Origin: Acidobacteria bacterium RIFCSPLOWO2_12_FULL_66_21
GTDB lineage: Bacteria > Acidobacteriota > Vicinamibacteria > Vicinamibacterales > 2-12-FULL-66-21
NCBI GenBank assembly: GCA_001767455.1
Contig: MELC01000091.1
Location: 62,001 to 126,000 of the forward strand
Direction: 5' to 3'
DNA length: 64,000 nt
Below, one piece after another: positions 1 through 64,000 of this stretch (the stretch's first letter is position 1; every line of letters starts with the position of its first letter). Below the pieces are notes generated by a model. It saw only the letters and a list, made by a program, of their open reading frames with translations, was not told the DNA's origin and searched no databases. Both the position numbers and the translations under genes were made by a program.

Positions 1-26
1 ACGGCAAGATCGTGGAGGCCACCTGA
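1..26 (+). CDS. ftsE: FtsE C-terminus (partial)
   Basis: Only the last codons are in the window. The frame reads GKIVEAT and then a TGA that overlaps the ftsX start codon (TGATG). The identity rests on the neighbour: FtsE is the cytoplasmic ABC ATPase that partners FtsX and is normally encoded directly upstream with such an overlap. The visible peptide alone would not identify it. Confidence 0.6.
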
Positions 27-916
27 TGCGCGCCATTCGGTACTCGATCGCCGAGGCCGCGGCGAGCCTCTGGCGCGGGGGCGGCGCGGCGTTTGTCGCC
101 GTCCTCACCATCGCCGCCGGTCTGTTCGTGCTCGGCTTCTTCCTCGTCGTCAACGCGAACGTGCAGCGGGTGGTGGGGCGGTGGAGCGAGTCGGCCGAAC
201 TGTCGGTGTACTTGAAGGACGGGGCGACGGCCGACCAGCTGCGGACGGTCGACGAGCTGATCGCGCGAAGCGGCCTCGCCGCCCACCGGGAGTACGTCTC
301 CAAGCAGCAGGCGGGCGCCCGGTTCAAGCAGGATTTCCCCGATCTGGCGCGAAGCTCCGACGAGCTCGACCGCAACCCGTTCCCGGCGTCGGTTGACGTG
401 CGCCTGCGGCCGGAGGCGCGGACGGCCGGTGATGCCATCGAGTCGCTGGCCGGCGCGATCCAAAGCGTCGAGGGCGTGGCCGACGTCCGGTACGATCGCC
501 GCTGGCTCGACCGCCTCAGTGCCATGGTGACGCTCGTGCGCGGCATCGGCCTCGCGATTCTCGTGGTGCTCGCGGTGGCGTCAGCGCTGACGGTCGCCAA
601 TGTCGTCAGGCTCGCGGCCTCCGCGCGGCGCGACGAAATCGAGATCATGCAGCTCGTCGGAGCGCCGTTCGGCTACGTGCGCGGCCCGTTCGTCGTCGAA
701 GGAATCCTGCAAGGGGGGCTGGGCGCCCTCGTCGCCGTCCTCGCCTTGTGGGGATTGTTCGCGCTGGCACGATTTCGCTACGGCCACTTTGCCGCCGATG
801 CGATCGGTCTTTCGACGATTACATTTCTGCCACTGCAGGTGTGGGCGATCGTGGTGGCGGGCGGTATGCTCCTGGGATGCGCCGGCGGTTTCGCCGTCGC
901 CCGCCGCGTGCGATAA
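26..916 (+). CDS. ftsX: Cell division protein FtsX
   Basis: Inner-membrane subunit of the FtsEX complex, which couples ATP hydrolysis to activation of peptidoglycan hydrolases at the division site. The 296 residues show the family layout: cytoplasmic N-terminus, TM1 at about 20-43, a periplasmic loop to about 165, then three more membrane segments near 170-195, 220-248 and 269-291. The loop carries the usual 'NPFPASVDV' region near residues 121-130. The start overlaps the ftsE stop, so the pair is translationally coupled. The length is normal for the family. No hydrolase or adaptor gene follows directly. Confidence 0.95.
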   Translation: MRAIRYSIAEAAASLWRGGGAAFVAVLTIAAGLFVLGFFLVVNANVQRVVGRWSESAELSVYLKDGATADQLRTVDELIARSGLAAHREYVSKQQAGARFKQDFPDLARSSDELDRNPFPASVDVRLRPEARTAGDAIESLAGAIQSVEGVADVRYDRRWLDRLSAMVTLVRGIGLAILVVLAVASALTVANVVRLAASARRDEIEIMQLVGAPFGYVRGPFVVEGILQGGLGALVAVLALWGLFALARFRYGHFAADAIGLSTITFLPLQVWAIVVAGGMLLGCAGGFAVARRVR

Positions 917-920
917 CGAC

Positions 921-1001
921 GATGTGGAGCGGACGGGATGGAGCCGGCGACGAAGCGCCGGTGCAATGAAGGCCGCTGGTCGGAGTGCAGGGGGCCCCGA
1001 C
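921..1001 (+). repeat. Two-hairpin dispersed element, copy 1
   Basis: Intergenic element after ftsX. Hairpin I has arms CCGGCG and CGCCGG around an ACGAAG loop (944-961). Hairpin II has arms GTCGGAG and CCCCGAC (979-985 and 995-1001) around TGCAGGGGG. The same arrangement, with compensatory changes in both stems, recurs upstream of rimM. Related copies precede other start codons in this window. Confidence 0.65.
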
Positions 1002-1041
1002 GAAATGTCGGTCGAGCTTGAAGATTCGGTCGCGGTTGCGG

Positions 1042-1071
1042 TTGACAGCTTTTCCTGTCCGCGCTTACACT
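1042..1071 (+). promoter_or_regulatory. Putative sigma70-type promoter
   Basis: A perfect -35 TTGACA (1042-1047) is separated by 18 bp from TACACT (1066-1071). Transcription would start near 1078, about 30 nt before the ATG at 1109. It is the best promoter match between ftsX and the following small gene. Confidence 0.55.
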
Positions 1072-1108
1072 GGTGACACTCCACAGTATGAACCACGCGA
1101 GGACTCGC

Positions 1109-1393
1109 ATGGCACGCGTCGGCAGCCCGAATCGGCTCAGCGTTCCTGTTTGTGATCCAGCCGACTTCTATCGCCAGGAATTTCTCCGGCACAGGGAATG
1201 TCTCGCGAAGCAGCGCGAGTACTTCTCGGAGCGCGCGATCGGCGACGCGGACCGCGCGCTGGCGCTGGTCCTGTCGCAGCTCAAAGAGCTGTGCGAGAAG
1301 GACGGCGGCGATCAACTGATCTGCCGGCTCCTTCGCACCTTCAACGCCGTCACCGGCCTCTCCAGCTGGTCCGACCCGAAACAGTTTCACTGA
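1109..1393 (+). CDS. Small hypothetical protein
   Basis: Unrecognised 94-residue soluble protein, charged and probably mostly helical, with Cys residues near 15, 27, 57 and 67. There is no signal peptide or membrane segment. The ATG at 1109 is preferred because GAGGA lies 6 nt upstream and a TTGACA/TACACT promoter lies further upstream. In-frame ATGs at 1088 and 1073 are alternatives. It sits between ftsX and the glycerate kinase gene. Coding is supported by the clean frame, ribosome binding site and promoter, not by homology. Confidence 0.55.
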   Translation: MARVGSPNRLSVPVCDPADFYRQEFLRHRECLAKQREYFSERAIGDADRALALVLSQLKELCEKDGGDQLICRLLRTFNAVTGLSSWSDPKQFH

Positions 1394-1428
1394 GCGGCCT
1401 TCCTTCACTCAGACTCGATCTTCGGCAC

Positions 1429-2712
1429 ATGCTGCGCGCGGCAGTCGAGGCGGTCGAACCGCGTCGCCTCGTCGCATCGGCGCGCGCGCTCCCCGCGCTC
1501 GACGGCCGGCCCCTCTTCGTGATTGCCGCGGGCAAGGCCGCGTGGCCGATGGCCTCTGGGCTGGCGGATGTGCCTGGACTGGGAATCGAGGCCGGACTGC
1601 TGGCCGGACCGCGCATCGGTGCCGGTCCGCTTCCCGCGCGATTCGAATGGATCGCGGGAGGACACCCGCGGCCCGACGCCGCCAGTGAAGCCGGGGGCCG
1701 TCGTGCGCTGGCCCTCGCGCGCCAGAGCCGGTCAGGAGGAGCGCTTCTCGTGTTGTTGTCCGGCGGGGCCTCGTCGCTGCTCGCGGTGCCCGCGCCCGGC
1801 CTCACGCTCGACGACAAGGGCGCCACCATTGCCGCGCTGATGGACGAAGGTGCCGGCATCGCCGATCTGAACTGTGTCAGGAAGCATCTCTCCGCGATCA
1901 AAGGGGGACGGCTTGGCGCGACGGCCGGTTCCGCCATCGCGCTGGTCATCTCAGACGTGCACACACCCATCGAGGACGATCCCGCGGTCATCGGATCCGG
2001 ACCGGTTTCGCCCGATGGCACGACGTTCACCGACGCCCTGTCCATCCTGCGCCGAACGGGTCCGCTCGACCGCTTTCCGCGCGCGGCCGTTGCGTACCTG
2101 GAGCGCGGCGCGCGCGGTGGCGTCGAAGAGACGCCCAAGCCGGGCGATCCGCGGCTCACGGACGTTGTCTACGAGATCCTGGCGAACCGCCACACGGCGG
2201 TCGCCGGCGCCGCGCGCATGGCCCGTGAGCTCGGCTGCGAGGTGCATGTGATTGCCGAAGCGACGCGCGGCGAGGCGCGCGAGGCAGGGGCGGCGTTCGC
2301 CCGGACGGCTCTCGATACGGCGGGATCGTCCGATGCGCCGCGTGTCTGCGTGATCGGATCCGGTGAGACGACGGTCCATGTCCGGGGCAGTGGCGTGGGA
2401 GGCCGCAACCAGGAGTTCGCACTGGCCGCTGTGGCCGTACTCGATGGGTCCGCGACCGGCGCGGGCCGGCCCGCCGTGCTTGCCAGCGTGGGAACCGACG
2501 GCATCGACGGTCCGACCGATGCCGCGGGCGCCGTTGTGGATTCCTCGAGCGCCGCGCGCGCGCGCCGCGCGGCGCTCGATCCCGGCGCTGCGTGTGCCCG
2601 CAACGCGTCCTACGACTTCTTCGAGGCGCTTGGGGATCTCATCAAGTGGGGGCCGACCGGCACCAACGTCGGCGATGTGCACGTCGCGCTGGTCGCGCGC
2701 GGGCAGCCCTGA
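1429..2712 (+). CDS. gckA: Glycerate 2-kinase (MOFRL family)
   Basis: Predicted ATP-dependent kinase making 2-phosphoglycerate from D-glycerate, feeding glycolysis from serine, glyoxylate or hydroxypyruvate breakdown. About 427 residues, normal for the GckA/TtuD group. Visible signatures are GAGKAAWPMA near residue 34, SGGASSLL, CVRKHLSAIKGGRLG, GSGPVSPDGTTF, GGRNQEFALA, and the C-terminal MOFRL motif GTDGIDGPTDAAGA. The frame is open far upstream. The ATG at 1429 is chosen because family members begin just before 'RAAVEAVEPRR', but no strong ribosome binding site is visible, so a nearby start is possible. Confidence 0.9.
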   Translation: MLRAAVEAVEPRRLVASARALPALDGRPLFVIAAGKAAWPMASGLADVPGLGIEAGLLAGPRIGAGPLPARFEWIAGGHPRPDAASEAGGRRALALARQSRSGGALLVLLSGGASSLLAVPAPGLTLDDKGATIAALMDEGAGIADLNCVRKHLSAIKGGRLGATAGSAIALVISDVHTPIEDDPAVIGSGPVSPDGTTFTDALSILRRTGPLDRFPRAAVAYLERGARGGVEETPKPGDPRLTDVVYEILANRHTAVAGAARMARELGCEVHVIAEATRGEAREAGAAFARTALDTAGSSDAPRVCVIGSGETTVHVRGSGVGGRNQEFALAAVAVLDGSATGAGRPAVLASVGTDGIDGPTDAAGAVVDSSSAARARRAALDPGAACARNASYDFFEALGDLIKWGPTGTNVGDVHVALVARGQP

Positions 2713-2748
2713 CTGCCTGTAGGCCTGCCATCCAGCCGCGCGCCGTCG

Positions 2749-2754
2749 TAGAAT
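2749..2754 (+). promoter_or_regulatory. -10-like TAGAAT six bases before ATG
   Basis: TAGAAT ends 6 nt before the ATG at 2761, with a weak CTGCCA -35 18 bp upstream (2725-2730). If used, the transcript would start at or next to the start codon and be leaderless, as also inferred for nagZ. Confidence 0.35.
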
Positions 2755-2760
2755 CAGCTC

Positions 2761-3174
2761 ATGGGAACACGCGCAAAGCTCGTTCTGTCGGTGTTCGTCG
2801 CGCTGCTCGTGTGTCTGGGCATCGGGTACGTCTGGGGGACGTCCGGCCGGTCCGCGGCTGAGGCGATGCTCGACGATGTGCGCCAGCAGCTCGATCTCGC
2901 GCAGGCGCGCGGGCTCGTGCTCGAAGCGCGCGTCAGTCTCTACAACAACAATTTCGGGGACGCCAGCCATCACCTGGAAGACGCCAAGGAGCCGTTGCGC
3001 CGCGTCGGGGAGCGCTACCGTCAGGCGGGCGAACGGGCGCCGGCCTCGAGGATCGAGGCGGCGCTGAAGGATGTCGAGGAAGCGCAGCGACTGGCCGGCA
3101 AGCTGGATCCGTCGGCGAACGCGCGGGCCGGCGCCGCGCTCGACGCGATCGCCCTCGCTACTTCAAAATCGTAG
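2761..3174 (+). CDS. Membrane-anchored hypothetical protein
   Basis: 137 residues. One N-terminal membrane segment (about 7-27) is followed by an extracytoplasmic helical domain that looks TPR- or coiled-coil-like, with regular Ala/Leu/Glu spacing and 'LYNNNFGDASHHLEDAK'. It is likely an inner-membrane-tethered scaffold of unknown function. The last 17 bases overlap the 3' end of the convergent sigma-linked gene. No specific family recognised. Confidence 0.6.
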   Translation: MGTRAKLVLSVFVALLVCLGIGYVWGTSGRSAAEAMLDDVRQQLDLAQARGLVLEARVSLYNNNFGDASHHLEDAKEPLRRVGERYRQAGERAPASRIEAALKDVEEAQRLAGKLDPSANARAGAALDAIALATSKS

Positions 3175-4093
3175 CCTTCAGCTCGACGCGGACGCCTGAC
3201 CGCGGCGACCTCGGATCGGCGGACTGGGACACCACGATCGGCTTGCCGTCTTCGAGCAGGCTCGTGACGGTCTGGTTCACGAGCGGCGGCGTGTTCCGGT
3301 CCCCTTCGACGGCCTGTCCCCTGTACTCCAGCGCGAACCACACGCGGACCCGTCCGTCGCGCACGATTTCCGCGCGAGTATCCACGTTGAGAACCACTCC
3401 CGCCTGCGCCGTCCGCACGTGACCGTTCTCGCGATCGGCGAGCAGCAGCGTGACCGTCCGCGGCGGGATGGCCGTGGCCTCGCGTTGTTCGGTGATCGTG
3501 ATCTCGAGCCGGATGTTCGCCATTTGCGCGGGCGGGCGCGGTGGCGGCGGTATCGCTGCGGCCGGGGCCTCCGGCTTTGCCTGCGGCGGCTGCGCCTGAA
3601 CGCCCGTGCCGGGGACACCCGGGACGTTCGCCGCGCTCACCTGCGCGCTGCGATCCCCGAATACGTTGCCGACTGCCGGCATTCGGATCGGCGTGTCGGT
3701 CGTCTTCGACTTGCGCACCGCCGGCGCCGAGGACTTGGCGGCTGGTTCGTTCGGACGCGGCGCGGAGTCTTTCGTGACTGGTGACAGCACTGGCGCGGGC
3801 TGTGGCTCGCGCGCCGCGATCGCGGCCACCTGAGATGACGGAGGAGCGGAATCGTGATCCGGCTGGACACGCGGGATCAGCAGGACGGCCGCGATCAGGA
3901 CGGCGACGCTTCCGGCGGCGAGCGCCAGGCGCGGACGCAGAGACGCGTGGGGCCGCACCGCGCGCAGGCGCCCAACCACCCGCCGCTGGAGTCCGGGTCG
4001 CGGATCGACGTGCATCATCCGCTCGACGGCGCGATCGATCGCGCTGTCGATGGCGGTGTGATGTCCGTCACTCTGTGGATTATCGCTAGTCAT
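3158..4093 (-). CDS. Sigma-factor-linked membrane protein (putative anti-sigma-like)
   Basis: About 311 residues. A cytoplasmic N-terminus (1-60) is followed by a single membrane segment (LALAAGSVAVLIAAVLLI), a long Pro/Ala-rich linker, and a C-terminal domain starting near 'MANIRLEITITEQ' that looks like a beta-rich extracytoplasmic domain. It starts inside the end of the ECF sigma gene (ATGACTAG overlap), so the two are translationally coupled, which suggests a regulatory partner. The zinc anti-sigma motif HxxxCxxC is absent, so an anti-sigma role is inferred from context only. An ATG two codons upstream is an alternative start. Confidence 0.65.
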   Translation of the reverse strand: MTSDNPQSDGHHTAIDSAIDRAVERMMHVDPRPGLQRRVVGRLRAVRPHASLRPRLALAAGSVAVLIAAVLLIPRVQPDHDSAPPSSQVAAIAAREPQPAPVLSPVTKDSAPRPNEPAAKSSAPAVRKSKTTDTPIRMPAVGNVFGDRSAQVSAANVPGVPGTGVQAQPPQAKPEAPAAAIPPPPRPPAQMANIRLEITITEQREATAIPPRTVTLLLADRENGHVRTAQAGVVLNVDTRAEIVRDGRVRVWFALEYRGQAVEGDRNTPPLVNQTVTSLLEDGKPIVVSQSADPRSPRSGVRVELKATILK

Positions 4094-4712
4094 ACGCATA
4101 CCCCATGGCCGCCAGCTTCCGCTTGAGCACGCGGCGGGCCTCCGCCACACGCCACTTCACCGTACCGACCGGCGCCCCCAGCATTTCTCCAATCTGCTCG
4201 TAGGTGTGCTCCCCCGAACCGGCCAGGAGCAGCGCATCCCGCAACTTCCGCGGCAGGGTACCGATGAGCCGCGTCACGTTTCGCTGCAGCTCGTCGTCGA
4301 CGAGCGTGTCTTCCTGGGACCTGTCGGCCGCCGCGATGCGCTCCACCTGGTCCACCGTGTCCTCGCCGGGCTCCTGCCGGGACGTGACGGTCAGGCGCAG
4401 CCACCGTGTGAGGCTTTTCCGCCGATCGATCGCCTTGCGCCAGGTGATGGACAGGAGCCAGGTGCGGAACTGCGATTCGCCGCGGAAGGTGTCCAGCTTC
4501 CGGAACGCCGTGACGAACGCCTCCTGCGTCACGTCGTCGGCTTCCGCTGGGGAGCCGACAGCGGCCAGGGCCGCGCGGAATACGGCCCGCCGGTTGCGCA
4601 CGACGAGCTCGCCGAAGGCTTCGGCGTCCCCGGCCTGCGCCAGCCGCACCAGATCCAGGTCTGTCGCTGCCAGCGGCTCGATTCCGGTCACACAGTCAGT
4701 AGACTCGTCCAC
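4086..4712 (-). CDS. ECF RNA polymerase sigma factor
   Basis: 208-residue ECF sigma factor. Region 2 has '[31 protein letters not shown]' features (about 59-90), and region 4 has '[36 protein letters not shown]' features (about 153-190), with the helix-turn-helix that reads the -35. It starts with GTG. The upstream side faces rnr, so the two genes share a short divergent promoter region. Coupled to the membrane protein downstream. The stimulus is unknown. Confidence 0.92.
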
Positions 4713-4733
4713 GGGGCCGCCGGTTGGGAAATG

Positions 4734-4763
4734 GGGACAAAAGAGGGCCGTCCCCGGTAGACT
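4734..4763 (+). promoter_or_regulatory. Putative rnr promoter with dyad
   Basis: GGGACA (4734-4739), an 18-bp spacer and TAGACT (4758-4763), which ends 7 nt before the rnr ATG. A perfect 6-bp dyad GGGGAC/GTCCCC (4733-4738 and 4750-4755) overlaps the -35 and spacer and could be an operator. It is a plausible promoter but unproven. Confidence 0.35.
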
Positions 4764-4770
4764 CGAAGGA

Positions 4771-7074
4771 ATGTTGAATCACGAGCAGTTGCTCAAGCTC
4801 ATTGGGGACAAACTCGACCACCCGGCGACGCCGCGCGAGCTCCTGCAGCGGCTCAAAATCCCGCGCGACCAGCGCCCGGCGGTCAAGCGGCTCCTGGGCG
4901 ATCTGGTGACCTCGGGCGCCCTCGTCCAGACGCGCGGCGACCGGTACGGCATCCCCGATCGCATGAACCTCGTGGTCGGCCGCATGGTGACACATCCGCG
5001 GGGCTTTGGGTTCGTCATTCCTGACAAGCCGCTCGAGGAGGTCAAAGGGGATCTCTATATCGCCGGCAGCAACCTGAACCAGGCGATGCACGGCGACCGT
5101 GTCGTCGCCCGGATCGAGCGCGTCGCGGACAACCGTGCGGAGGGGCGCATCGTGCGCATCCTCGAGCGCGGGTCCGCCACGGTCGTCGGTCGCTTTGACG
5201 TCGATGCATCGGGCATCGGCTTCGTCGTTCCCTTCGACCGCCGCCTGATCATGGACGTGCAGATCCCGTCTGGAGAGTCGCTCACCGCGCGGGCCGGCGA
5301 CATGGTCGTCGTCGAGATCACCCGGTGGCCGACGCCGGCGCGCGGACCGCTTGGCCGCGTCACCGAAGTGCTGGGCGATGTCGACGAGCCCGGCGTCGAC
5401 ACCGAGATCATCATCCGCAAGTTTGGTATCCCCGACGAGCACGGCGCGGAGGCGGTTGCGGAAGCCCGGCGGATAGGCGGCGACGTCCGCGAGAAAGATC
5501 TGCGAGGCCGAACCGACTTCCGGCCGATCCTGACGGTCACCATCGACGGCGAGCACGCGCGCGATTTCGACGACGCGATCACCATCGAGGTGCTGCCGAA
5601 CCGGAACTACTGGCTCGGCGTGCACATCGCCGACGTGGCGCACTACGTGCCGGAGGGCGGGGCGCTCGACGAGGAAGCGTACGAGCGCGGCACGTCCGTG
5701 TATTTCCCCGAGCGTGCCGTCCACATGTTCCCGTCCGAGCTGGCGACCGGACTGTGCAGCCTCAATCCGAACGTCGATCGCCTCGTGCAGTCGTGCCTGA
5801 TGGAGGTGGATCGCCGCGGGACAGTCGTGCGGTACGAGCTGCACGACGGCGTCATCCACAGCGACGCGCGCATGACCTACGCCGACGTCAACGCCATCCT
5901 CACCGAGGGCGACGCGGAGGTCATCGCGCGCCATCGCCATCTCGTGCCCATGTTCGAGACGATGCGGGAGCTGTTCGAGATCCTCAACAAGCGGCGGCAC
6001 CACCGCGGGTCGATCGACTTCGATCTGAAGGAACCGGAGATCGTGCTCGACGACGCGGGCCTGGTCGAGGAGATCATCGCCGCCGAGCGCAACATCGCGC
6101 ACCGCATCATCGAAGAGTTCATGCTCCTTGCCAACGAGACGGTCGCCGGGCACCTCGACGCCAGCAACGTGCCGACGCTCTACCGCGTCCACGAGGAGCC
6201 GGATCCGCTCAAGGTCGAGCAATTCGAGGAATTCGTCGCGACACTCGGCTACAGCCTGGGCGCGCCGCCCGACGAGGTCAAGCCGAAGCACTTCCAGAAG
6301 CTCGTCGAGAAGATGCGCGGCACGCCGGAGGAGAAGCCGATCGCCTTCCTGATGCTCCGGACGATGCAGAAGGCGCGGTACGATCCGTCGAACCTCGGGC
6401 ACTTCGGCCTGGCGGCGACGAGCTACACGCATTTCACCTCTCCGATTCGACGGTACCCCGATCTCGTCGTGCACAGGACGCTGCGCGAGTCGCGCCAGGG
6501 GGTGATGAACGAGGATCGCCGGGAGGAGCTGACCGACGATCTGCCGGAGATGGCGATGCAGACGTCGGAGCGCGAGCGGCGCGCCGACGAGGCGGAGCGC
6601 GAGCTGGTCCAGTGGAAGAAGGTCCGTTTCATGGCGGACAAGGTCGGCGACGAATTCGAGGGCTACATCACCGGCGTCACCGCGTTCGGCCTGTTCATCG
6701 AGCTGGTGGAGCATTTCGTCGAAGGCATGGTCCACGTGTCCACGATGGCCGATGATTATTACCGCTTCGTGGAGCGTGCGCACGTCCTGCGCGGGGCGAA
6801 CACCGGCAAGGTGTACCGCCTGGGCGACAGGGTCAGCGTGCAGGTCGTCAAGGTGGACATGGAGCGCCGGCAGATCGACCTGGGACTCGTCGACATTCTC
6901 GAGAACGTGCGGGCCGCCGCCGCCCGCGGCCGCGGCGGGCCGCCGCGGCCCCGCTCCACGCGCGAGAGTGACGCGAAACGTGGCGCACGCGCCAGGCGCG
7001 GCGGGCCGGCGCGTGAGAAGAAGCGCGCGCCGCGCTCCGGAAAAGGGGAGCGTCGGCGGCGGAAGCGGCCGTAA
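4771..7074 (+). CDS. rnr: Ribonuclease R
   Basis: 3'-5' exoribonuclease of the RNB family that degrades structured RNA, including mRNA and rRNA. 767 residues: N-terminal winged helix (1-65), two cold-shock domains (about 70-225), RNB catalytic core with the Asp cluster '[12 protein letters not shown]' near 262-273, an S1 domain from about 626 ('[19 protein letters not shown]'), and a strongly basic Arg/Lys tail (about 715-767) typical of RNase R. The ATG at 4771 is chosen at the start of the homologous region. GAAGGA abuts it, which is too close for a standard ribosome binding site, so a leaderless mRNA is possible. selB follows after 19 bp. Confidence 0.95.
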
Positions 7075-7093
7075 GGGAGCGAGCCGAGCGCGC

Positions 7094-9010
7094 ATGCGAT
7101 CGATCGTTGTCGGCACGGCGGGACACATCGACCACGGGAAGAGTGCGCTCGTGCGCGCGCTGACCGGCATCGACCCCGATCGGCTGAAGGAAGAGAAGGC
7201 GCGCGGCATCACCATCGATCTCGGCTTCGCGCACCTGCACACCGAAGGCGTCGACTTCGGGTTCGTCGACGTGCCTGGCCACGAGCGCTTCGTCAAGAAC
7301 ATGCTCGCCGGCGCGGGCGGCATCGATCTGGTGCTGCTGGTCGTCGCGGCCGACGAGTCGGTGATGCCGCAGACGCGCGAGCACTTCGAGATCTGCCGCC
7401 TCCTGCACATCCCCGCCGGAGTGATCGTCCTCACGAAAGCGGATCTCGCCGACGCCGACACGATCGAGCTTGCTGGGATGGAGACGCGCGAGCTCGTGGC
7501 CGGTTCCTTCCTCGAGAACGCGCCGCTCATCGCCGTCTCGTCCACCACCGGCCGCGGCCTCGACCAGCTGCGCGCGGCGCTGGTCGCGATGGCGGCGACG
7601 ATCGAGCCGCGCGACGCCGCGGGTCCGGTCCGCCTGCCGATCGACCGCGTGTTTTCCGTCAAAGGGTTCGGGACGGTTGTCACGGGGACGCTGACCTCGG
7701 GGGAGCTGCACAACGAGCAGCCGCTGGTCGTCGTGCCACGCGGCCTCGAGGTGAAAGTGCGCGGGCTCCAGGTGCACGGCCGTGTCGCCGGGCGGGCGCG
7801 AGCCGGACGCCGGATTGCCGTGAATCTGGGCGGCGTGGACGTCCCGGACCTGTCGCGCGGCGATACGCTGGTTGCGCCTGGGACGCTCGAACCCACGCGC
7901 CGGCTCGACGCCATCGTCGAGATGCTCGCGGACGCGCGCGCGTTGCGGCACGGAAGCCGCGTCCGGTTCCATCACGGCACGGTGGAGCTGCTCGGCCGCG
8001 TCGCCATCGCGGGTTCGCCGGCGGGCGAGAGCAACCTGGCGGAAATCCCGGCGGGCCGCTCGGCCTTCGCTCGCATCCGGCTCGAAGCGCCGGCCGTGCT
8101 GACGCGAGGCGACCGCTTCATCATTCGCGCGTACTCGCCGCCCGTGACCATCGGCGGCGGCACGGTGCTCGATCCGCAGCCGGCGCGGTCTCCGATTCGG
8201 ACCGCGGCCGGCCTCGCGCGGTTCCGCGGACTGCATGACGAGGCTGGCGGGGCCGATGCGGCGATTCTGACGTTCCTCGCGGAGCGGGGCGGGGCGGGAC
8301 TGCCGCGAACCGCGCTTGTCAGCCGCGTGGGCCTGCCGGCTGCCGCCGCCGCCGACGCCGTGGTTCGACTCGCGGCCGCCGGCCGTCTGGTCGATCTCGG
8401 CGATGTGCTCGTCGCGCCGCCCGTCGTGGCCGCGCTGTCCGCGCGGCTTCTCGAGGCGATGGCCGCGCACCACGACTCGCAGCCGCTTTCGGAGGGACTG
8501 CCGCGTGAGGAAGCGCGCGAGCGGATCTTCGGCCGGGCGGCCCCCGCCGTCTTCGAGCACGTCGTGGCGCGGCTCGCCGCCGCACGGACGATCGTCGCGC
8601 GCGATCGGCTGGCGCTCGCCGGACGCCAGGTTGCGATGACGCCGGAGGAAGCGGCCGCCCGCGCCGGGATCGATCGCGTGTACCGCGAGGCCGGCCTCAC
8701 GCCCCCGGATCTGTCCGCGGCCGCCTCTGTCGCGGGCGTGCCGTCGGCTGTCGCCGAGCGCGTCGTGCAACTGCTGCTGCGCGAGCGGACGCTCGTGAAG
8801 ATCGAGGCGCTGCTGTTCCACGCCGAGGCGCTCGACCATCTGAAGTCGGAAGTGCGCGCGCTGAAGACGCCGGCCGCGCAGCCGCGCGTGGACGTCGCCG
8901 CGTTCAAGCAGCGCTATGGCATCTCGCGCAAATACGCGATTCCGTTGCTGGAGTATCTGGATCGGGAGCGGGTGACGAGGCGGGTCGGTGATTCGCGGGT
9001 CGTGCTGTAG
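7094..9010 (+). CDS. selB: Selenocysteine-specific elongation factor SelB
   Basis: Translation GTPase that delivers Sec-tRNA to UGA codons marked by a SECIS hairpin. 638 residues: G1 motif GHIDHGKS (10-17), switch region '[10 protein letters not shown]', G3 DVPGH (59-63), a TKAD G4 variant near 115, EF-Tu-like domains 2-3, and a C-terminal array of winged-helix domains ending '[27 protein letters not shown]'. Its presence implies selenoprotein synthesis in this organism. selA, selC and selD are not in the window. Probably cotranscribed with rnr. It ends 2 bp from the convergent tatA. Confidence 0.93.
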
Positions 9011-9012
9011 CG

Positions 9013-9171
9013 CTACTCGTCGCGCTTGGCGCCCTCGCGCGACGCGTCCTTGAAGTTCCGGATGCCCTTCCCGATGCCCCGTCCGATCTCGGGCAGGCGG
9101 TTTGCACCGAAGATCATGATGATGATGAAGACGATGATGACGAGCTCTGGGAAGCCGAGGCGGCCCAACAT
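9013..9171 (-). CDS. tatA: Sec-independent translocase subunit TatA
   Basis: 52-residue single-pass protein of the twin-arginine translocase. It has the N-terminal membrane helix (about 8-23), the 'FGANRLPEIGRGIGKGIRNFK' amphipathic region and a charged C-terminus. The start is set by AGGAG 6 nt upstream of the ATG. The frame is open further upstream but lacks TatA similarity. It is short, as TatA/TatE homologues often are. tatB and tatC are not nearby. Confidence 0.93.
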   Translation of the reverse strand: MLGRLGFPELVIIVFIIIMIFGANRLPEIGRGIGKGIRNFKDASREGAKRDE

Positions 9172-10093
9172 GGGAACTCCTTTGCCTTCTTGTCGAGAAC
9201 ACTCGAATTGTATCACGCGCCTCCTCCAGCTAGCCGGCGGCCGCACGTTTGAGTGGGCGCTGCTTTTTGCGGCCGTGGCGACAGTCACGCCGGTCACGGC
9301 GCAGTTTTCCTCCGGCGTGAACGTGGTGGAGGTCTATGCCAGCGTGACCGACCCCTCGGGCCAGCCGGTCAAGGGACTCACGCGGCAGGACTTCGAGGTG
9401 CGCGAAAACGGGGAGCTGCAGGCGGTTTGCAGCTTCATCGTCGGCCGGTTCCCGCTGTCGGCCGCGCTGGCCCTCGATCGCAGCTTCAGCATGGCGGGAG
9501 ATCGGCTCGCACGGGTCAAGGCGGGCGCGCGCGCGTTCCTCGAGGCGCTCGGTCCCACGGACGAAGCGATGATCGTGGCGGTGGGATCGCGGGTCGAGAC
9601 GCTGGCGCCGCTCTCGACGAAACGTCAGGAGCAGCTCGACGCGGTCGCGCGCGTCGACGCGTTCGGGACGACCGGTCTCCACGACGCCGTCATCACCGCC
9701 ATCGACGCCGTGCAGCCCGCGAAGGGACGCCGCGCGCTGGTGCTGCTGTCGGACGGCAACGATCGGTACAGCACCGCCTCGGCCGGCGACGCACTGGGCC
9801 ACGCGCGGGGCGCCGACGTCATGATCTATCCGGTCGCTTTGGGACGGACGCGGCCGCCGCTCTTCGCCGAGCTCGCGACCCTCACGGGCGGGCGCTCCTT
9901 CCACGTGACCGATCCGAAGCGGCTGCCCGACACGCTTCGCGCGATCGCCGGCGAGCTGCACGAGCAATATCTGCTTGGCTACACACCGTCTCGTCCTCTC
10001 GTCCCGGGCGGGAACGAGTGGCGCTCGATTTCAGTCACCATCAAACGGTCCGGCCTGCAGGTGAAGGCGAGGGACGGATACCTGGTGAAGTAA
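9170..10093 (+). CDS. Secreted VWFA-domain protein (acidobacterial type)
   Basis: Predicted exported protein. A hydrophobic stretch 'WALLFAAVATVTPVTA' looks like a signal peptide with cleavage before QF. An N-terminal beta domain ('VYASVTDPSGQPVKGLTRQDFEVRENG') is followed by a von Willebrand A fold with a MIDAS-like 'LDRSFSM' and 'LLSDGND'. This matches the VWFA-related domain family typical of Acidobacteria. It ends 'VKARDGYLVK'. The start is uncertain: the in-frame ATG at 9170 overlaps the tatA start on the other strand and gives a long n-region, and no better ATG/GTG precedes the signal peptide. Function unknown, probably adhesion or protein-protein contact. Confidence 0.8.
   Translation: MGTPLPSCREHSNCITRLLQLAGGRTFEWALLFAAVATVTPVTAQFSSGVNVVEVYASVTDPSGQPVKGLTRQDFEVRENGELQAVCSFIVGRFPLSAALALDRSFSMAGDRLARVKAGARAFLEALGPTDEAMIVAVGSRVETLAPLSTKRQEQLDAVARVDAFGTTGLHDAVITAIDAVQPAKGRRALVLLSDGNDRYSTASAGDALGHARGADVMIYPVALGRTRPPLFAELATLTGGRSFHVTDPKRLPDTLRAIAGELHEQYLLGYTPSRPLVPGGNEWRSISVTIKRSGLQVKARDGYLVK
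9207..9215 (-). promoter_or_regulatory. Extended -10 promoter for tatA
   Basis: On the minus strand TGATACAAT matches an extended -10 (TGn plus TACAAT). Transcription would begin near 9200, giving a leader of about 29 nt that contains the tatA AGGAG. Confidence 0.45.
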
Positions 10094-10094
10094 G

Positions 10095-10209
10095 CTGCCC
10101 GCTGCCAGCCGCCAGCTGCCAGCTGCCAGCTGCCAGCTTCCAGCTTCCAGCTTCCAGGGTTCAGCCTTGCAAAGCTGGACGCTGGAAACTGGAAACTGGA
10201 AACCGGAAA
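10095..10209. repeat. Heptamer array (GCCAGCT/TTCCAGC then CTGGAAA)
   Basis: Intergenic array of 7-bp words: GCCAGCT and CTTCCAG units on the left, then CTGGAAA units on the right. The halves are largely complementary, so the region could fold into one long hairpin. It lies between the convergent 3' ends of the VWFA and oxidoreductase genes and might also act as a bidirectional terminator. Confidence 0.85.
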
Positions 10210-11367
10210 CTATTGTCTCAACGCGAACAACTCCACCATCAACCCCCACTCGAGCGTCGCGAGGAGCCGGCGGCGCAGATGACGGAATGTCTGCTGGCCG
10301 GAGATGAGGTCGGCGGCGACCTCGCGGATCCGTCCGCTGCGCTGGAGCGCGCTCACGAAGAGGCCCATGAACGCCGGCCTGAAGAACCGCGCCTTGAAAC
10401 GCGCCGATCGGAGCAGCTCCTCGATCACCGTCGCGCGCAGCTCGGTGGTATAGCGCGCCGCCGGATCGGCGGCACCGAGGCTCCGAGCGGCCGCCTCAGC
10501 GGACTGCAGCGCGTAATAGATCCCCTCGCGCGTGATCGGATCGACGAGGCCGGCGGCATCGCCGAGCAGCATCCATCCGGGCCCGGCGTGGCGCTCGCGC
10601 CTCAGCGCCGCTTCGCCGAGCGACGGGATGGGCCAGCTGTACTGCGTGATGCCGGCGTCACGGTCCTCGACGTGCGCGGCGATCCAGCGGCGGGCCGCGG
10701 CGAGCAGGACGCCGGACGTCGTGATGTCGGCCTGTGCGCAGATGCCGACGGCGAGATGATCGGGCCTCGGAAACGCCCACAAGTACCCGGGTGGATCGTC
10801 CGTGAACGCGATGTCGATCGACGCCGACGTGGCCCCGCGGACATAGCAGCCCGCCGCGATCGACAGGTCGGCCCGGTCGAAGGGCCGCGAGACGCGTCGC
10901 CGCACGAGGCTGCCCGGTCCATCCGCTCCGAGCAACCAGTCGCCGCGGATGTCGCCGTTGCGCGTCGCCACGATCCAGCCGCTCCCGTCAGGCCGCACGT
11001 CCTGGACGTGCGAGCGGAGCGGCCGCGCGCCCGCGGAGACCGCGGCGCCGAGCAGCGCGCCGTCGAAATCGCGCCGCGCCACGATCGCGAGTGCCGGCGT
11101 CGCCGCGGTCGGTCGAAGCGCGACGCGTGCCGCGCGCCCGCGGTGCTCGAACGTCGCACTCTCAATCGCGACCCGTGGCACGGCGGGCAGGTCCACCGAC
11201 TGGCGCACAAGATCGAGCGCGCGCATCGTGACGCCGCCGCCGCACGGCTTCTCACGCGGATGGCTCCCGTCCACCAGAGCCACCGACGCGCCGCGGGCGG
11301 CAAGCCGGCACGCCGCGAGGCAACCCGCGGGACCGGCGCCGACGACGATCGTGTCAAACCGATCCAT
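10210..11367 (-). CDS. FAD-dependent geranylgeranyl-reductase-family oxidoreductase
   Basis: 385-residue flavoprotein. An N-terminal Rossmann motif GAGPAG (10-15), the substrate-side PCGGGV motif (41-46) typical of the geranylgeranyl reductase/digeranylgeranylglycerophospholipid reductase family, 'GADGPGSLVRR' near 150 and a second FAD motif GDAAG near 270. The probable role is hydrogenation of an isoprenoid chain (quinone, lipid or polyprenol) or a related oxidation. The substrate cannot be told from sequence. The gene begins just downstream of a long palindromic element that may form its leader. Confidence 0.8.
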   Translation of the reverse strand: MDRFDTIVVGAGPAGCLAACRLAARGASVALVDGSHPREKPCGGGVTMRALDLVRQSVDLPAVPRVAIESATFEHRGRAARVALRPTAATPALAIVARRDFDGALLGAAVSAGARPLRSHVQDVRPDGSGWIVATRNGDIRGDWLLGADGPGSLVRRRVSRPFDRADLSIAAGCYVRGATSASIDIAFTDDPPGYLWAFPRPDHLAVGICAQADITTSGVLLAAARRWIAAHVEDRDAGITQYSWPIPSLGEAALRRERHAGPGWMLLGDAAGLVDPITREGIYYALQSAEAAARSLGAADPAARYTTELRATVIEELLRSARFKARFFRPAFMGLFVSALQRSGRIREVAADLISGQQTFRHLRRRLLATLEWGLMVELFALRQ

Positions 11368-11378
11368 CTTTTGACCGT

Positions 11379-11447
11379 CCGGCCCCCTGCTTGCCTCGCC
11401 GAAGCGACTGTTTCGCCCGGGATCGCGAAGGCGGGCACCCCGGCCGC
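11379..11447 (-). repeat. Long-form palindromic element, inverted copy
   Basis: Read on the minus strand it begins GGCCGGGGTGCCCGCCTTCG and ends GCTTCGGCGAGGCAAGCAGG, followed by GGGCC. It matches the element at 12140-12208 in opposite orientation. Its 3' side lies about 12 nt upstream of the oxidoreductase ATG, the same relative position other copies hold upstream of their genes. Confidence 0.7.
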
Positions 11448-11500
11448 AGGCTCACGTGAACTTGCTGGTAGAATTGTAAGGTCAACGTTCAACAAGGCCC

Positions 11501-12007
11501 ATGTCGCATCCAGTCGTACTCGCGCTCTTCCCATCCCCGGCCGCGGCTGCGACCGGCGCACGTGCCGTCCACCAGGCGGGTGTGACGCGCGACCGCATCT
11601 CGGTATTGAGCCGCAACCACGACGAGGAAGGGGCGCTCGCCGAGCAGATGGACGCGTCGCCCGGCGTCGATATCGAGGACTCGCGCCTGGCCGCGCGGTT
11701 CGGCGAGCTCTCGGGGCAGGTCCTCGCCGCCATCGCGCTCGTGCTTCCCGGCATCGGGTCGATCGTCGCCGCGGGTCCGTTGTCCGCGGGACTCGGCGAA
11801 GCGGCCGGACACGCGGCCGGCGGCATTGCCTCCGCGCTCGCCAGCGCGGGAGTCTCGGAGGCGCGCGCCGCCGAGCTGCAGCGCGCCGTCGAAGAAGGGG
11901 CCGTCCTCCTCGGCGTCCACGTGCCGCGGCAGGACGTCGAGCGCATTCGCACTGTGCTCGAGCAGAGCGGCGCCAGCGGCGTGGAGACCGCCAACTGGAG
12001 CGGGTGA
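11501..12007 (+). CDS. Stress-type protein with glycine-zipper-like segment (paralogue A)
   Basis: 168 residues. The N-terminus 'VVLALFPSPAAAATGARAVHQAGVTRDRISVLSRN' resembles the YflT-like general-stress domain (beta-alpha-beta, 'induced stress protein' type). A central Gly/Ala-rich segment 'LPGIGSIVAAGPLSAGL' and a C-terminal helical region end 'LLGVHVPRQDVERIRTVLEQSGA'. No secretion signal. The layout parallels the gene at 12221. An upstream TAGAAT (11469-11474) could be a -10. Exact role unknown. Confidence 0.65.
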   Translation: MSHPVVLALFPSPAAAATGARAVHQAGVTRDRISVLSRNHDEEGALAEQMDASPGVDIEDSRLAARFGELSGQVLAAIALVLPGIGSIVAAGPLSAGLGEAAGHAAGGIASALASAGVSEARAAELQRAVEEGAVLLGVHVPRQDVERIRTVLEQSGASGVETANWSG

Positions 12008-12019
12008 ACGCGGCCGGAA

Positions 12020-12208
12020 TGGAGCCGGCGCGCGAGGAGCGGAGCGGGGCGGAGGGCCGCCGCGAGCGACGAGCTTGGCGAGGTACAAGGGGGCCCCGCC
12101 ATTCAGCAGACGAAAGCGCCGGCGCACTGGAGGCCGCTAGTCGGGGTGCCCGCCTTCGCGACCGCGGACAGAACGGTCGCTTCGGCGAGGCAAGCAGGGG
12201 GCCCCGAC
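12020..12208 (+). repeat. Composite palindromic element, two adjacent copies
   Basis: The first copy ends with arms GGCGAGG (12077-12083) and CCCCGCC (12094-12100). The second has a GTCGGGG arm at 12140-12146, then an inserted CCGCCTTCGC...GCTTCGGCGAGGC segment, then the CCCCGAC arm at 12202-12208, 12 nt before the next ATG. The long insert is the same as in the inverted element at 11379-11447, so the stress gene at 11501 is flanked by inverted copies. Confidence 0.7.
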
Positions 12209-12220
12209 GATGGAGAATAG

Positions 12221-12673
12221 ATGACCGACAACGGCAGGTTCACGATCGGCGTGTTTCAGGATATTGCGTGGGCGCGGCGCGGCATCGAAGCGCTGCTGCA
12301 GGACGGGTTCGTGCCCGAATCCCTGACCGTCATGGCGAAGGAATCCACGGAGGCGGAGTCGCTCATCGAATCCACCCTCGGCGCTCCGCCCGACCATTTC
12401 GAGCTGAAGGCCCTCGGTCCCGTCGTGGCCCGCGGGCCGCTCGTCGCCGCGCTCCAGGGAAATGACCAGGGGCTCACGACTGCCGGGCTGGGTCGCGCGA
12501 TCACGCGCGCCGGTTTCCAGTCGCACGACGGCTACATCTTCGAGACCCTCACGGGCCGTGGCGGGGTGCTGGTCGGGGTTCGGAACGAGCCGCGGTCGGC
12601 CGACGCGCTCGCGAAGCTCCACTCGTACGGCGGCGGCAACGCCGCCATCGGCGCGTGGACCGGGCGCGTATGA
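12221..12673 (+). CDS. Stress-type protein (paralogue B)
   Basis: 150 residues. The N-terminal 'FTIGVFQDIAWARRGIEALLQDGFVPESLTVMAKE' has the same fold pattern as the gene at 11501. The central 'LGPVVARGPLVAALQG' corresponds to that gene's 'GIGSIVAAGPLSAGL', and the C-terminus contains 'ITRAGFQSHDGYIFETLTGRGGVLVGVR'. Probably a tandem paralogue separated by repeat elements. GGAG lies 6-9 nt before the ATG just after the palindromic element. Function unknown; a stress-response role is inferred from fold-level resemblance. Confidence 0.65.
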   Translation: MTDNGRFTIGVFQDIAWARRGIEALLQDGFVPESLTVMAKESTEAESLIESTLGAPPDHFELKALGPVVARGPLVAALQGNDQGLTTAGLGRAITRAGFQSHDGYIFETLTGRGGVLVGVRNEPRSADALAKLHSYGGGNAAIGAWTGRV

Positions 12674-12875
12674 AGGGTGAAGGGTGAAGGAGGAGCCTCG
12701 TCCTTTTCGAGCGAACGCGCGTCCAAATGGGGTGACGGGCGGTCCGGCCGCGTGTGCCGCAATCGTGGCAGACAAGTGAAAAAACGCCCGTGCCGCTGAG
12801 GCATCCTTATTGCAACTTGCGGAACCGGTGTGAGTCGTCCACAATGAGTGCTGGATTGCCAGCCTGACACATCCA

Positions 12876-13748
12876 ATGCCCGAGGTTTACCAGGGGTCCA
12901 GCCCCAACGCCCGTTTCCTCGCCGGAGCCGTGCCGACCGGCCACGTGGACAAGGCGCGCCTTGGCACGACCATGAGCGTGTCGCTGGTGTCGCATATCGT
13001 GGCCGTGGCGCTGCTGCTGTTCATCGCCAGCCGGCTCCCCGACGCGGTGACCTCGGTGACCGAAGCGCTCAGCAGGCCGCCCGACGTCATCTATACCGTC
13101 CAGCCGGGGCCCGGCGGCGGCGGCGGCGGCGGCGGCAACCGCCAGCCTCTTCCTCCCAAGGCGGAGCTCCCCGGCAAGGACAAGATTACGGTTCCGGTAA
13201 CGAAGCCGCCGAAGCTCGATCCGGCCCCGCCGAAAGACAACCCTGCGCCTGAACAGGCGCCGGTCATTCCCGTGATGCCGACTGCGGACTCGTTCAGGGA
13301 ACTGCCCGGCGTCCTCACGGCGCTTCCGTCCGCGCCAACCGGAGCGCAGGGCATGGGAACGGGCGGTGGGTATGGAACGGGCAACGGAACGGGGATCGGC
13401 CCCGGGAGTGGTTCCGGTCTCGGCCCGGGCAGCGGCGGCGGGTTCGGCGGGGGCGTCTACCAGCCCGGCAACGGGGTGACGACGCCGCGGCTCGTGCACG
13501 AAGTGAAGCCGAACTACACCGGCGAGGCCATGCGCGCGAAGATCCAGGGTGTCGTCACGATGGAAGCGGTCGTCAACCCTGATGGAACCGTCGGCCAGGT
13601 CCACATCACGCGCTCGCTGGACCCGACGTTCGGCCTCGACCAGGAGGCCATCAAGACCGTCAAGCAGTGGCGCTTCGATCCGGGCCGCCTTCGCGGCCAG
13701 CCCGTGGCCGTCCAGGTCATCATCGAGATGACGTTCACGCTGCGCTAG
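12876..13748 (+). CDS. TonB-family energy transducer
   Basis: 290 residues. A cytoplasmic N-terminus of about 35 residues, one membrane helix ('VSLVSHIVAVALLLFIASRL'), a long Pro- then Gly-rich periplasmic linker with a Gly8 run and repeated GTG/GSG, and a C-terminal TonB domain from about 208 ('PRLVHEVKPNYTGEAMRAKIQGVVTMEAVVNPDGTVGQVHI' region, ending 'VQVIIEMTFTLR'). It would transmit proton-motive force to outer-membrane receptors or act in a related envelope transport role. No exbB/exbD or receptor is adjacent. The Gly-rich linker replaces the usual Pro-Lys/Pro-Glu linker. Confidence 0.88.
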   Translation: MPEVYQGSSPNARFLAGAVPTGHVDKARLGTTMSVSLVSHIVAVALLLFIASRLPDAVTSVTEALSRPPDVIYTVQPGPGGGGGGGGNRQPLPPKAELPGKDKITVPVTKPPKLDPAPPKDNPAPEQAPVIPVMPTADSFRELPGVLTALPSAPTGAQGMGTGGGYGTGNGTGIGPGSGSGLGPGSGGGFGGGVYQPGNGVTTPRLVHEVKPNYTGEAMRAKIQGVVTMEAVVNPDGTVGQVHITRSLDPTFGLDQEAIKTVKQWRFDPGRLRGQPVAVQVIIEMTFTLR

Positions 13749-13759
13749 ATACTCGAAGT

Positions 13760-13822
13760 CTCCAGCTTCCAGTTCCCAGCTTCCAGCGAATTGCTGGGAG
13801 CTGGGAGCTGGAAACTGGCAGT
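13760..13822. repeat. Heptamer array (CTTCCAG / CTGGGAG)
   Basis: Words CTTCCAG and TTCCCAG on the left, CTGGGAG and CTGGAAA on the right, around a short GAATTG centre. The halves are reverse complements, so a hairpin is likely. It lies between the convergent tonB and metalloprotease genes. Confidence 0.85.
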
Positions 13823-13845
13823 TTGTCCCGTCGCCTTTCTTCTTC

Positions 13846-16431
13846 CTACTCCTGCTTAATCACTCGGATGCTGAAGTCCGGCCAGCACGTATCCGGTGCG
13901 ACGCTGACGTCGAACAGGTTGTCGAGCGTCCCCGGGCGTGCGGGTGCAGGCGCGGCGGCCGGCGTGGGCTGCACGGTCGGATCGAGCGCGCGCGCGATCT
14001 GCATCCGCACATCGTCGAAGTGGAGCCGCGTCTCGCGATCGGTCGTCCGCGCGCCGGCGCTCCGCAGATCCGTGTCCAGGGTCTTCAGCTCTCCCCGGAA
14101 AAACGCCCGCGCGTCGTCGGGCGTCGCCTGCCGCCCGTTGATGCGATCGCCCAGCGTCTCGACGTACCCGCGCTGGAGATTGCGCCGGTACGCGTCCACG
14201 CGCACCGGACCGGTGCCGTAGATTTCGCTCCACACGCCTTCGCGCACGTCCGCCAGGAATTCGGTCGGCTTGTATGCGGTCGCGCCGTCAATGGTCTCGT
14301 GTTCGACGAGCCGCGCGATCCGCGCGCTGCTCAGCAGCGACCCGAGCACGCGCTGCTGTCCGGTCTTGATCCGATCCAGGACGCCCGTCGGCTCGATGCG
14401 CCGCAGGATCTCCGCGTTGGTCGCCCACGAGGGCACCTTGAAGGCATTCTCGTTCAGGAACTTCACCGCGCCCTGCTGCTTGGCCTTCGGGATCGTGGTG
14501 AAGCGCACGCCGGACTGGCCGACGTGTTTCTGCTGCGAGTTCATGCCGCCGACGATGGCCGAGACGTGCGTCATCTCGAGCGACCACTGGCCGAGCATGC
14601 GGCCGTAGAGCTCGTCGAGGTCGTCGTACGGCGCGCCTTCGGTGCCGGTCGTCGCCGGCAGCAGCATCGCCGCGACGCGGGCGAGATTCTTCAGCCCGAG
14701 CGTCGTCGCCGTCACCGCGTCCTCGTCGCCGACCGCTTCGGTCAGCTCGCCCGGATCGGCGCCGCGCGACCCCGCGGTGGAGAAGCGGAGCCAGGGCGTC
14801 TTGTCCTGCTCGCGCGCCCACTCGTCGAGCGTCTTCTTCTCGTCCTCCGCGGACTTCGCGCCCGGGATCGGCTTGTAGCCCCACATCGTCGCCCACTTGT
14901 CGTACGGGCCGATGCCCGGGACGAGATCGGCCGGATCGATCTTGTCCTCCGGCTGCGCGACGTAGTTGAAGCGGGAATAATCCATCAGTGTCGGCGTGTG
15001 GCCCATCGTCTTGAGCCACTGCGGATCGCGCAGCTTCGCCTCGGGATAGAGCGAGCTCGCCTTCATGTTGTGCTGGAATCCGAGGGTGTGGCCGATCTCG
15101 TGCGCCGCGACGTACTGGATGAGACGCCCCATGAGCTCGTCGGGCAGCGGCAGCTTCTTCGCGCGCGGGTCGAGCGGCCCGACCTGAACGAAGTACCAGT
15201 CGCGCGCGAGGTTCATGACGTTGTGGTAGAACTGGATGTCCGCTTCGAGAATCTCGCCCGACCGGGGGTCGTGGATGTGCGGCCCGACGGCGTTTTCCGT
15301 CGTCGACGGCAGCCAGCGAATCACCGAATACCGCGCGTCTTCCGGACTCCAGTCCGGATCTTCCTGCGCCGACGGCGCTTCCTTCGCGACGATTCCGTTC
15401 TTGAACCCGGCCGCCTCGAACGCCGGCTGCCAGCTCTCGATCGCGCGCTTGATGTAGGGCACCCACTTGGTCGGCGTCGCCGGATCGACCCAGTACGCGA
15501 TGGGCTTCACCGGCTCGGAGAGCGCCGCGTTGGGGTCCTTCTTTTCCAGGCGGTAGCGGGTGATGTACTGGCGCTCGGGGGAGCGGTGCTCGTCCTTGCC
15601 ATAGTCGATCTGCGAGACCGTGAAGTACCCGACGCGCTCGTCGAACAGGCGTCCCTGCATCGGCTTCTCGGGCAGCAGCACCATGCTGTAGTGCATCAGC
15701 ACGCTGGAGCTGCCGGGACGCGGCCCGGTGGCGCCGCGGCCGCCGCCTCGACCGCCGCCGGCCGCCCCCGGTTCCGCCGGCGGGGTGTTGTAGGTCTGCG
15801 TGCTCTCGACCTCGATGTTCTCCGGGTACGACACGGCGCGCTCCACGAACGAGCGGGCCGCGTCGAACGTGCGCGCGCCGACCCGGCCGCGCCCGCTGAA
15901 TTCGGGAACATCGGTCGTGAACAGCCGCGTGACCTCGATGACCGGCGCGTCCTCCTTGCCGAGCGCCTCGATGTTGAAAGCCATGACGATGCTGTCGTAG
16001 TTGGCCGCCCGCACGGCACGTGAGATCGGCGTCGACGCGTCGGCGACGATCTCGTACGACACGCTGCGCAGCAGGACGCGATCGCCGCGGCGCTCCCACT
16101 TCACGACCCGGTTTCCGGCGGCCTGCCCGCCGTAGCCGGCGCCGAGCGTCGTCCTGGCAATCTGGCTGACCCAGAGGAACTCGCGCCCGAGACGGTTCTT
16201 CGGGATTTCGTAGAATAGATGGTCTTTGATGCGGTGAACGGTGAAGATCCCCTCGTCAGATTTCGCGTCCTTGGTGATGACGCGGTCGTACGGGCGGATT
16301 TCCGGTTCCTGGGCGCGCCCGCCGCGTCCCCCGCCTGGAAGGTCCTGGCCAGCCGGCGGCGGATCCTGTGCGGCTGCGACACACGGCATCAGCCCGACGG
16401 CGACGATCAGTGCAAACGTTTTCATGCGCAT
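13846..16431 (-). CDS. Secreted zinc-dependent metalloprotease (DUF5117/DUF5118 type)
   Basis: 861 residues with a signal peptide ('[16 protein letters not shown]'). The catalytic motif [12 protein letters not shown] lies near residue 445 (HExxHxxGxxH zincin consensus), followed by a Met-turn candidate 'LMDYSRFNY' about 30 residues on. N-terminal beta domains ('[21 protein letters not shown]') and the overall length fit the large DUF5117/DUF5118 zinc metalloproteases common in Bacteroidota and Acidobacteriota. It probably acts outside the cytoplasm on proteins or peptides. A monocistronic, minus-strand gene convergent with tonB. Confidence 0.9.
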
Positions 16432-16469
16432 GGGCGGCTTTATATCACAAGCCGTCAGTGCCGAGGGCC

Positions 16470-16540
16470 GATTGCAGAGTGCCGATTGACGGATTGGCGA
16501 TTGCCGATTGGCGATCGACGGATTGACGATTGTCGATTGG
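16470..16540. repeat. GATTGNC-type heptamer array
   Basis: Tandem CGATTGG/CGATTGC/GGATTGA words. It includes GGCGATCGACGGATTG, also present in reverse complement at 20446-20527, so the two secreted-protein genes in between are bounded by inverted arrays. It supplies the region upstream of the gene at 16578. Confidence 0.8.
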
Positions 16541-16577
16541 GGTGATCCACCGAACGGCGGCGTATAGTGGTCGCGTC

Positions 16578-18617
16578 ATGCGATACCGAAGCGGCATTGC
16601 CATTACCGCGTCGCTCTGTCTTGCGCTGCTGTATCTCGCGGCGCCCCCGCTTGGCGGGCGTCAGGCGGTTGTTCCTGACGCCGCCATCGGTCTGATCCTG
16701 GGGCGGGTTGTGGATGCCGACTCCGGCGCGCCGTTGTCCGGCGTGGTCATCACGGCGCTCGGGTTCGGCGGAGATTCTCCCGCGCCGACGCCATCCGCCG
16801 GACCGGGCGCAATCCTCACTGACAGCGATGGGCGGTTCGTGGTCCGCTCGCTGCCGAAAGCCAGCTACGTGCTGCTCGCGAGCGTCGGCGGAACCGGCTA
16901 CAGTCCCAACGGCTTTCTCGTCACTGGAATGGGCCATCAGATCGGTGCCTACCTCAATGGCGCCTTCGGTCAGGCGCGCCCGGGCGGCCCGCTGCGCACC
17001 ATTGATTTGGGCGCAGGGCAGCGACTTGGCGACGTGGTGATTCGCCTGTGGAAAGGCGGTGCCATCAACGGCCGCGTCCTGGACGAAGCCGGGGAGCCGC
17101 TGGTCGGCGTGATCGTCAGCGCGGTGAGTCGCGCCAGCGACGGCCGCCTGTTCGATGGGCCGACGACGAGGACTGATGACCGCGGCATGTATCGCCTCGG
17201 CACGTTGACGCCAGGTCAGTACGTCGTCGTCGTACCTCAGACGCAGACGCTGATGCCGTCGTCGATGATCGAGTCGCTGCTTGCCGGGCCGCAGGACCTG
17301 GCGGCCGCGCGGCGGCTCTCCAGCGCCGCCGCGCCGCAGGTTCCTGAAGCGGGTGTGAGGATCGGGGGGGCGGTGCTCTCGACGCCAGCCGAGCAGCAGT
17401 TGACCAACTCCGTGCTCGCCGAGGATCCCGCGACCACACGACACGTGTATCCGACGACTTTTCATCCCTCCGCGCTCGGCGCCAGCCGCGCCGCACCCAT
17501 TTCGCTCCGGTCGGGCGAGGAGCGCCTCGACGTTGACGTCCAACTGCGGCCCGTGCGCACCGTGGAGGTCTCCGGCGTCCTTCTGGACAGCGACGGGCCG
17601 GTGCCGGGTTTCGGCGTGCACCTGATGCCGGCGGAATCGGGCGACGCGGACGGCGCGGGGCTGCTCGAGGCGGCAGCGACGGCGACGGATGCACGCGGCG
17701 CATTCCTATTCCCGCTCGTCCCGCCTGGCAGTTACACACTTCTTGCCGTGAGGATCGGTCCGGCCGCGGGCGGGCGTGGCGCCGCCGCGGGTGCACCGCG
17801 CCGAACGTCCGAGGCGCCCGGCGCGTCGGCCACGCTTCCCGTGGCGGTGGGGAACGAAAAGATCGACGGTCTCACTCTTACGCTGCGGCCCGGCGTGCGA
17901 ATCTCCGGACGCGTGGAGTTCCAGGGGGGCGGTGAACGTCCGTCAGCCGACCTTCTTCAGGACCTCCCAGTCGAGCTCCGTCGCGTCCCGAAGCTGTTCC
18001 GCCTGAATCCGGGGTTCGCCGCCGGGCGGATCGCACCGGCGGGCGAGTTCGCGTTCGACGGCGTTTCGCCGGGCCGTTACGAGCTTCACGTGTTCGATGT
18101 GCCGAAGCCGGGAGCGCTTCCGATCGGCGGCATTCTCGAGCGATCCGAATACAAGGCCAGCGCGTTCGACATGCCGGAGGCCTGGTCGCTGCAGTCAATC
18201 ACCGCCGGAGGCCACGAACTGCCGGACGGTGTTCTGCCCGTTGGCGATGGAGACGTGGCGGACGTCGTGATCGTCTTCACGGATCGGCCCGCTGAGCTCA
18301 ACGGATCGCTGGCGGTGCCTGGCACCAACGCAGAGCTGAATCGATCGGTCTTCGTGTTCCCGGCGGACCGCGCCCGGTGGTCCGTTGCAGCGGTGAGCAC
18401 CCGGGCGTTTCGAACGGCGCGCGTCTCCGCGACCGGTGCGTTCGGCGTGCCCAACATGGTTCCCGGCGAGTACTACGTGGCGGCCGCCGAGGATGCCGCT
18501 GTTGGCAACTGGCCGGATCCCACGGTGCTGTCGAAGCTCGCCGAATCGGCCATCACCGTTCGGCTCGCGGCAAATCAGAAGCTCGCCATCACGCTGCGAC
18601 AGGTGGTGGAGCGATGA
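16578..18617 (+). CDS. Secreted carboxypeptidase-regulatory-like protein 1
   Basis: 679 residues with a signal peptide ('ITASLCLALLYLAAPPLGG'). Several carboxypeptidase-regulatory/transthyretin-like beta domains are visible: 'ILGRVVDADSGAPLSGVVITALG', 'INGRVLDEAGEPLVGVIVSAV', 'ISGRVEFQGG', each followed by a 'DGRF...LPKASYVLLA'-type strand pair. There is no catalytic zinc site, so it is probably structural, binding or adhesive in the envelope. TATAGT lies 9 nt before the chosen ATG. It overlaps the next gene by 4 bp and shares its architecture, so the two are tandem paralogues. Confidence 0.8.
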   Translation: MRYRSGIAITASLCLALLYLAAPPLGGRQAVVPDAAIGLILGRVVDADSGAPLSGVVITALGFGGDSPAPTPSAGPGAILTDSDGRFVVRSLPKASYVLLASVGGTGYSPNGFLVTGMGHQIGAYLNGAFGQARPGGPLRTIDLGAGQRLGDVVIRLWKGGAINGRVLDEAGEPLVGVIVSAVSRASDGRLFDGPTTRTDDRGMYRLGTLTPGQYVVVVPQTQTLMPSSMIESLLAGPQDLAAARRLSSAAAPQVPEAGVRIGGAVLSTPAEQQLTNSVLAEDPATTRHVYPTTFHPSALGASRAAPISLRSGEERLDVDVQLRPVRTVEVSGVLLDSDGPVPGFGVHLMPAESGDADGAGLLEAAATATDARGAFLFPLVPPGSYTLLAVRIGPAAGGRGAAAGAPRRTSEAPGASATLPVAVGNEKIDGLTLTLRPGVRISGRVEFQGGGERPSADLLQDLPVELRRVPKLFRLNPGFAAGRIAPAGEFAFDGVSPGRYELHVFDVPKPGALPIGGILERSEYKASAFDMPEAWSLQSITAGGHELPDGVLPVGDGDVADVVIVFTDRPAELNGSLAVPGTNAELNRSVFVFPADRARWSVAAVSTRAFRTARVSATGAFGVPNMVPGEYYVAAAEDAAVGNWPDPTVLSKLAESAITVRLAANQKLAITLRQVVER

Positions 18618-20413
18618 CGGCGCCGGTACGAGGAAGATACGCTGCGGCATGGTGCGTCGCGTTGTGCCTGTGGTGTGGTCTCGCCGTCGATCCCTCGAGC
18701 GCCCAGGCCCAGGCGCGACCGCCGCGCGACGCCGCCGCCGTCGAACGTAACGTCGGCACGGCGCTCATCGCCGGCATCGTCCAGGCGGTTGGGCAGGATG
18801 CGCGTCCGGTGCGGCGGGCGCTCGTGACGTTGGCGGGCTCCGGATTGCCGCACAGTCTCCAGGCGGTGACCGACGACGCCGGCCGTTTCGCATTCCCGGA
18901 ACTGTCCGCCGGGCGCTACACGTTGACGGCGGAGAAGCCCGCATACGTGAAGAGCTACTACGGGAGCAGGCGGGCCGGTCGCGGGCCTGCCACTCCCGTT
19001 GCGCTCGGCGATGGCCAGCCCCTGACGGGCATCGTGATCGGACTGCTGCGGGGAGCCGCCATCGAGGGCACCGTGCTCGACGACAACGGAGTGCCGTTGT
19101 CGAGCGCACAAGTCACCGTTCTTCAGAGCGTCATGGCCAACGGCGAACGGCGTCTCGTGAACCCGCCGGGTGCGCGGTGGGTCACGACTGACGACCGCGG
19201 CCGGTACCGCATCTATGGACTGCCGCCCGGGGATTACGCGGTGCGTGCCAGTGGAGGACCGATCCCCGGATCCGGTGCGCGACTGACGACGCCAGCCGTG
19301 GTCAGCGCGGCAGTGGGGGCGTCGCAGGAGGGAAGGCCGGACGCTGAAATCAAGGGGCCGGCGGTTGCCCGCGGCACCGCGTACTTCCCAGGTGTATCGG
19401 ACGCCGCGGCCGCGGAGCTCGTCACGCTCGGTCCGGCCGAGGAGCGCCCGTCGATCGACATCACCGTAAGGCTCGTTCGTGTCTCGCGGATTAACGGCCT
19501 TGCTGTCGACGGCGGCGGCCAGCCGCTGTGGAATATGCTTGTCGGTCTGGCGAATCTCTCGACCACTTCGATGTGGAGCAGCCCGGGCGCGGTCCGGCCG
19601 GGCCGCGATGGGCGGTTCACGCTGCCCTCCATGAGGCCTGGCCGTTACCTGTTCTTCGGGCGCGCCACGGCCAGCGCCGATACACCCGCAACCCCCGCTT
19701 CGCAACTGCCGCTCTGGACGGAGACCGAGGTTGTCGTCAACGAGGAAGAGAGTGTTGACGTCGTGCTCCAGTTCCTGCCGGGCGCGGGCGTGTCGGGCCG
19801 TATCTCGGCGGACAGGGCGGACGCGCCGCTCGACCTGTCGAAGATGCGGCTCACGTTGCGGCCGGGGCCCACTATCGCCGGCGCGGCGGTGGGGCTGCCG
19901 CCGATCTCACCGCAGGCCGACGGCACGTTCGCCTTTGCCGGGGTGGCCCCAGGGAAGTATCGGTTGACGCTCGCCGGAGGAGATCCCTGGGTGCTGCGAT
20001 CCGCGATGGCTGAGGGGCGCGACGTGCTCGACGAGCCACTCGAGGTGCAGCCGGGCCGGAATGTCCCTGACCTCAAAGTCACGCTGACGGATCGGCCGGC
20101 AGGAATCTCCGGCACGCTGGTGGATGCCCTCGGCCGCCCCGCGCCGGAGTACGCCATCGTCGTGTTCTCGACGGATCGGGCCCATTGGACGACGGCTCCT
20201 CGCCGCATCAGCGGCGTCGTCAAGGTCGGTACGGATGGGGCGTTCACCGTACGCGGCCTTCCGCCCGGCGAGTATTACCTCACCGCGCTGACCGATCTCG
20301 ACCCATCGCAACTCACCGATCCCACGGTGCTCGATCAACTCGCGACGACGTCGCTGAGGATCGTCCTTGGAGAAGGTGAACGGAAGGTCCAGAACCTGAA
20401 GCTGCCGCAATAA
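18614..20413 (+). CDS. Secreted carboxypeptidase-regulatory-like protein 2
   Basis: 599 residues with a signal peptide ('AAAWCVALCLWCGLAVDPSSAQA'). It is a paralogue of the upstream gene: matching blocks include 'TDRPAGISGTLVDALGRPAPEYAIVVFSTDRAHWT' against 'TDRPAELNGSLAVPGTNAELNRSVFVFPADRARWS', and both end with 'PGEYY...DPT.L..LA...RI.L...' segments. Multiple beta domains, no enzymatic motif. Translationally coupled to its partner by ATGA. An envelope-exposed binding role is inferred; the ligand is unknown. Confidence 0.8.
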   Translation: MTAPVRGRYAAAWCVALCLWCGLAVDPSSAQAQARPPRDAAAVERNVGTALIAGIVQAVGQDARPVRRALVTLAGSGLPHSLQAVTDDAGRFAFPELSAGRYTLTAEKPAYVKSYYGSRRAGRGPATPVALGDGQPLTGIVIGLLRGAAIEGTVLDDNGVPLSSAQVTVLQSVMANGERRLVNPPGARWVTTDDRGRYRIYGLPPGDYAVRASGGPIPGSGARLTTPAVVSAAVGASQEGRPDAEIKGPAVARGTAYFPGVSDAAAAELVTLGPAEERPSIDITVRLVRVSRINGLAVDGGGQPLWNMLVGLANLSTTSMWSSPGAVRPGRDGRFTLPSMRPGRYLFFGRATASADTPATPASQLPLWTETEVVVNEEESVDVVLQFLPGAGVSGRISADRADAPLDLSKMRLTLRPGPTIAGAAVGLPPISPQADGTFAFAGVAPGKYRLTLAGGDPWVLRSAMAEGRDVLDEPLEVQPGRNVPDLKVTLTDRPAGISGTLVDALGRPAPEYAIVVFSTDRAHWTTAPRRISGVVKVGTDGAFTVRGLPPGEYYLTALTDLDPSQLTDPTVLDQLATTSLRIVLGEGERKVQNLKLPQ

Positions 20414-20445
20414 AAAAAGGCCGGCGGGAATCTCTCCCGCCGGCC
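20412..20445 (-). terminator. Rho-independent terminator of groESL
   Basis: An 11-bp perfect GC-rich stem (GGCCGGCGGGA / TCCCGCCGGCC) with a 5-nt loop. On the minus strand it is followed by a run of seven T, so it is a strong intrinsic terminator for transcription arriving from groEL. It also lies at the very end of the plus-strand gene, whose stop codon is at 20411-20413. Confidence 0.85.
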
Positions 20446-20527
20446 CAATCGCCAATCGCCAATCCGTCGATCGCCAATCGCCAATCGCCAATCCGTCGAT
20501 CGGCAATCGGCAATCACCAATCGGCAA
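20446..20527. repeat. CAATCGC-type heptamer array
   Basis: Tandem CAATCGC, CAATCCG and CAATCGG units between the groEL stop and its terminator, so it is probably transcribed as the groESL 3' UTR. It is the reverse-complement relative of the array at 16470-16540. Confidence 0.85.
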
Positions 20528-22213
<1,686 letters not shown>

Positions 22214-22250
22214 CTACAAGCACGAGGCGCGCTCGCGCGCGCGACCGTTC

Positions 22251-22562
22251 TTACTTGGTGATGACGCCGAGGATCTCTTCCTCGCGCATGATGAGGTACT
22301 CCTCGCCGTCCATCTTGATTTCCTGGCCGGAGTACTTGCCGAAGAGGATCGTGTCGCCCTCCTTGACGTCGAGCGGCGTCACCTTGCCGTCCTTCTCGAC
22401 CTTGCCCTTGCCGACGGCGATGACCTTCCCCTGCTGCGGCTTCTCTTTCGCCGTGTCGGGGATGATGATGCCGCCCACCTTCTGTTCGCCTTCTTCCAGG
22501 CGCTGGACGATGACGCGGTCGTGGAGGGGACGAATCTTGACTGCGGTTGCGACTGTTGCCAT
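22251..22562 (-). CDS. groES: Co-chaperonin GroES
   Basis: 103-residue 10-kDa chaperonin. '[39 protein letters not shown]' contains the mobile loop, and it ends '[15 protein letters not shown]'. The start is placed at the ATG giving [13 protein letters not shown], slightly longer at the N-terminus than E. coli GroES. An in-frame extension to 22640 has no GroES similarity and would run through the leader. First gene of the groESL operon. Confidence 0.97.
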
Positions 22563-22649
22563 AGCGGTCTTCACTCCGGTGATAGGGCGGCGTGATCGCC
22601 GCCTGAAGCTCGAATTCCTTAGCAAATGACGCCAAGCCATCCAGGCGGC

Positions 22650-22676
22650 TTAGCAGTCAGCAGGACCGACTGCTAA
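22650..22676 (-). promoter_or_regulatory. CIRCE operator (HrcA site) of groESL
   Basis: Perfect 9-9-9 inverted repeat: TTAGCAGTC, 9-nt spacer, GACTGCTAA. It differs from consensus CIRCE (TTAGCACTC-N9-GAGTGCTAA) only by one symmetric base change per arm. It lies just downstream of the groESL -10, where HrcA would block initiation. hrcA itself is not in the window. Confidence 0.9.
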
Positions 22677-22677
22677 T

Positions 22678-22706
22678 TGTATAGGAGGAGGGGCGGCGCT
22701 TGTCAA
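22678..22706 (-). promoter_or_regulatory. groESL sigma70-type promoter
   Basis: On the minus strand, a perfect -35 TTGACA (22706-22701), a 17-bp spacer, and TATACA (22683-22678). Transcription would start inside the CIRCE at 22650-22676. This gives a leader of about 110 nt before groES. Confidence 0.85.
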
Positions 22707-22730
22707 GCACTCGCCGCTGAAGACTGCTAA
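22704..22730 (-). promoter_or_regulatory. Second, degenerate CIRCE
   Basis: Arms CAAGCACTC (22704-22712; 7 of 9 match consensus TTAGCACTC) and GACTGCTAA (22722-22730; identical to the arm of the main operator), with a 9-nt spacer. It overlaps the -35 hexamer. Its centre is 54 bp from that of the main CIRCE, about five helical turns, so two HrcA dimers could sit on one face of the DNA. Confidence 0.6.
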
Positions 22731-22815
22731 CCACGGAAGAACAGGGCTTTTTGAACCCCCGAAAAACACGGAAGACACGGAAGATCTTCTGTGTTCTTCC
22801 GTGTTCTTCCGTGGT
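22730..22815. repeat. Long inverted repeat downstream of the Fis-like gene
   Basis: Perfect 14-bp arms ACCACGGAAGAACA (22730-22743) and TGTTCTTCCGTGGT (22802-22815), with more complementary ACACGGAAG/CTTCCGTGT words inside. It would fold into an extended hairpin. It separates the end of the purC operon from the groESL promoter and may stop readthrough. Confidence 0.75.
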
Positions 22816-22842
22816 GAAGGTTCTCCGTGTCCTTCCGTGGCA

Positions 22843-23052
22843 CTACGTGGCGCGTTTGATTCGGTATTCGGCGATCTTGCGGGCGACGGTGTTGCGGTGG
22901 AGGCCCAGGAGCTCCGCGGCCTCGCCCAGGCTGCCGTTCGACCGCTGCAGCGCCCGCGCGATGAACAGTTTCTCGAATTCCCGCCGGGCGTCGTCGTACA
23001 GCACGCCCTTGTCGAGCATTTCCTGGACGAGCTTTTCCATCTGATCGCGCAC
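22843..23052 (-). CDS. Fis-family DNA-binding protein
   Basis: 69 residues ending in a Fis-type helix-turn-helix: 'ALQRSNGSLGEAAELLGLHRNTVARKIAEY'. It is like the DNA-binding domain of NtrC-type regulators without receiver or AAA+ domains. The N-terminus 'KLVQEMLDKGVLYDDARREFEKLFI' is typical of stand-alone Fis-like proteins. GTG at 23052 or ATG at 23040. It lies 7 bp after purC, so it is cotranscribed. Target genes unknown. Confidence 0.82.
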   Translation of the reverse strand: MRDQMEKLVQEMLDKGVLYDDARREFEKLFIARALQRSNGSLGEAAELLGLHRNTVARKIAEYRIKRAT

Positions 23053-23059
23053 GGCTCGG

Positions 23060-24076
23060 TTACTGGAGCTCGCGGCCGGACAGCAGGCGGTACGCGTCGA
23101 GGTACTTCTCGCGCGTCCGGCGGATCACGTCGTCGGGCAGCGCCGGGACCGGCGGCTGCTTGTTCCAGCGGATCTCTTCGAGGTAGTCGCGGACGAACTG
23201 CTTGTCGAAGCTGGGCTGCCCGTGTCCCGGCTCGTACGACGCGCGCGGCCAGAACCGCGAGGAATCCGGCGTGAGCACCTCGTCGATGAGGATGATCTCC
23301 TGGTCGCCAACGGTCGTGCCCTCCGATCGGGCCGCCTTCGCGCCTTCCGCGCTTCCGCCTTCGCCCGGCTTCGGCGGACCGCCGTAGCCTCCGGCGGAGG
23401 CTGGTCGGCGGGCCAGGCCGAACTCGAACTTGGTGTCGGCGATAATGATGCCTTTCGACTCGGCGTGCTCGCAGCCGCGCCGATAAATCTCGAGCGTCAG
23501 CGCTTTCAGCCGCGCGATCAGGTCGCGCCCCACCAGACGTCCGGCTTCCTCTTCGCTGATGTTGATGTCGTGGCCGCTGTCCGCCTTCGTCGCGGGGGTG
23601 AAGATCGGCTCCGGCAGGCGATCGGATTCGCGCAGACCCGCGGGGAGTGTGATTCCGCAGACGCTGCCGCCCTGCCGGTATTCCCTCCAGCCGGAGCCGG
23701 ACAGATATCCGCGCGCGACGCATTCGACCGGAACCGGATCGGTCTTCCGGGCCAGCATGGTCCGTCCGCGCAGCACGTCGGCATGCGGCCGCGCGGCGGC
23801 CGGAAACTCGTCCACGTCGAGCGAGATCACGTGGTGCGGAACGAGGCCCCTCATCCGCTCGAACCAGAACCCCGAGAGCTGCGTGAGCACCTTCCCCTTG
23901 TCGGGGATGCCGGAGCCCAGCACGTAATCGAACGCGGAGATGCGGTCGGTCGCGACGATGAGCAGCGCCGCCTCCCCGGAGGGGAGCGTCACGTCGTACA
24001 CGTCGCGCACTTTTCCGCGCCGCGCGAGCGCGAGACCGTCGAGCGATGTATTGAGCAGGGGAGCGGTAGACAGCAC
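23060..24076 (-). CDS. purC: Phosphoribosylaminoimidazole-succinocarboxamide synthase with repeat-derived insert
   Basis: Joins CAIR and aspartate with ATP to SAICAR in purine synthesis. 338 residues. Motifs: 'GKVRDVYD' near the start, 'ATDRISAFDYVLGSGIPDKG', 'ECVARGYLSGSGW', 'ATKADSGHDINIS', 'DTKFEFGL', 'IDEVLTPDSSRFWP'. Between 'DTKFEFGL' and 'EIILIDEVLTPDSSR' there are about 34 extra residues (roughly 222-255), Gly/Pro/Ala-rich, encoded by a palindromic element related to the ribBA leader element. The loop lies between two beta strands, so the fold may tolerate it. GTG start with GAGG 8 nt upstream. Confidence 0.93.
   Translation of the reverse strand: MLSTAPLLNTSLDGLALARRGKVRDVYDVTLPSGEAALLIVATDRISAFDYVLGSGIPDKGKVLTQLSGFWFERMRGLVPHHVISLDVDEFPAAARPHADVLRGRTMLARKTDPVPVECVARGYLSGSGWREYRQGGSVCGITLPAGLRESDRLPEPIFTPATKADSGHDINISEEEAGRLVGRDLIARLKALTLEIYRRGCEHAESKGIIIADTKFEFGLARRPASAGGYGGPPKPGEGGSAEGAKAARSEGTTVGDQEIILIDEVLTPDSSRFWPRASYEPGHGQPSFDKQFVRDYLEEIRWNKQPPVPALPDDVIRRTREKYLDAYRLLSGRELQ
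23322..23408. repeat. Palindromic element inserted in purC
   Basis: Contains CTTCCGCCTTCGC, then GGCTTCGGCGGACCGCCGTAG and CCTCCGGCGGAGGCTGGTC. It aligns with the intergenic element upstream of ribBA (CTTCCGCCTTCGC...GCGGAGGCTGGTC). It is in frame with purC and encodes the atypical Gly/Pro-rich insert. Confidence 0.75.
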
Positions 24077-24126
24077 AGCCTTGACCTCGAGGAGAAGACG
24101 GCAGCTTACCGGGCGGTGACGAGGGA

Positions 24127-24192
24127 GTCAACTGTCAACTGTCAACTCCAAACTCCAAACGCCCAAGCGAGCTGTGAGGTGCGAGGTGCGAG
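24127..24192. repeat. Heptamer array (AACTGTC / AACTCCA, then GAGGTGC)
   Basis: AACTGTC repeated, AACTCCA repeated, then GAGGTGC/GAGCTAC-type units, all 7 bp. It fills the gap between the DUF4097-like gene and purC, both on the minus strand. Confidence 0.8.
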
Positions 24193-25326
24193 CTACGAGC
24201 CGTGAGCGGCGACGGAGAGATTGATGTTGCCGTTCGTGGAGCGGATGCTGATCATGGGGCCGCCGCCGCGGACGGGACCCGTGGCGTGCTGCTCGGCGTC
24301 GCTGCTGGACACGGCCGGCGGCAGTCCGGCAGGCGCGGTGATGCGGCCGCCGTTGGCGACGGCATCGAGTTGATACCCGCCCTGCACCGGGAGCATGACG
24401 GTCACCGGTTCGTCGCCCTCGCTGTAGATGTAGAGCGGCGCCGGACGCTCGACGGCGACCGTGATGTCCGCGTTGCGCGCGTCGATGCGGCCCTCGGAGC
24501 GCAGGCCATTCACCTTGATCGACCCGCTGCTGACATTCGCCCGGATCATCCCGTTGTCCGTCTGGATCTTGTCGAGCGACACGTCGGTGGCGGTCGCGTC
24601 GATCGTGAACGGCCCATGGACGCCCGTAATCTTCAGCTCGCCCGCGTTGGTCGTGATCCAGGATGGGGAGTCGCCGCGGATCTCCTCGAGCGTCACGTCG
24701 CTGCCGCGCGTCGTGAGCCGCAGGTTGCCGGCATCGGCGACGAGCAGACTCCCTCCGCGCTGGCTGCCCGAGACGAGGCCGGACACCCGCCGGATTTCGG
24801 TGGTGCCGCGCGCGTTGACGAGCTCGACCTCGCGCACGCCCGTGATTCGCAGAGGGCCGACGTTCGGATTCAGCAGGATGCGGAGGCGCCGCGGCACCTT
24901 CAAGGACAGCGTGGCCGTCTGGCTTCCCTCGCGCGGAAAGGCCACCCCCGCGAACAGGCTCGCGCCGCTGCCCGAAAAGGTCAGTTTGACGGCCTTGGCC
25001 AGCCGGTCGGCCTCCGCCGCATCGTAGCCGTTCGACTGCGCCGTGAGATCGGCCTGAATGTCGGGGCGGTCTTCGCCGACGATCGTGATCCCGCCGCGCA
25101 GGAGCGCGAGGCGCAATTCGTCCACCGCGGGCGCCACCTCGAAGGTCGTGCTCGTCGTGGCCGACGCGCGGGCGCGGCTGCCCTGCACGCCGCGCCTGAT
25201 GTTCTGGACGATCTGGCCGAGCGAGGTGTGCCGGTCGCCGGGGAGCTCGGGCGGCGCGGTGATCTGATAAACGATCGCCGCCACGACGGCGACAGCGGCG
25301 ATCAGCAATAACTCACGTTTACCCAT
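24193..25326 (-). CDS. DUF4097-like membrane-anchored protein
   Basis: 377 residues: an N-terminal membrane helix ('ELLLIAAVAVVAAIVYQI') and a long extracytoplasmic beta-repeat domain with alternating 'GLVSGSQRGGSLLVADAGNLRLTTRGSDVTLEEIRG' and 'GMIRANVSSGSIKVNGLRSEGRIDARNADITV' strands. This solenoid resembles the DUF4097/DUF4098 'putative adhesin' fold. The start is the ATG before GKREL; the open frame continues upstream without similarity. Role unknown; a surface or periplasmic scaffold is inferred. Confidence 0.75.
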   Translation of the reverse strand: MGKRELLLIAAVAVVAAIVYQITAPPELPGDRHTSLGQIVQNIRRGVQGSRARASATTSTTFEVAPAVDELRLALLRGGITIVGEDRPDIQADLTAQSNGYDAAEADRLAKAVKLTFSGSGASLFAGVAFPREGSQTATLSLKVPRRLRILLNPNVGPLRITGVREVELVNARGTTEIRRVSGLVSGSQRGGSLLVADAGNLRLTTRGSDVTLEEIRGDSPSWITTNAGELKITGVHGPFTIDATATDVSLDKIQTDNGMIRANVSSGSIKVNGLRSEGRIDARNADITVAVERPAPLYIYSEGDEPVTVMLPVQGGYQLDAVANGGRITAPAGLPPAVSSSDAEQHATGPVRGGGPMISIRSTNGNINLSVAAHGS

Positions 25327-25449
25327 AGACTTGGAGCGGTCGTTGTAGTACAGTTCGCCGGGTGTCTGGCGCCCGGGATCGGCCACACGGCCCTGGGGCC
25401 GGCCGATTCCCACTGCACGCACCCCGGATTCTAATCCCGACAGTTACGC

Positions 25450-26514
25450 ATGCGGCCACGAGTTCGCACAGTACTCATTCTTCTGCTTACGCTCGGCCTC
25501 CTGGGGTTTTTCTTCAGGAAGGCAGATCCGGCCGGCGTCTGGGCGGAGACCCGGAGCGCCGACGCCGGGCTGCTCGCCCTTGCGCTCGTCGTCACGGGCG
25601 TGACGTACGCGATGCGCGCCTGGCGGTGGCAGTCGCTCCTCGCGCCCATCGGTCCCACGCGTTTCGCGACGGCCTTGCGCACGACGATTATCGGCTTTGC
25701 CGCCAGCTCGCTGTTGCCCGGGCGGCCCGGCGAAGTCCTGCGGCCGTACCTGCTGGCGCGGCGCGAGGGGCTGAGTCCCACGTCGGCCTTCGCGACGATC
25801 ATCCTCGAGCGCCTGCTGGATCTCGCAACGGTCCTGCTCCTGTTTGCCGCGTTCGTCTTCATGGCGCCGGCGGAGGGTGGGGATGCCACGGCCTCTGCGC
25901 TGGCCAGCGTGAAATTCTGGGGAGGCGTCTCGGCCGTCTCCGCTGTCGTGGGCCTCGGGTTGCTGTTCGCGCTGGCCGGCCACCCGGAACGCCTCGGCCG
26001 GGCGGCGCTCAAAGTGGAGCGCGTGCTCCCCGAGCGCCTGGCCCACGTCGTCGCGGCGTTCGTCGAAACCTTCATCCGCGGCCTGGCGGTGATGCGCCGG
26101 CCCCGCCGCCTGGCCGCCGCGCTGGCGCTGTCGTTTCCCCTGTGGTTGTCCATCGCGGCCGGTATCTGGCTGACATCGCAGGCATTCCACATTACGTTCT
26201 CCTACACGGCTTCGTTCCTCGTGATGGCGGTGCTGGTCGTCGGGGTGGCCGTGCCGACGCCCGGATCGGTGGGCGCGTTCCACGCGGCCTACCAGTTCAC
26301 GGTCACCACGTTTTTCCAGGCGTCGCAGGATCGGGCGGTCGGCGCGGCGATCGTGCTGCACGCGATTTCGTTCCTGCCGGTGACGCTCGCGGGCATCTAT
26401 CTTCTGATGCGCGAAGGCCTGACGCTGGCCGGCGCCCGGCGCATCGCCCGGAATGCAGACGGCGGAGACGTCCCCGCCACACCGGTTCCGGCCGGGGAGA
26501 GAGGCGCGTCATGA
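25450..26514 (+). CDS. Lysylphosphatidylglycerol-synthase-TM / flippase-like protein
   Basis: 354 residues, about eight membrane helices, matching the LPG_synthase_TM (UPF0104) family: '[16 protein letters not shown]' near residue 55, '[22 protein letters not shown]' near 85-105, '[17 protein letters not shown]', and '[20 protein letters not shown]' near 265. It lacks the cytoplasmic aminoacyltransferase domain of MprF, so it is a stand-alone flippase-like protein for a lipid or glycolipid. It is coupled to nrdR by ATGA, probably only for expression. Confidence 0.85.
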
Positions 26515-26969
26515 AGTGTCCGTACTGCGCGCACCTCGGCGACAAGGTCGTCGACTCGCGCGAGAGCAAGGAAGGGGAGGTCATCCGGCGCCGCCGTGAA
26601 TGCCTCGGCTGCGGCCGGCGCTTCACGAGCTACGAGCGGATCGACGAGATCCCCTACATGGTCATCAAGAAGGACGGCAGCCGCGAGCGGTTCGAGCGGC
26701 AGAAGCTGCTGGCGGGCCTGCTGAAGGCGTGCGAGAAGCGGCCCGTCAGCGTCGGCGCCCTCGAGGCGATCGCGGATCGGGTCGAGACGGCGCTGCAGGA
26801 GAAACCCGAGCGCGAGATGAGCACGGAGGACGTGGGCGCGTTCGTGATGAACGAGCTGCGGCAGCTCGACAAGGTCGCCTACGTCCGTTTCGCGTCCGTC
26901 TACCGGCACTTCCGCGACATCGGCGAGTTCATGACCGAGCTGAAAGACCTGCTGAACGGAAAGGAATGA
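26511..26969 (+). CDS. nrdR: Transcriptional repressor NrdR
   Basis: 152-residue repressor of ribonucleotide reductase genes. A zinc ribbon (C3, C6, C31, C34; 'CPYC...DKVVDSR...[18 protein letters not shown]') is followed by an ATP-cone (about 49-139) that senses ATP/dATP. The start is the ATG overlapping the previous stop. No nrd gene is in the window, so its NrdR boxes lie elsewhere. It overlaps the next gene by 4 bp. Confidence 0.97.
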
Positions 26970-27511
26970 GCACACTGTCCGCGCGTGCCTGGACCCTCGC
27001 CGTCGCGCTCTCGGTCCTGCCGGCGGTGCTGCCGGCCGATCAGAGCCTGCAGGTGGCGCCGCTCTCGCGCGAGGGACGCGTCCTCGTGTCGTTCCGCCTG
27101 GACAACGCCTTCAACGAGGACATCCGCACGGCGATTCACAGCGGGCTCACGATCAGCTTCATCTACGACGTCGAGCTGAAGCGCGGCTCGTCGCTGTGGT
27201 TCGATCGCACGATTGCCTCCGAGAAGGTGACCGCGGCGGTGCGGTACGACAATCTCGCCCGGCGCTACCAGGTGACGCGCACGCAGGACGGTCGCATCGA
27301 GCGCGTGGACGCCACGGAGCGCGAAGAGGATGCCCGGCGGCTGCTGACGGAATTCGACAAGCTTCCGCTTTTCACGAGCGAGGGCCTGGAGCCCAACGCG
27401 GAGTACTACGTGCGGGTGCGCGCGCGCACGTCGCCGCGCAACGCGTCGTTCGTGTGGCCGTGGGAGCGGCACGACGTCAGCGCCACGGCGAAATTCACGT
27501 TCATCAAGTAG
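26966..27511 (+). CDS. DUF4390 domain protein
   Basis: 181 residues with a signal-like N-terminus ('[18 protein letters not shown]'). The remainder is beta-rich and matches the DUF4390 pattern ('[32 protein letters not shown]...WFDRTI'). This family is commonly encoded next to NtrY-type kinases, and here ntrY begins 1 bp after its stop. It is probably a periplasmic accessory of the kinase or envelope; no enzymatic motif is visible. Confidence 0.8.
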
Positions 27512-27512
27512 C

Positions 27513-29819
27513 GTGGCCACCACCCTTCGCGACGCGCGGCGCCCGACGCTTCCGGCCCGGCCGGCCCCGCGCCCGCCTGTCCGCGAGCGCCGTCCGTTCC
27601 GCGACAATCCGCGCCTGATCCTGATCGGGCTGGTCCTGCTGCTGGCCGCGCTGGCGGGGATGGTGTGGCTCGCCGATCAGTCCCGCGAGCTCAACCCCGA
27701 CTTCCTCAGCGAGGTCGTGCTCTACGCGCTGTCGGCGGCCGACCTGACGATGGTGATCGCGCTCGTCTTCGTGCTGGCGCGCAACATCGTGAAGCTGGCG
27801 GTCGAGCGGCGGCGCGGCCTGCCGTTCTCGAGATTCCGCGCGAAGCTGGTGCTCGCGATGCTCGGCCTGACGATCGTGCCGTCCGTGCTCGTGCTGCTCG
27901 TCGGCGGCGAGCTGATTCGCAGCAGCATGGAGCAGTGGTTCAGCGACCCGGTGGACGTCGTGCTCCGCTCCGCCACCGAGATCGCCGGCGACTACTACCA
28001 GGAGCGCGAGAAGATCGTGCGGGACCACGTGCTCCGGATCGCGCGCGCGCTGCCGGCGGAGGCCGTCGACACCGGCGACCTCGAGGCGGTCCGCGCGCTC
28101 ATCGGTCCGGAAGTGACGCAGCGCGGCGTGGGTCTTGTCGAGGTCTACCGCATCCCGGCCGCCGGCGCCGCGCCCGGGCCGCTCGTCGCCGTCGAATCGC
28201 CGTCGTTGCCGCGCGGGCACGTGCGCGCGTCCGCGGATCGCCTGGCCGCGAAAGTCGCCGCCGGCGACGACCGCCCCGTGCACGAGCAACTCGCCGAGGG
28301 GGGAGAGCTCGTGCGGGCGGGCGCGCTGGTCCGCGACCCCGCCACGAACCGGACCGTGGGCGTCGTCATCGCCAGCGATCACCTGGCTGACAACCTCGCG
28401 CAGCACTCGAGGCGGATCAAGGAGGCGTTCGAGAACTACAACCAGTTGCGCGTCCTGAAGCGCCCGCTCGAAGGCGTGTACCTCTCCCTCTTCCTGATGA
28501 TGACGTTGATGATTCTCGTCAGCGCCACCTGGATGGGGCTGTACCTGGCCAAGCGCATCACGCGGCCCGTCCAGATGCTGGCCGCCGGCGCGCGCGAGAT
28601 CGGCGCGGGCCGGCTCGATCATCGCATCGAGCCGGAGACGCGCGACGAGTTCGGCTCGCTCGTCGAGGCGTTCAACACGATGGCCGGCGAGCTGGCGGCC
28701 AGCCAGCGCAAGCTCGATCGCTCGCGCCTCGATCTGGAGCGGAAGAACCAGCAACTGGACGAGCGGCGCCGGTACATCGAAACCGTGCTCGAGCGAATCG
28801 CGACCGGCGTCGTCTCGGTCGGCGCCGACGGGTGCATCGAGACGATCAACGCCGCGGCGGTGCGGCTGCTCGGGGTCGAAGCCGGCGTCATCGGCGCGCC
28901 GCTCGACGCCGCCTTCGGCCGGGAGGACCTGCGCCCGCTGGGCGCGCTCGTGCAGCGCGTCCACGCCGGCCGCGCCGAGCCGGCGGCGCAGGAGATCGCG
29001 CTCACGCGCGAGGGTCGCGAACTGCATCTCGCGGCGGCCGCCACGCCGCTCCAGGGAGAGGACGGTGCGCCCGCCGGCGCCGTCCTGGTGTTCGACGACG
29101 TGACGCCGCTGATACGGACGCAGCGCGTCGCCGCGTGGCGCGACGTGGCGCGGCGGCTCGCGCACGAAATCAAGAACCCGCTGACGCCGATCCAGTTGTG
29201 CGCCGAGCGGATGCGCCGCCACTTCGGCTCGGCGCCTCCCGCGTCGCGGGCGCTCGTGGACGAATGCACGACGACCATCGTCGGCGAAGTGGAATCGCTG
29301 AAGGCGCTCGTCGACGAGTTCGCCCAGTTCGCCCGGATGCCGGCGCCGCGCGCCGTCCCGTCCGATCTGGATGGCGTCATCCGCGATACGCTCGCGCTCT
29401 ACAAGGGCCTGTTCGGCCAGATTCGGCTCGAGCACCGTCCGGCCGAGGGGCTGCCGCCCGTGCGGATCGACGTCGAACAGATCCGCCGCGTCGTGATCAA
29501 CCTGGTCGACAACGCGGTCGAGGCCCTGGGCGCCGCCGCGGCGCCGCTGCGGCCGGGCGGCGACCCCCCGTCGATCGTGGTCGCGACGGGGCACGACCCC
29601 GGCCACGGCGTCGCGCGCATCACCATCGCCGACAACGGGCCGGGCATCCCGCCGGCCGATCGCGACAAGCTGTTCATGCCGTACTACTCGACCAAACGGC
29701 GCGGCAGCGGCCTGGGCCTCGCCATCGTCCGCCGCATCATCGCCGAGCACGGCGGCAACATCGAAGTCGCCGACAACGTGCCGGCCGGGACGGTATTTAC
29801 GATAGAGCTGCCGGTGTGA
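27513..29819 (+). CDS. ntrY: NtrY-type sensor histidine kinase
   Basis: 768 residues. Three or four membrane helices in the first 330 residues enclose a periplasmic sensor loop. Then come a HAMP domain ('AKRITRPVQMLAAGAREIGAGRLDHRI'), a PAS-like domain ('ETVLERIATGVVSVGADGCIETIN'), a HisKA box with H551 ('RRLAHEIKNPLTP'), and an HATPase domain with N ('VINLVDNAVEAL'), G1 ('DNGPGIP') and G2 ('GSGLGLAIVRRIIAEHGG'). GTG start. It pairs with the NtrX regulator downstream. The signal is unknown; NtrYX is linked to nitrogen, redox or envelope sensing in other bacteria. Confidence 0.93.
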   Translation: MATTLRDARRPTLPARPAPRPPVRERRPFRDNPRLILIGLVLLLAALAGMVWLADQSRELNPDFLSEVVLYALSAADLTMVIALVFVLARNIVKLAVERRRGLPFSRFRAKLVLAMLGLTIVPSVLVLLVGGELIRSSMEQWFSDPVDVVLRSATEIAGDYYQEREKIVRDHVLRIARALPAEAVDTGDLEAVRALIGPEVTQRGVGLVEVYRIPAAGAAPGPLVAVESPSLPRGHVRASADRLAAKVAAGDDRPVHEQLAEGGELVRAGALVRDPATNRTVGVVIASDHLADNLAQHSRRIKEAFENYNQLRVLKRPLEGVYLSLFLMMTLMILVSATWMGLYLAKRITRPVQMLAAGAREIGAGRLDHRIEPETRDEFGSLVEAFNTMAGELAASQRKLDRSRLDLERKNQQLDERRRYIETVLERIATGVVSVGADGCIETINAAAVRLLGVEAGVIGAPLDAAFGREDLRPLGALVQRVHAGRAEPAAQEIALTREGRELHLAAAATPLQGEDGAPAGAVLVFDDVTPLIRTQRVAAWRDVARRLAHEIKNPLTPIQLCAERMRRHFGSAPPASRALVDECTTTIVGEVESLKALVDEFAQFARMPAPRAVPSDLDGVIRDTLALYKGLFGQIRLEHRPAEGLPPVRIDVEQIRRVVINLVDNAVEALGAAAAPLRPGGDPPSIVVATGHDPGHGVARITIADNGPGIPPADRDKLFMPYYSTKRRGSGLGLAIVRRIIAEHGGNIEVADNVPAGTVFTIELPV

Positions 29820-29950
29820 GTTTCCAGTTGCCAGTATCCAGCTTCCAGACACGTTGGCAGCTGGGAATCAGCAGGCGCGAACCGGAAGCCGGGAACTGAA
29901 TGCTGGAAGCTGGGAGCTGGGAGCTGGAAGCTGGAAGCTGGGAACTGGAA
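29820..29950. repeat. Heptamer array between ntrY and ntrX
   Basis: TTCCAGT/TTCCAGC units, an irregular centre, then GGAAGCTG/CTGGGAG/CTGGAAG units. If translated from the ATG at 29900, the right half would encode a 7-residue repeat (LEAGSWE) at the NtrX N-terminus. Otherwise its GGAAG words could serve as a ribosome binding site for GTG 29954. Confidence 0.85.
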
Positions 29951-29953
29951 GCT

Positions 29954-31333
29954 GTGCCTAAATCCACCGTCCTGATCGTCGATGATGAAGCGGGCGTGCG
30001 GTCCGCGCTGAGCGGCGTGCTCCGTGACGAAGGCTACGCGGTCGACGCCGTCGAGAGCGGCGAGGCCTGTCTCGAGCGCGTCGCGCGGACGCCGTACGAC
30101 GTCGTCGTGCTGGACATCTGGCTGCCCGGCATCGACGGCCTGGCGACGCTCGCCCGGCTGCGCGCGCGCGGCGTCGACGCCCCCGTGGTGATGATCTCGG
30201 GGCACGGCAACATCGAGTCGGCGGTGCGCGCCATCAAGCTCGGCGCGTTCGACTTCGTCGAGAAGCCGCTCTCGCTCGAGAAGACCGTGCTGGTGGTGGG
30301 CAACGCCGTCAGGCAGCGCCGCCTCGAAGCCGAGAACCGGGCGCTCAGAGAGCACGTGGACCGGCGCCTCACGATGGTGGGGGAGAGCTACGCCATGGCG
30401 CAGCTGCGCGAGCAGATCGCGATGGCCGCGCCGACCAACGGGCGCGTGCTGATCTTCGGAGAGAACGGCACCGGCAAGGAGCTGGTCGCCCGCAGCATCC
30501 ACGCGATGAGCCGCCGGCGGGCCGGGCCGTTCATCGAGGTCAACTGCGCCGCCATTCCCGAAGAGCTGATCGAGAGCGAGCTGTTCGGCCACGTCCGCGG
30601 CGCCTTCACCGGCGCGCTCGCGGATCGCCGCGGCAAGTTCGAGCTCGCCGACGGCGGCACCCTGTTCCTGGACGAGATCGGCGACATGAGCCTGAAGACC
30701 CAGGCCAAGGTGCTGCGCGCGCTGCAGGAGCAGGTGGTCGAGCCGGTCGGCGGATCGGCCACGGTCAAAGTCGACGTGCGCGTGCTCGCCGCGACGAACA
30801 AGGACCTGCCCGCCGAGATCCGCGCCGGCCGGTTCCGTGAGGACCTGTACTTCCGACTGAACGTGATTCCGATCTTCGTGCCGGCGCTACGCGATCGGGA
30901 GGCCGACATTCCGCGGCTGGCCGAGCACTTCATGGCGGATCTCGCGCGCGAGTACGGCCGCCGGCCCAAGCGCCTGGACCCGGGCGCCGCCACCAGCCTG
31001 CGCAGCTATCGCTGGCCGGGCAACGTGCGCGAGCTGCGGAACGTCATCGAGCGGCTGATGATCATGGTGCCGGGCGAGGTCATCACCCTGAACGATCTGG
31101 TGTTTCTCGAGGGCGCATCGGCCACCGTCGCCGCCGCGCCGGGGATGCCCCCGCTGACGCTGCACGACGCGCGCGAGCGCTTCGAGCGCGACTACATCCT
31201 GCGCGCGCTCGCGGCCGAGCAGGGCAACATCTCGCGGACCGCTGACGTGCTCGGCGTGGAGCGCAGCAACTTGTACCGGAAGATGCGCGCGTTCGGCATC
31301 GTCCCCGCTCGCAAGGACGAGGAGATCGCCTAG
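29954..31333 (+). CDS. ntrX: NtrX-type sigma54-dependent response regulator
   Basis: Three-domain regulator. Receiver 1-120 with D10, D11 and phospho-acceptor D54 ('VVLDIWLPG'). AAA+ sigma54-activator domain with Walker A GENGTGKE (169-176) and the GAFTGA loop (216-221), then 'LFLDEIGD'. A C-terminal Fis-type helix-turn-helix ('[26 protein letters not shown]'). Start taken at GTG 29954 ('[12 protein letters not shown]'), giving about 459 residues. An upstream ATG at 29900 would add 18 residues encoded entirely by the heptamer array. Activates sigma54 promoters for its partner NtrY; targets not visible. Confidence 0.92.
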
Positions 31334-31336
31334 AAA

Positions 31337-31361
31337 CAACTCCCAACTCCCAACTTCCAAA
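31337..31361. repeat. Short heptamer-like array
   Basis: CAACTCC/CAACTTC words between ntrX and ftcD. A TAGAAC (31375-31380) just after it ends 7 nt before the ftcD ATG and could be a -10. Confidence 0.55.
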
Positions 31362-31387
31362 CCGCCTGCTGTGATAGAACTCTCCGC

Positions 31388-32287
31388 ATGGCCATCATCG
31401 AGGCGATCCCGAATGTGAGCGAAGGCCGCCGCCCGGAAATCGTCGAGCGTCTTGCCGGCGCCCTCCGCAGCACGCCCGGCGTTCGCCTGCTCGACTACTC
31501 GTCGGACGCGTCGCACAACCGCTCCGTGTTCACGCTCGTGGGGGACCGCGGCGCCGTCAAGTCCGCTATCCTCGCGCTGTTCGACGCCGCGCTCGCGGCG
31601 GTCGACCTGCGCACGCACCAGGGCGAGCATCCGCGGGTCGGCGCGGTGGACGTCGTGCCGCTCGTGCCCATCGAGGGCGTCACGATGAACGAGTGCATCG
31701 CACTCGCGAAGGAGATCGGTTCGGTCGTCGCGGAGCGCTTCAACGTGCCGATCTATCTCTACGAGGAGGCGGCGTCCTCGCCCGCACGGCGGAACCTCGA
31801 AGACATCCGCCGGGGCGAATTCGAGGGGCTCGCGGCGAAGATGGCGAAGGCTGGCTGGGCGCCGGATTTCGGTCCCGCGCGGCCGCACGAGACGGCTGGC
31901 GCGTCGGTCATCGGCGCACGGATGCCGCTCATCGCGTACAACATCAACCTGAATACCGAGCGGATCGACGTCGCGAAGAAGATCGCCGCGGCGATCCGGT
32001 TCAGCGGCGGCGGCTTCCGCTACGTCAAGGCGATGGGCGTGAAGGTGGATGATCGCAACCTGGCGCAGGTCTCGATGAACCTGACCAACCACGAGAAGAC
32101 GCCGATCTTCCGTGTGTTCGAGCTGGTGAAGCGCGAGGCGGCGCGCTATGGCGTGTCGATCCTCGAAAGCGAGATCGTGGGGCTGGTGCCGTCGGCCGCG
32201 CTCGTGTCAGCCGCGGAGTTCTATCTGCAGCTGGAACGCTTCAGCGGCGAACAGGTACTCGAAACCAGGCTGAGAGCCGCTGAATAA
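31388..32287 (+). CDS. ftcD: Glutamate formimidoyltransferase
   Basis: Transfers the formimino group of N-formimino-glutamate (histidine degradation) to tetrahydrofolate. 299 residues, the length of the stand-alone transferase domain. Motifs: 'IPNVSEGRRPE' at the start, 'DASHNRSVFTLVG', 'HQGEHPRVGAVDVVPLVP', 'RRNLEDIRRGEFEGL', 'KAMGVKVDDRNLAQVSMNLTNHEKTP'. The cyclodeaminase domain of eukaryotic FTCD is absent. No hut genes nearby. Confidence 0.94.
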   Translation: MAIIEAIPNVSEGRRPEIVERLAGALRSTPGVRLLDYSSDASHNRSVFTLVGDRGAVKSAILALFDAALAAVDLRTHQGEHPRVGAVDVVPLVPIEGVTMNECIALAKEIGSVVAERFNVPIYLYEEAASSPARRNLEDIRRGEFEGLAAKMAKAGWAPDFGPARPHETAGASVIGARMPLIAYNINLNTERIDVAKKIAAAIRFSGGGFRYVKAMGVKVDDRNLAQVSMNLTNHEKTPIFRVFELVKREAARYGVSILESEIVGLVPSAALVSAAEFYLQLERFSGEQVLETRLRAAE

Positions 32288-32289
32288 AC

Positions 32290-32324
32290 TCGTTCCCAAC
32301 TTGGGGGTTGGGAGTTGGGAGGTG
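32290..32324. repeat. Short heptamer-like hairpin
   Basis: TTCCCAACTTG and GGGTTGGGAGTTGGGAG words form a small hairpin after ftcD. Same composition as other 7-bp arrays in the window. Confidence 0.5.
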
Positions 32325-32401
32325 GTGCCCGCCTTCCCCCTTGTGCCCGGCCCGCCTTGGGCTCATAATCTTCGGAACTTCTTGGCGAATTGCCACTTCC
32401 G

Positions 32402-33262
32402 ATGACAGAGCCGTTCCTCTCCGACGCCATGCCTCCGCAGGCGGAGGTGCCGGAGCGCGATCGCGACGCGCGGGTCGAGGAGCTGTTGCTCCGCGGGCTG
32501 GATCACTACTTCGCCGGCGAACACGAGCTGGCCATCAACATCTGGACGCGCGTCCTCTTTCTCGATCGCGGCCACGCGCGGGCGCGTGCCTACATCGAGC
32601 GCGCGCGCAGCGCCGTCTCGGAACGCCAGCGCGAAGCCGAGGAGCTCATCCACACGGGCGAGGAGGCCTTCGAGCGCGGCGAAGCGGACGCCGCCCGGCG
32701 CCTGCTGACCACCGCCGTCGAGCGCGGCGCCGGGACCGAAGAAGCGCTTGCGCTCCTGGATCGCATGGATCGGCTGGAAGCGGCGGCCGTCCAACAGGAG
32801 AGCCGCGCCGCCAACCGGGGGATCCTGGCGCGCGCGCGATCACGGGTCAGGGCCGCGGCCCCCGTTCAACGATCGCCTGTCGCGTGGATTGCCGCCGGCG
32901 TCGTGTGCGGCATCGCCGCCGTCGCTGTCGCCATAGGGCTGCTCTGGGCGCGTGGCGACAACTGGCTGCCCATCGTCTCTCCGTCGCAGCCCGCGACGCT
33001 TGGCATCGCCGACGATCCGCTGCCTGTTCCCTCCGCGTCGGAGGTGTGGATCGCCCGGGCCCGCGCCTTGAGGGACAAGGGACGGCTGAGCGACGCGCTT
33101 GCCGCGCTCGACGCGGTCCGTCGTGGGGACGCGCTCGAGGCGCAGGCCGTGGCGCTGCGCGCGGAGATCCAGCAGAAGCTGCTGGCCGCCTCCCGCGGCA
33201 CGGGCGTCGCGGGCGCGTCGACGGCTCCGCCGGGAACCCCGCCACGAGGGCGCCTCCCATGA
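32402..33262 (+). CDS. TPR-like membrane protein
   Basis: About 286 residues. The N-terminal half has TPR-like helical pairs ('LLLRGLDHYFAGEHELAINIWTRVLFLDRGHARARAYIERAR', then 'EELIHTGEEAFERGEADAARRLLTTAVERG'), then a membrane helix ('VAWIAAGVVCGIAAVAVAIGLLW') and a second helical pair outside ('ARALRDKGRLSDALAALDAVRRGDALEAQAVALRAEIQ'). Likely a scaffold. It overlaps the zinc-ribbon RDD gene by ATGA, so they are cotranscribed. The ATG at 32402 is preferred over TTG at 32390. Confidence 0.72.
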   Translation: MTEPFLSDAMPPQAEVPERDRDARVEELLLRGLDHYFAGEHELAINIWTRVLFLDRGHARARAYIERARSAVSERQREAEELIHTGEEAFERGEADAARRLLTTAVERGAGTEEALALLDRMDRLEAAAVQQESRAANRGILARARSRVRAAAPVQRSPVAWIAAGVVCGIAAVAVAIGLLWARGDNWLPIVSPSQPATLGIADDPLPVPSASEVWIARARALRDKGRLSDALAALDAVRRGDALEAQAVALRAEIQQKLLAASRGTGVAGASTAPPGTPPRGRLP

Positions 33263-34188
33263 GATGCCCGAAGTGCCACTACATCAGCTTCGACAACTCC
33301 GAGCGGTGCCGGAACTGCGGCTACGAATTCTCCCTTGCGCTCGAGGCGGGCGATCTCGACCTGCCGATTCAGACCGGCAGCGAAGCGCTCGGCCCGCTCG
33401 AGGATTTTTCACTGGCCGATCTCGACAGCGCGGCGCCGGTTGAAAAACTCCCACCGGTGGCATTCTCAACGGCGGCGCCGTCCATCGGCACGGCGCCGGC
33501 CGCCAGCCAGGCCGCGGTGCGCCGGCCGGCGCCCGGCACCGATCTGCCGCTCTTCAAGGACCGCGCGCCCGACGACGGCCGTCCGCTCGTGACGCCGGCG
33601 GCGGTGCCACGTGCGCCGCTGTCGGTCCGGCGTTCGACGCCGGGGCCTCCGCGCCCTGCTGTCCGGCGCGACGAGCCGAGGCTCGATCTTCAAATTGACG
33701 CGCCCGTCCAGGAGGAGCGCCGCCCGCGCCCGGCGGCTCGTCCCGACAGCGAGCAACCGCTGGAGGCGGCATTGCCGGGCCCACGGTTGGCGGCCGCCGC
33801 GGTCGATGCCTCCGTCCTCGGCGCCATCGACGGCGCGGTCCTGTACTTGACGGCGAAGCTCTGCGGGCTCGCGCTCCTCGAGGTCTTCGTCCTGCCCCTC
33901 GCTCCGCTGTCGGTCTTTCTCGCCTTGCTGACCGCCGCGTACTTCGTGACGTTCACCGCCGCCGGCGGGCAGACCATCGGCAAGATGGCGGCCGGGATCA
34001 AAGTGGTGCCGGCGCACGGCGAAGGCCTCTGGAGCGATCGCGTCCGGTTCGGCACCGCGGTATTGCGCGCCGCCGCGTATCTTGTCTCGGTCCTGCCGCT
34101 CGGCCTTGGCTTCCTTCCGGCGCTCGTCGGCTCCGATCGGCGCGCCCTGCACGATCGGCTGGCGGACACGCGCGTCGTCCAAGCGTGA
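33259..34188 (+). CDS. Zinc-ribbon RDD-family membrane protein
   Basis: 309 residues. An N-terminal zinc ribbon ('MRCPKCHYISFDNSERCRNCGYEFS', Cys at 3, 6, 17 and 20) is followed by a long disordered Pro/Ala/Arg linker, then a C-terminal RDD domain with about three membrane helices and 'AGGQTIGKMAAGIKVV' (RDD signature) and 'GSDRRALHDRLADTRVV'. A common acidobacterial architecture. RDD proteins are often linked to transport or membrane homeostasis; the precise role is unknown. Coupled at both ends by overlapping start/stop codons. Confidence 0.85.
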   Translation: MRCPKCHYISFDNSERCRNCGYEFSLALEAGDLDLPIQTGSEALGPLEDFSLADLDSAAPVEKLPPVAFSTAAPSIGTAPAASQAAVRRPAPGTDLPLFKDRAPDDGRPLVTPAAVPRAPLSVRRSTPGPPRPAVRRDEPRLDLQIDAPVQEERRPRPAARPDSEQPLEAALPGPRLAAAAVDASVLGAIDGAVLYLTAKLCGLALLEVFVLPLAPLSVFLALLTAAYFVTFTAAGGQTIGKMAAGIKVVPAHGEGLWSDRVRFGTAVLRAAAYLVSVLPLGLGFLPALVGSDRRALHDRLADTRVVQA

Positions 34189-34649
34189 CCCGCCTTGCCG
34201 TGTTTGTCGCGACAGCCGGGTACTGCGGCTACTCCCCGGTCGCTCCGGGTACCGCGGGATCGGCCGCCGGCCTCGTCGTGTACCTGCTCGTGTGGTGGTC
34301 GGGGTCGCGCGCGGTCGAGATCGGCCTGATCCTCGCGGTGTTCGCGGTCGGCGTCTGGGCCGGGACCATCGCCGAACGCTACTTCGGCGGCATCGATCCC
34401 GGACCCGTGGTCATCGACGAGGTCCTCGGCATGCTGATCACGCTTGCCTTCATCCCGGCCGGGATCACGGCAGCGTTCGCCGGGTTCGTGCTGTTCCGCA
34501 TCTTTGACGTTTTCAAACCATACCCGGCCGGCCGCTTTGAGAAGCTGCACGGCGGCCTCGGAGTGATGGCAGACGACGCGATGGCGGCGGTGTACGCCAA
34601 CCTGGCGCTTCGTCTCGTGCTGTGGCTTCTCCCCGCGTGGATCGCATGA
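34185..34649 (+). CDS. pgpA: Phosphatidylglycerophosphatase A
   Basis: Dephosphorylates phosphatidylglycerol-phosphate to phosphatidylglycerol at the inner membrane. 154 residues, four membrane segments. Motifs: 'GYSPVAPGTAGSAAGL' near the start, 'GPVVIDEVLGMLITL', 'FRIFDVFKPYPAGRFEKLHGGLGVMADD'. GTG start overlapping the RDD stop (GTGA), and ATGA overlap with cinA, a frequent pgpA-cinA arrangement. Confidence 0.94.
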   Translation: MTRLAVFVATAGYCGYSPVAPGTAGSAAGLVVYLLVWWSGSRAVEIGLILAVFAVGVWAGTIAERYFGGIDPGPVVIDEVLGMLITLAFIPAGITAAFAGFVLFRIFDVFKPYPAGRFEKLHGGLGVMADDAMAAVYANLALRLVLWLLPAWIA

Positions 34650-35911
34650 GTGCGCCTCCGCTGGCGACGGCGGAAATCATCGCGGTCGGGAGCGAGCTGC
34701 TCGGTCTTCACCGCCTCGACACGAACTCTCTCTTTCTCGCCGATCGGCTCGCGGCGCTCGGGATCGACCTGCGCGCGAAAGCGGTCGTGGGCGACAACCG
34801 CCACGATCTTGCTGCGCTCTTCCGCCAGGCGTTGTCGCGCGTGGACCTTGTCGTGCTCACCGGCGGGCTCGGCCCGACCGACGACGACCTGACACGGGAC
34901 GTGGTCGCGGATGCACTCGGGCGACCGATGTCGGAGGATGCGGACATCCTGGCGTGGATCGAGAGGCGATTCGCGAGCCGCGGGATGCGCATGCCGGGCG
35001 TGAATCGACGGCAGGCGCAGGTGCCGCGCGGCGCGGCCGTTCTTCCCAATCCCAACGGCACGGCTCCGGGACTTCTGCTCGAGGCCGGCCATCGCCTGGT
35101 CGTGCTGCTGCCGGGTCCGCCGCGCGAGATGCAGCCCATGTTCGACGCGCTCTGCCGCGGTCCGCTGCTCGAACGCGCCGGCGCCGAACGCGTGCAGCGC
35201 GTCTCGCTCTTCATCGCCGGACGATCGGAGTCCCACGTCGAGGAGCTCGCGCAGCCGATCTACACCCGCTGGACGGGGGAGACGCCGCCGATCGACACGA
35301 CGATCCTCGCGTCGCCGGGACAGATCGAGCTGCATCTGAGCGTGCGGTCCGCCGACGCGGACGGAGCCGCGCGCCGGCTCTCCGAGGCTCGCGACGAGCT
35401 GCTCGCGGCGCTCGGTCCTGATGTGTTCAGCACGGACGGCCGCTCGATGGAGGAGATTGTCGGCGACCTCCTTCGCGCGAAGCACCTGACAATCGCCGCC
35501 GCGGAATCGTGCACCGGCGGCCTCCTGATGTCGCGCCTGACGGACGTGCCGGGGAGTTCCGACTACGTGCTCGCCGGGGTGGTGGCGTATGCCGACGCGG
35601 CGAAGACCGCGCTCGCCGGAGTGGCGCCCGAGCTCATTGCCGCCTGCGGCGCGGTGAGCGAACCGGTCGCCGTCGCGCTCGCCGACGGCATTCGCGCCCG
35701 GGCCGGCGCAGATCTCGGCGTCGGGATCACGGGCATCGCGGGCCCGAGCGGCGCAACGCCCGACAAGCCGGTCGGCACCGTAGCCATCGCGCTCTCGGGA
35801 CCCGATGGTCCCGCCCGCGTGCGCACCTTCCGCTTTCCCGGCGGCCGCGCGCAGGTGAAGTTCTCCTCGACGCAGGCCGCGCTCGACATGGTGAGGCGGG
35901 CGCTGACATAG
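34646..35911 (+). CDS. cinA: CinA family protein (nicotinamide-nucleotide amidase/pyrophosphatase)
   Basis: 421 residues. The N-terminal MoaB/COG1058 domain ('AEIIAVGSELLGLHRLDTNSLFLADRLAALG', 'LTGGLGPTDDDLTRDVVADALG', 'GTAPGLLLE', 'LLPGPPREM') would hydrolyse ADP-ribose or similar nucleotides. The C-terminal CinA amidase domain ('AAAESCTGGLLMSRLTDVPGSSDYVLAGVVAYADAAKTALAGV', 'GITGIAGPSGATPDKPVGTVAIAL') deamidates NMN in pyridine-nucleotide salvage. The start is the ATG overlapping the pgpA stop. Confidence 0.95.
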   Translation: MSAPPLATAEIIAVGSELLGLHRLDTNSLFLADRLAALGIDLRAKAVVGDNRHDLAALFRQALSRVDLVVLTGGLGPTDDDLTRDVVADALGRPMSEDADILAWIERRFASRGMRMPGVNRRQAQVPRGAAVLPNPNGTAPGLLLEAGHRLVVLLPGPPREMQPMFDALCRGPLLERAGAERVQRVSLFIAGRSESHVEELAQPIYTRWTGETPPIDTTILASPGQIELHLSVRSADADGAARRLSEARDELLAALGPDVFSTDGRSMEEIVGDLLRAKHLTIAAAESCTGGLLMSRLTDVPGSSDYVLAGVVAYADAAKTALAGVAPELIAACGAVSEPVAVALADGIRARAGADLGVGITGIAGPSGATPDKPVGTVAIALSGPDGPARVRTFRFPGGRAQVKFSSTQAALDMVRRALT

Positions 35912-36027
35912 ACAGCGGGCAGCTGGCGGCAGGCAGCAGGCAGCAGGCAGTGAGTCGAGCTGTCAAGCTGTCAGCGTGACGGCGTGATCCACTGCAAGCT
36001 GCCTGCTGCCCGCTGCCAGCTGACAGA
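35912..36027. repeat. Heptamer array (GGCAGCA / CTGCCTG)
   Basis: GGCAGCA units, then GTCAAGCTGTCAGC, then complementary CTGCCTG/CTGCCCG/CTGCCAG units. A long hairpin is likely. It separates cinA from thpR. Confidence 0.8.
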
Positions 36028-36030
36028 AAC

Positions 36031-36615
36031 ATGGACAAGCCTCGCCTCTTCGTGGCAATCGAGCTGGACGACAGCGTGAGGGCGGCCGCCGCGCGCGCGG
36101 CTGAGGCGTTGGCCGGGCGGCTCTCGCGCAGCCGGCCCGATCTGGACGCGCGATGGGTGGACGCCGCCAACCTGCACATCACGCTGTGGTTCATCGGGCA
36201 CGTGGGCGTCGACCACGCGCAGGCGATCCAGCAGGCGGTCGCCGATCCCTTCCACATCGCCCCCTTCGATCTGCACGTCACCGGGTTCGGCGCGTTTCCG
36301 CCGTCTGGCGCTCCGCGCGTGTTCTGGTTGGGCGTGCAGGAAGGCCAGGACTCGATGCGGGCGGTTTACGAGGAGGTCAGCCGAAGGCTCCAGGCGCTCG
36401 GCTATGAGCCGGAGCGGCGCCCGTATTCCGCGCACCTGACGGTGGCGCGCGTCAAAGATCCCGGGCGCGGCGGCCATGCCGAGCTGCGCCGCGTGCTCGG
36501 CGACACCCCCGGCGACGCCGGCGTGAGCCGCATCGCCGCCGTCACCGTGTTCCGCAGCCATCTCTCGCCGAAAGGCGCGACGTACGAACCCCTCCTGCGA
36601 GTACCATTGCAGTGA
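36031..36615 (+). CDS. thpR: RNA 2',3'-cyclic phosphodiesterase
   Basis: 194-residue 2H phosphoesterase. The two catalytic HxTx motifs are HITL (H49) and HLTV (H136), spaced normally. It opens 2',3'-cyclic phosphates or 2'-5' linkages in RNA. It overlaps plsY by 4 bp. A heptamer array immediately precedes the ATG. Confidence 0.93.
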   Translation: MDKPRLFVAIELDDSVRAAAARAAEALAGRLSRSRPDLDARWVDAANLHITLWFIGHVGVDHAQAIQQAVADPFHIAPFDLHVTGFGAFPPSGAPRVFWLGVQEGQDSMRAVYEEVSRRLQALGYEPERRPYSAHLTVARVKDPGRGGHAELRRVLGDTPGDAGVSRIAAVTVFRSHLSPKGATYEPLLRVPLQ

Positions 36616-37193
36616 TGCTGCCGGTCGTCATCGGATATCTCGCCGGGTCGCTGCCCTTCGCGTTCCTCCTCGCGCGGCGCGCCGGGATCGACGTGCGCCT
36701 GGCGGGCAGCGGGAACGTCGGCGCCGCCAACGTGCTGCGCACCACCGGCACGTGGCGCGGCGTCATCGTGATGAGCCTCGACATGCTGAAGGGGGCCGCG
36801 GCGGTCCTCGTCGCGTACATGAGCGCGGGCGGCGCTCCGGTTGCCGCCCTGACCGGCGCCGCGGCCGTCGTCGGCCACATCTACCCGGTGTGGCTGCGGT
36901 TCCACGGCGGCAAGGGGGTCGCGGTGGCCGCCGGAGTGTTTGCGGTCCTCGCGCCGCTTGCCACCGCGGCGGCGGCCGCCGTGTTCCTCATCGTGGTGTG
37001 GACGACGCGCTACGTGTCGCTGGGATCGATGGCCGCCACCGTTGCATTGCCGCCCGCCGTCTGGATCGTCGGCGCGCCGACGGCCGTCGTGGGCGCGGCC
37101 GCCAGCGTGGCCGGGCTGATCCTCTTCCGGCACCGGACCAACCTGCAGCGCCTGCGGATGGGGACAGAGCGGCGGATGGGGGCGCGGGCGTGA
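36612..37193 (+). CDS. plsY: Acyl-phosphate glycerol-3-phosphate acyltransferase PlsY
   Basis: 193-residue polytopic membrane enzyme that transfers acyl groups from acyl-phosphate to glycerol-3-phosphate. Motifs: 'GYLAGSLPFAFLLAR', 'LAGSGNVGAANVLRTTG', 'VVGHIYPVWLRFHGGKGVA'. GTG at 36612 or ATG at 36615. Followed by gpsA with GTGA overlap, so glycerol-3-phosphate synthesis and first acylation are made together. Confidence 0.96.
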   Translation: MMLPVVIGYLAGSLPFAFLLARRAGIDVRLAGSGNVGAANVLRTTGTWRGVIVMSLDMLKGAAAVLVAYMSAGGAPVAALTGAAAVVGHIYPVWLRFHGGKGVAVAAGVFAVLAPLATAAAAAVFLIVVWTTRYVSLGSMAATVALPPAVWIVGAPTAVVGAAASVAGLILFRHRTNLQRLRMGTERRMGARA

Positions 37194-38203
37194 CCCGTAT
37201 TGCGGTCCTTGGCGCGGGGAGCTGGGGCACCGCGCTTGCCGTGCATCTCGCGCGCGCGGGCCGGACCGTGACGCTGTGGGCCCGCGATCCCGATCTCGCG
37301 CGGGAGGTCGAGCGGGACCGCCGCAACGCACGGTACCTGCCGCACGCCGAGATCCCCGCTGGAGTGACCGTGACCTCCGCGCTCGCGACGGCGCTCGGCG
37401 ACGCCGCGTTTGTCGTCGTCGCGGTCCCGTCGCACGGGGTCCGGCAGGTGGTGCGCGCGGCCGTGCCGTCGCTCGCCGCGGATGCGACGCTCGTCAGTGC
37501 GACCAAAGGGCTCGAGGCCGCCTCGCTCCAGCGCATGTCCGACGTCATCGCTGGTGAGACGTCCGGTCAGCGTCCGATCGTCGTCCTCTCCGGACCGAGC
37601 TTCGCCGCGGAGGTTGCGCGCGAGTTGCCCACGGCGATCGTCGCGGCGTCCACCGACGCGGAAGCCGTCCGCCGCGTGCAGGAGCAGTTCCGCGGCCGCG
37701 GCCTCCGCATCTACGTGAGCGACGACGTCGCGGGCGTGGAGATCGGCGGCGCGTTGAAGAACGTCATCGCCATCGCGGCCGGTGTCGTGGGCGGCCTCGG
37801 GCTCGGCCACAACGCCATGGCGGCGCTCATCACCCGGGGGCTCGTCGAGATCTCGCGCCTCGCCTGTGCGGAGGGGGGCCGGCGGGACACGCTGGCGGGA
37901 TTGAGCGGGCTCGGGGATCTCGTGCTGACCTGCACCGGGAGCCTGAGTCGAAACCGGTACGTGGGCACAGAGCTCGGCCGCGGCCGCCCGCTGCAGGAGA
38001 TTCTCGGCGGCATGCGGATGGTCGCGGAAGGGGTCAACACGACAGGTGCCGCGCTCGCGCTCGGCGAGAAACATCACGTGGAGCTTCCCATCACGGCGCA
38101 GATGGCCGCCGTGCTCAGCGGCGGGCGCACACCGCTCGATGCGGTGGACGCGCTCATGGGCCGGCGGCAGCGGCCCGAGCAGGACGGGGACAGTCGGCAG
38201 TAG
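37190..38203 (+). CDS. gpsA: Glycerol-3-phosphate dehydrogenase (NAD(P)+)
   Basis: 337 residues. Reduces dihydroxyacetone phosphate to sn-glycerol-3-phosphate. GAGSWG dinucleotide motif (8-13), 'LVSATKGLEAASLQRMSDVI', 'VLSGPSFAAEVARELPTAI', catalytic Lys in 'GGALKNVIAIAAGV', 'GLSGLGDLVLTCTGSLSRNR'. GTG start set by the overlap with plsY. Supplies PlsY substrate. Confidence 0.97.
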   Translation: MTRIAVLGAGSWGTALAVHLARAGRTVTLWARDPDLAREVERDRRNARYLPHAEIPAGVTVTSALATALGDAAFVVVAVPSHGVRQVVRAAVPSLAADATLVSATKGLEAASLQRMSDVIAGETSGQRPIVVLSGPSFAAEVARELPTAIVAASTDAEAVRRVQEQFRGRGLRIYVSDDVAGVEIGGALKNVIAIAAGVVGGLGLGHNAMAALITRGLVEISRLACAEGGRRDTLAGLSGLGDLVLTCTGSLSRNRYVGTELGRGRPLQEILGGMRMVAEGVNTTGAALALGEKHHVELPITAQMAAVLSGGRTPLDAVDALMGRRQRPEQDGDSRQ

Positions 38204-38247
38204 GCAGTCGGCAGCAGTCAGCAGGCAGCAGGCGGCGGGCGGCAATA
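38204..38247. repeat. Heptamer array (GTCGGCA / GGCAGCA)
   Basis: GTCGGCA, GTAGGCA and GTCAGCA/GGCAGCA units between gpsA and ftsY, almost up to the ftsY ATG. Confidence 0.75.
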
Positions 38248-38250
38248 CCG

Positions 38251-39174
38251 ATGGGGTTTTTCGACAAGATCAGGGAATCGCTCGCGCGGACGAAGCAGCA
38301 GTTCGTCGGGCGCTTCGACGAGGTGGTCAAGCGCGCGGATGCGCCCGAGAGCCGCAGCCGTCCGGTGGACGTCGAGACGATCGAGGCGCTCGAGGAAGCG
38401 CTCATCTCGGCGGACGTCGGGATCGCGGCGGCGGATCGGATCGTCGCGACGGTGCGCGACCGGCGCGGCCGCGGCGACTCGCTGCGCGATCTCGTGAAGG
38501 AGGAGATCCGCCGGATCCTGCACGACGCGGAGCGCCCGGCGCCCGACGGCCACAGGCCGCACGTTGTCATGATCGTGGGGGTCAACGGGACGGGAAAGAC
38601 GACGACGGTCGGCAAGCTCGCGCGGCTGATGAAGGAAGAGGGGAAGACGCCGATTATCTGCGCGGCGGATACGTTCCGCGCGGCAGCGGTGGAGCAGCTC
38701 GAAATCTGGGCGCACCGCGCGGGCGTGGACCTCATCCGCACGCACGGCGGCTCGGATCCCGCCGCGGTGGTGTTCGACGCGATCGCCGCCGGCAAGGCGC
38801 GCCAGCGGGACGTCGTGCTCGTGGACACCGCAGGCCGCCTGCACACCCGCGTCAACCTGATGACGGAGCTCGACAAGATCCGGCGGATTGCCGCGCGCGA
38901 GGTCGAGGGAGCGCCGCACGAAGTGCTCCTCGTGCTCGACGCGACCGTCGGCCAGAACGGCCTGGTGCAGGCGCGCGAATTCATGAACGCGGCGGGTGTC
39001 AACGGCATCATTCTCACCAAGCTCGATGGAACGGCCAAGGGGGGCATCGCGATCGCGATCGCCCACGATCTCAAGCTCCCGATCCGCTACGTTGGGGTTG
39101 GAGAAGCAATCGACGATCTGATCCCGTTCTCACCCGACGAGTACGTGGACGCGCTGTTCGAAGAGAAGTGGTAA
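38251..39174 (+). CDS. ftsY: Signal recognition particle receptor FtsY
   Basis: 307-residue SRP GTPase that docks SRP-ribosome complexes at the membrane. It has N and G domains but almost no acidic A domain. P-loop GVNGTGKTTT (about 110-119), 'ADTFRAAAVEQL', 'DTAGRLHT', 'TKLDGTAKGG'. The partner ffh lies 3.3 kb downstream. It overlaps ribD by 7 bp. Confidence 0.97.
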   Translation: MGFFDKIRESLARTKQQFVGRFDEVVKRADAPESRSRPVDVETIEALEEALISADVGIAAADRIVATVRDRRGRGDSLRDLVKEEIRRILHDAERPAPDGHRPHVVMIVGVNGTGKTTTVGKLARLMKEEGKTPIICAADTFRAAAVEQLEIWAHRAGVDLIRTHGGSDPAAVVFDAIAAGKARQRDVVLVDTAGRLHTRVNLMTELDKIRRIAAREVEGAPHEVLLVLDATVGQNGLVQAREFMNAAGVNGIILTKLDGTAKGGIAIAIAHDLKLPIRYVGVGEAIDDLIPFSPDEYVDALFEEKW

Positions 39175-40259
39175 TCGATCCCGCCTTCATGCATCGCGCG
39201 CTCAGCCTTGCGGAACGCGGGCGCGGCCGCACGACTCCCAACCCGATGGTCGGCGCGGTGGTCGTGAGCGACGAGGGGGTCGTCGTCGGGCGTGGAGCCC
39301 ATCTCACCGCGGGCGGGTCGCACGCGGAGATCATCGCGCTGGCCGACGCGGGCAATCGCGCGCGCGGTGCGACGCTGTACTGCACGCTCGAACCGTGCTG
39401 CCACATCGGGCGGACCGGTCCGTGCGCGCCGCGGGTCGTTGACGCGGGGATCCGCCGCGCCGTCATCGCGTGCATGGACCCCAACCCGCTCGTGGCCGGT
39501 GGCGGCATCGCGCATCTCCGGGCGCACGGCGTCGAGGTCACCGTGGGCGTGATGCGCGAGGAGGCCGAAGCCTTGAACCGGCCGTTCTTCACGCGGATGC
39601 GGCTTGGCCGGCCCCTCGTCACGATGAAGGCGGCGCTCAGCCTCGACGGCTGGATGGCCGCGGCCCCGGGCGTCCGCACGCCGCTCACGGGAGCCGCCGC
39701 CAATCGCCGCGTCCACCGGGAGCGCGCGGAGGTGGACGCGATCGCGGTCGGCTCCGGCACGATCCTCGCCGACGACCCGCTGCTGACGCCGCGCGGCGCG
39801 TTCCGGGAGCGTCCGCTTGCACGGATTGTCTTTGATTCTCGCCTGCGGACCCCGGTTTCGGCGAGACTGCTCTCGACGCTGGCCGCCGGGCCGGTCATAA
39901 TCATGAGTACGCCTTCAGCCGCGGCGAATGCTCCCGACCGTGTGGGCGCGCTGGTCGCCGCCGGCACGGCGGTCGAGCTCATCGCGGGGGACTCGAGGCT
40001 GCATGGCGCGCTGGAGCGTCTCGCGGCCATGGGCATCAACTCGCTGGTGGTCGAGGGGGGCGTGGCGCTTCACCGGGCGCTCTGGGACGCGGACCTGGTG
40101 GATCGCATCGAACTGTTCGTGGCGGCCCGCGCGCTCGGGGCCGCCGGAATGGAGTGGCTGACGACGCCGGTCTTCAGCAGCTCGCGTGTGACCGGACTGA
40201 CCACCGAATTACTCGGCGACGACGCATTGATCGAAGCGTATGTTCACAGGCCTCATTGA
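39168..40259 (+). CDS. ribD: Riboflavin biosynthesis deaminase/reductase RibD
   Basis: Bifunctional enzyme: deaminates and then reduces the pyrimidine intermediate of riboflavin synthesis. 363 residues from GTG 39168 (ATG 39189 possible). The N-terminal zinc deaminase has HAE ('GGSHAEIIAL') and 'CTLEPCCHIGRTGPC'. The C-terminal reductase starts near 'PLVTMKAALSLDGWMA' and includes 'LVVEGGVALHRAL'. It overlaps ribE by 20 bp. Confidence 0.95.
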   Translation: MVIDPAFMHRALSLAERGRGRTTPNPMVGAVVVSDEGVVVGRGAHLTAGGSHAEIIALADAGNRARGATLYCTLEPCCHIGRTGPCAPRVVDAGIRRAVIACMDPNPLVAGGGIAHLRAHGVEVTVGVMREEAEALNRPFFTRMRLGRPLVTMKAALSLDGWMAAAPGVRTPLTGAAANRRVHRERAEVDAIAVGSGTILADDPLLTPRGAFRERPLARIVFDSRLRTPVSARLLSTLAAGPVIIMSTPSAAANAPDRVGALVAAGTAVELIAGDSRLHGALERLAAMGINSLVVEGGVALHRALWDADLVDRIELFVAARALGAAGMEWLTTPVFSSSRVTGLTTELLGDDALIEAYVHRPH

Positions 40260-40845
40260 ATCGATTGGCGAGGTGGCGGAAATCAAGCCGACACCCGCCG
40301 GCTTCCGGCTGCGCGTGACGACGACGCTCGCTCCCGACATGGCGGCGGGCGAGAGCCTGTCGGTCAACGGCGTGTGCCTCACCGTGATCTCGGCCGATCC
40401 GGACGGGATCCACGCGGACATCTCGCCGGAAACGGCGCGCGTCAGCACGCTTGGCGCGCTGCGGCGCGGCGCGCTCGTCAACCTCGAGCGGCCGCTTCGC
40501 GCCGACGCGCGTCTCGGCGGGCACTTCGTGCAGGGGCACATCGACGCCACCGGCAAGATCGAGGACATCCGGCAGGATGGCGACTCGTACTGGCTCACGA
40601 TCCGCTTTCCGCAGGCGCTCGCCCCTTACATCGTGCGGAAGGGGTCGATCGCCGTGAACGGCATCAGCCTGACGGTCGCGGGCGTCGACGATCGCGACTT
40701 CGACGTGCAGATCATCCCGTTCACCTGGGACCACACCAACCTCCGCGCGGCAAAGCCCGGGGAGATGGTCAACGTGGAGTGCGACATCCTCGGCAAGTAC
40801 GTCGTGCGGGTCGCCGAGCTCGCGGGCATGACGAAGCCCCGCTGA
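40240..40845 (+). CDS. ribE: Riboflavin synthase alpha subunit
   Basis: 201-residue enzyme that dismutates lumazine to riboflavin. Two internally repeated barrels: '[15 protein letters not shown] ... [13 protein letters not shown]' and '[18 protein letters not shown] ... [13 protein letters not shown]'. Located between ribD and ribBA; ribH is not in this block. Confidence 0.97.
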
Positions 40846-40869
40846 GCGGGCCTTGCAGGGACAGGTAGC

Positions 40870-40938
40870 GCAGCCCTTCCGCCTTCGCGAACGCTCCGGC
40901 GGATCGCCGTGGCCCTTGCGGAGGCTGGTCAGGGCTGC
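40870..40938 (+). repeat. Palindromic element in the ribBA leader
   Basis: Perfect 8-bp outer arms GCAGCCCT (40870-40877) and AGGGCTGC (40931-40938) enclose CTTCCGCCTTCGC and GCGGAGGCTGGTC, the same core as the purC insert. It ends 20 nt before the ribBA ATG, just ahead of its GGAGG. It is not an FMN riboswitch by any motif I can recognise. Confidence 0.7.
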
Positions 40939-40958
40939 CTGGAGGACGTGACAGGCGC

Positions 40959-42194
40959 ATGGCGAAAAAGGGAACGAGCCGGCGGAAGAAGTCGCCGTTC
41001 GCACCAATCGACGACGCGATCCAGGCCATTCGCGACGGCGGGATGATCATCGTCGTCGACGACGAAGACCGCGAGAATGAAGGCGATCTGACGATCGCGG
41101 CCGACAAGATCACGCCCGACGCGATCAACTTCATGGCGCGCTACGGCCGCGGCCTCATCTGCATGCCGATGACCGAGGAGCGGCTCGCGGAGCTCGACAT
41201 CCCGCAGATGGTCTCGCAGAACACCGCACGGTTCGACACCGCCTTCTGCGTGTCCATCGAGGCCAAGGGAGTGACCAGCACCGGGATCTCGGCCGGGGAT
41301 CGGGCCGCGACGGTGCTCGTAGCGATCGATCCGAGAACCCGTCCCTCGGACCTCGCGCGTCCCGGGCACATGTTCCCGCTGCGCGCGCGCACCGGCGGCG
41401 TCCTGGTCCGCGCGGGGCAGACCGAGGCGGCCGTCGACCTGTCCCGCATCGCCGGGCTCTATCCCGCCGGCGTCATCTGCGAAATCATGAACGACGACGG
41501 CAGCATGGCGCGCGTGCCGGAGCTGACGCGCTTCGCGAAGCGCCACAAGCTGCTGATGATCACGATCGCGGATCTGATCCAGTACCGCATGCGCACCGAG
41601 GCGCTCGTGCGGCGCGTGGCGTCGGCAGCGCTCCCCACCGAGAACGGCGAGTTCCGGGTGATCGCGTACGAGAGCGTCATCGACGGGGAGACGCACATCG
41701 CGCTGGTCAAAGGGGACATCGGCGACGGCGCGAACGTCCTCGTCCGCGTGCATTCCCGCTGTCTCACGGGCGACGTGTTCCATTCGGCGCGGTGCGACTG
41801 CGGCCCCCAGCTCGACGCGGCCCTCGAACGCATCGCGGCCGAAGGGCGCGGCGTGCTGCTGTACCTGAATCAGGAAGGACGGGGGATCGGCCTCGCCAAC
41901 AAGATTCGCGCGTACGAGCTGCAGGACCAGGGGTTCGACACGGTCGAGGCCAACGAGCGGCTGGGCTTCAAGGCCGACCAGCGCGACTACGGGATTGGCG
42001 TGCAGATCCTGAAGGATCTCGGCGTCCGGACGATGCGGCTGCTGTCGAACAACCCCCGGAAACTCGTCGGCCTCGAGGGGTACCAGCTCTCCGTCGTGGA
42101 CTGGATTCCGCTCGAAATCCCCGCCTCGGAGCACACCCGCCGCTATCTAAAGACGAAGAAGGACAAGCTCGGGCACAAGCTTACGAGCGTCTGA
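40959..42194 (+). CDS. ribBA: Bifunctional RibBA (DHBP synthase / GTP cyclohydrolase II)
   Basis: 411 residues. The N-terminal DHBP synthase makes the 4-carbon precursor: '[11 protein letters not shown]', '[24 protein letters not shown]', 'EIMNDDG'. The C-terminal GTP cyclohydrolase II opens GTP: '[20 protein letters not shown]' (three zinc Cys), 'NQEGRGIGL', 'LSNNPRKL'. Both active sites look intact. GGAGG lies before the ATG. Confidence 0.97.
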
Positions 42195-42514
42195 GCGCGC
42201 GGGGGGGACGGGGAGCGCGGAGAAAACGCTCACACGGAGGCACGGGGCTCACGGGGACGCGCGGAGCTGCAGGACCGGTCTGGCCCGCGCGATGCGCGGT
42301 GAGGTGGCCTGAAGGCGACTTGAGGCCGGCGCCCAGACCGGTCCGTCTTTCCGCAGTACCGGCAGCCTCCGTGCGGCACCGTGATCTCCGCGTCTCCGTG
42401 TGGTGTTTTACACCGCGTCCTCCGCCACCCCCGGATCTCCCGCATTGACAAGTCCGGCCCCACTCAGCTACGATAAATGTTTGCGTCTGAAGCTCTTAGG
42501 GCCTCCGTAGCCGT
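42195..42514. other. 320-bp gene-free region with nested inverted repeats and ffh promoter
   Basis: No convincing gene. It holds a perfect 12-bp inverted repeat (GGACCGGTCTGG near 42273, CCAGACCGGTCC near 42334) around inner complementary words, bounded by CGGAGGC/GCCTCCG words. It could be a structured RNA, a mini-transposon remnant or a terminator for ribBA. The right end contains the putative ffh promoter. Confidence 0.6.
42445..42474 (+). promoter_or_regulatory. Putative ffh promoter
   Basis: Perfect TTGACA (42445-42450), an 18-bp spacer and TACGAT (42469-42474). Transcription would start near 42481, giving a leader of about 34 nt to the ffh ATG. Confidence 0.5.
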
Positions 42515-43876
42515 ATGTTTGAATCTCTCAGCGACCGCCTCCAGGGGGTGTTTCGCTCGCTCCGCGGCGAAGCCCGGCTGACGGAAGCCACGGTGGAGGC
42601 CGCGCTGCGGGAAATCCGGCTGGCGCTGCTCGAAGCCGACGTCAATTTCAAGGTCGTCAAGGCCTTCATCGATCGCGTGCGCGATCGCGCCGTCGATCAG
42701 GAGGTCCTCAAGAGCCTGACACCCGACCAGCAGGTCGTCCGCATCGTCCGCGACGAGATGCTGGCGCTCTTCGGCGACACGCAGGGTGGGCTGCCGCCGT
42801 CGCAGGCGCATCCGCGCGTCATCCTGCTGCTCGGCCTCCAGGGGTCCGGCAAGACGACGACGGCGGGGAAACTGGGCCGGTGGCTGTCGCGGCAGGGGAA
42901 GCACCCGCTGCTCGTCTCGACCGACGTGCGCCGGCCGGCAGCCATCGCGCAGTTGACGGTCGTCGGCAAGCAGGCGGACGTCCGGGTGTTCGATCCGCCT
43001 GGCGATCTCGATCCGGTGCGCCGCGCGAGCGGCGCGATGACCGAGGCGAGAAACGCCGGGTTCGACACGGTGATTGTCGACACGGCCGGGCGCCTGCACA
43101 TCGACGAAGAGCTGATGGCCGAACTGCAGGCCATCAAGGCGGCGGTGCAGCCGGGCGATCTGCTGTATGTCGCCGACGCGATGACCGGGCAGGACGCGAT
43201 CAAGAGCGCCGGCGAGTTCAACCGGCGCGTGGGCATCAGCGGCGTCGTGCTCACGAAGATGGACGGCGACGCGCGCGGCGGCGCCGCCCTGTCGGTCGTC
43301 GGCGTCGTCGGCGTCCCGATCGCGTTTGTCGGCAGCGGCGAGCGCCTCCAGGATCTCGAGCCGTTCCATCCCGATCGCGTGGTGTCGCGCGTGCTCGGGA
43401 TGGGCGACGTGCTGTCGCTCATCGAGAAGGCGGAGCAGGCGGTCTCGCAGGAGGACGCCGAGAAGCTCGAACGCAAGATCCGGCTCGACGACTTCACGCT
43501 CGAGGATTTCCGCGATCAGCTGCGGACGATCAAGAAGATGGGGCCGCTCGAGCAGATCCTGGGGATGCTGCCGGGCATGGGCAATCTGAAGGAGCTGTCG
43601 GCGAACCGCGACAAGATCGACGACACGCAGCTCGGGCGCGTGGAGGCGATCATCAACTCGATGACGCCGAACGAACGGCGGAACCACCAGTTGATCAACG
43701 GCAGCCGCCGCAAGCGGATCGCGAAGGGCAGCGGCACGTCGGTCGAGGAGATCAACCGTCTGCTGAAGCAGTTCATGCAGATGAAGAAGATGCTGAAGTC
43801 GATTGGCGGCATGGCGGGGCTCGCGAAGAAGAAGGGCGGCCTCGGCGCGATGAAGTCGTTGATGAACAAAGGATAG
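42515..43876 (+). CDS. ffh: Signal recognition particle protein Ffh
   Basis: 453-residue SRP54 GTPase. N domain, G domain with GLQGSGKTTT (about 107-116), 'DVRRPAAIAQL', 'DTAGRLHID', 'TKMDGDARGG'. M domain from about 310 with 'MLPGMGNL' and 'KQFMQMKKMLK' that binds 4.5S RNA and signal peptides. It heads the rpsP-khpA-rimM-trmD-rplS-rnhB group. Confidence 0.98.
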   Translation: MFESLSDRLQGVFRSLRGEARLTEATVEAALREIRLALLEADVNFKVVKAFIDRVRDRAVDQEVLKSLTPDQQVVRIVRDEMLALFGDTQGGLPPSQAHPRVILLLGLQGSGKTTTAGKLGRWLSRQGKHPLLVSTDVRRPAAIAQLTVVGKQADVRVFDPPGDLDPVRRASGAMTEARNAGFDTVIVDTAGRLHIDEELMAELQAIKAAVQPGDLLYVADAMTGQDAIKSAGEFNRRVGISGVVLTKMDGDARGGAALSVVGVVGVPIAFVGSGERLQDLEPFHPDRVVSRVLGMGDVLSLIEKAEQAVSQEDAEKLERKIRLDDFTLEDFRDQLRTIKKMGPLEQILGMLPGMGNLKELSANRDKIDDTQLGRVEAIINSMTPNERRNHQLINGSRRKRIAKGSGTSVEEINRLLKQFMQMKKMLKSIGGMAGLAKKKGGLGAMKSLMNKG

Positions 43877-43998
43877 CTTCCAGTCGCCAGCTTCCAGCTT
43901 CCAGCGGGAGGTGCTGGGAACTGGAAACTGGAAACTGGGAACTCGCTGGAAACTGGAAGCTGGAAACTGGAAACTGGAAACTGGAAACTGGGAGCTGT
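43877..43998. repeat. Heptamer array between ffh and rpsP
   Basis: CTTCCAG units on the left, then CTGGAAA, CTGGGAA and CTGGAAG units up to the rpsP start. A GGGAG word within it lies about 9-10 nt before the rpsP ATG, so the array itself may supply the ribosome binding site. Confidence 0.9.
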
Positions 43999-44003
43999 AG
44001 TTC

Positions 44004-44300
44004 ATGTTAGCAATTCGTTTGAGGCGAACGGGGTCGAAGAAGCGGCCGTTCTTCCGCGTGATCGTGACGGACTCGCGGACGGCGCGCGACAGCAGCTTCG
44101 TCGAGGTGCTCGGATCCTACAATCCGCGCACGAACCCGGAGACGCTGAAGATCAACCGCGAGCGGCTGGAGCACTGGGTCAAGACCGGCGCCGTTCCCTC
44201 GGACACGGTGCGCACGCTCGTCGATCGCATGCCGCCGGCCCCCGTCGAGGCCGCCGCGGAGCCGTCCGCCGAAGCGAAGGCGGACTCGTCCGCATCGTGA
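44004..44300 (+). CDS. rpsP: 30S ribosomal protein S16
   Basis: 98 residues. 'MLAIRLRRTGSKKRPFFRVIV' and 'DSRTARDSSFVEVLGSYNPRT' are typical, plus a short Ala/Glu/Ser-rich C-terminal tail. Overlaps khpA (GTGA). The order ffh-rpsP-khpA-rimM-trmD-rplS is conserved in many bacteria. Confidence 0.97.
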   Translation: MLAIRLRRTGSKKRPFFRVIVTDSRTARDSSFVEVLGSYNPRTNPETLKINRERLEHWVKTGAVPSDTVRTLVDRMPPAPVEAAAEPSAEAKADSSAS

Positions 44301-44542
44301 GCCGCGCCCGCGACGTTGTCGAGGTGATCGCGCGCGCGCTCGCCGACCACCCGTCCGCGGTCCGTGTGACCGAGCGGGCGAACCGCGGGCAGACGCTCGT
44401 CGAGCTGTTCATGGCGCCGGGCGATCTCGGCCGCGTCATCGGCCGGCAGGGCCGCACCGCGACGGCCATGCGCGTGATCGTGCACGCGACGGCGGAGCTG
44501 GAAGGCACGAAGGCGACGCTGGAATTCCGCGACGACGAGTGA
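44297..44542 (+). CDS. khpA: KH-domain RNA-binding protein KhpA
   Basis: 81-residue single KH domain with the GxxG loop in 'GRVIGRQGRTATAMRVI'. GTG start set by the overlap with rpsP. In other bacteria KhpA partners KhpB in RNA binding and cell-envelope control. Confidence 0.92.
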   Translation: MSRARDVVEVIARALADHPSAVRVTERANRGQTLVELFMAPGDLGRVIGRQGRTATAMRVIVHATAELEGTKATLEFRDDE

Positions 44543-44545
44543 CCC

Positions 44546-44803
44546 GCCTTCGCAGCCGGGGGATTCGCCCTGCTGCTTCGGCGAGGCAGGCTGGTCCAGG
44601 AGTTCGCGAGCGAGGCGGGGTGCAGGGGTCCCCGCCGATATGAGCGCGAGCGGAGCGGAGCCCGCGACGAAGCGCGGGCGGAACGAAGCGAGCCAGGCGG
44701 GGTGCAGGGGTCCCCGCCGATATGAGCGCGAGCGGAGCGGAGCCCGCGACGAAGCGCGGGCGGAACGAAGCGAGCCAGGCGGGGTGCAGGGGTCCCCGCC
44801 GAT
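44546..44803 (+). repeat. Tandem two-hairpin elements upstream of rimM (82-bp period)
   Basis: Three hairpin II copies (44614-44636, 44696-44718, 44778-44800), each with arms GGCGGGG/CCCCGCC around TGCAGGGGT. Two intervening hairpin I copies have arms CCCGCG/CGCGGG around ACGAAG (44661-44678, 44743-44760). The period is exactly 82 bp and each hairpin II is followed by GATATGA. The last copy ends 3 nt before the rimM ATG. A partial long-form element (CCGCCTTCGC...GCTTCGGCGAGGC) lies at 44546-44588. Confidence 0.85.
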
Positions 44804-45343
44804 ATGAACGACGATTTGTTGCTCGTCGGGCGCGTTGCGCGCGCGCACGGAAATCGCGGACAGGTGATCGTCAATCCCGAAAGCGACTTTCCGGAGTCGC
44901 GGTTCAAGACGGGCAACGTGCTGCTGGTCGGGAGCGCCGCGGCGCCAGAGCCCAGGGAAATCCGCGAGGTCAGGTTCCACCAGGGGCGTCCGATTGTGCT
45001 CCTGAGCGGCGTCGAGTCGATGAACGACGCCGACGCGCTCGCCGGCGCCGAGCTCTGGATGAAGGCCGCCGCGCTCGGGCCGCTGCCGCGGGACACGTTC
45101 TACCGCCACGACCTGACCGGATGCGAGGTTGAGGACGCGGAGGGCCGGCGCATCGGCCGCGTGACCGGCGTCGAGGGCACGCTCGATCGCAGCTACCTGC
45201 TGGTCGCGAGTCCGGGCAACGGGGAAGTGATGATTCCGCTCGTCGGCGACTTCTGCCGGCGCGTCGACATCGCCGCGCGGCGGATCGTGGTGGAGTTGCC
45301 CGAAGGGTTGTTGGAGTTGAATGGGCGGGAGAAGGAATTGTGA
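44804..45343 (+). CDS. rimM: Ribosome maturation factor RimM
   Basis: 179 residues. The N-terminal RimM domain ('VGRVARAHGNRGQVIVNPESDFP') and C-terminal PRC barrel ('FYRHDLTGCEVEDAEGRRIGRVTGV', 'VMIPLVGDFCRRVDIAARRIVV'). Helps 30S 3' domain assembly near S19. No ribosome binding site other than AGGGG inside the adjoining hairpin loop. Confidence 0.94.
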   Translation: MNDDLLLVGRVARAHGNRGQVIVNPESDFPESRFKTGNVLLVGSAAAPEPREIREVRFHQGRPIVLLSGVESMNDADALAGAELWMKAAALGPLPRDTFYRHDLTGCEVEDAEGRRIGRVTGVEGTLDRSYLLVASPGNGEVMIPLVGDFCRRVDIAARRIVVELPEGLLELNGREKEL

Positions 45344-45364
45344 GTTCTGAATTGTGAATTGAGA
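45338..45364. repeat. Short AT-rich heptamer array
   Basis: GAATTGTGA units over the rimM stop, matched by complementary TTCACAACTCACAACTC near 45499-45515. Between them (to 45533) no gene is seen. Confidence 0.5.
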
Positions 45365-45533
45365 GGCAACCGGCCGGGCGCATCCAAAGGGACGGTTCTA
45401 GCACATGACAGGATGCCCGAGTCGTCCGGCCGGGTGATGCCAGCACAGGAGGGTGCTGAAACCGTCCGCGGGATGATTCGAGCACGATGCCGATAATTCA
45501 CAACTCACAACTCGCAGTCTCCCGGTTCTTGCT

Positions 45534-46301
45534 GTGAAAATCGACATCGTCACGATCTTTCCGGGGATGGTCGGCGCGCCGCTCGCGGAAGGCATCGTGG
45601 GGCGGGCGATCGGCCGCGGTCTCGTGGACCTGCAGGTGCACGACCTGCGCGACTACACGACGGACCGGCACCGGGTGGTCGATGACATGCCGTTCGGCGG
45701 CGGGCCGGGGATGGTACTCAAGCCGGAGCCGCTGTTTCGCGCGGTGGACGAGATTCGCGCGCGGCGCGGCCAGCCGGACGCGATCGTGCTGACGTCCCCC
45801 GACGGGCGCCGTTTCACGCATCGCGACGCCGAGCGCCTGAGCGCGCTCGGGCACGTCGCGATCCTGTGCGGCCGGTACGAAGGGGTCGACGAGCGCGTTC
45901 GCCTGGCGCTGGCGACCGAGGCGTTGTCGATAGGCGACTACGTGGTGTCGGGGGGCGAGCTGCCCGCGCTGGTCATCGTCGACGCGATCGCGCGTCTGGT
46001 GCCCGGCGTCGTCGGCGACGACGAGTCGGTCGCGCGCGACACGTTCGCGCGAGGCTTGCTGGACTTTCCGCAGTACACGCGGCCGGCCGAGTTTCGCGGG
46101 ATGAGAGTGCCCGACGTGCTCCTGTCCGGGCATCACCGGGAAATCGAGCGATGGCGCCGCCGCGAGGCGCTGGCGCGGACACTGGAGCGACGCCCGGACT
46201 TGCTGGAGCAGCTCCAGCTTGACGACGACGACAAAGCGCTGCTGCAGGAACTGCGGCGCGAGCGCGAACGGAGCGGAGCGAGCGGCGAAGGGCGAGCGTA
46301 G
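45534..46301 (+). CDS. trmD: tRNA (guanine-N1)-methyltransferase TrmD
   Basis: 255-residue SPOUT methyltransferase making m1G37 in tRNA. '[11 protein letters not shown]', '[17 protein letters not shown]', '[12 protein letters not shown]' and '[20 protein letters not shown]' form the trefoil-knot AdoMet site. GTG start. The last residues (about '[14 protein letters not shown]') are encoded by the left part of a dispersed repeat, which extends the C-terminus. Confidence 0.96.
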
Positions 46302-46336
46302 CGCAGTGAGCTAGGCGGGGTGCAGGGGTCCCCGCC
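46262..46336 (+). repeat. Dispersed element upstream of rplS
   Basis: The left part GAACGGAGCGGAGCGAGCGG overlaps the 3' end of trmD. Hairpin II has arms GGCGGGG (46314-46320) and CCCCGCC (46330-46336) around TGCAGGGGT, 13 nt before the rplS ATG, with GGAG in between. Confidence 0.75.
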
Positions 46337-46349
46337 GAAGGAGTAAAAG

Positions 46350-46706
46350 ATGACTGCCGTAGAGACCGTCGAGCGTGCAAACATGGTCGAGCGCCCGGCG
46401 ATCAAGCCCGGGGACACCGTTCGCGTTCACGTGAAGGTGCGTGAAGGCGACAAGGAGCGCATCCAGGTGTTCGAGGGCATGGTGATCGGGATGCACCGCG
46501 GCGGCGCGCGTGCGACCTTCACGGTCCGCAAGGTGTCGTTCGGGCAGGGGGTCGAGCGGATCTTCCCGTTGCACTCGCCGATCATCGACAAGATCGACGT
46601 GGTGCGCACCGCCCGTGTCCGCCGCGCGAAGCTGTACTTCCTGCGCGAACTCAAGGGCAAGGCCGCTCGTATGAAGGACGTCAGCCAGAAAAAGCAGACG
46701 GCCTAG
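46350..46706 (+). CDS. rplS: 50S ribosomal protein L19
   Basis: 118 residues. '[29 protein letters not shown]', '[21 protein letters not shown]' and '[18 protein letters not shown]' are diagnostic. Last ribosomal gene of the block; GGAG 8-11 nt upstream. Confidence 0.98.
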
Positions 46707-46740
46707 GTTCGAGCCCGGCTCGATCGAGGGGGGACCCCAG

Positions 46741-47367
46741 ATGGTCCGGATCCGTGCGTTTCGTACCATCGAGAATGCCATCCGACGGATGGGGTTCGTG
46801 TACGTCGCCGGGGTGGACGAAGTCGGCCGGGGATGCCTCGCCGGGCCCGTCGTCGCGGCCGCCGTCATCCTGCACCCCGATCGGTATATTCCGCACGTCG
46901 GCGACTCGAAGACCGTGCCCGCGCTCGAGCGGGCGCGGCTGTACGACCGGATCGTCGCGTCGGCGGTGTCGTGGGGCGCCGCCGCCGCCGACCCGCAGGA
47001 AATCGACACCATCAACATCCACCAGGCCTCGCTCCGTGCCATGCAGCGCGCCATTCTCAGGCTGGCGCCGCTGCCCGATTTCGTCCTCGTCGACGCGTTC
47101 CGCGTCCCCGATCTCCCGATGGCACAGCGCGCCGTCGTCCACGGCGACGCCCGCTGCACCGCCATCGCGGCCGCCTCGATCGTCGCGAAGGTCACCCGCG
47201 ACCGGATGATGACCGAGCTGCACGGACGCGACCCTCGCTACGGTTTCGATCGCCACAAGGGATATGCGACGCGGGAGCATCTCGACGCGGTCGCGAAGTA
47301 CGGCTACTCCGAGATGCACCGCCGCTCGTTCCGCCCTCCGACCCTGTTTGATAGGATGGGCGGGTAG
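46741..47367 (+). CDS. rnhB: Ribonuclease HII
   Basis: 208 residues. Cleaves RNA in RNA-DNA hybrids and single ribonucleotides in DNA. Active-site acidic residues are visible in 'AGVDEVGRGCLAGPVVAAAV', 'VLVDAFRVPD' and 'GDARCTAIAAASIVAKVTRDRMM', with the C-terminal 'YGFDRHKGYATREHL'. GGGG precedes the ATG; a later in-frame ATG would shorten the N-terminus. Confidence 0.95.
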   Translation: MVRIRAFRTIENAIRRMGFVYVAGVDEVGRGCLAGPVVAAAVILHPDRYIPHVGDSKTVPALERARLYDRIVASAVSWGAAAADPQEIDTINIHQASLRAMQRAILRLAPLPDFVLVDAFRVPDLPMAQRAVVHGDARCTAIAAASIVAKVTRDRMMTELHGRDPRYGFDRHKGYATREHLDAVAKYGYSEMHRRSFRPPTLFDRMGG

Positions 47368-47372
47368 GACCC

Positions 47373-49295
47373 TTGGCCTTCGATCGCGAAGACACGCTCA
47401 AGAAAGCAGAGAAACTGCTGCGGCAGGGACGCCTCGACGGCGCCATCGCCGAATACCTGCGCGTGGTCGAGGACCAGCCGCGCGACTGGAACACGGCGAA
47501 CACGCTCGGCGATCTGTACGTCCGCGCCGGTCAGTCCGAAAAGGCCGTGGCGCAATACGCGCGCGTCGCGGAGCACCTTGTCAGCGACGGGTTCTATCCG
47601 AAGGCCGCGGCGCTCTACAAGAAGATCCTGAAGATTGCGCCCGACGACGAACCCGCGCAGCTCCAGTTGGCCGACCTGTCCGCGCGCCAGGGACTGCTCG
47701 CCGACGCGAAGTCGTATCTGACGACGGTCGGGAACCGCCGGCGGGCGCGCGGCGACGCGCGCGGGGCCGCCGAGATCGTCGTGCGGCTGGGCACCCTCGA
47801 CCCGGCGGATTTCGACGCCCGGCTCGCGGCGGCGCGCGTCGTCGAGGAGTCGGGCGACACCGACGGGGCCGCATCGCGGTACCGGCAGCTCTACGACGAC
47901 CTGCTGGAAAAGGGCAGGGAGCCCGAGGCGCTGAACGCGCTCGGCCACGCCGTGCGCCTGAACCCGGCGGATCGCGACGGCCGCGCGATTCTCGCCAGGG
48001 GCGCGCTCGCAGCCGGCGATATCGACACCGCGCGTCGCTATCTGGACCGCGACACGGCGGGCGACGATCCGACGCTGCTCGTCGCGCTCGTGGACATCGA
48101 ATTGCGCTCGGACCATCTTGACGCCGCGCGCGAACTCCTGCCGAAGCTGCTCGCCATCAACCGCGATCTCCGCCACGATATCGTCGAGCTCGGCTGGGCG
48201 CTCGGCGAGAGCAATCCGTCCGCGGCCTTCGTGTGCGTGGACGCCGCGGTGGACTCATCGCTGGCGGTGCCCGACTTCGACGACGCGGCGGGGATCCTCC
48301 AGGAGTTCGCGACCCGGCTGCCCGGACAGATCCCGGCGCTGCTGAAACTCGTCGAAGTATGTGTGGACGGCGGGCTCGAAGCGACGATGTACGAGGCGCA
48401 GGCGCAGCTTGCCGACGCGTACTTGTCGGCCGGCCAGGCGGCGGAGGCGCGGGTCATCGCCGAGGACCTGGTGGCCCGCGAGCCGTGGGAGCAGGCACAC
48501 ATCGAGCGGTTCCGGAGGGCGCTCGTGATGTTGCGCGTTCCCGAGCCCGACTCGGTGATTGCCGAGCGTCTGAGCGGACATTCGCCGTTCATGGCCACCG
48601 ATCCGTTCTCCGACGCGATGCCTCCGGACACGCAGTTGTTCGAGACCGCGCCGCCCGAGCCGGAGATCGCCGAGCCTGAGCCTGAGGCGGCGCCTCCCCA
48701 ATCATTCGAGGCGCCGCCGCTCCACGAGGAGATGCATGAGCCGGTGGAAGCACTGCCCACTCGCCCGCGCGGCGCAATGGAAATCGATCTGACGAGCGCG
48801 CTGGGCGAGCTGGAAGGCGCGTCGGCCACGCCGGTGCCGGCGCCACCGGCCCCTCGTGGAAACCTGGACGAGGTGTTCCGGGATTTCCGCAACGAAGTCT
48901 CGCGCCAGGGAGGCGCCGACCGCTCGGCGCAGCATCTCACGCTCGGCCGCACGTACCTCGAGATGGGGATGTTCGACGAAGCGGTGAAGTCGTTGAAGAC
49001 GGCCGCGCGATCGCCGCGCCAGCGCTTCGAGGCGGGCGTGCTGCTGGGACGCCTCTACCAGGAACGCGGCGACATGACGCACGCGATTGAATGGCTGGAA
49101 CGCGCCGCGGAAGTGCCGGCTCCCGACGCCGAAGAGGGCCGCGCGCTGTTGTACGACCTGGGCTGCATGCTCGAGACGGTCGGGGAGTGTGCGCGCGCGC
49201 TGGCGGTGTTTCTCGAGCTGCAGGCCGACGCCGGGGAGTACCGCGATGTCGCCGCCCGCGCCGATCGTCTGGCGCGCGTGCAGACCGGGGGCTGA
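47373..49295 (+). CDS. Large TPR protein
   Basis: 640 residues, mostly tetratricopeptide-like helical pairs: 'AEKLLRQGRLDGAIAEYLRVVEDQPRDWNTANTLGDLY', 'ADLSARQGLLADAKSYL', and 'LTLGRTYLEMGMFDEAVKSLKTAARSPRQRFEAGVLLGRLYQERGDMTHAIEWLERAAEV'. An acidic, Pro/Glu-rich linker separates N- and C-terminal TPR blocks (about 420-500). No signal peptide or membrane helix, so probably a cytoplasmic scaffold. TTG start. Partner unknown. Confidence 0.75.
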   Translation: MAFDREDTLKKAEKLLRQGRLDGAIAEYLRVVEDQPRDWNTANTLGDLYVRAGQSEKAVAQYARVAEHLVSDGFYPKAAALYKKILKIAPDDEPAQLQLADLSARQGLLADAKSYLTTVGNRRRARGDARGAAEIVVRLGTLDPADFDARLAAARVVEESGDTDGAASRYRQLYDDLLEKGREPEALNALGHAVRLNPADRDGRAILARGALAAGDIDTARRYLDRDTAGDDPTLLVALVDIELRSDHLDAARELLPKLLAINRDLRHDIVELGWALGESNPSAAFVCVDAAVDSSLAVPDFDDAAGILQEFATRLPGQIPALLKLVEVCVDGGLEATMYEAQAQLADAYLSAGQAAEARVIAEDLVAREPWEQAHIERFRRALVMLRVPEPDSVIAERLSGHSPFMATDPFSDAMPPDTQLFETAPPEPEIAEPEPEAAPPQSFEAPPLHEEMHEPVEALPTRPRGAMEIDLTSALGELEGASATPVPAPPAPRGNLDEVFRDFRNEVSRQGGADRSAQHLTLGRTYLEMGMFDEAVKSLKTAARSPRQRFEAGVLLGRLYQERGDMTHAIEWLERAAEVPAPDAEEGRALLYDLGCMLETVGECARALAVFLELQADAGEYRDVAARADRLARVQTGG

Positions 49296-49303
49296 TCATC
49301 ACA

Positions 49304-49546
49304 GTGATCACCCGTCTGCTGCTCGCGGCGTACTTCCTGGAGGCCGGTCTCGTGCTGATAGTCGCGCCGTGGTCCTCCTTCTGGGAGCACAATTTCTTCC
49401 TGACGCGCCTGCCCGGCCTGGCGCGCATCCTCTCCAGCCCGTTCGTGCGCGGGGGCATCTCGGGGATCGGCGCCATCACCGCGCTGGCGGGCCTCGCCGA
49501 GCTGGGCGGCCTGTTCGCGTCGCGCGGCGCGAAGGCCAGGCGCTGA
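49304..49546 (+). CDS. Small two-helix membrane protein
   Basis: 80 residues with two membrane segments ('LLLAAYFLEAGLVLIVAPW' and 'GISGIGAITALAGLAELGGLF'). GTG start at 49304; the frame is open upstream without membrane character. No family recognised. It sits 4 bp before thiE. Confidence 0.6.
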   Translation: MITRLLLAAYFLEAGLVLIVAPWSSFWEHNFFLTRLPGLARILSSPFVRGGISGIGAITALAGLAELGGLFASRGAKARR

Positions 49547-49550
49547 GGTC

Positions 49551-50183
49551 GTGTCGCCTCTGTGCCGGCCGGTCATCTGCCTGGTCACCGGCCGCTCATC
49601 GGACATGGCGGCCACCATCGCCCTCGTCACCACCGCAGTCAAGGCCGGCATCGATCTCGTGCAGATTCGCGAGCGGGACCTGGACGACCGATCGCGTCTG
49701 GCGCTGACACGAGCGGCCGTGGACGCGGCACGCGGGAGCCGCGCGCGCATCCTCGTGAACGAGCGTCTCGACATCGCGTTGGCCGCCGGCGCGGACGGCG
49801 TCCACCTTCGCGGCGATTCGGTCGCGGCGTCCAGCGTGCGCCGCCATGGTCCGCCCGGCTTCATCATCGGCCGATCGGTTCACTCTCGCGACGAAGCCGT
49901 GGCGGCGGAGCGCGAGGGCGGATGCGATTACCTGATCTTCGGCACCGTCTTTTCCACCACGAGCAAGCCCGAAGGGCACCCGTCGCTCGGTACGGGCGCC
50001 CTGAAAGAGGTCTGCGCCCGCGTCCGGCTGCCGGTGCTCGCAATCGGCGGCATCTCCGTGGACCGCGCGCCTGACGTCGCCGCGGCGGGCGCGGCGGGGA
50101 TCGCTGCCATCTCGCTGTTTACCGCGGCGGAAGGCGTGAGGTCGACGATCGAGGCACTGCGCCGCGCGTTTGACACTCAATGA
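49551..50183 (+). CDS. thiE: Thiamine-phosphate synthase ThiE
   Basis: 210-residue TIM barrel. Couples HMP-PP and thiazole phosphate. Motifs 'GIDLVQIRERDLDDR', 'ILVNERLDIALAAGADGVHL', 'IGRSVHSRDEA', 'GCDYLIFGTVFSTTSKPEG', 'LPVLAIGGI'. TenI-like members are also possible. GTG start. No TPP riboswitch or thi operon nearby. Confidence 0.88.
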   Translation: MSPLCRPVICLVTGRSSDMAATIALVTTAVKAGIDLVQIRERDLDDRSRLALTRAAVDAARGSRARILVNERLDIALAAGADGVHLRGDSVAASSVRRHGPPGFIIGRSVHSRDEAVAAEREGGCDYLIFGTVFSTTSKPEGHPSLGTGALKEVCARVRLPVLAIGGISVDRAPDVAAAGAAGIAAISLFTAAEGVRSTIEALRRAFDTQ

Positions 50184-50202
50184 TGAGGTTGTCTAAAGTG
50201 CA

Positions 50203-50291
50203 CGAGTCGATAGTCGATAGTCGATAGTCAAAGTCACAGTCAAAGTCACAGTCAAAGCCCGAGTCAAAGTCCGAGTCAAAGTCCAAGTCAC
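50203..50291. repeat. Hexamer/heptamer array (GTCGATA, AGTCAA/AGTCAC)
   Basis: GTCGATA x3 (7 bp) followed by AGTCAA/AGTCAC/AGTCCG units of 6 bp. It fills the gap before the RodZ-like gene. Confidence 0.85.
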
Positions 50292-51089
50292 ATGCCCATG
50301 GCTGATTTCGGGAGCAAGCTGCGCGAGGCGCGCGAGCGCCGCGGCATCTCGCTGCGGCAGATTGCCGACAGCACCAAGATCGCGGCGTCCGCTCTCGAAG
50401 CGCTCGAGCGCAACGATGTCTCCAAGCTGCCAGGCGGCATCTTCAGCCGGGCGTTCGTGCGGTCGTACGCGACGGCCGTCGGCCTCGATCCGGAGCTGAT
50501 GGTCAAAGAATTCCTCGAGCGGTTCCAGGCGGAACCCGCGGCCGCCGTGCCGAAACCGGCGGCGATTACCGAGGAGGAGAGCAACTTCGAGAGCCAGCAG
50601 CGCATGGCGGCCGTCGTGCTGACGATCGTGCTGATCAGCCTTCCCATCGCTGCCGCCATCCTGTATTTTTCCTTGCGCGCACGCCGGGTCGAGGGCATTC
50701 CGGCCGCGGCGCCCGTGATCCAGGAGGGCGCCCGCGCGACGGTTCCGCCGGCGCCGGCGCCCGAGCCGGTGGTCTCGGTCCCCGCGAGTGCTGCCGCCAC
50801 CGGGGCTTCGGACTCCGCGACCTCGCCTCAGGTGATGATCGTGGAGCTGCACCCGACGGGTGTGTGCTGGATCAGCGTCACGGTGGACGGGGCGCGCGTG
50901 CTCGCCCGCGTCATGCAGCCGGGCGAGAAGACGACACTCCGGGTGAGCCAGGCCGCGGTGATCGAGGTCGGCGACGCCGGCGCGTTCGCGTTCTCCATCG
51001 ACGGCAAGCCCGCCCGGCCGCTGGGCGGGTCCGGCGAGGTGAAGACGGTCCGTATCACCCGGGAAACCGCCGGCCAGTTCCTTCGATGA
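50292..51089 (+). CDS. RodZ-like helix-turn-helix membrane protein
   Basis: 265 residues. Cytoplasmic N-terminal HTH_25 ('FGSKLREARERRGISLRQIADSTKIAASALEALERND'), one membrane helix ('AAVVLTIVLISLPIAAAILYF') and a C-terminal periplasmic DUF4115-like beta domain ('PTGVCWISVTVDGARVLARVMQPGEKTTLRVSQAAVIEVGDAGAF'). The layout is that of RodZ, which links MreB to cell-wall elongation. mreB is not in the window. ATG 50292 or 50298. Confidence 0.88.
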   Translation: MPMADFGSKLREARERRGISLRQIADSTKIAASALEALERNDVSKLPGGIFSRAFVRSYATAVGLDPELMVKEFLERFQAEPAAAVPKPAAITEEESNFESQQRMAAVVLTIVLISLPIAAAILYFSLRARRVEGIPAAAPVIQEGARATVPPAPAPEPVVSVPASAAATGASDSATSPQVMIVELHPTGVCWISVTVDGARVLARVMQPGEKTTLRVSQAAVIEVGDAGAFAFSIDGKPARPLGGSGEVKTVRITRETAGQFLR

Positions 51090-51091
51090 TG

Positions 51092-51149
51092 CGGCCGGAA
51101 CGGAGCGAGAGCGAGTGGAGGCGCCAGGCGGGGTGCAGGGGGCCCCGCC
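51092..51149 (+). repeat. Dispersed element upstream of the 51159 gene
   Basis: GGAACGGAGCGAGAGCGAGTGG followed by hairpin II with arms GGCGGGG (51127-51133) and CCCCGCC (51143-51149) around TGCAGGGGG, 9 nt before the ATG at 51159. Confidence 0.75.
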
Positions 51150-51158
51150 GATACAAAA

Positions 51159-51923
51159 ATGGACTGCGGCTTCCGGTCGCCCCTGATTGACTTCTTCCGG
51201 CGGGGAGAGGTGGCGCGCGACGTGCGGCTGCTGGCCGCGCAGGGCGCGCTCGCGCCGCGCGCGCACGAGCAGCTCGCGCTGCTCATCCTGCTCTCCGACG
51301 ATCCCGATCCGCTGATTGCCGTGAGCGCGTCGGCCACGCTCGACTCGCTGCCCGTCGAGCCGCTCCGGGCCTTCCTGGCGCGCTCGGACGTGCCGGCCGA
51401 GATGCGCGCCTTCTTCGCGGCGCGTGGCGTGACGGCCAGCGCGACGCCGGCGGGCGATGCCGACCTGCCGCTCGTGGACGCCGATCAGGCGCCGGAACCG
51501 GAGGAGGAAGACGACGGCAAGGCGGATCCGCAAATCCTCTCGTCGCTGCCGATCATCGAGCGGATGAAGCTCGCCATGAAGGGCACGCGCGCGCAGCGCG
51601 CGCAACTCATCCGGGATTCGAACAAGCTGGTGGCCGCCGCGGTGCTGAGCAGTCCGAAGCTCACCGAGGTCGAGGTCGAGTCGTTCGCGCGGATGGCCAA
51701 CGTATCGGAGGAGACCCTCCGGACGATTGCGACCAACCGCTCGTGGGTGAAGAACTACGGGGTCGTCGCGGGGCTCACGAAGAACCCGAAGACGCCGGTC
51801 GCGCTCGCGATGAGATTCCTGCAGCGGCTCAACGAACGCGATCTGAAGACACTGTCCATCGACCGGAACGTGCCCGAACCGGTGCGCATCGCCGCCCGGA
51901 AGTACATCCTGAAGCAGCTCTGA
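51159..51923 (+). CDS. Uncharacterised soluble protein
   Basis: 254 residues. No known motif. An N-terminal helical part ('DFFRRGEVARDVRLLAAQGALAPRAHEQLALLILLSDDPDPLIAV') resembles HEAT-like repeats, a short acidic linker ('PEPEEEDDGK') follows, then a conserved-looking C-terminal helical part ('RMKLAMKGTRAQRAQLIRDSNKLVAAAVLSSPKL'). No signal peptide. Its stop is 3 bp from the convergent small gene. Function unknown. Confidence 0.6.
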   Translation: MDCGFRSPLIDFFRRGEVARDVRLLAAQGALAPRAHEQLALLILLSDDPDPLIAVSASATLDSLPVEPLRAFLARSDVPAEMRAFFAARGVTASATPAGDADLPLVDADQAPEPEEEDDGKADPQILSSLPIIERMKLAMKGTRAQRAQLIRDSNKLVAAAVLSSPKLTEVEVESFARMANVSEETLRTIATNRSWVKNYGVVAGLTKNPKTPVALAMRFLQRLNERDLKTLSIDRNVPEPVRIAARKYILKQL

Positions 51924-51926
51924 CGA

Positions 51927-52148
51927 TCATTCGGACCCGCGGCGAGGCCCCTTGCCGCGCTTGAACTCCTTCCGCATCTCCGCCAGCCCCTCCATGTACA
52001 CCGTGGCGCGGGGGCGCTCGTCCTGTGGCATCGCCTTCAGAAGATCGACGGCCGTGTCGAAATCGCGATCGATGGTCGCGCGGCTCGTCTTGTAGTAGAG
52101 GGCCTTGATGCGTGCAAGCAGATCGGCGGGCGAGGGCGTGCCGTTCAT
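51927..52148 (-). CDS. Small hypothetical protein coupled to polX
   Basis: 73 residues, charged. 'PADLLARIKALYYKTSRATIDRDFDTAVDLLKAMPQDERPRATVYMEGLAEMRKEFKRG'. No known family. It begins inside the polX stop (ATGA), so it is cotranslated. Possible PolX accessory by context only. Confidence 0.6.
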   Translation of the reverse strand: MNGTPSPADLLARIKALYYKTSRATIDRDFDTAVDLLKAMPQDERPRATVYMEGLAEMRKEFKRGKGPRRGSE

Positions 52149-53869
52149 GATCGCTTCCTGTTGCGGCGCAGGCCCGCGAGGAGTTCATCCACCGGGCGCG
52201 TGTTGAGGACGTCGCCCGGCTCGAGCCAGGCTCGCCGCGCCACGCCGGTCCCCCAGCGGATCGCGTCGAGCGCCGCCGGCGAGTGCGCATCGGAGTCAAT
52301 CACCAGCCTGGCCCCGAGATCCTTCGCGAGCCTCGCGTGGTGGTCGTCGAGGTCCAGCCGATCGATCTGGCTGTTGATCTCGAGCGCGACCCCCGCGGCC
52401 GCCGCGGCGGTGAACACGCGTGTGACGTCGAACCGATAGCCGTCACGTTTCAGGAGAAGACGGCCGGTCGGATGCGCGAGGACGTCGACCCAGGGACAGG
52501 CAATCGCCCGCAGCAGCCGGTCCGTCATCTGCGCCTCGTCCTGGCTGAACGCCGAGTGGACGGAGGCAACCACGATATCGAGCTCGGCGAGACAGTCCTC
52601 CGACAGGTCCATCGACCCGTCGGGCCGGATGTCGCACTCGATGCCCGCCAGGACGCGAAACCCCTCGAGCCGGCCGTTCAAGGCGCGCACGCGACGGGCA
52701 TGGTCGAGCGCGCCCTGTTCGTCGAGGCCGTTGGCCATCGCCAGGGCCTTGCTGTGGTCCGTGACGGCGATGTACTCCAGCCCCGCGCTTCGGGCGGCGA
52801 GCGCCATCGCCTCCGCGTCGGCGTGGCCATCGGTCGCGGTCGTGTGCATGTGCAGGTCGCCGCGGAGGTCCGGCGCCTGGACGAGGCGCGGGAGCCGGCC
52901 CGCCTCCGCCGCCGCAATCTCGCCGCGGTTCTCGCGCAATTCCGGCGGAACCAGCGCCAGGCCCAGCGCCTCGTAGATCTCTTCTTCCGTGGCGCCGCCG
53001 ATCTTCGCGTCGTCCGCCAAGCGGTACAGGCCGTACTCGTTCAGCTTCAGGCCGCGCTGGAGCGCGCGGTCGCGGAGCGCGATGTTGTGCGCCTTGGACC
53101 CTGTGAAGTACTGCTTGGCGGCGCCGGCGCTCTCCCGGGGGACCAGCCGGAGGTCCGCCTGAAAGCCGCCGCGGATGAGGACGCTCGATTTCGTTTCGCC
53201 ACGCGCGAGGACGCGCTCCACGAGGCGATAGCCGATGAACGTCTGCATCAAGGCCGCGGGTCCGCCCGCCGCGAGGATGTCGAGGTCGCCGCAGGTGTCG
53301 CATCCGCGCCGCAGGCTGCCGACCATCGAGATGTCCGCATCGGGCGCGGCGGCGCGGAGTTCGGCGACGAGCGCCGCCGCCTCATCGTACGCTTCGGCGA
53401 CAAGACGACGGCCCGTGAACCGCCGACGTTCTTCGAGCGCTTTGAGAATGAGCGCTTCTTTCTTCGCGCCCATCCCCTTGAGGGAGCGGATGCGGCCCTC
53501 GCGCGCGGCGCGCTCCAGATCGTCGAGCGACCGGATATCGAGCCCGCGGTAGAGCAGGGCGACGGTCTTCGGTCCCACTCCCTGGAGGTGCAGCAGATCG
53601 AGGATCGTGGGAGGAAACTCCTGCAACAGGTCCTGGTAAAAGCGGCAGGCACCGGTCTCGACCAGTTCTCCGAGCTTGGCCGCGAGGTCCTTGCCGATGC
53701 CGGGGATCTCGAGGCGCTCGGCCGGCGTCAGGCTCGCGGCCGGACCGGCCAGATGGCCGATCGTGTCCGCGGCGCTGCGGTACGCGCGCACCTTGAATGG
53801 GTTCTCGTTCTTGATCTCGAGAAGATCGCCGATATCGGCGAACACGCGCGCGATGGCGAGGTTATCCAC
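52145..53869 (-). CDS. polX: DNA polymerase/3'-5' exonuclease PolX
   Basis: 574 residues. HhH motifs ('[15 protein letters not shown]', '[16 protein letters not shown]'), family-X nucleotidyltransferase with '[18 protein letters not shown]' (catalytic DLD), and a C-terminal PHP exonuclease ('[19 protein letters not shown]', '[14 protein letters not shown]', '[16 protein letters not shown]'). Bacterial PolX fills short gaps in base-excision repair. Overlaps the GHMP kinase by 8 bp. Confidence 0.94.
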
Positions 53870-54866
53870 CCGTGAGCGTCAGGCCCTGCCGTTCGATGTG
53901 GAAGTCGAGCACCCGCGCGCCGGAGTCGGCGAGCGCCCGGCGGATCGCCGGCACGTCCGCCGGATCGCCGAGGCAGAAGAGACAGCCGCCGCCCCCCGCG
54001 CCGCACACCTTTCCGCCAATCGCGCCGGCGCGCTCCGCCGCCGACAGCATCGCGTCGATTTCGGGAGTGGTCACGCCGGGCGCGAGTGTCTTCCGGTTGG
54101 TCCATTCGCTGGCGATCTGGCGGCCCACCTCCGGCCAGTCCCGCCGCTCCAGCGCGTGACGCATGGCCGCGGCAATGTCGCGGATACGGCCGAACGCCTC
54201 CTGCACGGCGCGGTCACCGTCGATGTGCCGCTTGGTCACTTCCCAGTTGTTGATCCCGGAATTGCGCGAGGCGTTCGTGTAGGCCAGGACGAGCCGCTGC
54301 TCGAGCTCCGCCGCCTCCACCGGCAGCGCGACGCGGCGCACGCCGTCGACGCGCAGCTCCACGGCCGAAATACCGCCGTAGAGCGCGGGACGGTAATCCT
54401 GCACCCCGGTCGGCACGTCGATCGCCTGCGCCTCCACGTTCATGGCGATCTGCATGAGTCCGTCGTCGGATTGGGGTACGCCCGCCCACTTCGCCAGCGC
54501 GCCGCAGACCGCGATATTCAGCGCCGACGACCCGGCGATGCCGGCGCCGACCGGCGACTCGCACCGGGTGCGCAGATCGATTCCCTCGCCCTGGAAGTAA
54601 TGGAGAAGCCGCCCCAGCAGCTTCAGGTCGTGGTTGTCGCGCAACTCCGACCAGTGCGCCACCTCGACGCGGGTCCCCGTGTCCTCCGACTCGATCACCA
54701 GGCGGCGATCGGTGCGCGTCGTGAGCGAACAGCGGGCCCGGAGGCTGATGGCGGCGTTCAACGTCTGCGCGCCATCGTGGAAGAGGTATAAGGGCCAGAT
54801 GTCGAGCGTGCCGCCCGCGAGGTCGATTCTTGTGGGGGCCGACGCCTCGATCTTCACGTGGGCCAT
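53862..54866 (-). CDS. GHMP-family sugar kinase
   Basis: 334 residues. GHMP fold: substrate loop 'APTRIDLAGGTLDIWPLYL' (about 10-28), ATP motif 'PVGAGIAGSSALNIAVC' (about 104-119) and C-terminal 'GKVCGAGGGGCLFCLGDP' (about 288-305). Resembles HddA/galactokinase-type kinases of sugars or sugar phosphates. It lies divergent from the nagZ-ldcA-mpl wall-recycling genes, so a recycled amino sugar is a possible substrate, but this is inference. TATAAT overlaps the first codon, so the true start may be GTG 54857 on a leaderless mRNA (331 residues). Confidence 0.85.
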   Translation of the reverse strand: MAHVKIEASAPTRIDLAGGTLDIWPLYLFHDGAQTLNAAISLRARCSLTTRTDRRLVIESEDTGTRVEVAHWSELRDNHDLKLLGRLLHYFQGEGIDLRTRCESPVGAGIAGSSALNIAVCGALAKWAGVPQSDDGLMQIAMNVEAQAIDVPTGVQDYRPALYGGISAVELRVDGVRRVALPVEAAELEQRLVLAYTNASRNSGINNWEVTKRHIDGDRAVQEAFGRIRDIAAAMRHALERRDWPEVGRQIASEWTNRKTLAPGVTTPEIDAMLSAAERAGAIGGKVCGAGGGGCLFCLGDPADVPAIRRALADSGARVLDFHIERQGLTLTGG

Positions 54867-54870
54867 TATA
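54865..54870 (-). promoter_or_regulatory. TATAAT overlapping the GHMP kinase ATG
   Basis: On the minus strand TATAAT ends at 54865 within the annotated ATG. Transcription about 7 nt downstream would begin at the GTG at 54857, giving a leaderless message. Confidence 0.5.
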
Positions 54871-54974
54871 TTCGTTCGTTGCTCGTTGCTCGTTGCTCGT
54901 TGCGCTCGACGAGCCACGAGCCACGAGCCACGGCGCCGCGAGCGGCGAGTGCGAGCTGCGAGCCGCGAGCTGCG
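54871..54974. repeat. Heptamer array (GTTGCTC / GAGCCAC)
   Basis: GTTGCTC units then GAGCCAC and GCGAGCTG-type units in the divergent gap between the GHMP kinase and nagZ. It occupies the -35 regions of both TATAAT boxes. Confidence 0.85.
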
Positions 54975-54980
54975 TATAAT
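54975..54980 (+). promoter_or_regulatory. TATAAT six bases before nagZ ATG
   Basis: Perfect -10 hexamer ending 6 nt before ATG 54987, so the expected start of transcription coincides with the start codon. No convincing -35 is seen in the flanking array. Confidence 0.55.
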
Positions 54981-54986
54981 GTGTCG

Positions 54987-56081
54987 ATGTCTTTGAGGGA
55001 TCTGCGCCGCCATGCGGGGCAGCTCGCGCTCGTCGGGTTCGACGGCCATTCGATCCCGGCCGAGGTGAAGAGCCTGGCGCGCGAGTTCGACCTGGGCGGC
55101 ATCATTCTGTTCGCGCGCAACGTGGAAAGCGCGGAGCAGGTCGCCGAGCTCGCGCGGGAAGCGCAGACGCTCGCCCGGGAGATCCCGCTCTGGGTCAGTG
55201 TCGATCAGGAAGGCGGGCGCGTCGCGCGCCTGAAATCGCCGTTCACCGTGTGGCCTCCGATGATTACCCTCGGGCGCAGCGGCGAGGTCGCGCTGGCCGA
55301 GCGGTTCGCCAGGGCGCTCGCGACCGAGCTGAAGGCCGTGGGGATCTCGCTCGACTACACCCCCGTGCTCGACATTCACACCAATCCCAGGAACCCGGTC
55401 ATCGGCGATCGCGCGCTGGCTGAGACCGCCGAGGACGTGGCGCGCCTCGGGTCCGCGATCGTGCGGACGCTCCAGGCGGAGGGGATTGCCGCGTGCGGCA
55501 AGCACTTCCCGGGGCACGGCGACACGAGCACCGATTCCCATCACGAGCTGCCGGTTGTCGATCATCCGCCGGACCGGCTGGACGCGGTGGAGCTCGTGCC
55601 GTTCAAGGCCGCGATCGACGCGGGAGTGGCGTCGATCATGACCGCGCACATCCTGGTCCCGGCGCTGGACGACGAGCGGCCCGCCACGTTGTCGCCGGCG
55701 ATCGTGGAGGGCCTCCTCAAACGCACGCTCGGTTACCAGGGCCTCGTCCTCAGCGACGATCTGGAGATGCGCGCGATTGCGGGACGGTACGGGATGGAGG
55801 AGGCAATGGTCGCCGCGATTGCCGCCGGATGCGACGCCGTGCTGATGTGCGGAACCGACCACGCGCAGCAGGCGGCCGCCCTCGAAGCCGTGATTCACGC
55901 GGTCGAGCAGGAGGCCCTTCCGTTCAAGCGCGTCGAGGACGCGTTGACGCGCCATCGCCGCGTCAAGGAGCGCTTCCTTCGGCCGCCGCGGCCGCGCCCG
56001 CTGACCGGCGGCGCCCTGCGCATGCTGCTCGGACGCGACGAGCATCAGGCCGTCGCCGCGGAAATGGCGAGGTTCGCGTAG
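54987..56081 (+). CDS. nagZ: Beta-N-acetylhexosaminidase NagZ
   Basis: 364-residue GH3 enzyme that removes GlcNAc from anhydro-muropeptides in the cytoplasm. Motifs 'VSVDQEGGRVARL', 'DYTPVLDIHTNPRNPVIGDRAL', 'GKHFPGHGDTSTDSHHELPVV' (catalytic Asp-His loop), nucleophile Asp in 'LSDDLEM'. No signal peptide at the chosen start. First of nagZ-ldcA-mpl. Confidence 0.94.
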   Translation: MSLRDLRRHAGQLALVGFDGHSIPAEVKSLAREFDLGGIILFARNVESAEQVAELAREAQTLAREIPLWVSVDQEGGRVARLKSPFTVWPPMITLGRSGEVALAERFARALATELKAVGISLDYTPVLDIHTNPRNPVIGDRALAETAEDVARLGSAIVRTLQAEGIAACGKHFPGHGDTSTDSHHELPVVDHPPDRLDAVELVPFKAAIDAGVASIMTAHILVPALDDERPATLSPAIVEGLLKRTLGYQGLVLSDDLEMRAIAGRYGMEEAMVAAIAAGCDAVLMCGTDHAQQAAALEAVIHAVEQEALPFKRVEDALTRHRRVKERFLRPPRPRPLTGGALRMLLGRDEHQAVAAEMARFA

Positions 56082-56086
56082 CGCCC

Positions 56087-57010
56087 ATGCGCAAGCCGCG
56101 CGCGCTCAGGTTCGGAGACCGCGTCGCGATCGTGGCGCCGGCGAGCCCGTTCGCCCGTGACGAGTTCGATGCCGGTGTCGCGGAACTGCGCGCGCTGGGA
56201 TTCGAGCCGGTCTGGGACGAGAGCGTCTTCGCCCGCGACCGCTACCTGGCGGGGGCCGCCGAAGCCCGCGCCGAGGCGTTCCGGCGCGCATGGGCGGACC
56301 CGGCCGTCGCGGCGCTCGTGGCGGCGCGAGGCGGTTACGGCAGCGTGCAGTTGCTGCCGCTGCTGGATCGCGAGCCGATTCTCGAGGCCCCGAAGGCGTT
56401 CATCGGGTACAGCGATACCACGTCGCTCCTCTCCTGGCTGACGCTGTCGTGCGGCATCACGTCCTTTCACGGGCCCATGCTCGAGCGCCGGTTCTCCCGC
56501 GGCGACGCCGGGTACGATCGCGACAGTTTCCTGCGCTGCCTCTGTCGCGCCGAGCCGGCCGGGCCGATTGCGCACCCGCACCTCGTCGCGCTGCGCGCGG
56601 GAGAAGCGACGGGCATGCTCGTCGGTGGCACGTTGAGCATCATCGTGGCATCGCTCGGTACGCCGTACGCGTTCGATCCGCCTCGCGGCTGCGTGCTGTT
56701 TCTCGAGGACGTGGACGAACGCCCGTACCGCGTCGATCGCATGCTGACGCAGCTGCGGTTGAGCGGGATTCTCGGGCGGGCCTCCGCGCTTGTCTTTGGC
56801 GAGCTGAAGGGCTGCGACGAGCCTGGCGGCGACCCGGCGATCCGTGACGTCGTCGTGTCCCTGACGCGCGATTTTCCCGGGCCGGTGCTCTTCGGACTGC
56901 CGTCGGGTCATACCGGCGGCGCCATCGTGACGCTGCCGCTCGGCGTTCGCGCGCGCGTGCTGACTGGCGGCGCGCCGGCGTTGATCATCGAAGAGGCTGC
57001 GGTTTGCTGA
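56087..57010 (+). CDS. ldcA: LD-carboxypeptidase (peptidase S66)
   Basis: 307 residues. Removes terminal D-Ala from tetrapeptides during peptidoglycan recycling. S66 features: 'LVAARGGYGSVQLLPLLD', nucleophile Ser in 'IGYSDTTSLLSWL', Glu in 'LVFGELKGC', His in 'GLPSGHTGGAIVTLPLG'. 5 bp after nagZ and 1 bp before mpl, so one operon. Confidence 0.93.
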   Translation: MRKPRALRFGDRVAIVAPASPFARDEFDAGVAELRALGFEPVWDESVFARDRYLAGAAEARAEAFRRAWADPAVAALVAARGGYGSVQLLPLLDREPILEAPKAFIGYSDTTSLLSWLTLSCGITSFHGPMLERRFSRGDAGYDRDSFLRCLCRAEPAGPIAHPHLVALRAGEATGMLVGGTLSIIVASLGTPYAFDPPRGCVLFLEDVDERPYRVDRMLTQLRLSGILGRASALVFGELKGCDEPGGDPAIRDVVVSLTRDFPGPVLFGLPSGHTGGAIVTLPLGVRARVLTGGAPALIIEEAAVC

Positions 57011-57011
57011 T

Positions 57012-58418
57012 ATGAAACGCATCCACCTGATCGGCATCTGCGGCACCGCCATGGCGACGCTCGCGGCCATGCTCAAGAGCAAGGGGCATGACGTGCGGGG
57101 CTCGGACCACAACGTCTACCCGCCGATGAGCGACTTCCTGCGCCAGCAGGACATCACGATCCTCGAGGGCTACAGCCCGGATCACATCACGGCGGATCTG
57201 GATCTCGTCGTCGTCGGCAACGCGATCTCCCGCCGCAACACCGAGCTCGAGGAAGTGCTCGACCGCAAGATCCGATACTGCTCGCTGCCCGAGGCGGTGC
57301 GCGATCATTTTCTCTGGGCCGCCCGCTCGGTCGTCATCACCGGCACGCACGGCAAGACGACCACGACGTCGCTGGCGGGCTGGCTGCTGGCGCATGGCGG
57401 CGCCGATCCGAGCGTCCTCATCGGCGGCATCGCGGAGAACTTCGAAGGCAGCTATCGCATCGGGGGCGGGCGCGACTTCGTGATCGAGGGAGACGAGTAC
57501 GACAGCGCGTTCTTCGACAAGACCGCGAAGTTCCTGAAGTACCTGCCCGATATCGCCGTGGTCGGCAACATCGAGTTCGATCATGCCGACATCTATGCGG
57601 ATCTCGACGAGATCCGCCTGGCCTTCCGGCGGTTCGTCAATCTCATCCCGCGGCGCGGGCTGCTGCTCCTCGGCGCCGACAACGCCGACGCGCTCGCGCT
57701 CAAGGACAAGGCGCTCTGCCGTGTCGAGACGTTCGGCCTGTCGAACGACGCCGAATGGCAGGCCCACGACATCACGATCGCGAGCGCCTCGACCACGTTC
57801 AGCGTGCGCCGCGGCGGGACGCCGGTCGGCACCTTCGAGGTGCCGCTGCTGGGCTCCTACAACGTACGCAACGCGCTGGCAGCCATCGCCGTCGGCGCGG
57901 CCGTCGGCCTCGCAACCGATACGATGGCCGAGGGCCTGCGGAAATTCCGTGGCGTCCGCCGCCGTCTCCAGCACCGCGGCACCGCCGCGGGCGTCGCGGT
58001 GTACGACGACTTCGCGCACCATCCGACCGCCATCGGCGAAACGCTCGACGGAGTCCGTTCGGCCTTCCCGGACCGGCGCATCTGGGCGATCTTCGAGCCG
58101 CGCTCCGCGACCGCCTGCCGCCGCATCTTCCAGTCGGAATTCGCTCGCGCCCTGTCGAAGGCGGACCGTGTCGTCGTGCCGGCGGTGTTCCGCTCGACGC
58201 TGCCGGAGGCAGAGCGCCTCTCGCCCGAGGCGCTCATCACCGATCTGCAGAGCAACGGCGTCGAGGCGCGATACATTCCCCAGGTCGACGACATCGTGAC
58301 GACGGTCGCGCGGGAAGCCCGCGACGGCGACCTCGTCATCGTGATGTCGAACGGCGGGTTCGACGACATTCACCGGAAGCTCCTCGCCGCGCTCGAGGCG
58401 CGCGCCTCCCGCCGCTAG
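57012..58418 (+). CDS. mpl: UDP-MurNAc:L-Ala-gamma-D-Glu-meso-DAP ligase Mpl
   Basis: 468-residue Mur ligase that reattaches recycled tripeptide to UDP-MurNAc. 'HLIGICGTAMATLAAMLKSKGHDVRGSD' at the N-terminus, ATP loop GTHGKTTTTS (about 113-122), 'EGDEYDSAFFDK', 'GNIEFDHADIY', 'DDFAHHPTAI'. The EGDEYD and 'ICGTAM' patterns separate Mpl from MurC. It implies meso-DAP-type peptidoglycan. Confidence 0.95.
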   Translation: MKRIHLIGICGTAMATLAAMLKSKGHDVRGSDHNVYPPMSDFLRQQDITILEGYSPDHITADLDLVVVGNAISRRNTELEEVLDRKIRYCSLPEAVRDHFLWAARSVVITGTHGKTTTTSLAGWLLAHGGADPSVLIGGIAENFEGSYRIGGGRDFVIEGDEYDSAFFDKTAKFLKYLPDIAVVGNIEFDHADIYADLDEIRLAFRRFVNLIPRRGLLLLGADNADALALKDKALCRVETFGLSNDAEWQAHDITIASASTTFSVRRGGTPVGTFEVPLLGSYNVRNALAAIAVGAAVGLATDTMAEGLRKFRGVRRRLQHRGTAAGVAVYDDFAHHPTAIGETLDGVRSAFPDRRIWAIFEPRSATACRRIFQSEFARALSKADRVVVPAVFRSTLPEAERLSPEALITDLQSNGVEARYIPQVDDIVTTVAREARDGDLVIVMSNGGFDDIHRKLLAALEARASRR

Positions 58419-58425
58419 ACTGCCG

Positions 58426-59112
58426 ATGGAGGATCCGCGGATCGTCCCGGCTGGTGACGCGGCGCTCCTCGTCGAGTTCCCCGCGCGAATCGATCCGGCA
58501 ACGAGCGCGCGCGTGATTGCGCTCGCGGAGGCGGTTCGCGCACGCTCGGGCGCGAAGGTCCGCGACCTCGTGGTCGGGTACTGCTCGCTCACGGTGTACT
58601 TCGACCCACTGACGCTCGATGCCGGCTGGCTCGCGTCCGAGCTGCGCGCGCTCACGGCGAACGTGCCTGCCTCGCTGTCTGCTGACGGCGCGTTGATCGA
58701 TGTCCCGGTGTGTTACGGCGGAGAGTTCGGGCCCGATCTTGGCGAGGTCGCCGCGCGCGCCGCGTGTTCGGAGGAAGAGGTCGTCGCCCTGCACAGCGGC
58801 CGGACCTATCGTGTCTACGTCGTCGGCTTCGTGCCTGGCTTTCCATACATGGCGGCCCTGGATCCGCGCCTTGCCGTTCCGCGCCGGGCCACCCCTCGCA
58901 CGAAGGTCCCCGCGGGTTCGGTGGCGATTGCCGCCGGCCAGACAGGCATCTACCCGATGGAAACGCCGGGCGGATGGCACCTGCTCGGACGCACGCCGCT
59001 GCGTCCCTACGACGCCGCGCGACGCGAACCGTTCCTCTTCAGGCCCGGAGACCGGGTGCGGTTCCAGCCAATCGATCGGGCACAGTTCGAAAAAGTGGCG
59101 GGGGCCCAATGA
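58426..59112 (+). CDS. pxpB: 5-oxoprolinase subunit PxpB
   Basis: 228 residues. KipI/AHS1-type: 'PAGDAALLVEFPARIDPATSARV', 'YCSLTVYFDP', 'PVCYGGEFGPDLGEVAARAACSEEEVV', 'YVVGFVPGFPYM'. With PxpC and PxpA it hydrolyses 5-oxoproline (pyroglutamate) to glutamate. pxpA is absent here and must lie elsewhere or be missing. Confidence 0.93.
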   Translation: MEDPRIVPAGDAALLVEFPARIDPATSARVIALAEAVRARSGAKVRDLVVGYCSLTVYFDPLTLDAGWLASELRALTANVPASLSADGALIDVPVCYGGEFGPDLGEVAARAACSEEEVVALHSGRTYRVYVVGFVPGFPYMAALDPRLAVPRRATPRTKVPAGSVAIAAGQTGIYPMETPGGWHLLGRTPLRPYDAARREPFLFRPGDRVRFQPIDRAQFEKVAGAQ

Positions 59113-60029
59113 GGCACCTCTCCATCGTGCGGCCGGGCATGCTGACGACGATTCAGGATCGCGGGCGCTGGGGACGCCAGGCGAGCGGCGTGCCGGTTGC
59201 CGGTCCGATGGACGTCTATTCCCACCGGCTGGCGAACCGCCTCGTGGGGAACGACGACGACGCGGCAGCGCTCGAAATCACGATCATCGGCCCTGAGCTG
59301 GAAGCGGAAGACGACATGGTGTGCGCCATCGCGGGCGCTGAGTTCGCCGTCGCGGTCGACGGCGTTCCCGCGCCTCTATCCCGGCCCTTCACCCTTGCTT
59401 CAGGCGCCCGGCTTCGCTTCGGCGAGCGCCTGGCCGGCGCGCGGGCGTCGCTGGCGGTTGCCGGCGGGATTGCCGTGGAACCGGTGTTCGGCAGCCGCGC
59501 CACGAGCGTCATCAGCCATATGGGACCGCTCGGAGGCCGGCCGCTGGTTGCCGGAGATCGCCTGCCAATCGGTTCGACGACACCCGGAGGGCTGCCCGCC
59601 GGCACTCCGCTGCCGTTGCCCCGGGGCGGCGCAACAGTGCGCGTCATCCTGGGACCGCACGACCACTGGTTCACTCCTGAAGCGGTCCGCACCTTGCTGG
59701 AGACACGCTTCGTGGTCACGCCGCAGTCGAACCGGATGGGCTACCGGCTGGAAGGCGCGCCGCTCAGCCATTCGGCGGGATCCGACATTCTCTCGGATGC
59801 GACCCCGATTGGCTCGCTGCAGGTCCCCGGCTCCGGCCAGGCCATTCTCCTGATGGCGGATCGACAGACGACCGGCGGGTATCCGAAGATTGCGACCGTC
59901 GTGACCGCGGATCTTCCGATCGCCGGCCAGCTTGCCCCGGGTGACTGGATTGCATTCATGGCGTGCACTCCGGCCGACGCGCTCGAGGCGCTCCACGCGC
60001 AGGAAGCGCGGCTGGCGGGGACGCGATGA
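59109..60029 (+). CDS. pxpC: 5-oxoprolinase subunit PxpC
   Basis: 306 residues. KipA/AHS2-type: 'IVRPGMLTTIQDRGRWGRQASGVPVAGPMD', 'VTPQSNRMGYRLEG', 'LSDATPIGSLQVPGSGQ', 'DRQTTGGYPKIA'. Start set by ATGA overlap with pxpB; overlaps murB by 4 bp. Works with PxpB in 5-oxoprolinase. Confidence 0.94.
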   Translation: MRHLSIVRPGMLTTIQDRGRWGRQASGVPVAGPMDVYSHRLANRLVGNDDDAAALEITIIGPELEAEDDMVCAIAGAEFAVAVDGVPAPLSRPFTLASGARLRFGERLAGARASLAVAGGIAVEPVFGSRATSVISHMGPLGGRPLVAGDRLPIGSTTPGGLPAGTPLPLPRGGATVRVILGPHDHWFTPEAVRTLLETRFVVTPQSNRMGYRLEGAPLSHSAGSDILSDATPIGSLQVPGSGQAILLMADRQTTGGYPKIATVVTADLPIAGQLAPGDWIAFMACTPADALEALHAQEARLAGTR

Positions 60030-60982
60030 CCGATTTCACCGCGCGGCTGCGGCAGGCATTCGGCGACGAGCGCGTGCGCCGCGATGTTCCTCTCGCGCCC
60101 TTCACGACATTCAAGCTCGGCGGCCCGGCCGACTGGCTGCTCGAGGTTCGCGGAGCCGAGGAGCTGCACCGCGCTCTCGAACTCGCCGTCGAGGCGCACG
60201 TGCCGGTCACGGTCCTCGGCGGCGGCTCGAACGTCCTCGTCGCCGACGCCGGTGTGCGCGGCCTCGTCATACGCATGCGCGGCCGGACCGTGCAGCTCGC
60301 CACGCCGACCCTGGTGCGCGCCGATGCCGGGCTCGCGATCAACGGGCTCGTGCGGTGGACGATCTTGCACGGCCTTGCCGGCCTCGAAGCGTGGGCGGGG
60401 ACGCCGGGAACCGTCGGCGGCGCGGTCTTCGGCAACGCGCATTTCCGCGGACGCCTCATCAGCGAGCTTGTCGAAGCCGTCCGGCTGTTCACGCCGTCCG
60501 GCGAGTTGATGGAGGTGCCCGCCATCGAGATGGGATTCGACTACGATTACAGCCGTCTTCAACAGACCCGTGAAATCGCCGTCTCCGCGGATTTCCGGGT
60601 GTCTTCCGGCGAGCCCGCGGCGCTGCGGGAAATCGCGCGCGAATCGCTGGCGTTCCGCAAGCGCACGCAGCCGCTCGAGTCCGCGAGCGCCGGCTGCGTG
60701 TTCCAGAATCCCGATCCCGCCCGGGACCGCGTGCCCGAAGGCATTCCTCCGTCGGCCGGCGCCCTCGTGGATCGCGCGGGCCTGAAGGACGCCCGGGAAG
60801 GGGGCGCGCGCGTCTCGCCCGCGCACGCCAACTTCATCGTGAACGACGGCGGCGCGTCGGCGCGCGACATCCGCGCGCTGATCGACCGCTGCAAGCGGAC
60901 GGTGAAAGAGCGCTTCGGCGTCGAGCTGCGCGAGGAGATCGTCTCACTCGGATTCGGGGGCGAGAGCAGGAACACATGGTGA
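60026..60982 (+). CDS. murB: UDP-N-acetylenolpyruvoylglucosamine reductase MurB
   Basis: 318 residues. FAD enzyme that reduces enolpyruvyl-UDP-GlcNAc to UDP-MurNAc. 'NTTF'-like 'FTTFKLGGPADWLLE', 'VLGGGSNVLVADAGVRGLVI', 'AGTPGTVGGAVFGNA'. The proton-donor position, Ser in E. coli, is Cys224 in 'SAGCVFQNP'; C-terminal 'SPAHANFIVN'. Overlaps murA by 7 bp. Confidence 0.95.
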   Translation: MTDFTARLRQAFGDERVRRDVPLAPFTTFKLGGPADWLLEVRGAEELHRALELAVEAHVPVTVLGGGSNVLVADAGVRGLVIRMRGRTVQLATPTLVRADAGLAINGLVRWTILHGLAGLEAWAGTPGTVGGAVFGNAHFRGRLISELVEAVRLFTPSGELMEVPAIEMGFDYDYSRLQQTREIAVSADFRVSSGEPAALREIARESLAFRKRTQPLESASAGCVFQNPDPARDRVPEGIPPSAGALVDRAGLKDAREGGARVSPAHANFIVNDGGASARDIRALIDRCKRTVKERFGVELREEIVSLGFGGESRNTW

Positions 60983-62238
60983 CCCTCAGGATAGAAGGCG
61001 GCCGTCCGCTGGCCGGCCGCGTCGCCGTCGAAGGGAACAAGAACTCCGCGCTGCCGCTGCTGGCCGCGTGCCTGCTGACGGATCAGGAATGCGTGCTCAC
61101 GAACATGCCGCGCATCCGCGATGTCGACGTGCTCATCGAGCTGCTCGTCGGCCTCGGCGCCGAAGTCGAGCGGCCGGATCCGGCCACGGTGCGCATCCGG
61201 TGCCGCTCCGTGACGAGCGACGAGCCGGATCCGGCGCTCGTCGGGCGGCTTCGCGGATCGGTGCTGCTGCTCGGCCCCCTGCTCGCGCGCCGCGGCGCCG
61301 CGCGGCTGGCGCAGCCCGGCGGCGACTTCCCCGCGCGCCGTACGATCACGACGCACCTCCAGGCGCTCGCGGCGATGGGAGCGGTGGCCGTCGCGGTCGA
61401 AGGGCCGGGCTACGGGCTCGCGGCGCCGGACGGCTTGACCGGCGCGTCGATGTACCTCGACGAGGCGTCGGTCACGGGAACGGAAACGGCGCTGCTCGCC
61501 GCGGCGGCGGCGAAAGGGCGCAGCCAGATCCGTCACGCCGCGATGGAGCCGCACGTCGTCGACCTGTGCCGGTTCCTGCGGGCGATGGGTGTGTCGATCA
61601 CGGGGGAGGGGACCCCGACGATCTGCCTCGAGGCGCCGGCGAGATTCGGCGGCGCCACCCATCGACTCGACGGCGACTACATCGAGGCCGGGAGCTGGGG
61701 AGTCGTCGCCGCGATCACCGGAGGGGAAATCGAAGTGACCGGCGCACGGTCCGAGGCTCTCGAAGTCGTGGCGGCGCCCCTTCGCCTGATGGGGCTGTCG
61801 TGCAGCCACGATGACGATCGACTGGTCGTGAGACCGTCCTGGCTGAAGGCGACGCGGCGGATCACAACGGGACTCTGGCCGGGATTCCCGAGCGACATGG
61901 TCAGCCTGGTGACGGTGCTCGCGACGCAGGCGGACGGCCGCACCCTCGTGCACGACTGGCTGTACGAGCTGCGGCTCTTCGCGCTGGAACAATTGAGCGC
62001 CATGCGTGCCGATCTGTTCCTCTGCGATCCGCACCGCATCATCGTCAGCGGCCCGACGAAATTGAGGGGACGTCATCTGGACAGCCGCGACCTGCGCTCG
62101 GGGATGGCGCTGATTGCCGCGGCGCTCGCGGCGGAAGGGGAGAGCCGGGTGAGGCCGCTCGAGATCGTGGAGCGCGGCTACGCGTCGCTCGTCGAGCGCC
62201 TCACCTCGCTCGGCGCCGTCGTCGAGCGCCTGTCCTAG
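60976..62238 (+). CDS. murA: UDP-GlcNAc 1-carboxyvinyltransferase MurA (Asp-type)
   Basis: 420 residues. Transfers enolpyruvate from PEP to UDP-GlcNAc, the first committed wall step. 'VEGNKNSALPLLAA' (Lys-Asn pair), 'RDVDVLIELL', 'FPSDMVSL' (catalytic Asp), 'LRSGMALIAAALAA'. In the loop 'PGGDFPARR' the usual Cys115 is Asp117, while Arg122 is kept. Cys-to-Asp MurA is insensitive to fosfomycin. The divergent sequence is still long enough for a full inside-out barrel. Confidence 0.92.
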   Translation: MVTLRIEGGRPLAGRVAVEGNKNSALPLLAACLLTDQECVLTNMPRIRDVDVLIELLVGLGAEVERPDPATVRIRCRSVTSDEPDPALVGRLRGSVLLLGPLLARRGAARLAQPGGDFPARRTITTHLQALAAMGAVAVAVEGPGYGLAAPDGLTGASMYLDEASVTGTETALLAAAAAKGRSQIRHAAMEPHVVDLCRFLRAMGVSITGEGTPTICLEAPARFGGATHRLDGDYIEAGSWGVVAAITGGEIEVTGARSEALEVVAAPLRLMGLSCSHDDDRLVVRPSWLKATRRITTGLWPGFPSDMVSLVTVLATQADGRTLVHDWLYELRLFALEQLSAMRADLFLCDPHRIIVSGPTKLRGRHLDSRDLRSGMALIAAALAAEGESRVRPLEIVERGYASLVERLTSLGAVVERLS

Positions 62239-62260
62239 TGGGGACGGGGCGCCTGCGAGG

Positions 62261-64000
62261 TCAAGAGCCGCCGCCGCCGGGCTTCTTCACGGGCGGCTTC
62301 TCTCCCGGCTTCAACGGCGCGGCCGTTCCCGGCGGCTGCAACGGCTGGGGGAACTTCGGAAGCGCGGGCCCCTTCGGTTCCATCTGCCCCGCGGGCGGGG
62401 CGCCAGCCTCATCACGATCTCGTGGCGGAAGCTGAATGCCGGGAAGCTCCCCGGCCGTGGTACCCCCGTCGCGCCCGAGCCGGAACGGCCGCAGGTCTCC
62501 CTCCGATAGATCCAGCACGCGGACGATGTGCGGGGTCAGGGTGAGGATGATGTCGGTCTGCTGCGCTTCCTTGCGATGATTCGCGAACAGTCGCCCGACG
62601 AGCGGCAGATCGCTCAGTCCCGGTACTCCCGAGAGCACCGTGCGCTCGTCGTCGCGGATCAGTCCCGCGAGCATGTTCGTTTCACCGTCCCGCAGGCGGA
62701 TCGTCGTCGTGATCTCGCGGTTGCCGAAGGTCGGCAGGCCGCCGAATCCCGTACCGGAGATGCTGCTCACCGACAGCTTCAACGCCAGCGAGACCTCGTC
62801 GTCGTGATGGGTGCGGGGGGTGATGTCGATGTTCACCCCGATATTCTGGTACTCGTACGACGTGATCGGCTGCTGGTTGATGCCGCCGGTGGCGATGGGG
62901 GCGAACGTGGTGATCGGCACGGGCACCCGCTCACCGAACCGCGCCTGTGCGGCGATGCCCTCCGACGCGCGTATGTGCGGATTGGCGAGCGTCCGTGTGT
63001 TCGCGTCGTTCTTGAGGAGCCGGTAGTAGATGCCCGGCACGCCCGACATGAACACGTCGGCCTGTGTCAGGTTGCGGACGTTCTGCAGCGTCAGGTTGTC
63101 GCGGTTGACGTCGGCCGATCCCGAGATGCCCTCGGAACCGGGCGAGGCGATCTGGAGGCCGTACTCGCGCAGCCGCGTGCGATCGACCTCGAGCAGCTCG
63201 ACGTCGATGACGACTTCCGGCCGCGCCTTGTCGATGGCCGCGATGAGGCGGCCGGCGGCCGCGATCCGCTCGGGCGTGTCTTTCAACGAGATCGCGTTGG
63301 TCGCGGTGATGGGCGAGATCTGGCGGACGTCCACGACGATGCGAAGGAGATCGATGACCTCCTTGACGTCGGCATTACTGAGGTAGAAGACCTGGACGAC
63401 CGACTCCTCGTACTCGCGGCGCTTGGGCGGCGTGTCGGGGACGATGGTGATCGTCCTGGGAGCCGTCACCCGATAGAACGTGCGGGTCGCGGTGGTGAGC
63501 GAGGTGAGCGCCTCGGGCAGCGTGACGTTGCGCAGGTCGACGCTCAGCGGCGCGTCGCGGAACCCGGAGTCGAAGACGAGATTCAGGCCGGCGAATCGCG
63601 CCACGGCGGTGAAGATCGCGCGCGCGCCCGCATTGCTGAACACGAGCGAATCCGGGAGCGTGGCGCCCTCCGGCAGGTCGAGTCCCGCCGGGGGAAGGTC
63701 GCGCGCCTTCTGGATGAGCGTCTGAAGCTCGGTCTTGCCTTCGCGCGACACGGCCAGCTTGGTCCGGACCTTCTGGCGCGCATCCTTCAGCGCCGCCTCG
63801 ACATCCGAGTCGGTCGGGTTCAGTTCCGCGGCGAGCTGATACTCGGCGAGCGCGTCTTCGTGCCGCTCGGCCGCCGACAGCCGCCGGCCGCGGAAGAAAT
63901 GGTCCTGCGAGGCGCGCAGCCGCGCCCGATCGAGGGCCAGGCGCGCGTCGCGATCGTCGGGGTGGAGGCGGACGACCTTCGTGTATTCCACGACGGCGCG
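62261..64000 (-). CDS. TPR-headed secretin (GspD/PilQ-like), 5' partial
   Basis: At least 576 residues; the 5' end lies beyond the window (frame still open at 64000). N-terminal TPR-like part ('RLSAAERHEDALAEYQLAAELNPTDSDVE'), STN-like domain ('FAGLNLVFDSGFRDAPLSVDLRNVTLPEALTSL'), NolW-like domain ('VVQVFYLSNADVKEVIDLLRIVVDV'), then the secretin pore ('NPHIRASEGIAAQARFGERVPV', 'GVNIDITPRTHHDDEVSLALKL') and 'GLSDLPLVGRLF'. A Pro-rich tail ends GGGGS. It would form the outer-membrane gate of a type II or type IV pilus system. Confidence 0.88.
   Translation of the reverse strand, partial: RAVVEYTKVVRLHPDDRDARLALDRARLRASQDHFFRGRRLSAAERHEDALAEYQLAAELNPTDSDVEAALKDARQKVRTKLAVSREGKTELQTLIQKARDLPPAGLDLPEGATLPDSLVFSNAGARAIFTAVARFAGLNLVFDSGFRDAPLSVDLRNVTLPEALTSLTTATRTFYRVTAPRTITIVPDTPPKRREYEESVVQVFYLSNADVKEVIDLLRIVVDVRQISPITATNAISLKDTPERIAAAGRLIAAIDKARPEVVIDVELLEVDRTRLREYGLQIASPGSEGISGSADVNRDNLTLQNVRNLTQADVFMSGVPGIYYRLLKNDANTRTLANPHIRASEGIAAQARFGERVPVPITTFAPIATGGINQQPITSYEYQNIGVNIDITPRTHHDDEVSLALKLSVSSISGTGFGGLPTFGNREITTTIRLRDGETNMLAGLIRDDERTVLSGVPGLSDLPLVGRLFANHRKEAQQTDIILTLTPHIVRVLDLSEGDLRPFRLGRDGGTTAGELPGIQLPPRDRDEAGAPPAGQMEPKGPALPKFPQPLQPPGTAAPLKPGEKPPVKKPGGGGS

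Follow-up and report, generated by a model that had tools for sequence, protein, structure and literature searches.

The sequence directly upstream of rimM raises the question of what kind of element comes to lie, in tandem, at the very edge of a start codon, and whether it belongs there as a control device of the downstream gene or as a mobile repeat. In the window (the whole stretch of DNA analysed, 64 kb), the hairpin II sequence GGCGGGG-TGCAGGGG[T/G]-CCCCGCC occurs at 44614-44636, 44696-44718, 44778-44800, 46314-46336 and 51127-51149, i.e. in five perfect copies compared to 0.01 in shuffled sequences. The rimM array (44614-44803) comprises 2.3 units of an 82-nt repeat, and the gaps between hairpin II and ATG that a first-pass annotation had given are correct, at 3 nt for rimM (44804), 13 nt for rplS (46350) and 9 nt for the ORF at 51159. 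The flip of one base pair in hairpin I between 944-961 and 44661-44678 is present as well. Two other observations needed amending: the exchange of the second pair of hairpin II on both sides at 979-1001 is real, but the actual sequence, GTCGGAG/CCCCGAC, contains one A.C mismatch, and the supposed long form before the gene at 12221 is a copy of the element, but one that is a composite with two nested insertions (Table 1).

Table 1. Copies of the element and neighbouring genes in the window (R1, covariance model of type A).
Feature	Position	Strand	Evidence or remark
FtsX-like gene, upstream of the 926..1010 copy	26-916		Pfam FtsX
Type A copy	926..1010	+	R1 78.1 bits; hairpin I WC form; one hairpin II arm GTCGGAG
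Composite type A copy	12010..12208	+	sequence; followed by SD GGAG and ATG 12221
Type B copy nested in hairpin I loop of the composite	~12031-12113		R1 match 12027-12109
Other palindrome in hairpin II loop of the composite	~12150-12192		CCGCCTTCG..CTTCGGCG palindrome 12150-12187
Array copy 1 upstream of rimM, 5'-truncated	44599..44642	+	R1 30.4 bits; hairpin II 44614-44636
Array copy 2, unit period 82 nt	44643..44724	+	R1 81.2 bits; repeat family D7
Array copy 3, flush with rimM start codon 44804	44725..44803	+	R1 89.1 bits
rimM	44804..45343	+	Pfam RimM, PRC_RimM
trmD	45534..46301	+	Pfam tRNA_m1G_MT; final codons run into the element
Copy directly 5' of the rplS SD	46261..46337	+	R1; orthologous filled/empty sites in relatives
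rplS	46350..46706	+	Pfam Ribosomal_L19
Short-form copy, flush with ATG 51159	51088..51158	+	R1 56.7 bits

Other repeats share the window. A second dispersed palindrome, CCGCCTTCG...CTTCGGCG, with 67 matches in the genome, is found at 11397-11434 (-), 12150-12187 (+) and 44544-44583 (+), the second of these being the copy inside hairpin II of the composite at 12010-12208. Units of 7 nt (CTGGAAA/CTGGAAG and relatives) form arrays, in part as inverted pairs, at 10093-10216, 13757-13828, 29819-29958, 35909-36027 and 43875-44001, and inverted 83-nt arms, 88% complementary and made of CGATTGG-like units, at 16459-16541 and 20444-20526.

The element itself is a two-hairpin repeat of ~80 nt, composed of a hairpin I that takes several forms, a hairpin II with the loop TGCAGGGGN, and a tail, CGATTCAAGA. 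As read from the alignment, hairpin I of type A has a P1 stem (GCGGCC/GGCCGC or GCGAGC/GCGAGC), a symmetric GGAATGGA/GGAATGAA-like internal loop and a P2 stem, and that of type B is GCGGGG/CCCCGC; hairpin II and a CGATTCAAGA-like tail are common to both types. The 3' module (hairpin II and A-rich tail) is constant and the 5' hairpin I interchangeable; nearly all copies with hairpin I retain hairpin II, and 5'-truncated copies occur. In a MAFFT alignment of 29 sequences, 85.7% of the cells in paired columns could pair, compared to 74.8% after shuffling, and 53 cells were changed on both sides compared to 20.9, a signal that was lost when the partners were slid by 1 to 3 columns. A larger set of 133 copies gave 264 double-change cells versus 104, counts that lean towards structure as this alignment was fitted to the model. 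The first-pass annotation had suggested selection on structure, to be judged from a covariance model by the significance of compensatory changes; this suggestion is supported, as covariation exceeds both shuffles (53 versus 21) and slid partners.

The mismatches tell which strand folds. Tandem G.A pairs are stable, and among the non-standard cells G.A outnumbered C.U by 280 to 18, with 30 G.U versus 20 A.C. The opposite strand would read C.T where the element strand reads G.A; selection has therefore most probably acted on the fold of the sense strand of the element itself, be it as RNA or as single-stranded DNA, between which the counts do not distinguish. This G.A versus C.U signature indicates the strand whose folding is under selection.

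Searching the whole genome (6.48 Mb, 91 contigs), we found the core TGCAGGGGNCCCCG in 51 exact copies (26 forward, 25 reverse; none for the reversed control), and R1 gave 78 matches at E<=0.1, copy numbers being approximate at several arrays where the draft assemblies have runs of N. The element is patchy within one acidobacterial order, occurring in 11 of 60 relatives distributed over four families, and an exact pattern search detected it in none of the 148 other genomes of a 149-genome phylum sample. A public scan returned at least 91 stretches and 80 loci; among the matches listed, all were in Acidobacteria MAGs except one in a Planctomycetota MAG, possibly through misbinning. No viral contig with the element was found, and in the literature library searched no paper describes a repeat of this kind from Vicinamibacter or any other acidobacterium.

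Comparison of orthologous sites bears on how copies arrive. Upstream of rplS, copies are present in this genome (G000) and in G011, G004 and G009, and a decayed one in G008, spanning three genera for the rplS leader, while the site is empty, with clean trmD-rplS junctions, in G001, G003, G005, G010, G002 and G007. The G000 and G011 copies have a very similar 3' junction and may descend from one insertion; those of G004 and G009 have differing junctions and may represent separate events. Before rimM, copies occur only in this genome among the family members read, those of G013 preceding trmD instead. The uvrA insert is in frame here and missing from seven relatives. At the inter-domain loop of UvrA (L315, L320, L321), where this genome carries the element, two of these seven, G004 and G007, carry unrelated palindromes. 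At four sites, moreover, the hairpin I loop of a type A copy harbours a type B copy. The occurrence of filled as well as empty sites at both rplS and uvrA demonstrates insertion; together with copy number, patchiness and the tandem and nested copies, they support the earlier suggestion of a REP-like palindrome with an insertion preference.

This preference was analysed on a non-redundant set of 128 sites, of which 38 are from this genome and 90 from others. Genes were predicted with a codon-usage caller of our own that had been trained on the window, and individual starts may therefore be wrong. Sense copies outnumbered antisense ones inside genes (25 versus 2, p 6e-6) and between co-directional neighbours (64 versus 11, p 3e-10), and divergent regions were occupied more often than convergent ones (21 versus 5, p 0.0025). 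The first-pass statement that orientation always follows the downstream gene is therefore true of the window, while across the genome it describes a strong bias, not a rule. In divergent regions the median gap was 21 nt to the sense gene versus 165 nt on the other side, which is only suggestive of start proximity (Wilcoxon p 0.073), and in co-directional pairs proximity is uninformative by itself, the element having little intergenic space on either side. As to the position of the element's end, ATG was enriched at offsets -1 to +1 from it (33 versus about 5), and leader copies end either flush with the ATG or immediately 5' of the SD. With spacers of 0-13 nt, the SD was absent from the spacer in 23 of 25 leaders, whereas with spacers of 14-45 nt it was present in 31 of 33, a split that is expected in part, as a short spacer leaves little room for an SD. 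Copies are co-oriented with genes, those in leaders end at the start codon or SD, and start-proximal placement is real and structured. In flush leaders, we looked 5' of the element for an SD that it might have displaced, and saw no excess (8 of 21 versus 7 of 15 in the other leader class). Reading-frame openness was rejected as the cause of the sense bias, the antisense strand being at least as open for type A. Either insertion or selection may underlie the bias.

One explanation for such placement is a cis-acting mRNA element that would govern how downstream genes are translated or how stable their mRNAs are, and that would owe its spread to this usefulness; the AGGGG of the hairpin II loop could then act as, or hide, a ribosome-binding sequence. 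The conserved sense-strand structure, the co-orientation, the near-complete partition of flush and longer leaders by the SD and the occupation of the rplS leader in three genera would all fit. However, many copies sit inside coding regions or next to tRNA genes, positions at which control of a start codon would be meaningless, and close relatives lack a copy at the same gene. Hosts of in-gene copies include UvrA, methionyl-tRNA synthetase (MetRS), an aminotransferase (Aminotran_4), an L,D-transpeptidase (YkuD), an M20 peptidase, a GH3 enzyme and an MMPL protein, and no common function was seen among the host genes looked at; nor did Rfam hold a gathering-level match, returning only weak chance matches to unrelated families. 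We consider this explanation, which would give the element a role in translational control, quite improbable.

Many of the copies inside proteins are in frame. The three frames were used in the proportion 20:8:1 (p 7e-5, somewhat generous as each tandem copy within one gene is counted), the ...GGVQG(S/A)PP... frame dominating, despite all three being about equally open. Intron-like removal is unlikely for most in-gene copies because the reading frame is kept. Several copies are also present in rpoC (L066, contig C7 100-9000), whose frame seems broken at more than one point; these were set aside because the breaks may be assembly errors.

At eight sites the 3' end of the element abuts a tRNA gene, always with the tRNA on the 3' side, compared to well under one estimated by chance. 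Six were called by ARAGORN (the 5' ends of Ser and Sec genes, in sense; the 3' ends of three Gly and one Cys gene, in antisense) and two were read by eye (L231 and L235). Six of the eight being antisense, orientation is not set by transcription alone. These junctions bear on a further possibility, that the transcribed element is reverse transcribed or reverse-spliced into sense positions, with the tRNA 3' CCA priming synthesis at tRNA sites. The joining of tRNA CCA ends to the element's 3' end is in line with this, as are the sense bias, the identity of the folded with the transcribed strand, the 5'-truncated copies and the near-constant retention of hairpin II in copies with hairpin I. Yet a reverse transcriptase is difficult to invoke, as RVT_1 has no match in this genome (rated 100% complete) or in G001, and the in-gene copies preserve the frame, so that splicing out is unnecessary. 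RNA-borne insertion is thus very unlikely.

As to other enzymes, the first-pass annotation had seen no transposase, which holds locally: none was found adjoining a copy, and no candidate enzyme (Y1_Tnp, RVT_1) tracks the element. The relevant alternative is REP/RAYT proper, in which a Y1 (HUH) transposase moves hairpins as single-stranded DNA, as for GTAG REPs. Y1_Tnp genes occur in 9 of the 11 element-bearing genomes, and hairpins, tandem copies and copies nested in loops are all present here. However, these genes are also common in element-free genomes, and the alignments have no GTAG or CGTC tag. PF01797 turns up in genomes that carry the element as well as in those that do not, and in the present genome, where Y1 proteins are encoded on contigs C71 and C62, at least ~10 kb separate it from every listed copy; as Y1_Tnp neither correlates with the element nor adjoins a listed copy, RAYT was rejected as the mobiliser, and this alternative is doubtful. 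It is one specific version of mobilisation in trans, so that our confidence in it overlaps with that in the broader reading favoured below.

Taken together, our results are best explained by a lineage-restricted, non-autonomous small mobile repeat of ~80 nt, of the general REP/RPE kind, mobilised in trans and spread among some soil Acidobacteria (probability about 0.68), which accounts for copy number, patchiness, nesting and empty sites. An enzyme acting in trans would recognise the single-stranded hairpins, single-stranded DNA being the simplest guess, and would join the 3' end of the element at open or boundary sites, such as the start-codon/SD region, the base of a tRNA fold or the apical loops of older copies. 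Purifying selection would then purge any copy that disrupts a reading frame, a start codon or a tRNA, and perhaps most antisense copies. A bolder variant seems unlikely, namely that the element inserts in a manner tied to transcription or to single strands that have folded, an enzyme of undescribed type joining the 3' end, mostly in sense, to start codons, SDs, tRNA ends and hairpin loops.

How does this mobile repeat compare with known systems? Rickettsia palindromic elements (RPE) are structured repeats of small size that occupy intergenic sites as well as in-frame positions within genes for conserved proteins (PMC2229807). Akin to them, the element forms in-frame inserts in conserved proteins (UvrA, with filled and empty sites, MetRS, Aminotran_4, YkuD, M20 and GH3), but compared by description it differs in being two-hairpin, GC-rich and acidobacterial, with a strong sense bias and one dominant frame. 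GTAG and CGTC REPs are high-copy hairpins with tandem and intragenic copies, including some in uvrA and tRNA synthetase genes; CGTC REPs lack a known transposase, and REPs measure 20-40 bp, bear a GTAG or CGTC tag and lie near the 3' ends of ORFs (PMC3733652). The element shares the high copy number, the hairpins and the tandem and intragenic copies, uvrA and a tRNA synthetase gene included, and, with CGTC REPs, the lack of a known transposase. Unlike REPs, it has ~80 nt and two hairpins, and its consensus ends, AGCGCG...CGATTCAAGA, carry neither tag; unlike for GTAG REPs, no RAYT gene flanked by repeats was found, no Y1_Tnp adjoining a listed copy. Moreover, REPs favour convergent and unidirectional regions and ORF 3' ends, whereas the element prefers divergent over convergent regions and lies near 5' ends. 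Bacterial MITEs (NEMIS/Correia, ERIC, YPAL) are non-autonomous, structured and co-transcribed with genes (PMC2229807). The element is likewise non-autonomous, structured and co-transcribed with genes, but it shows no target site duplication (shared flanks were not in excess over shuffled pairs) and no terminal inverted repeats, its 5' and 3' consensus ends not being complementary. At the core genes rplS and uvrA, orthologous sites with and without the insert provide test systems for repeat movement without an evident transposase and for the tolerance of proteins and leaders to inserts. In light of these comparisons, the element lacks defining traits of REPs and MITEs and combines features of REPs and RPEs; it represents a family of small, probably mobile acidobacterial repeats with a covarying structure, whose placement rules are opposite to those reported for REPs.
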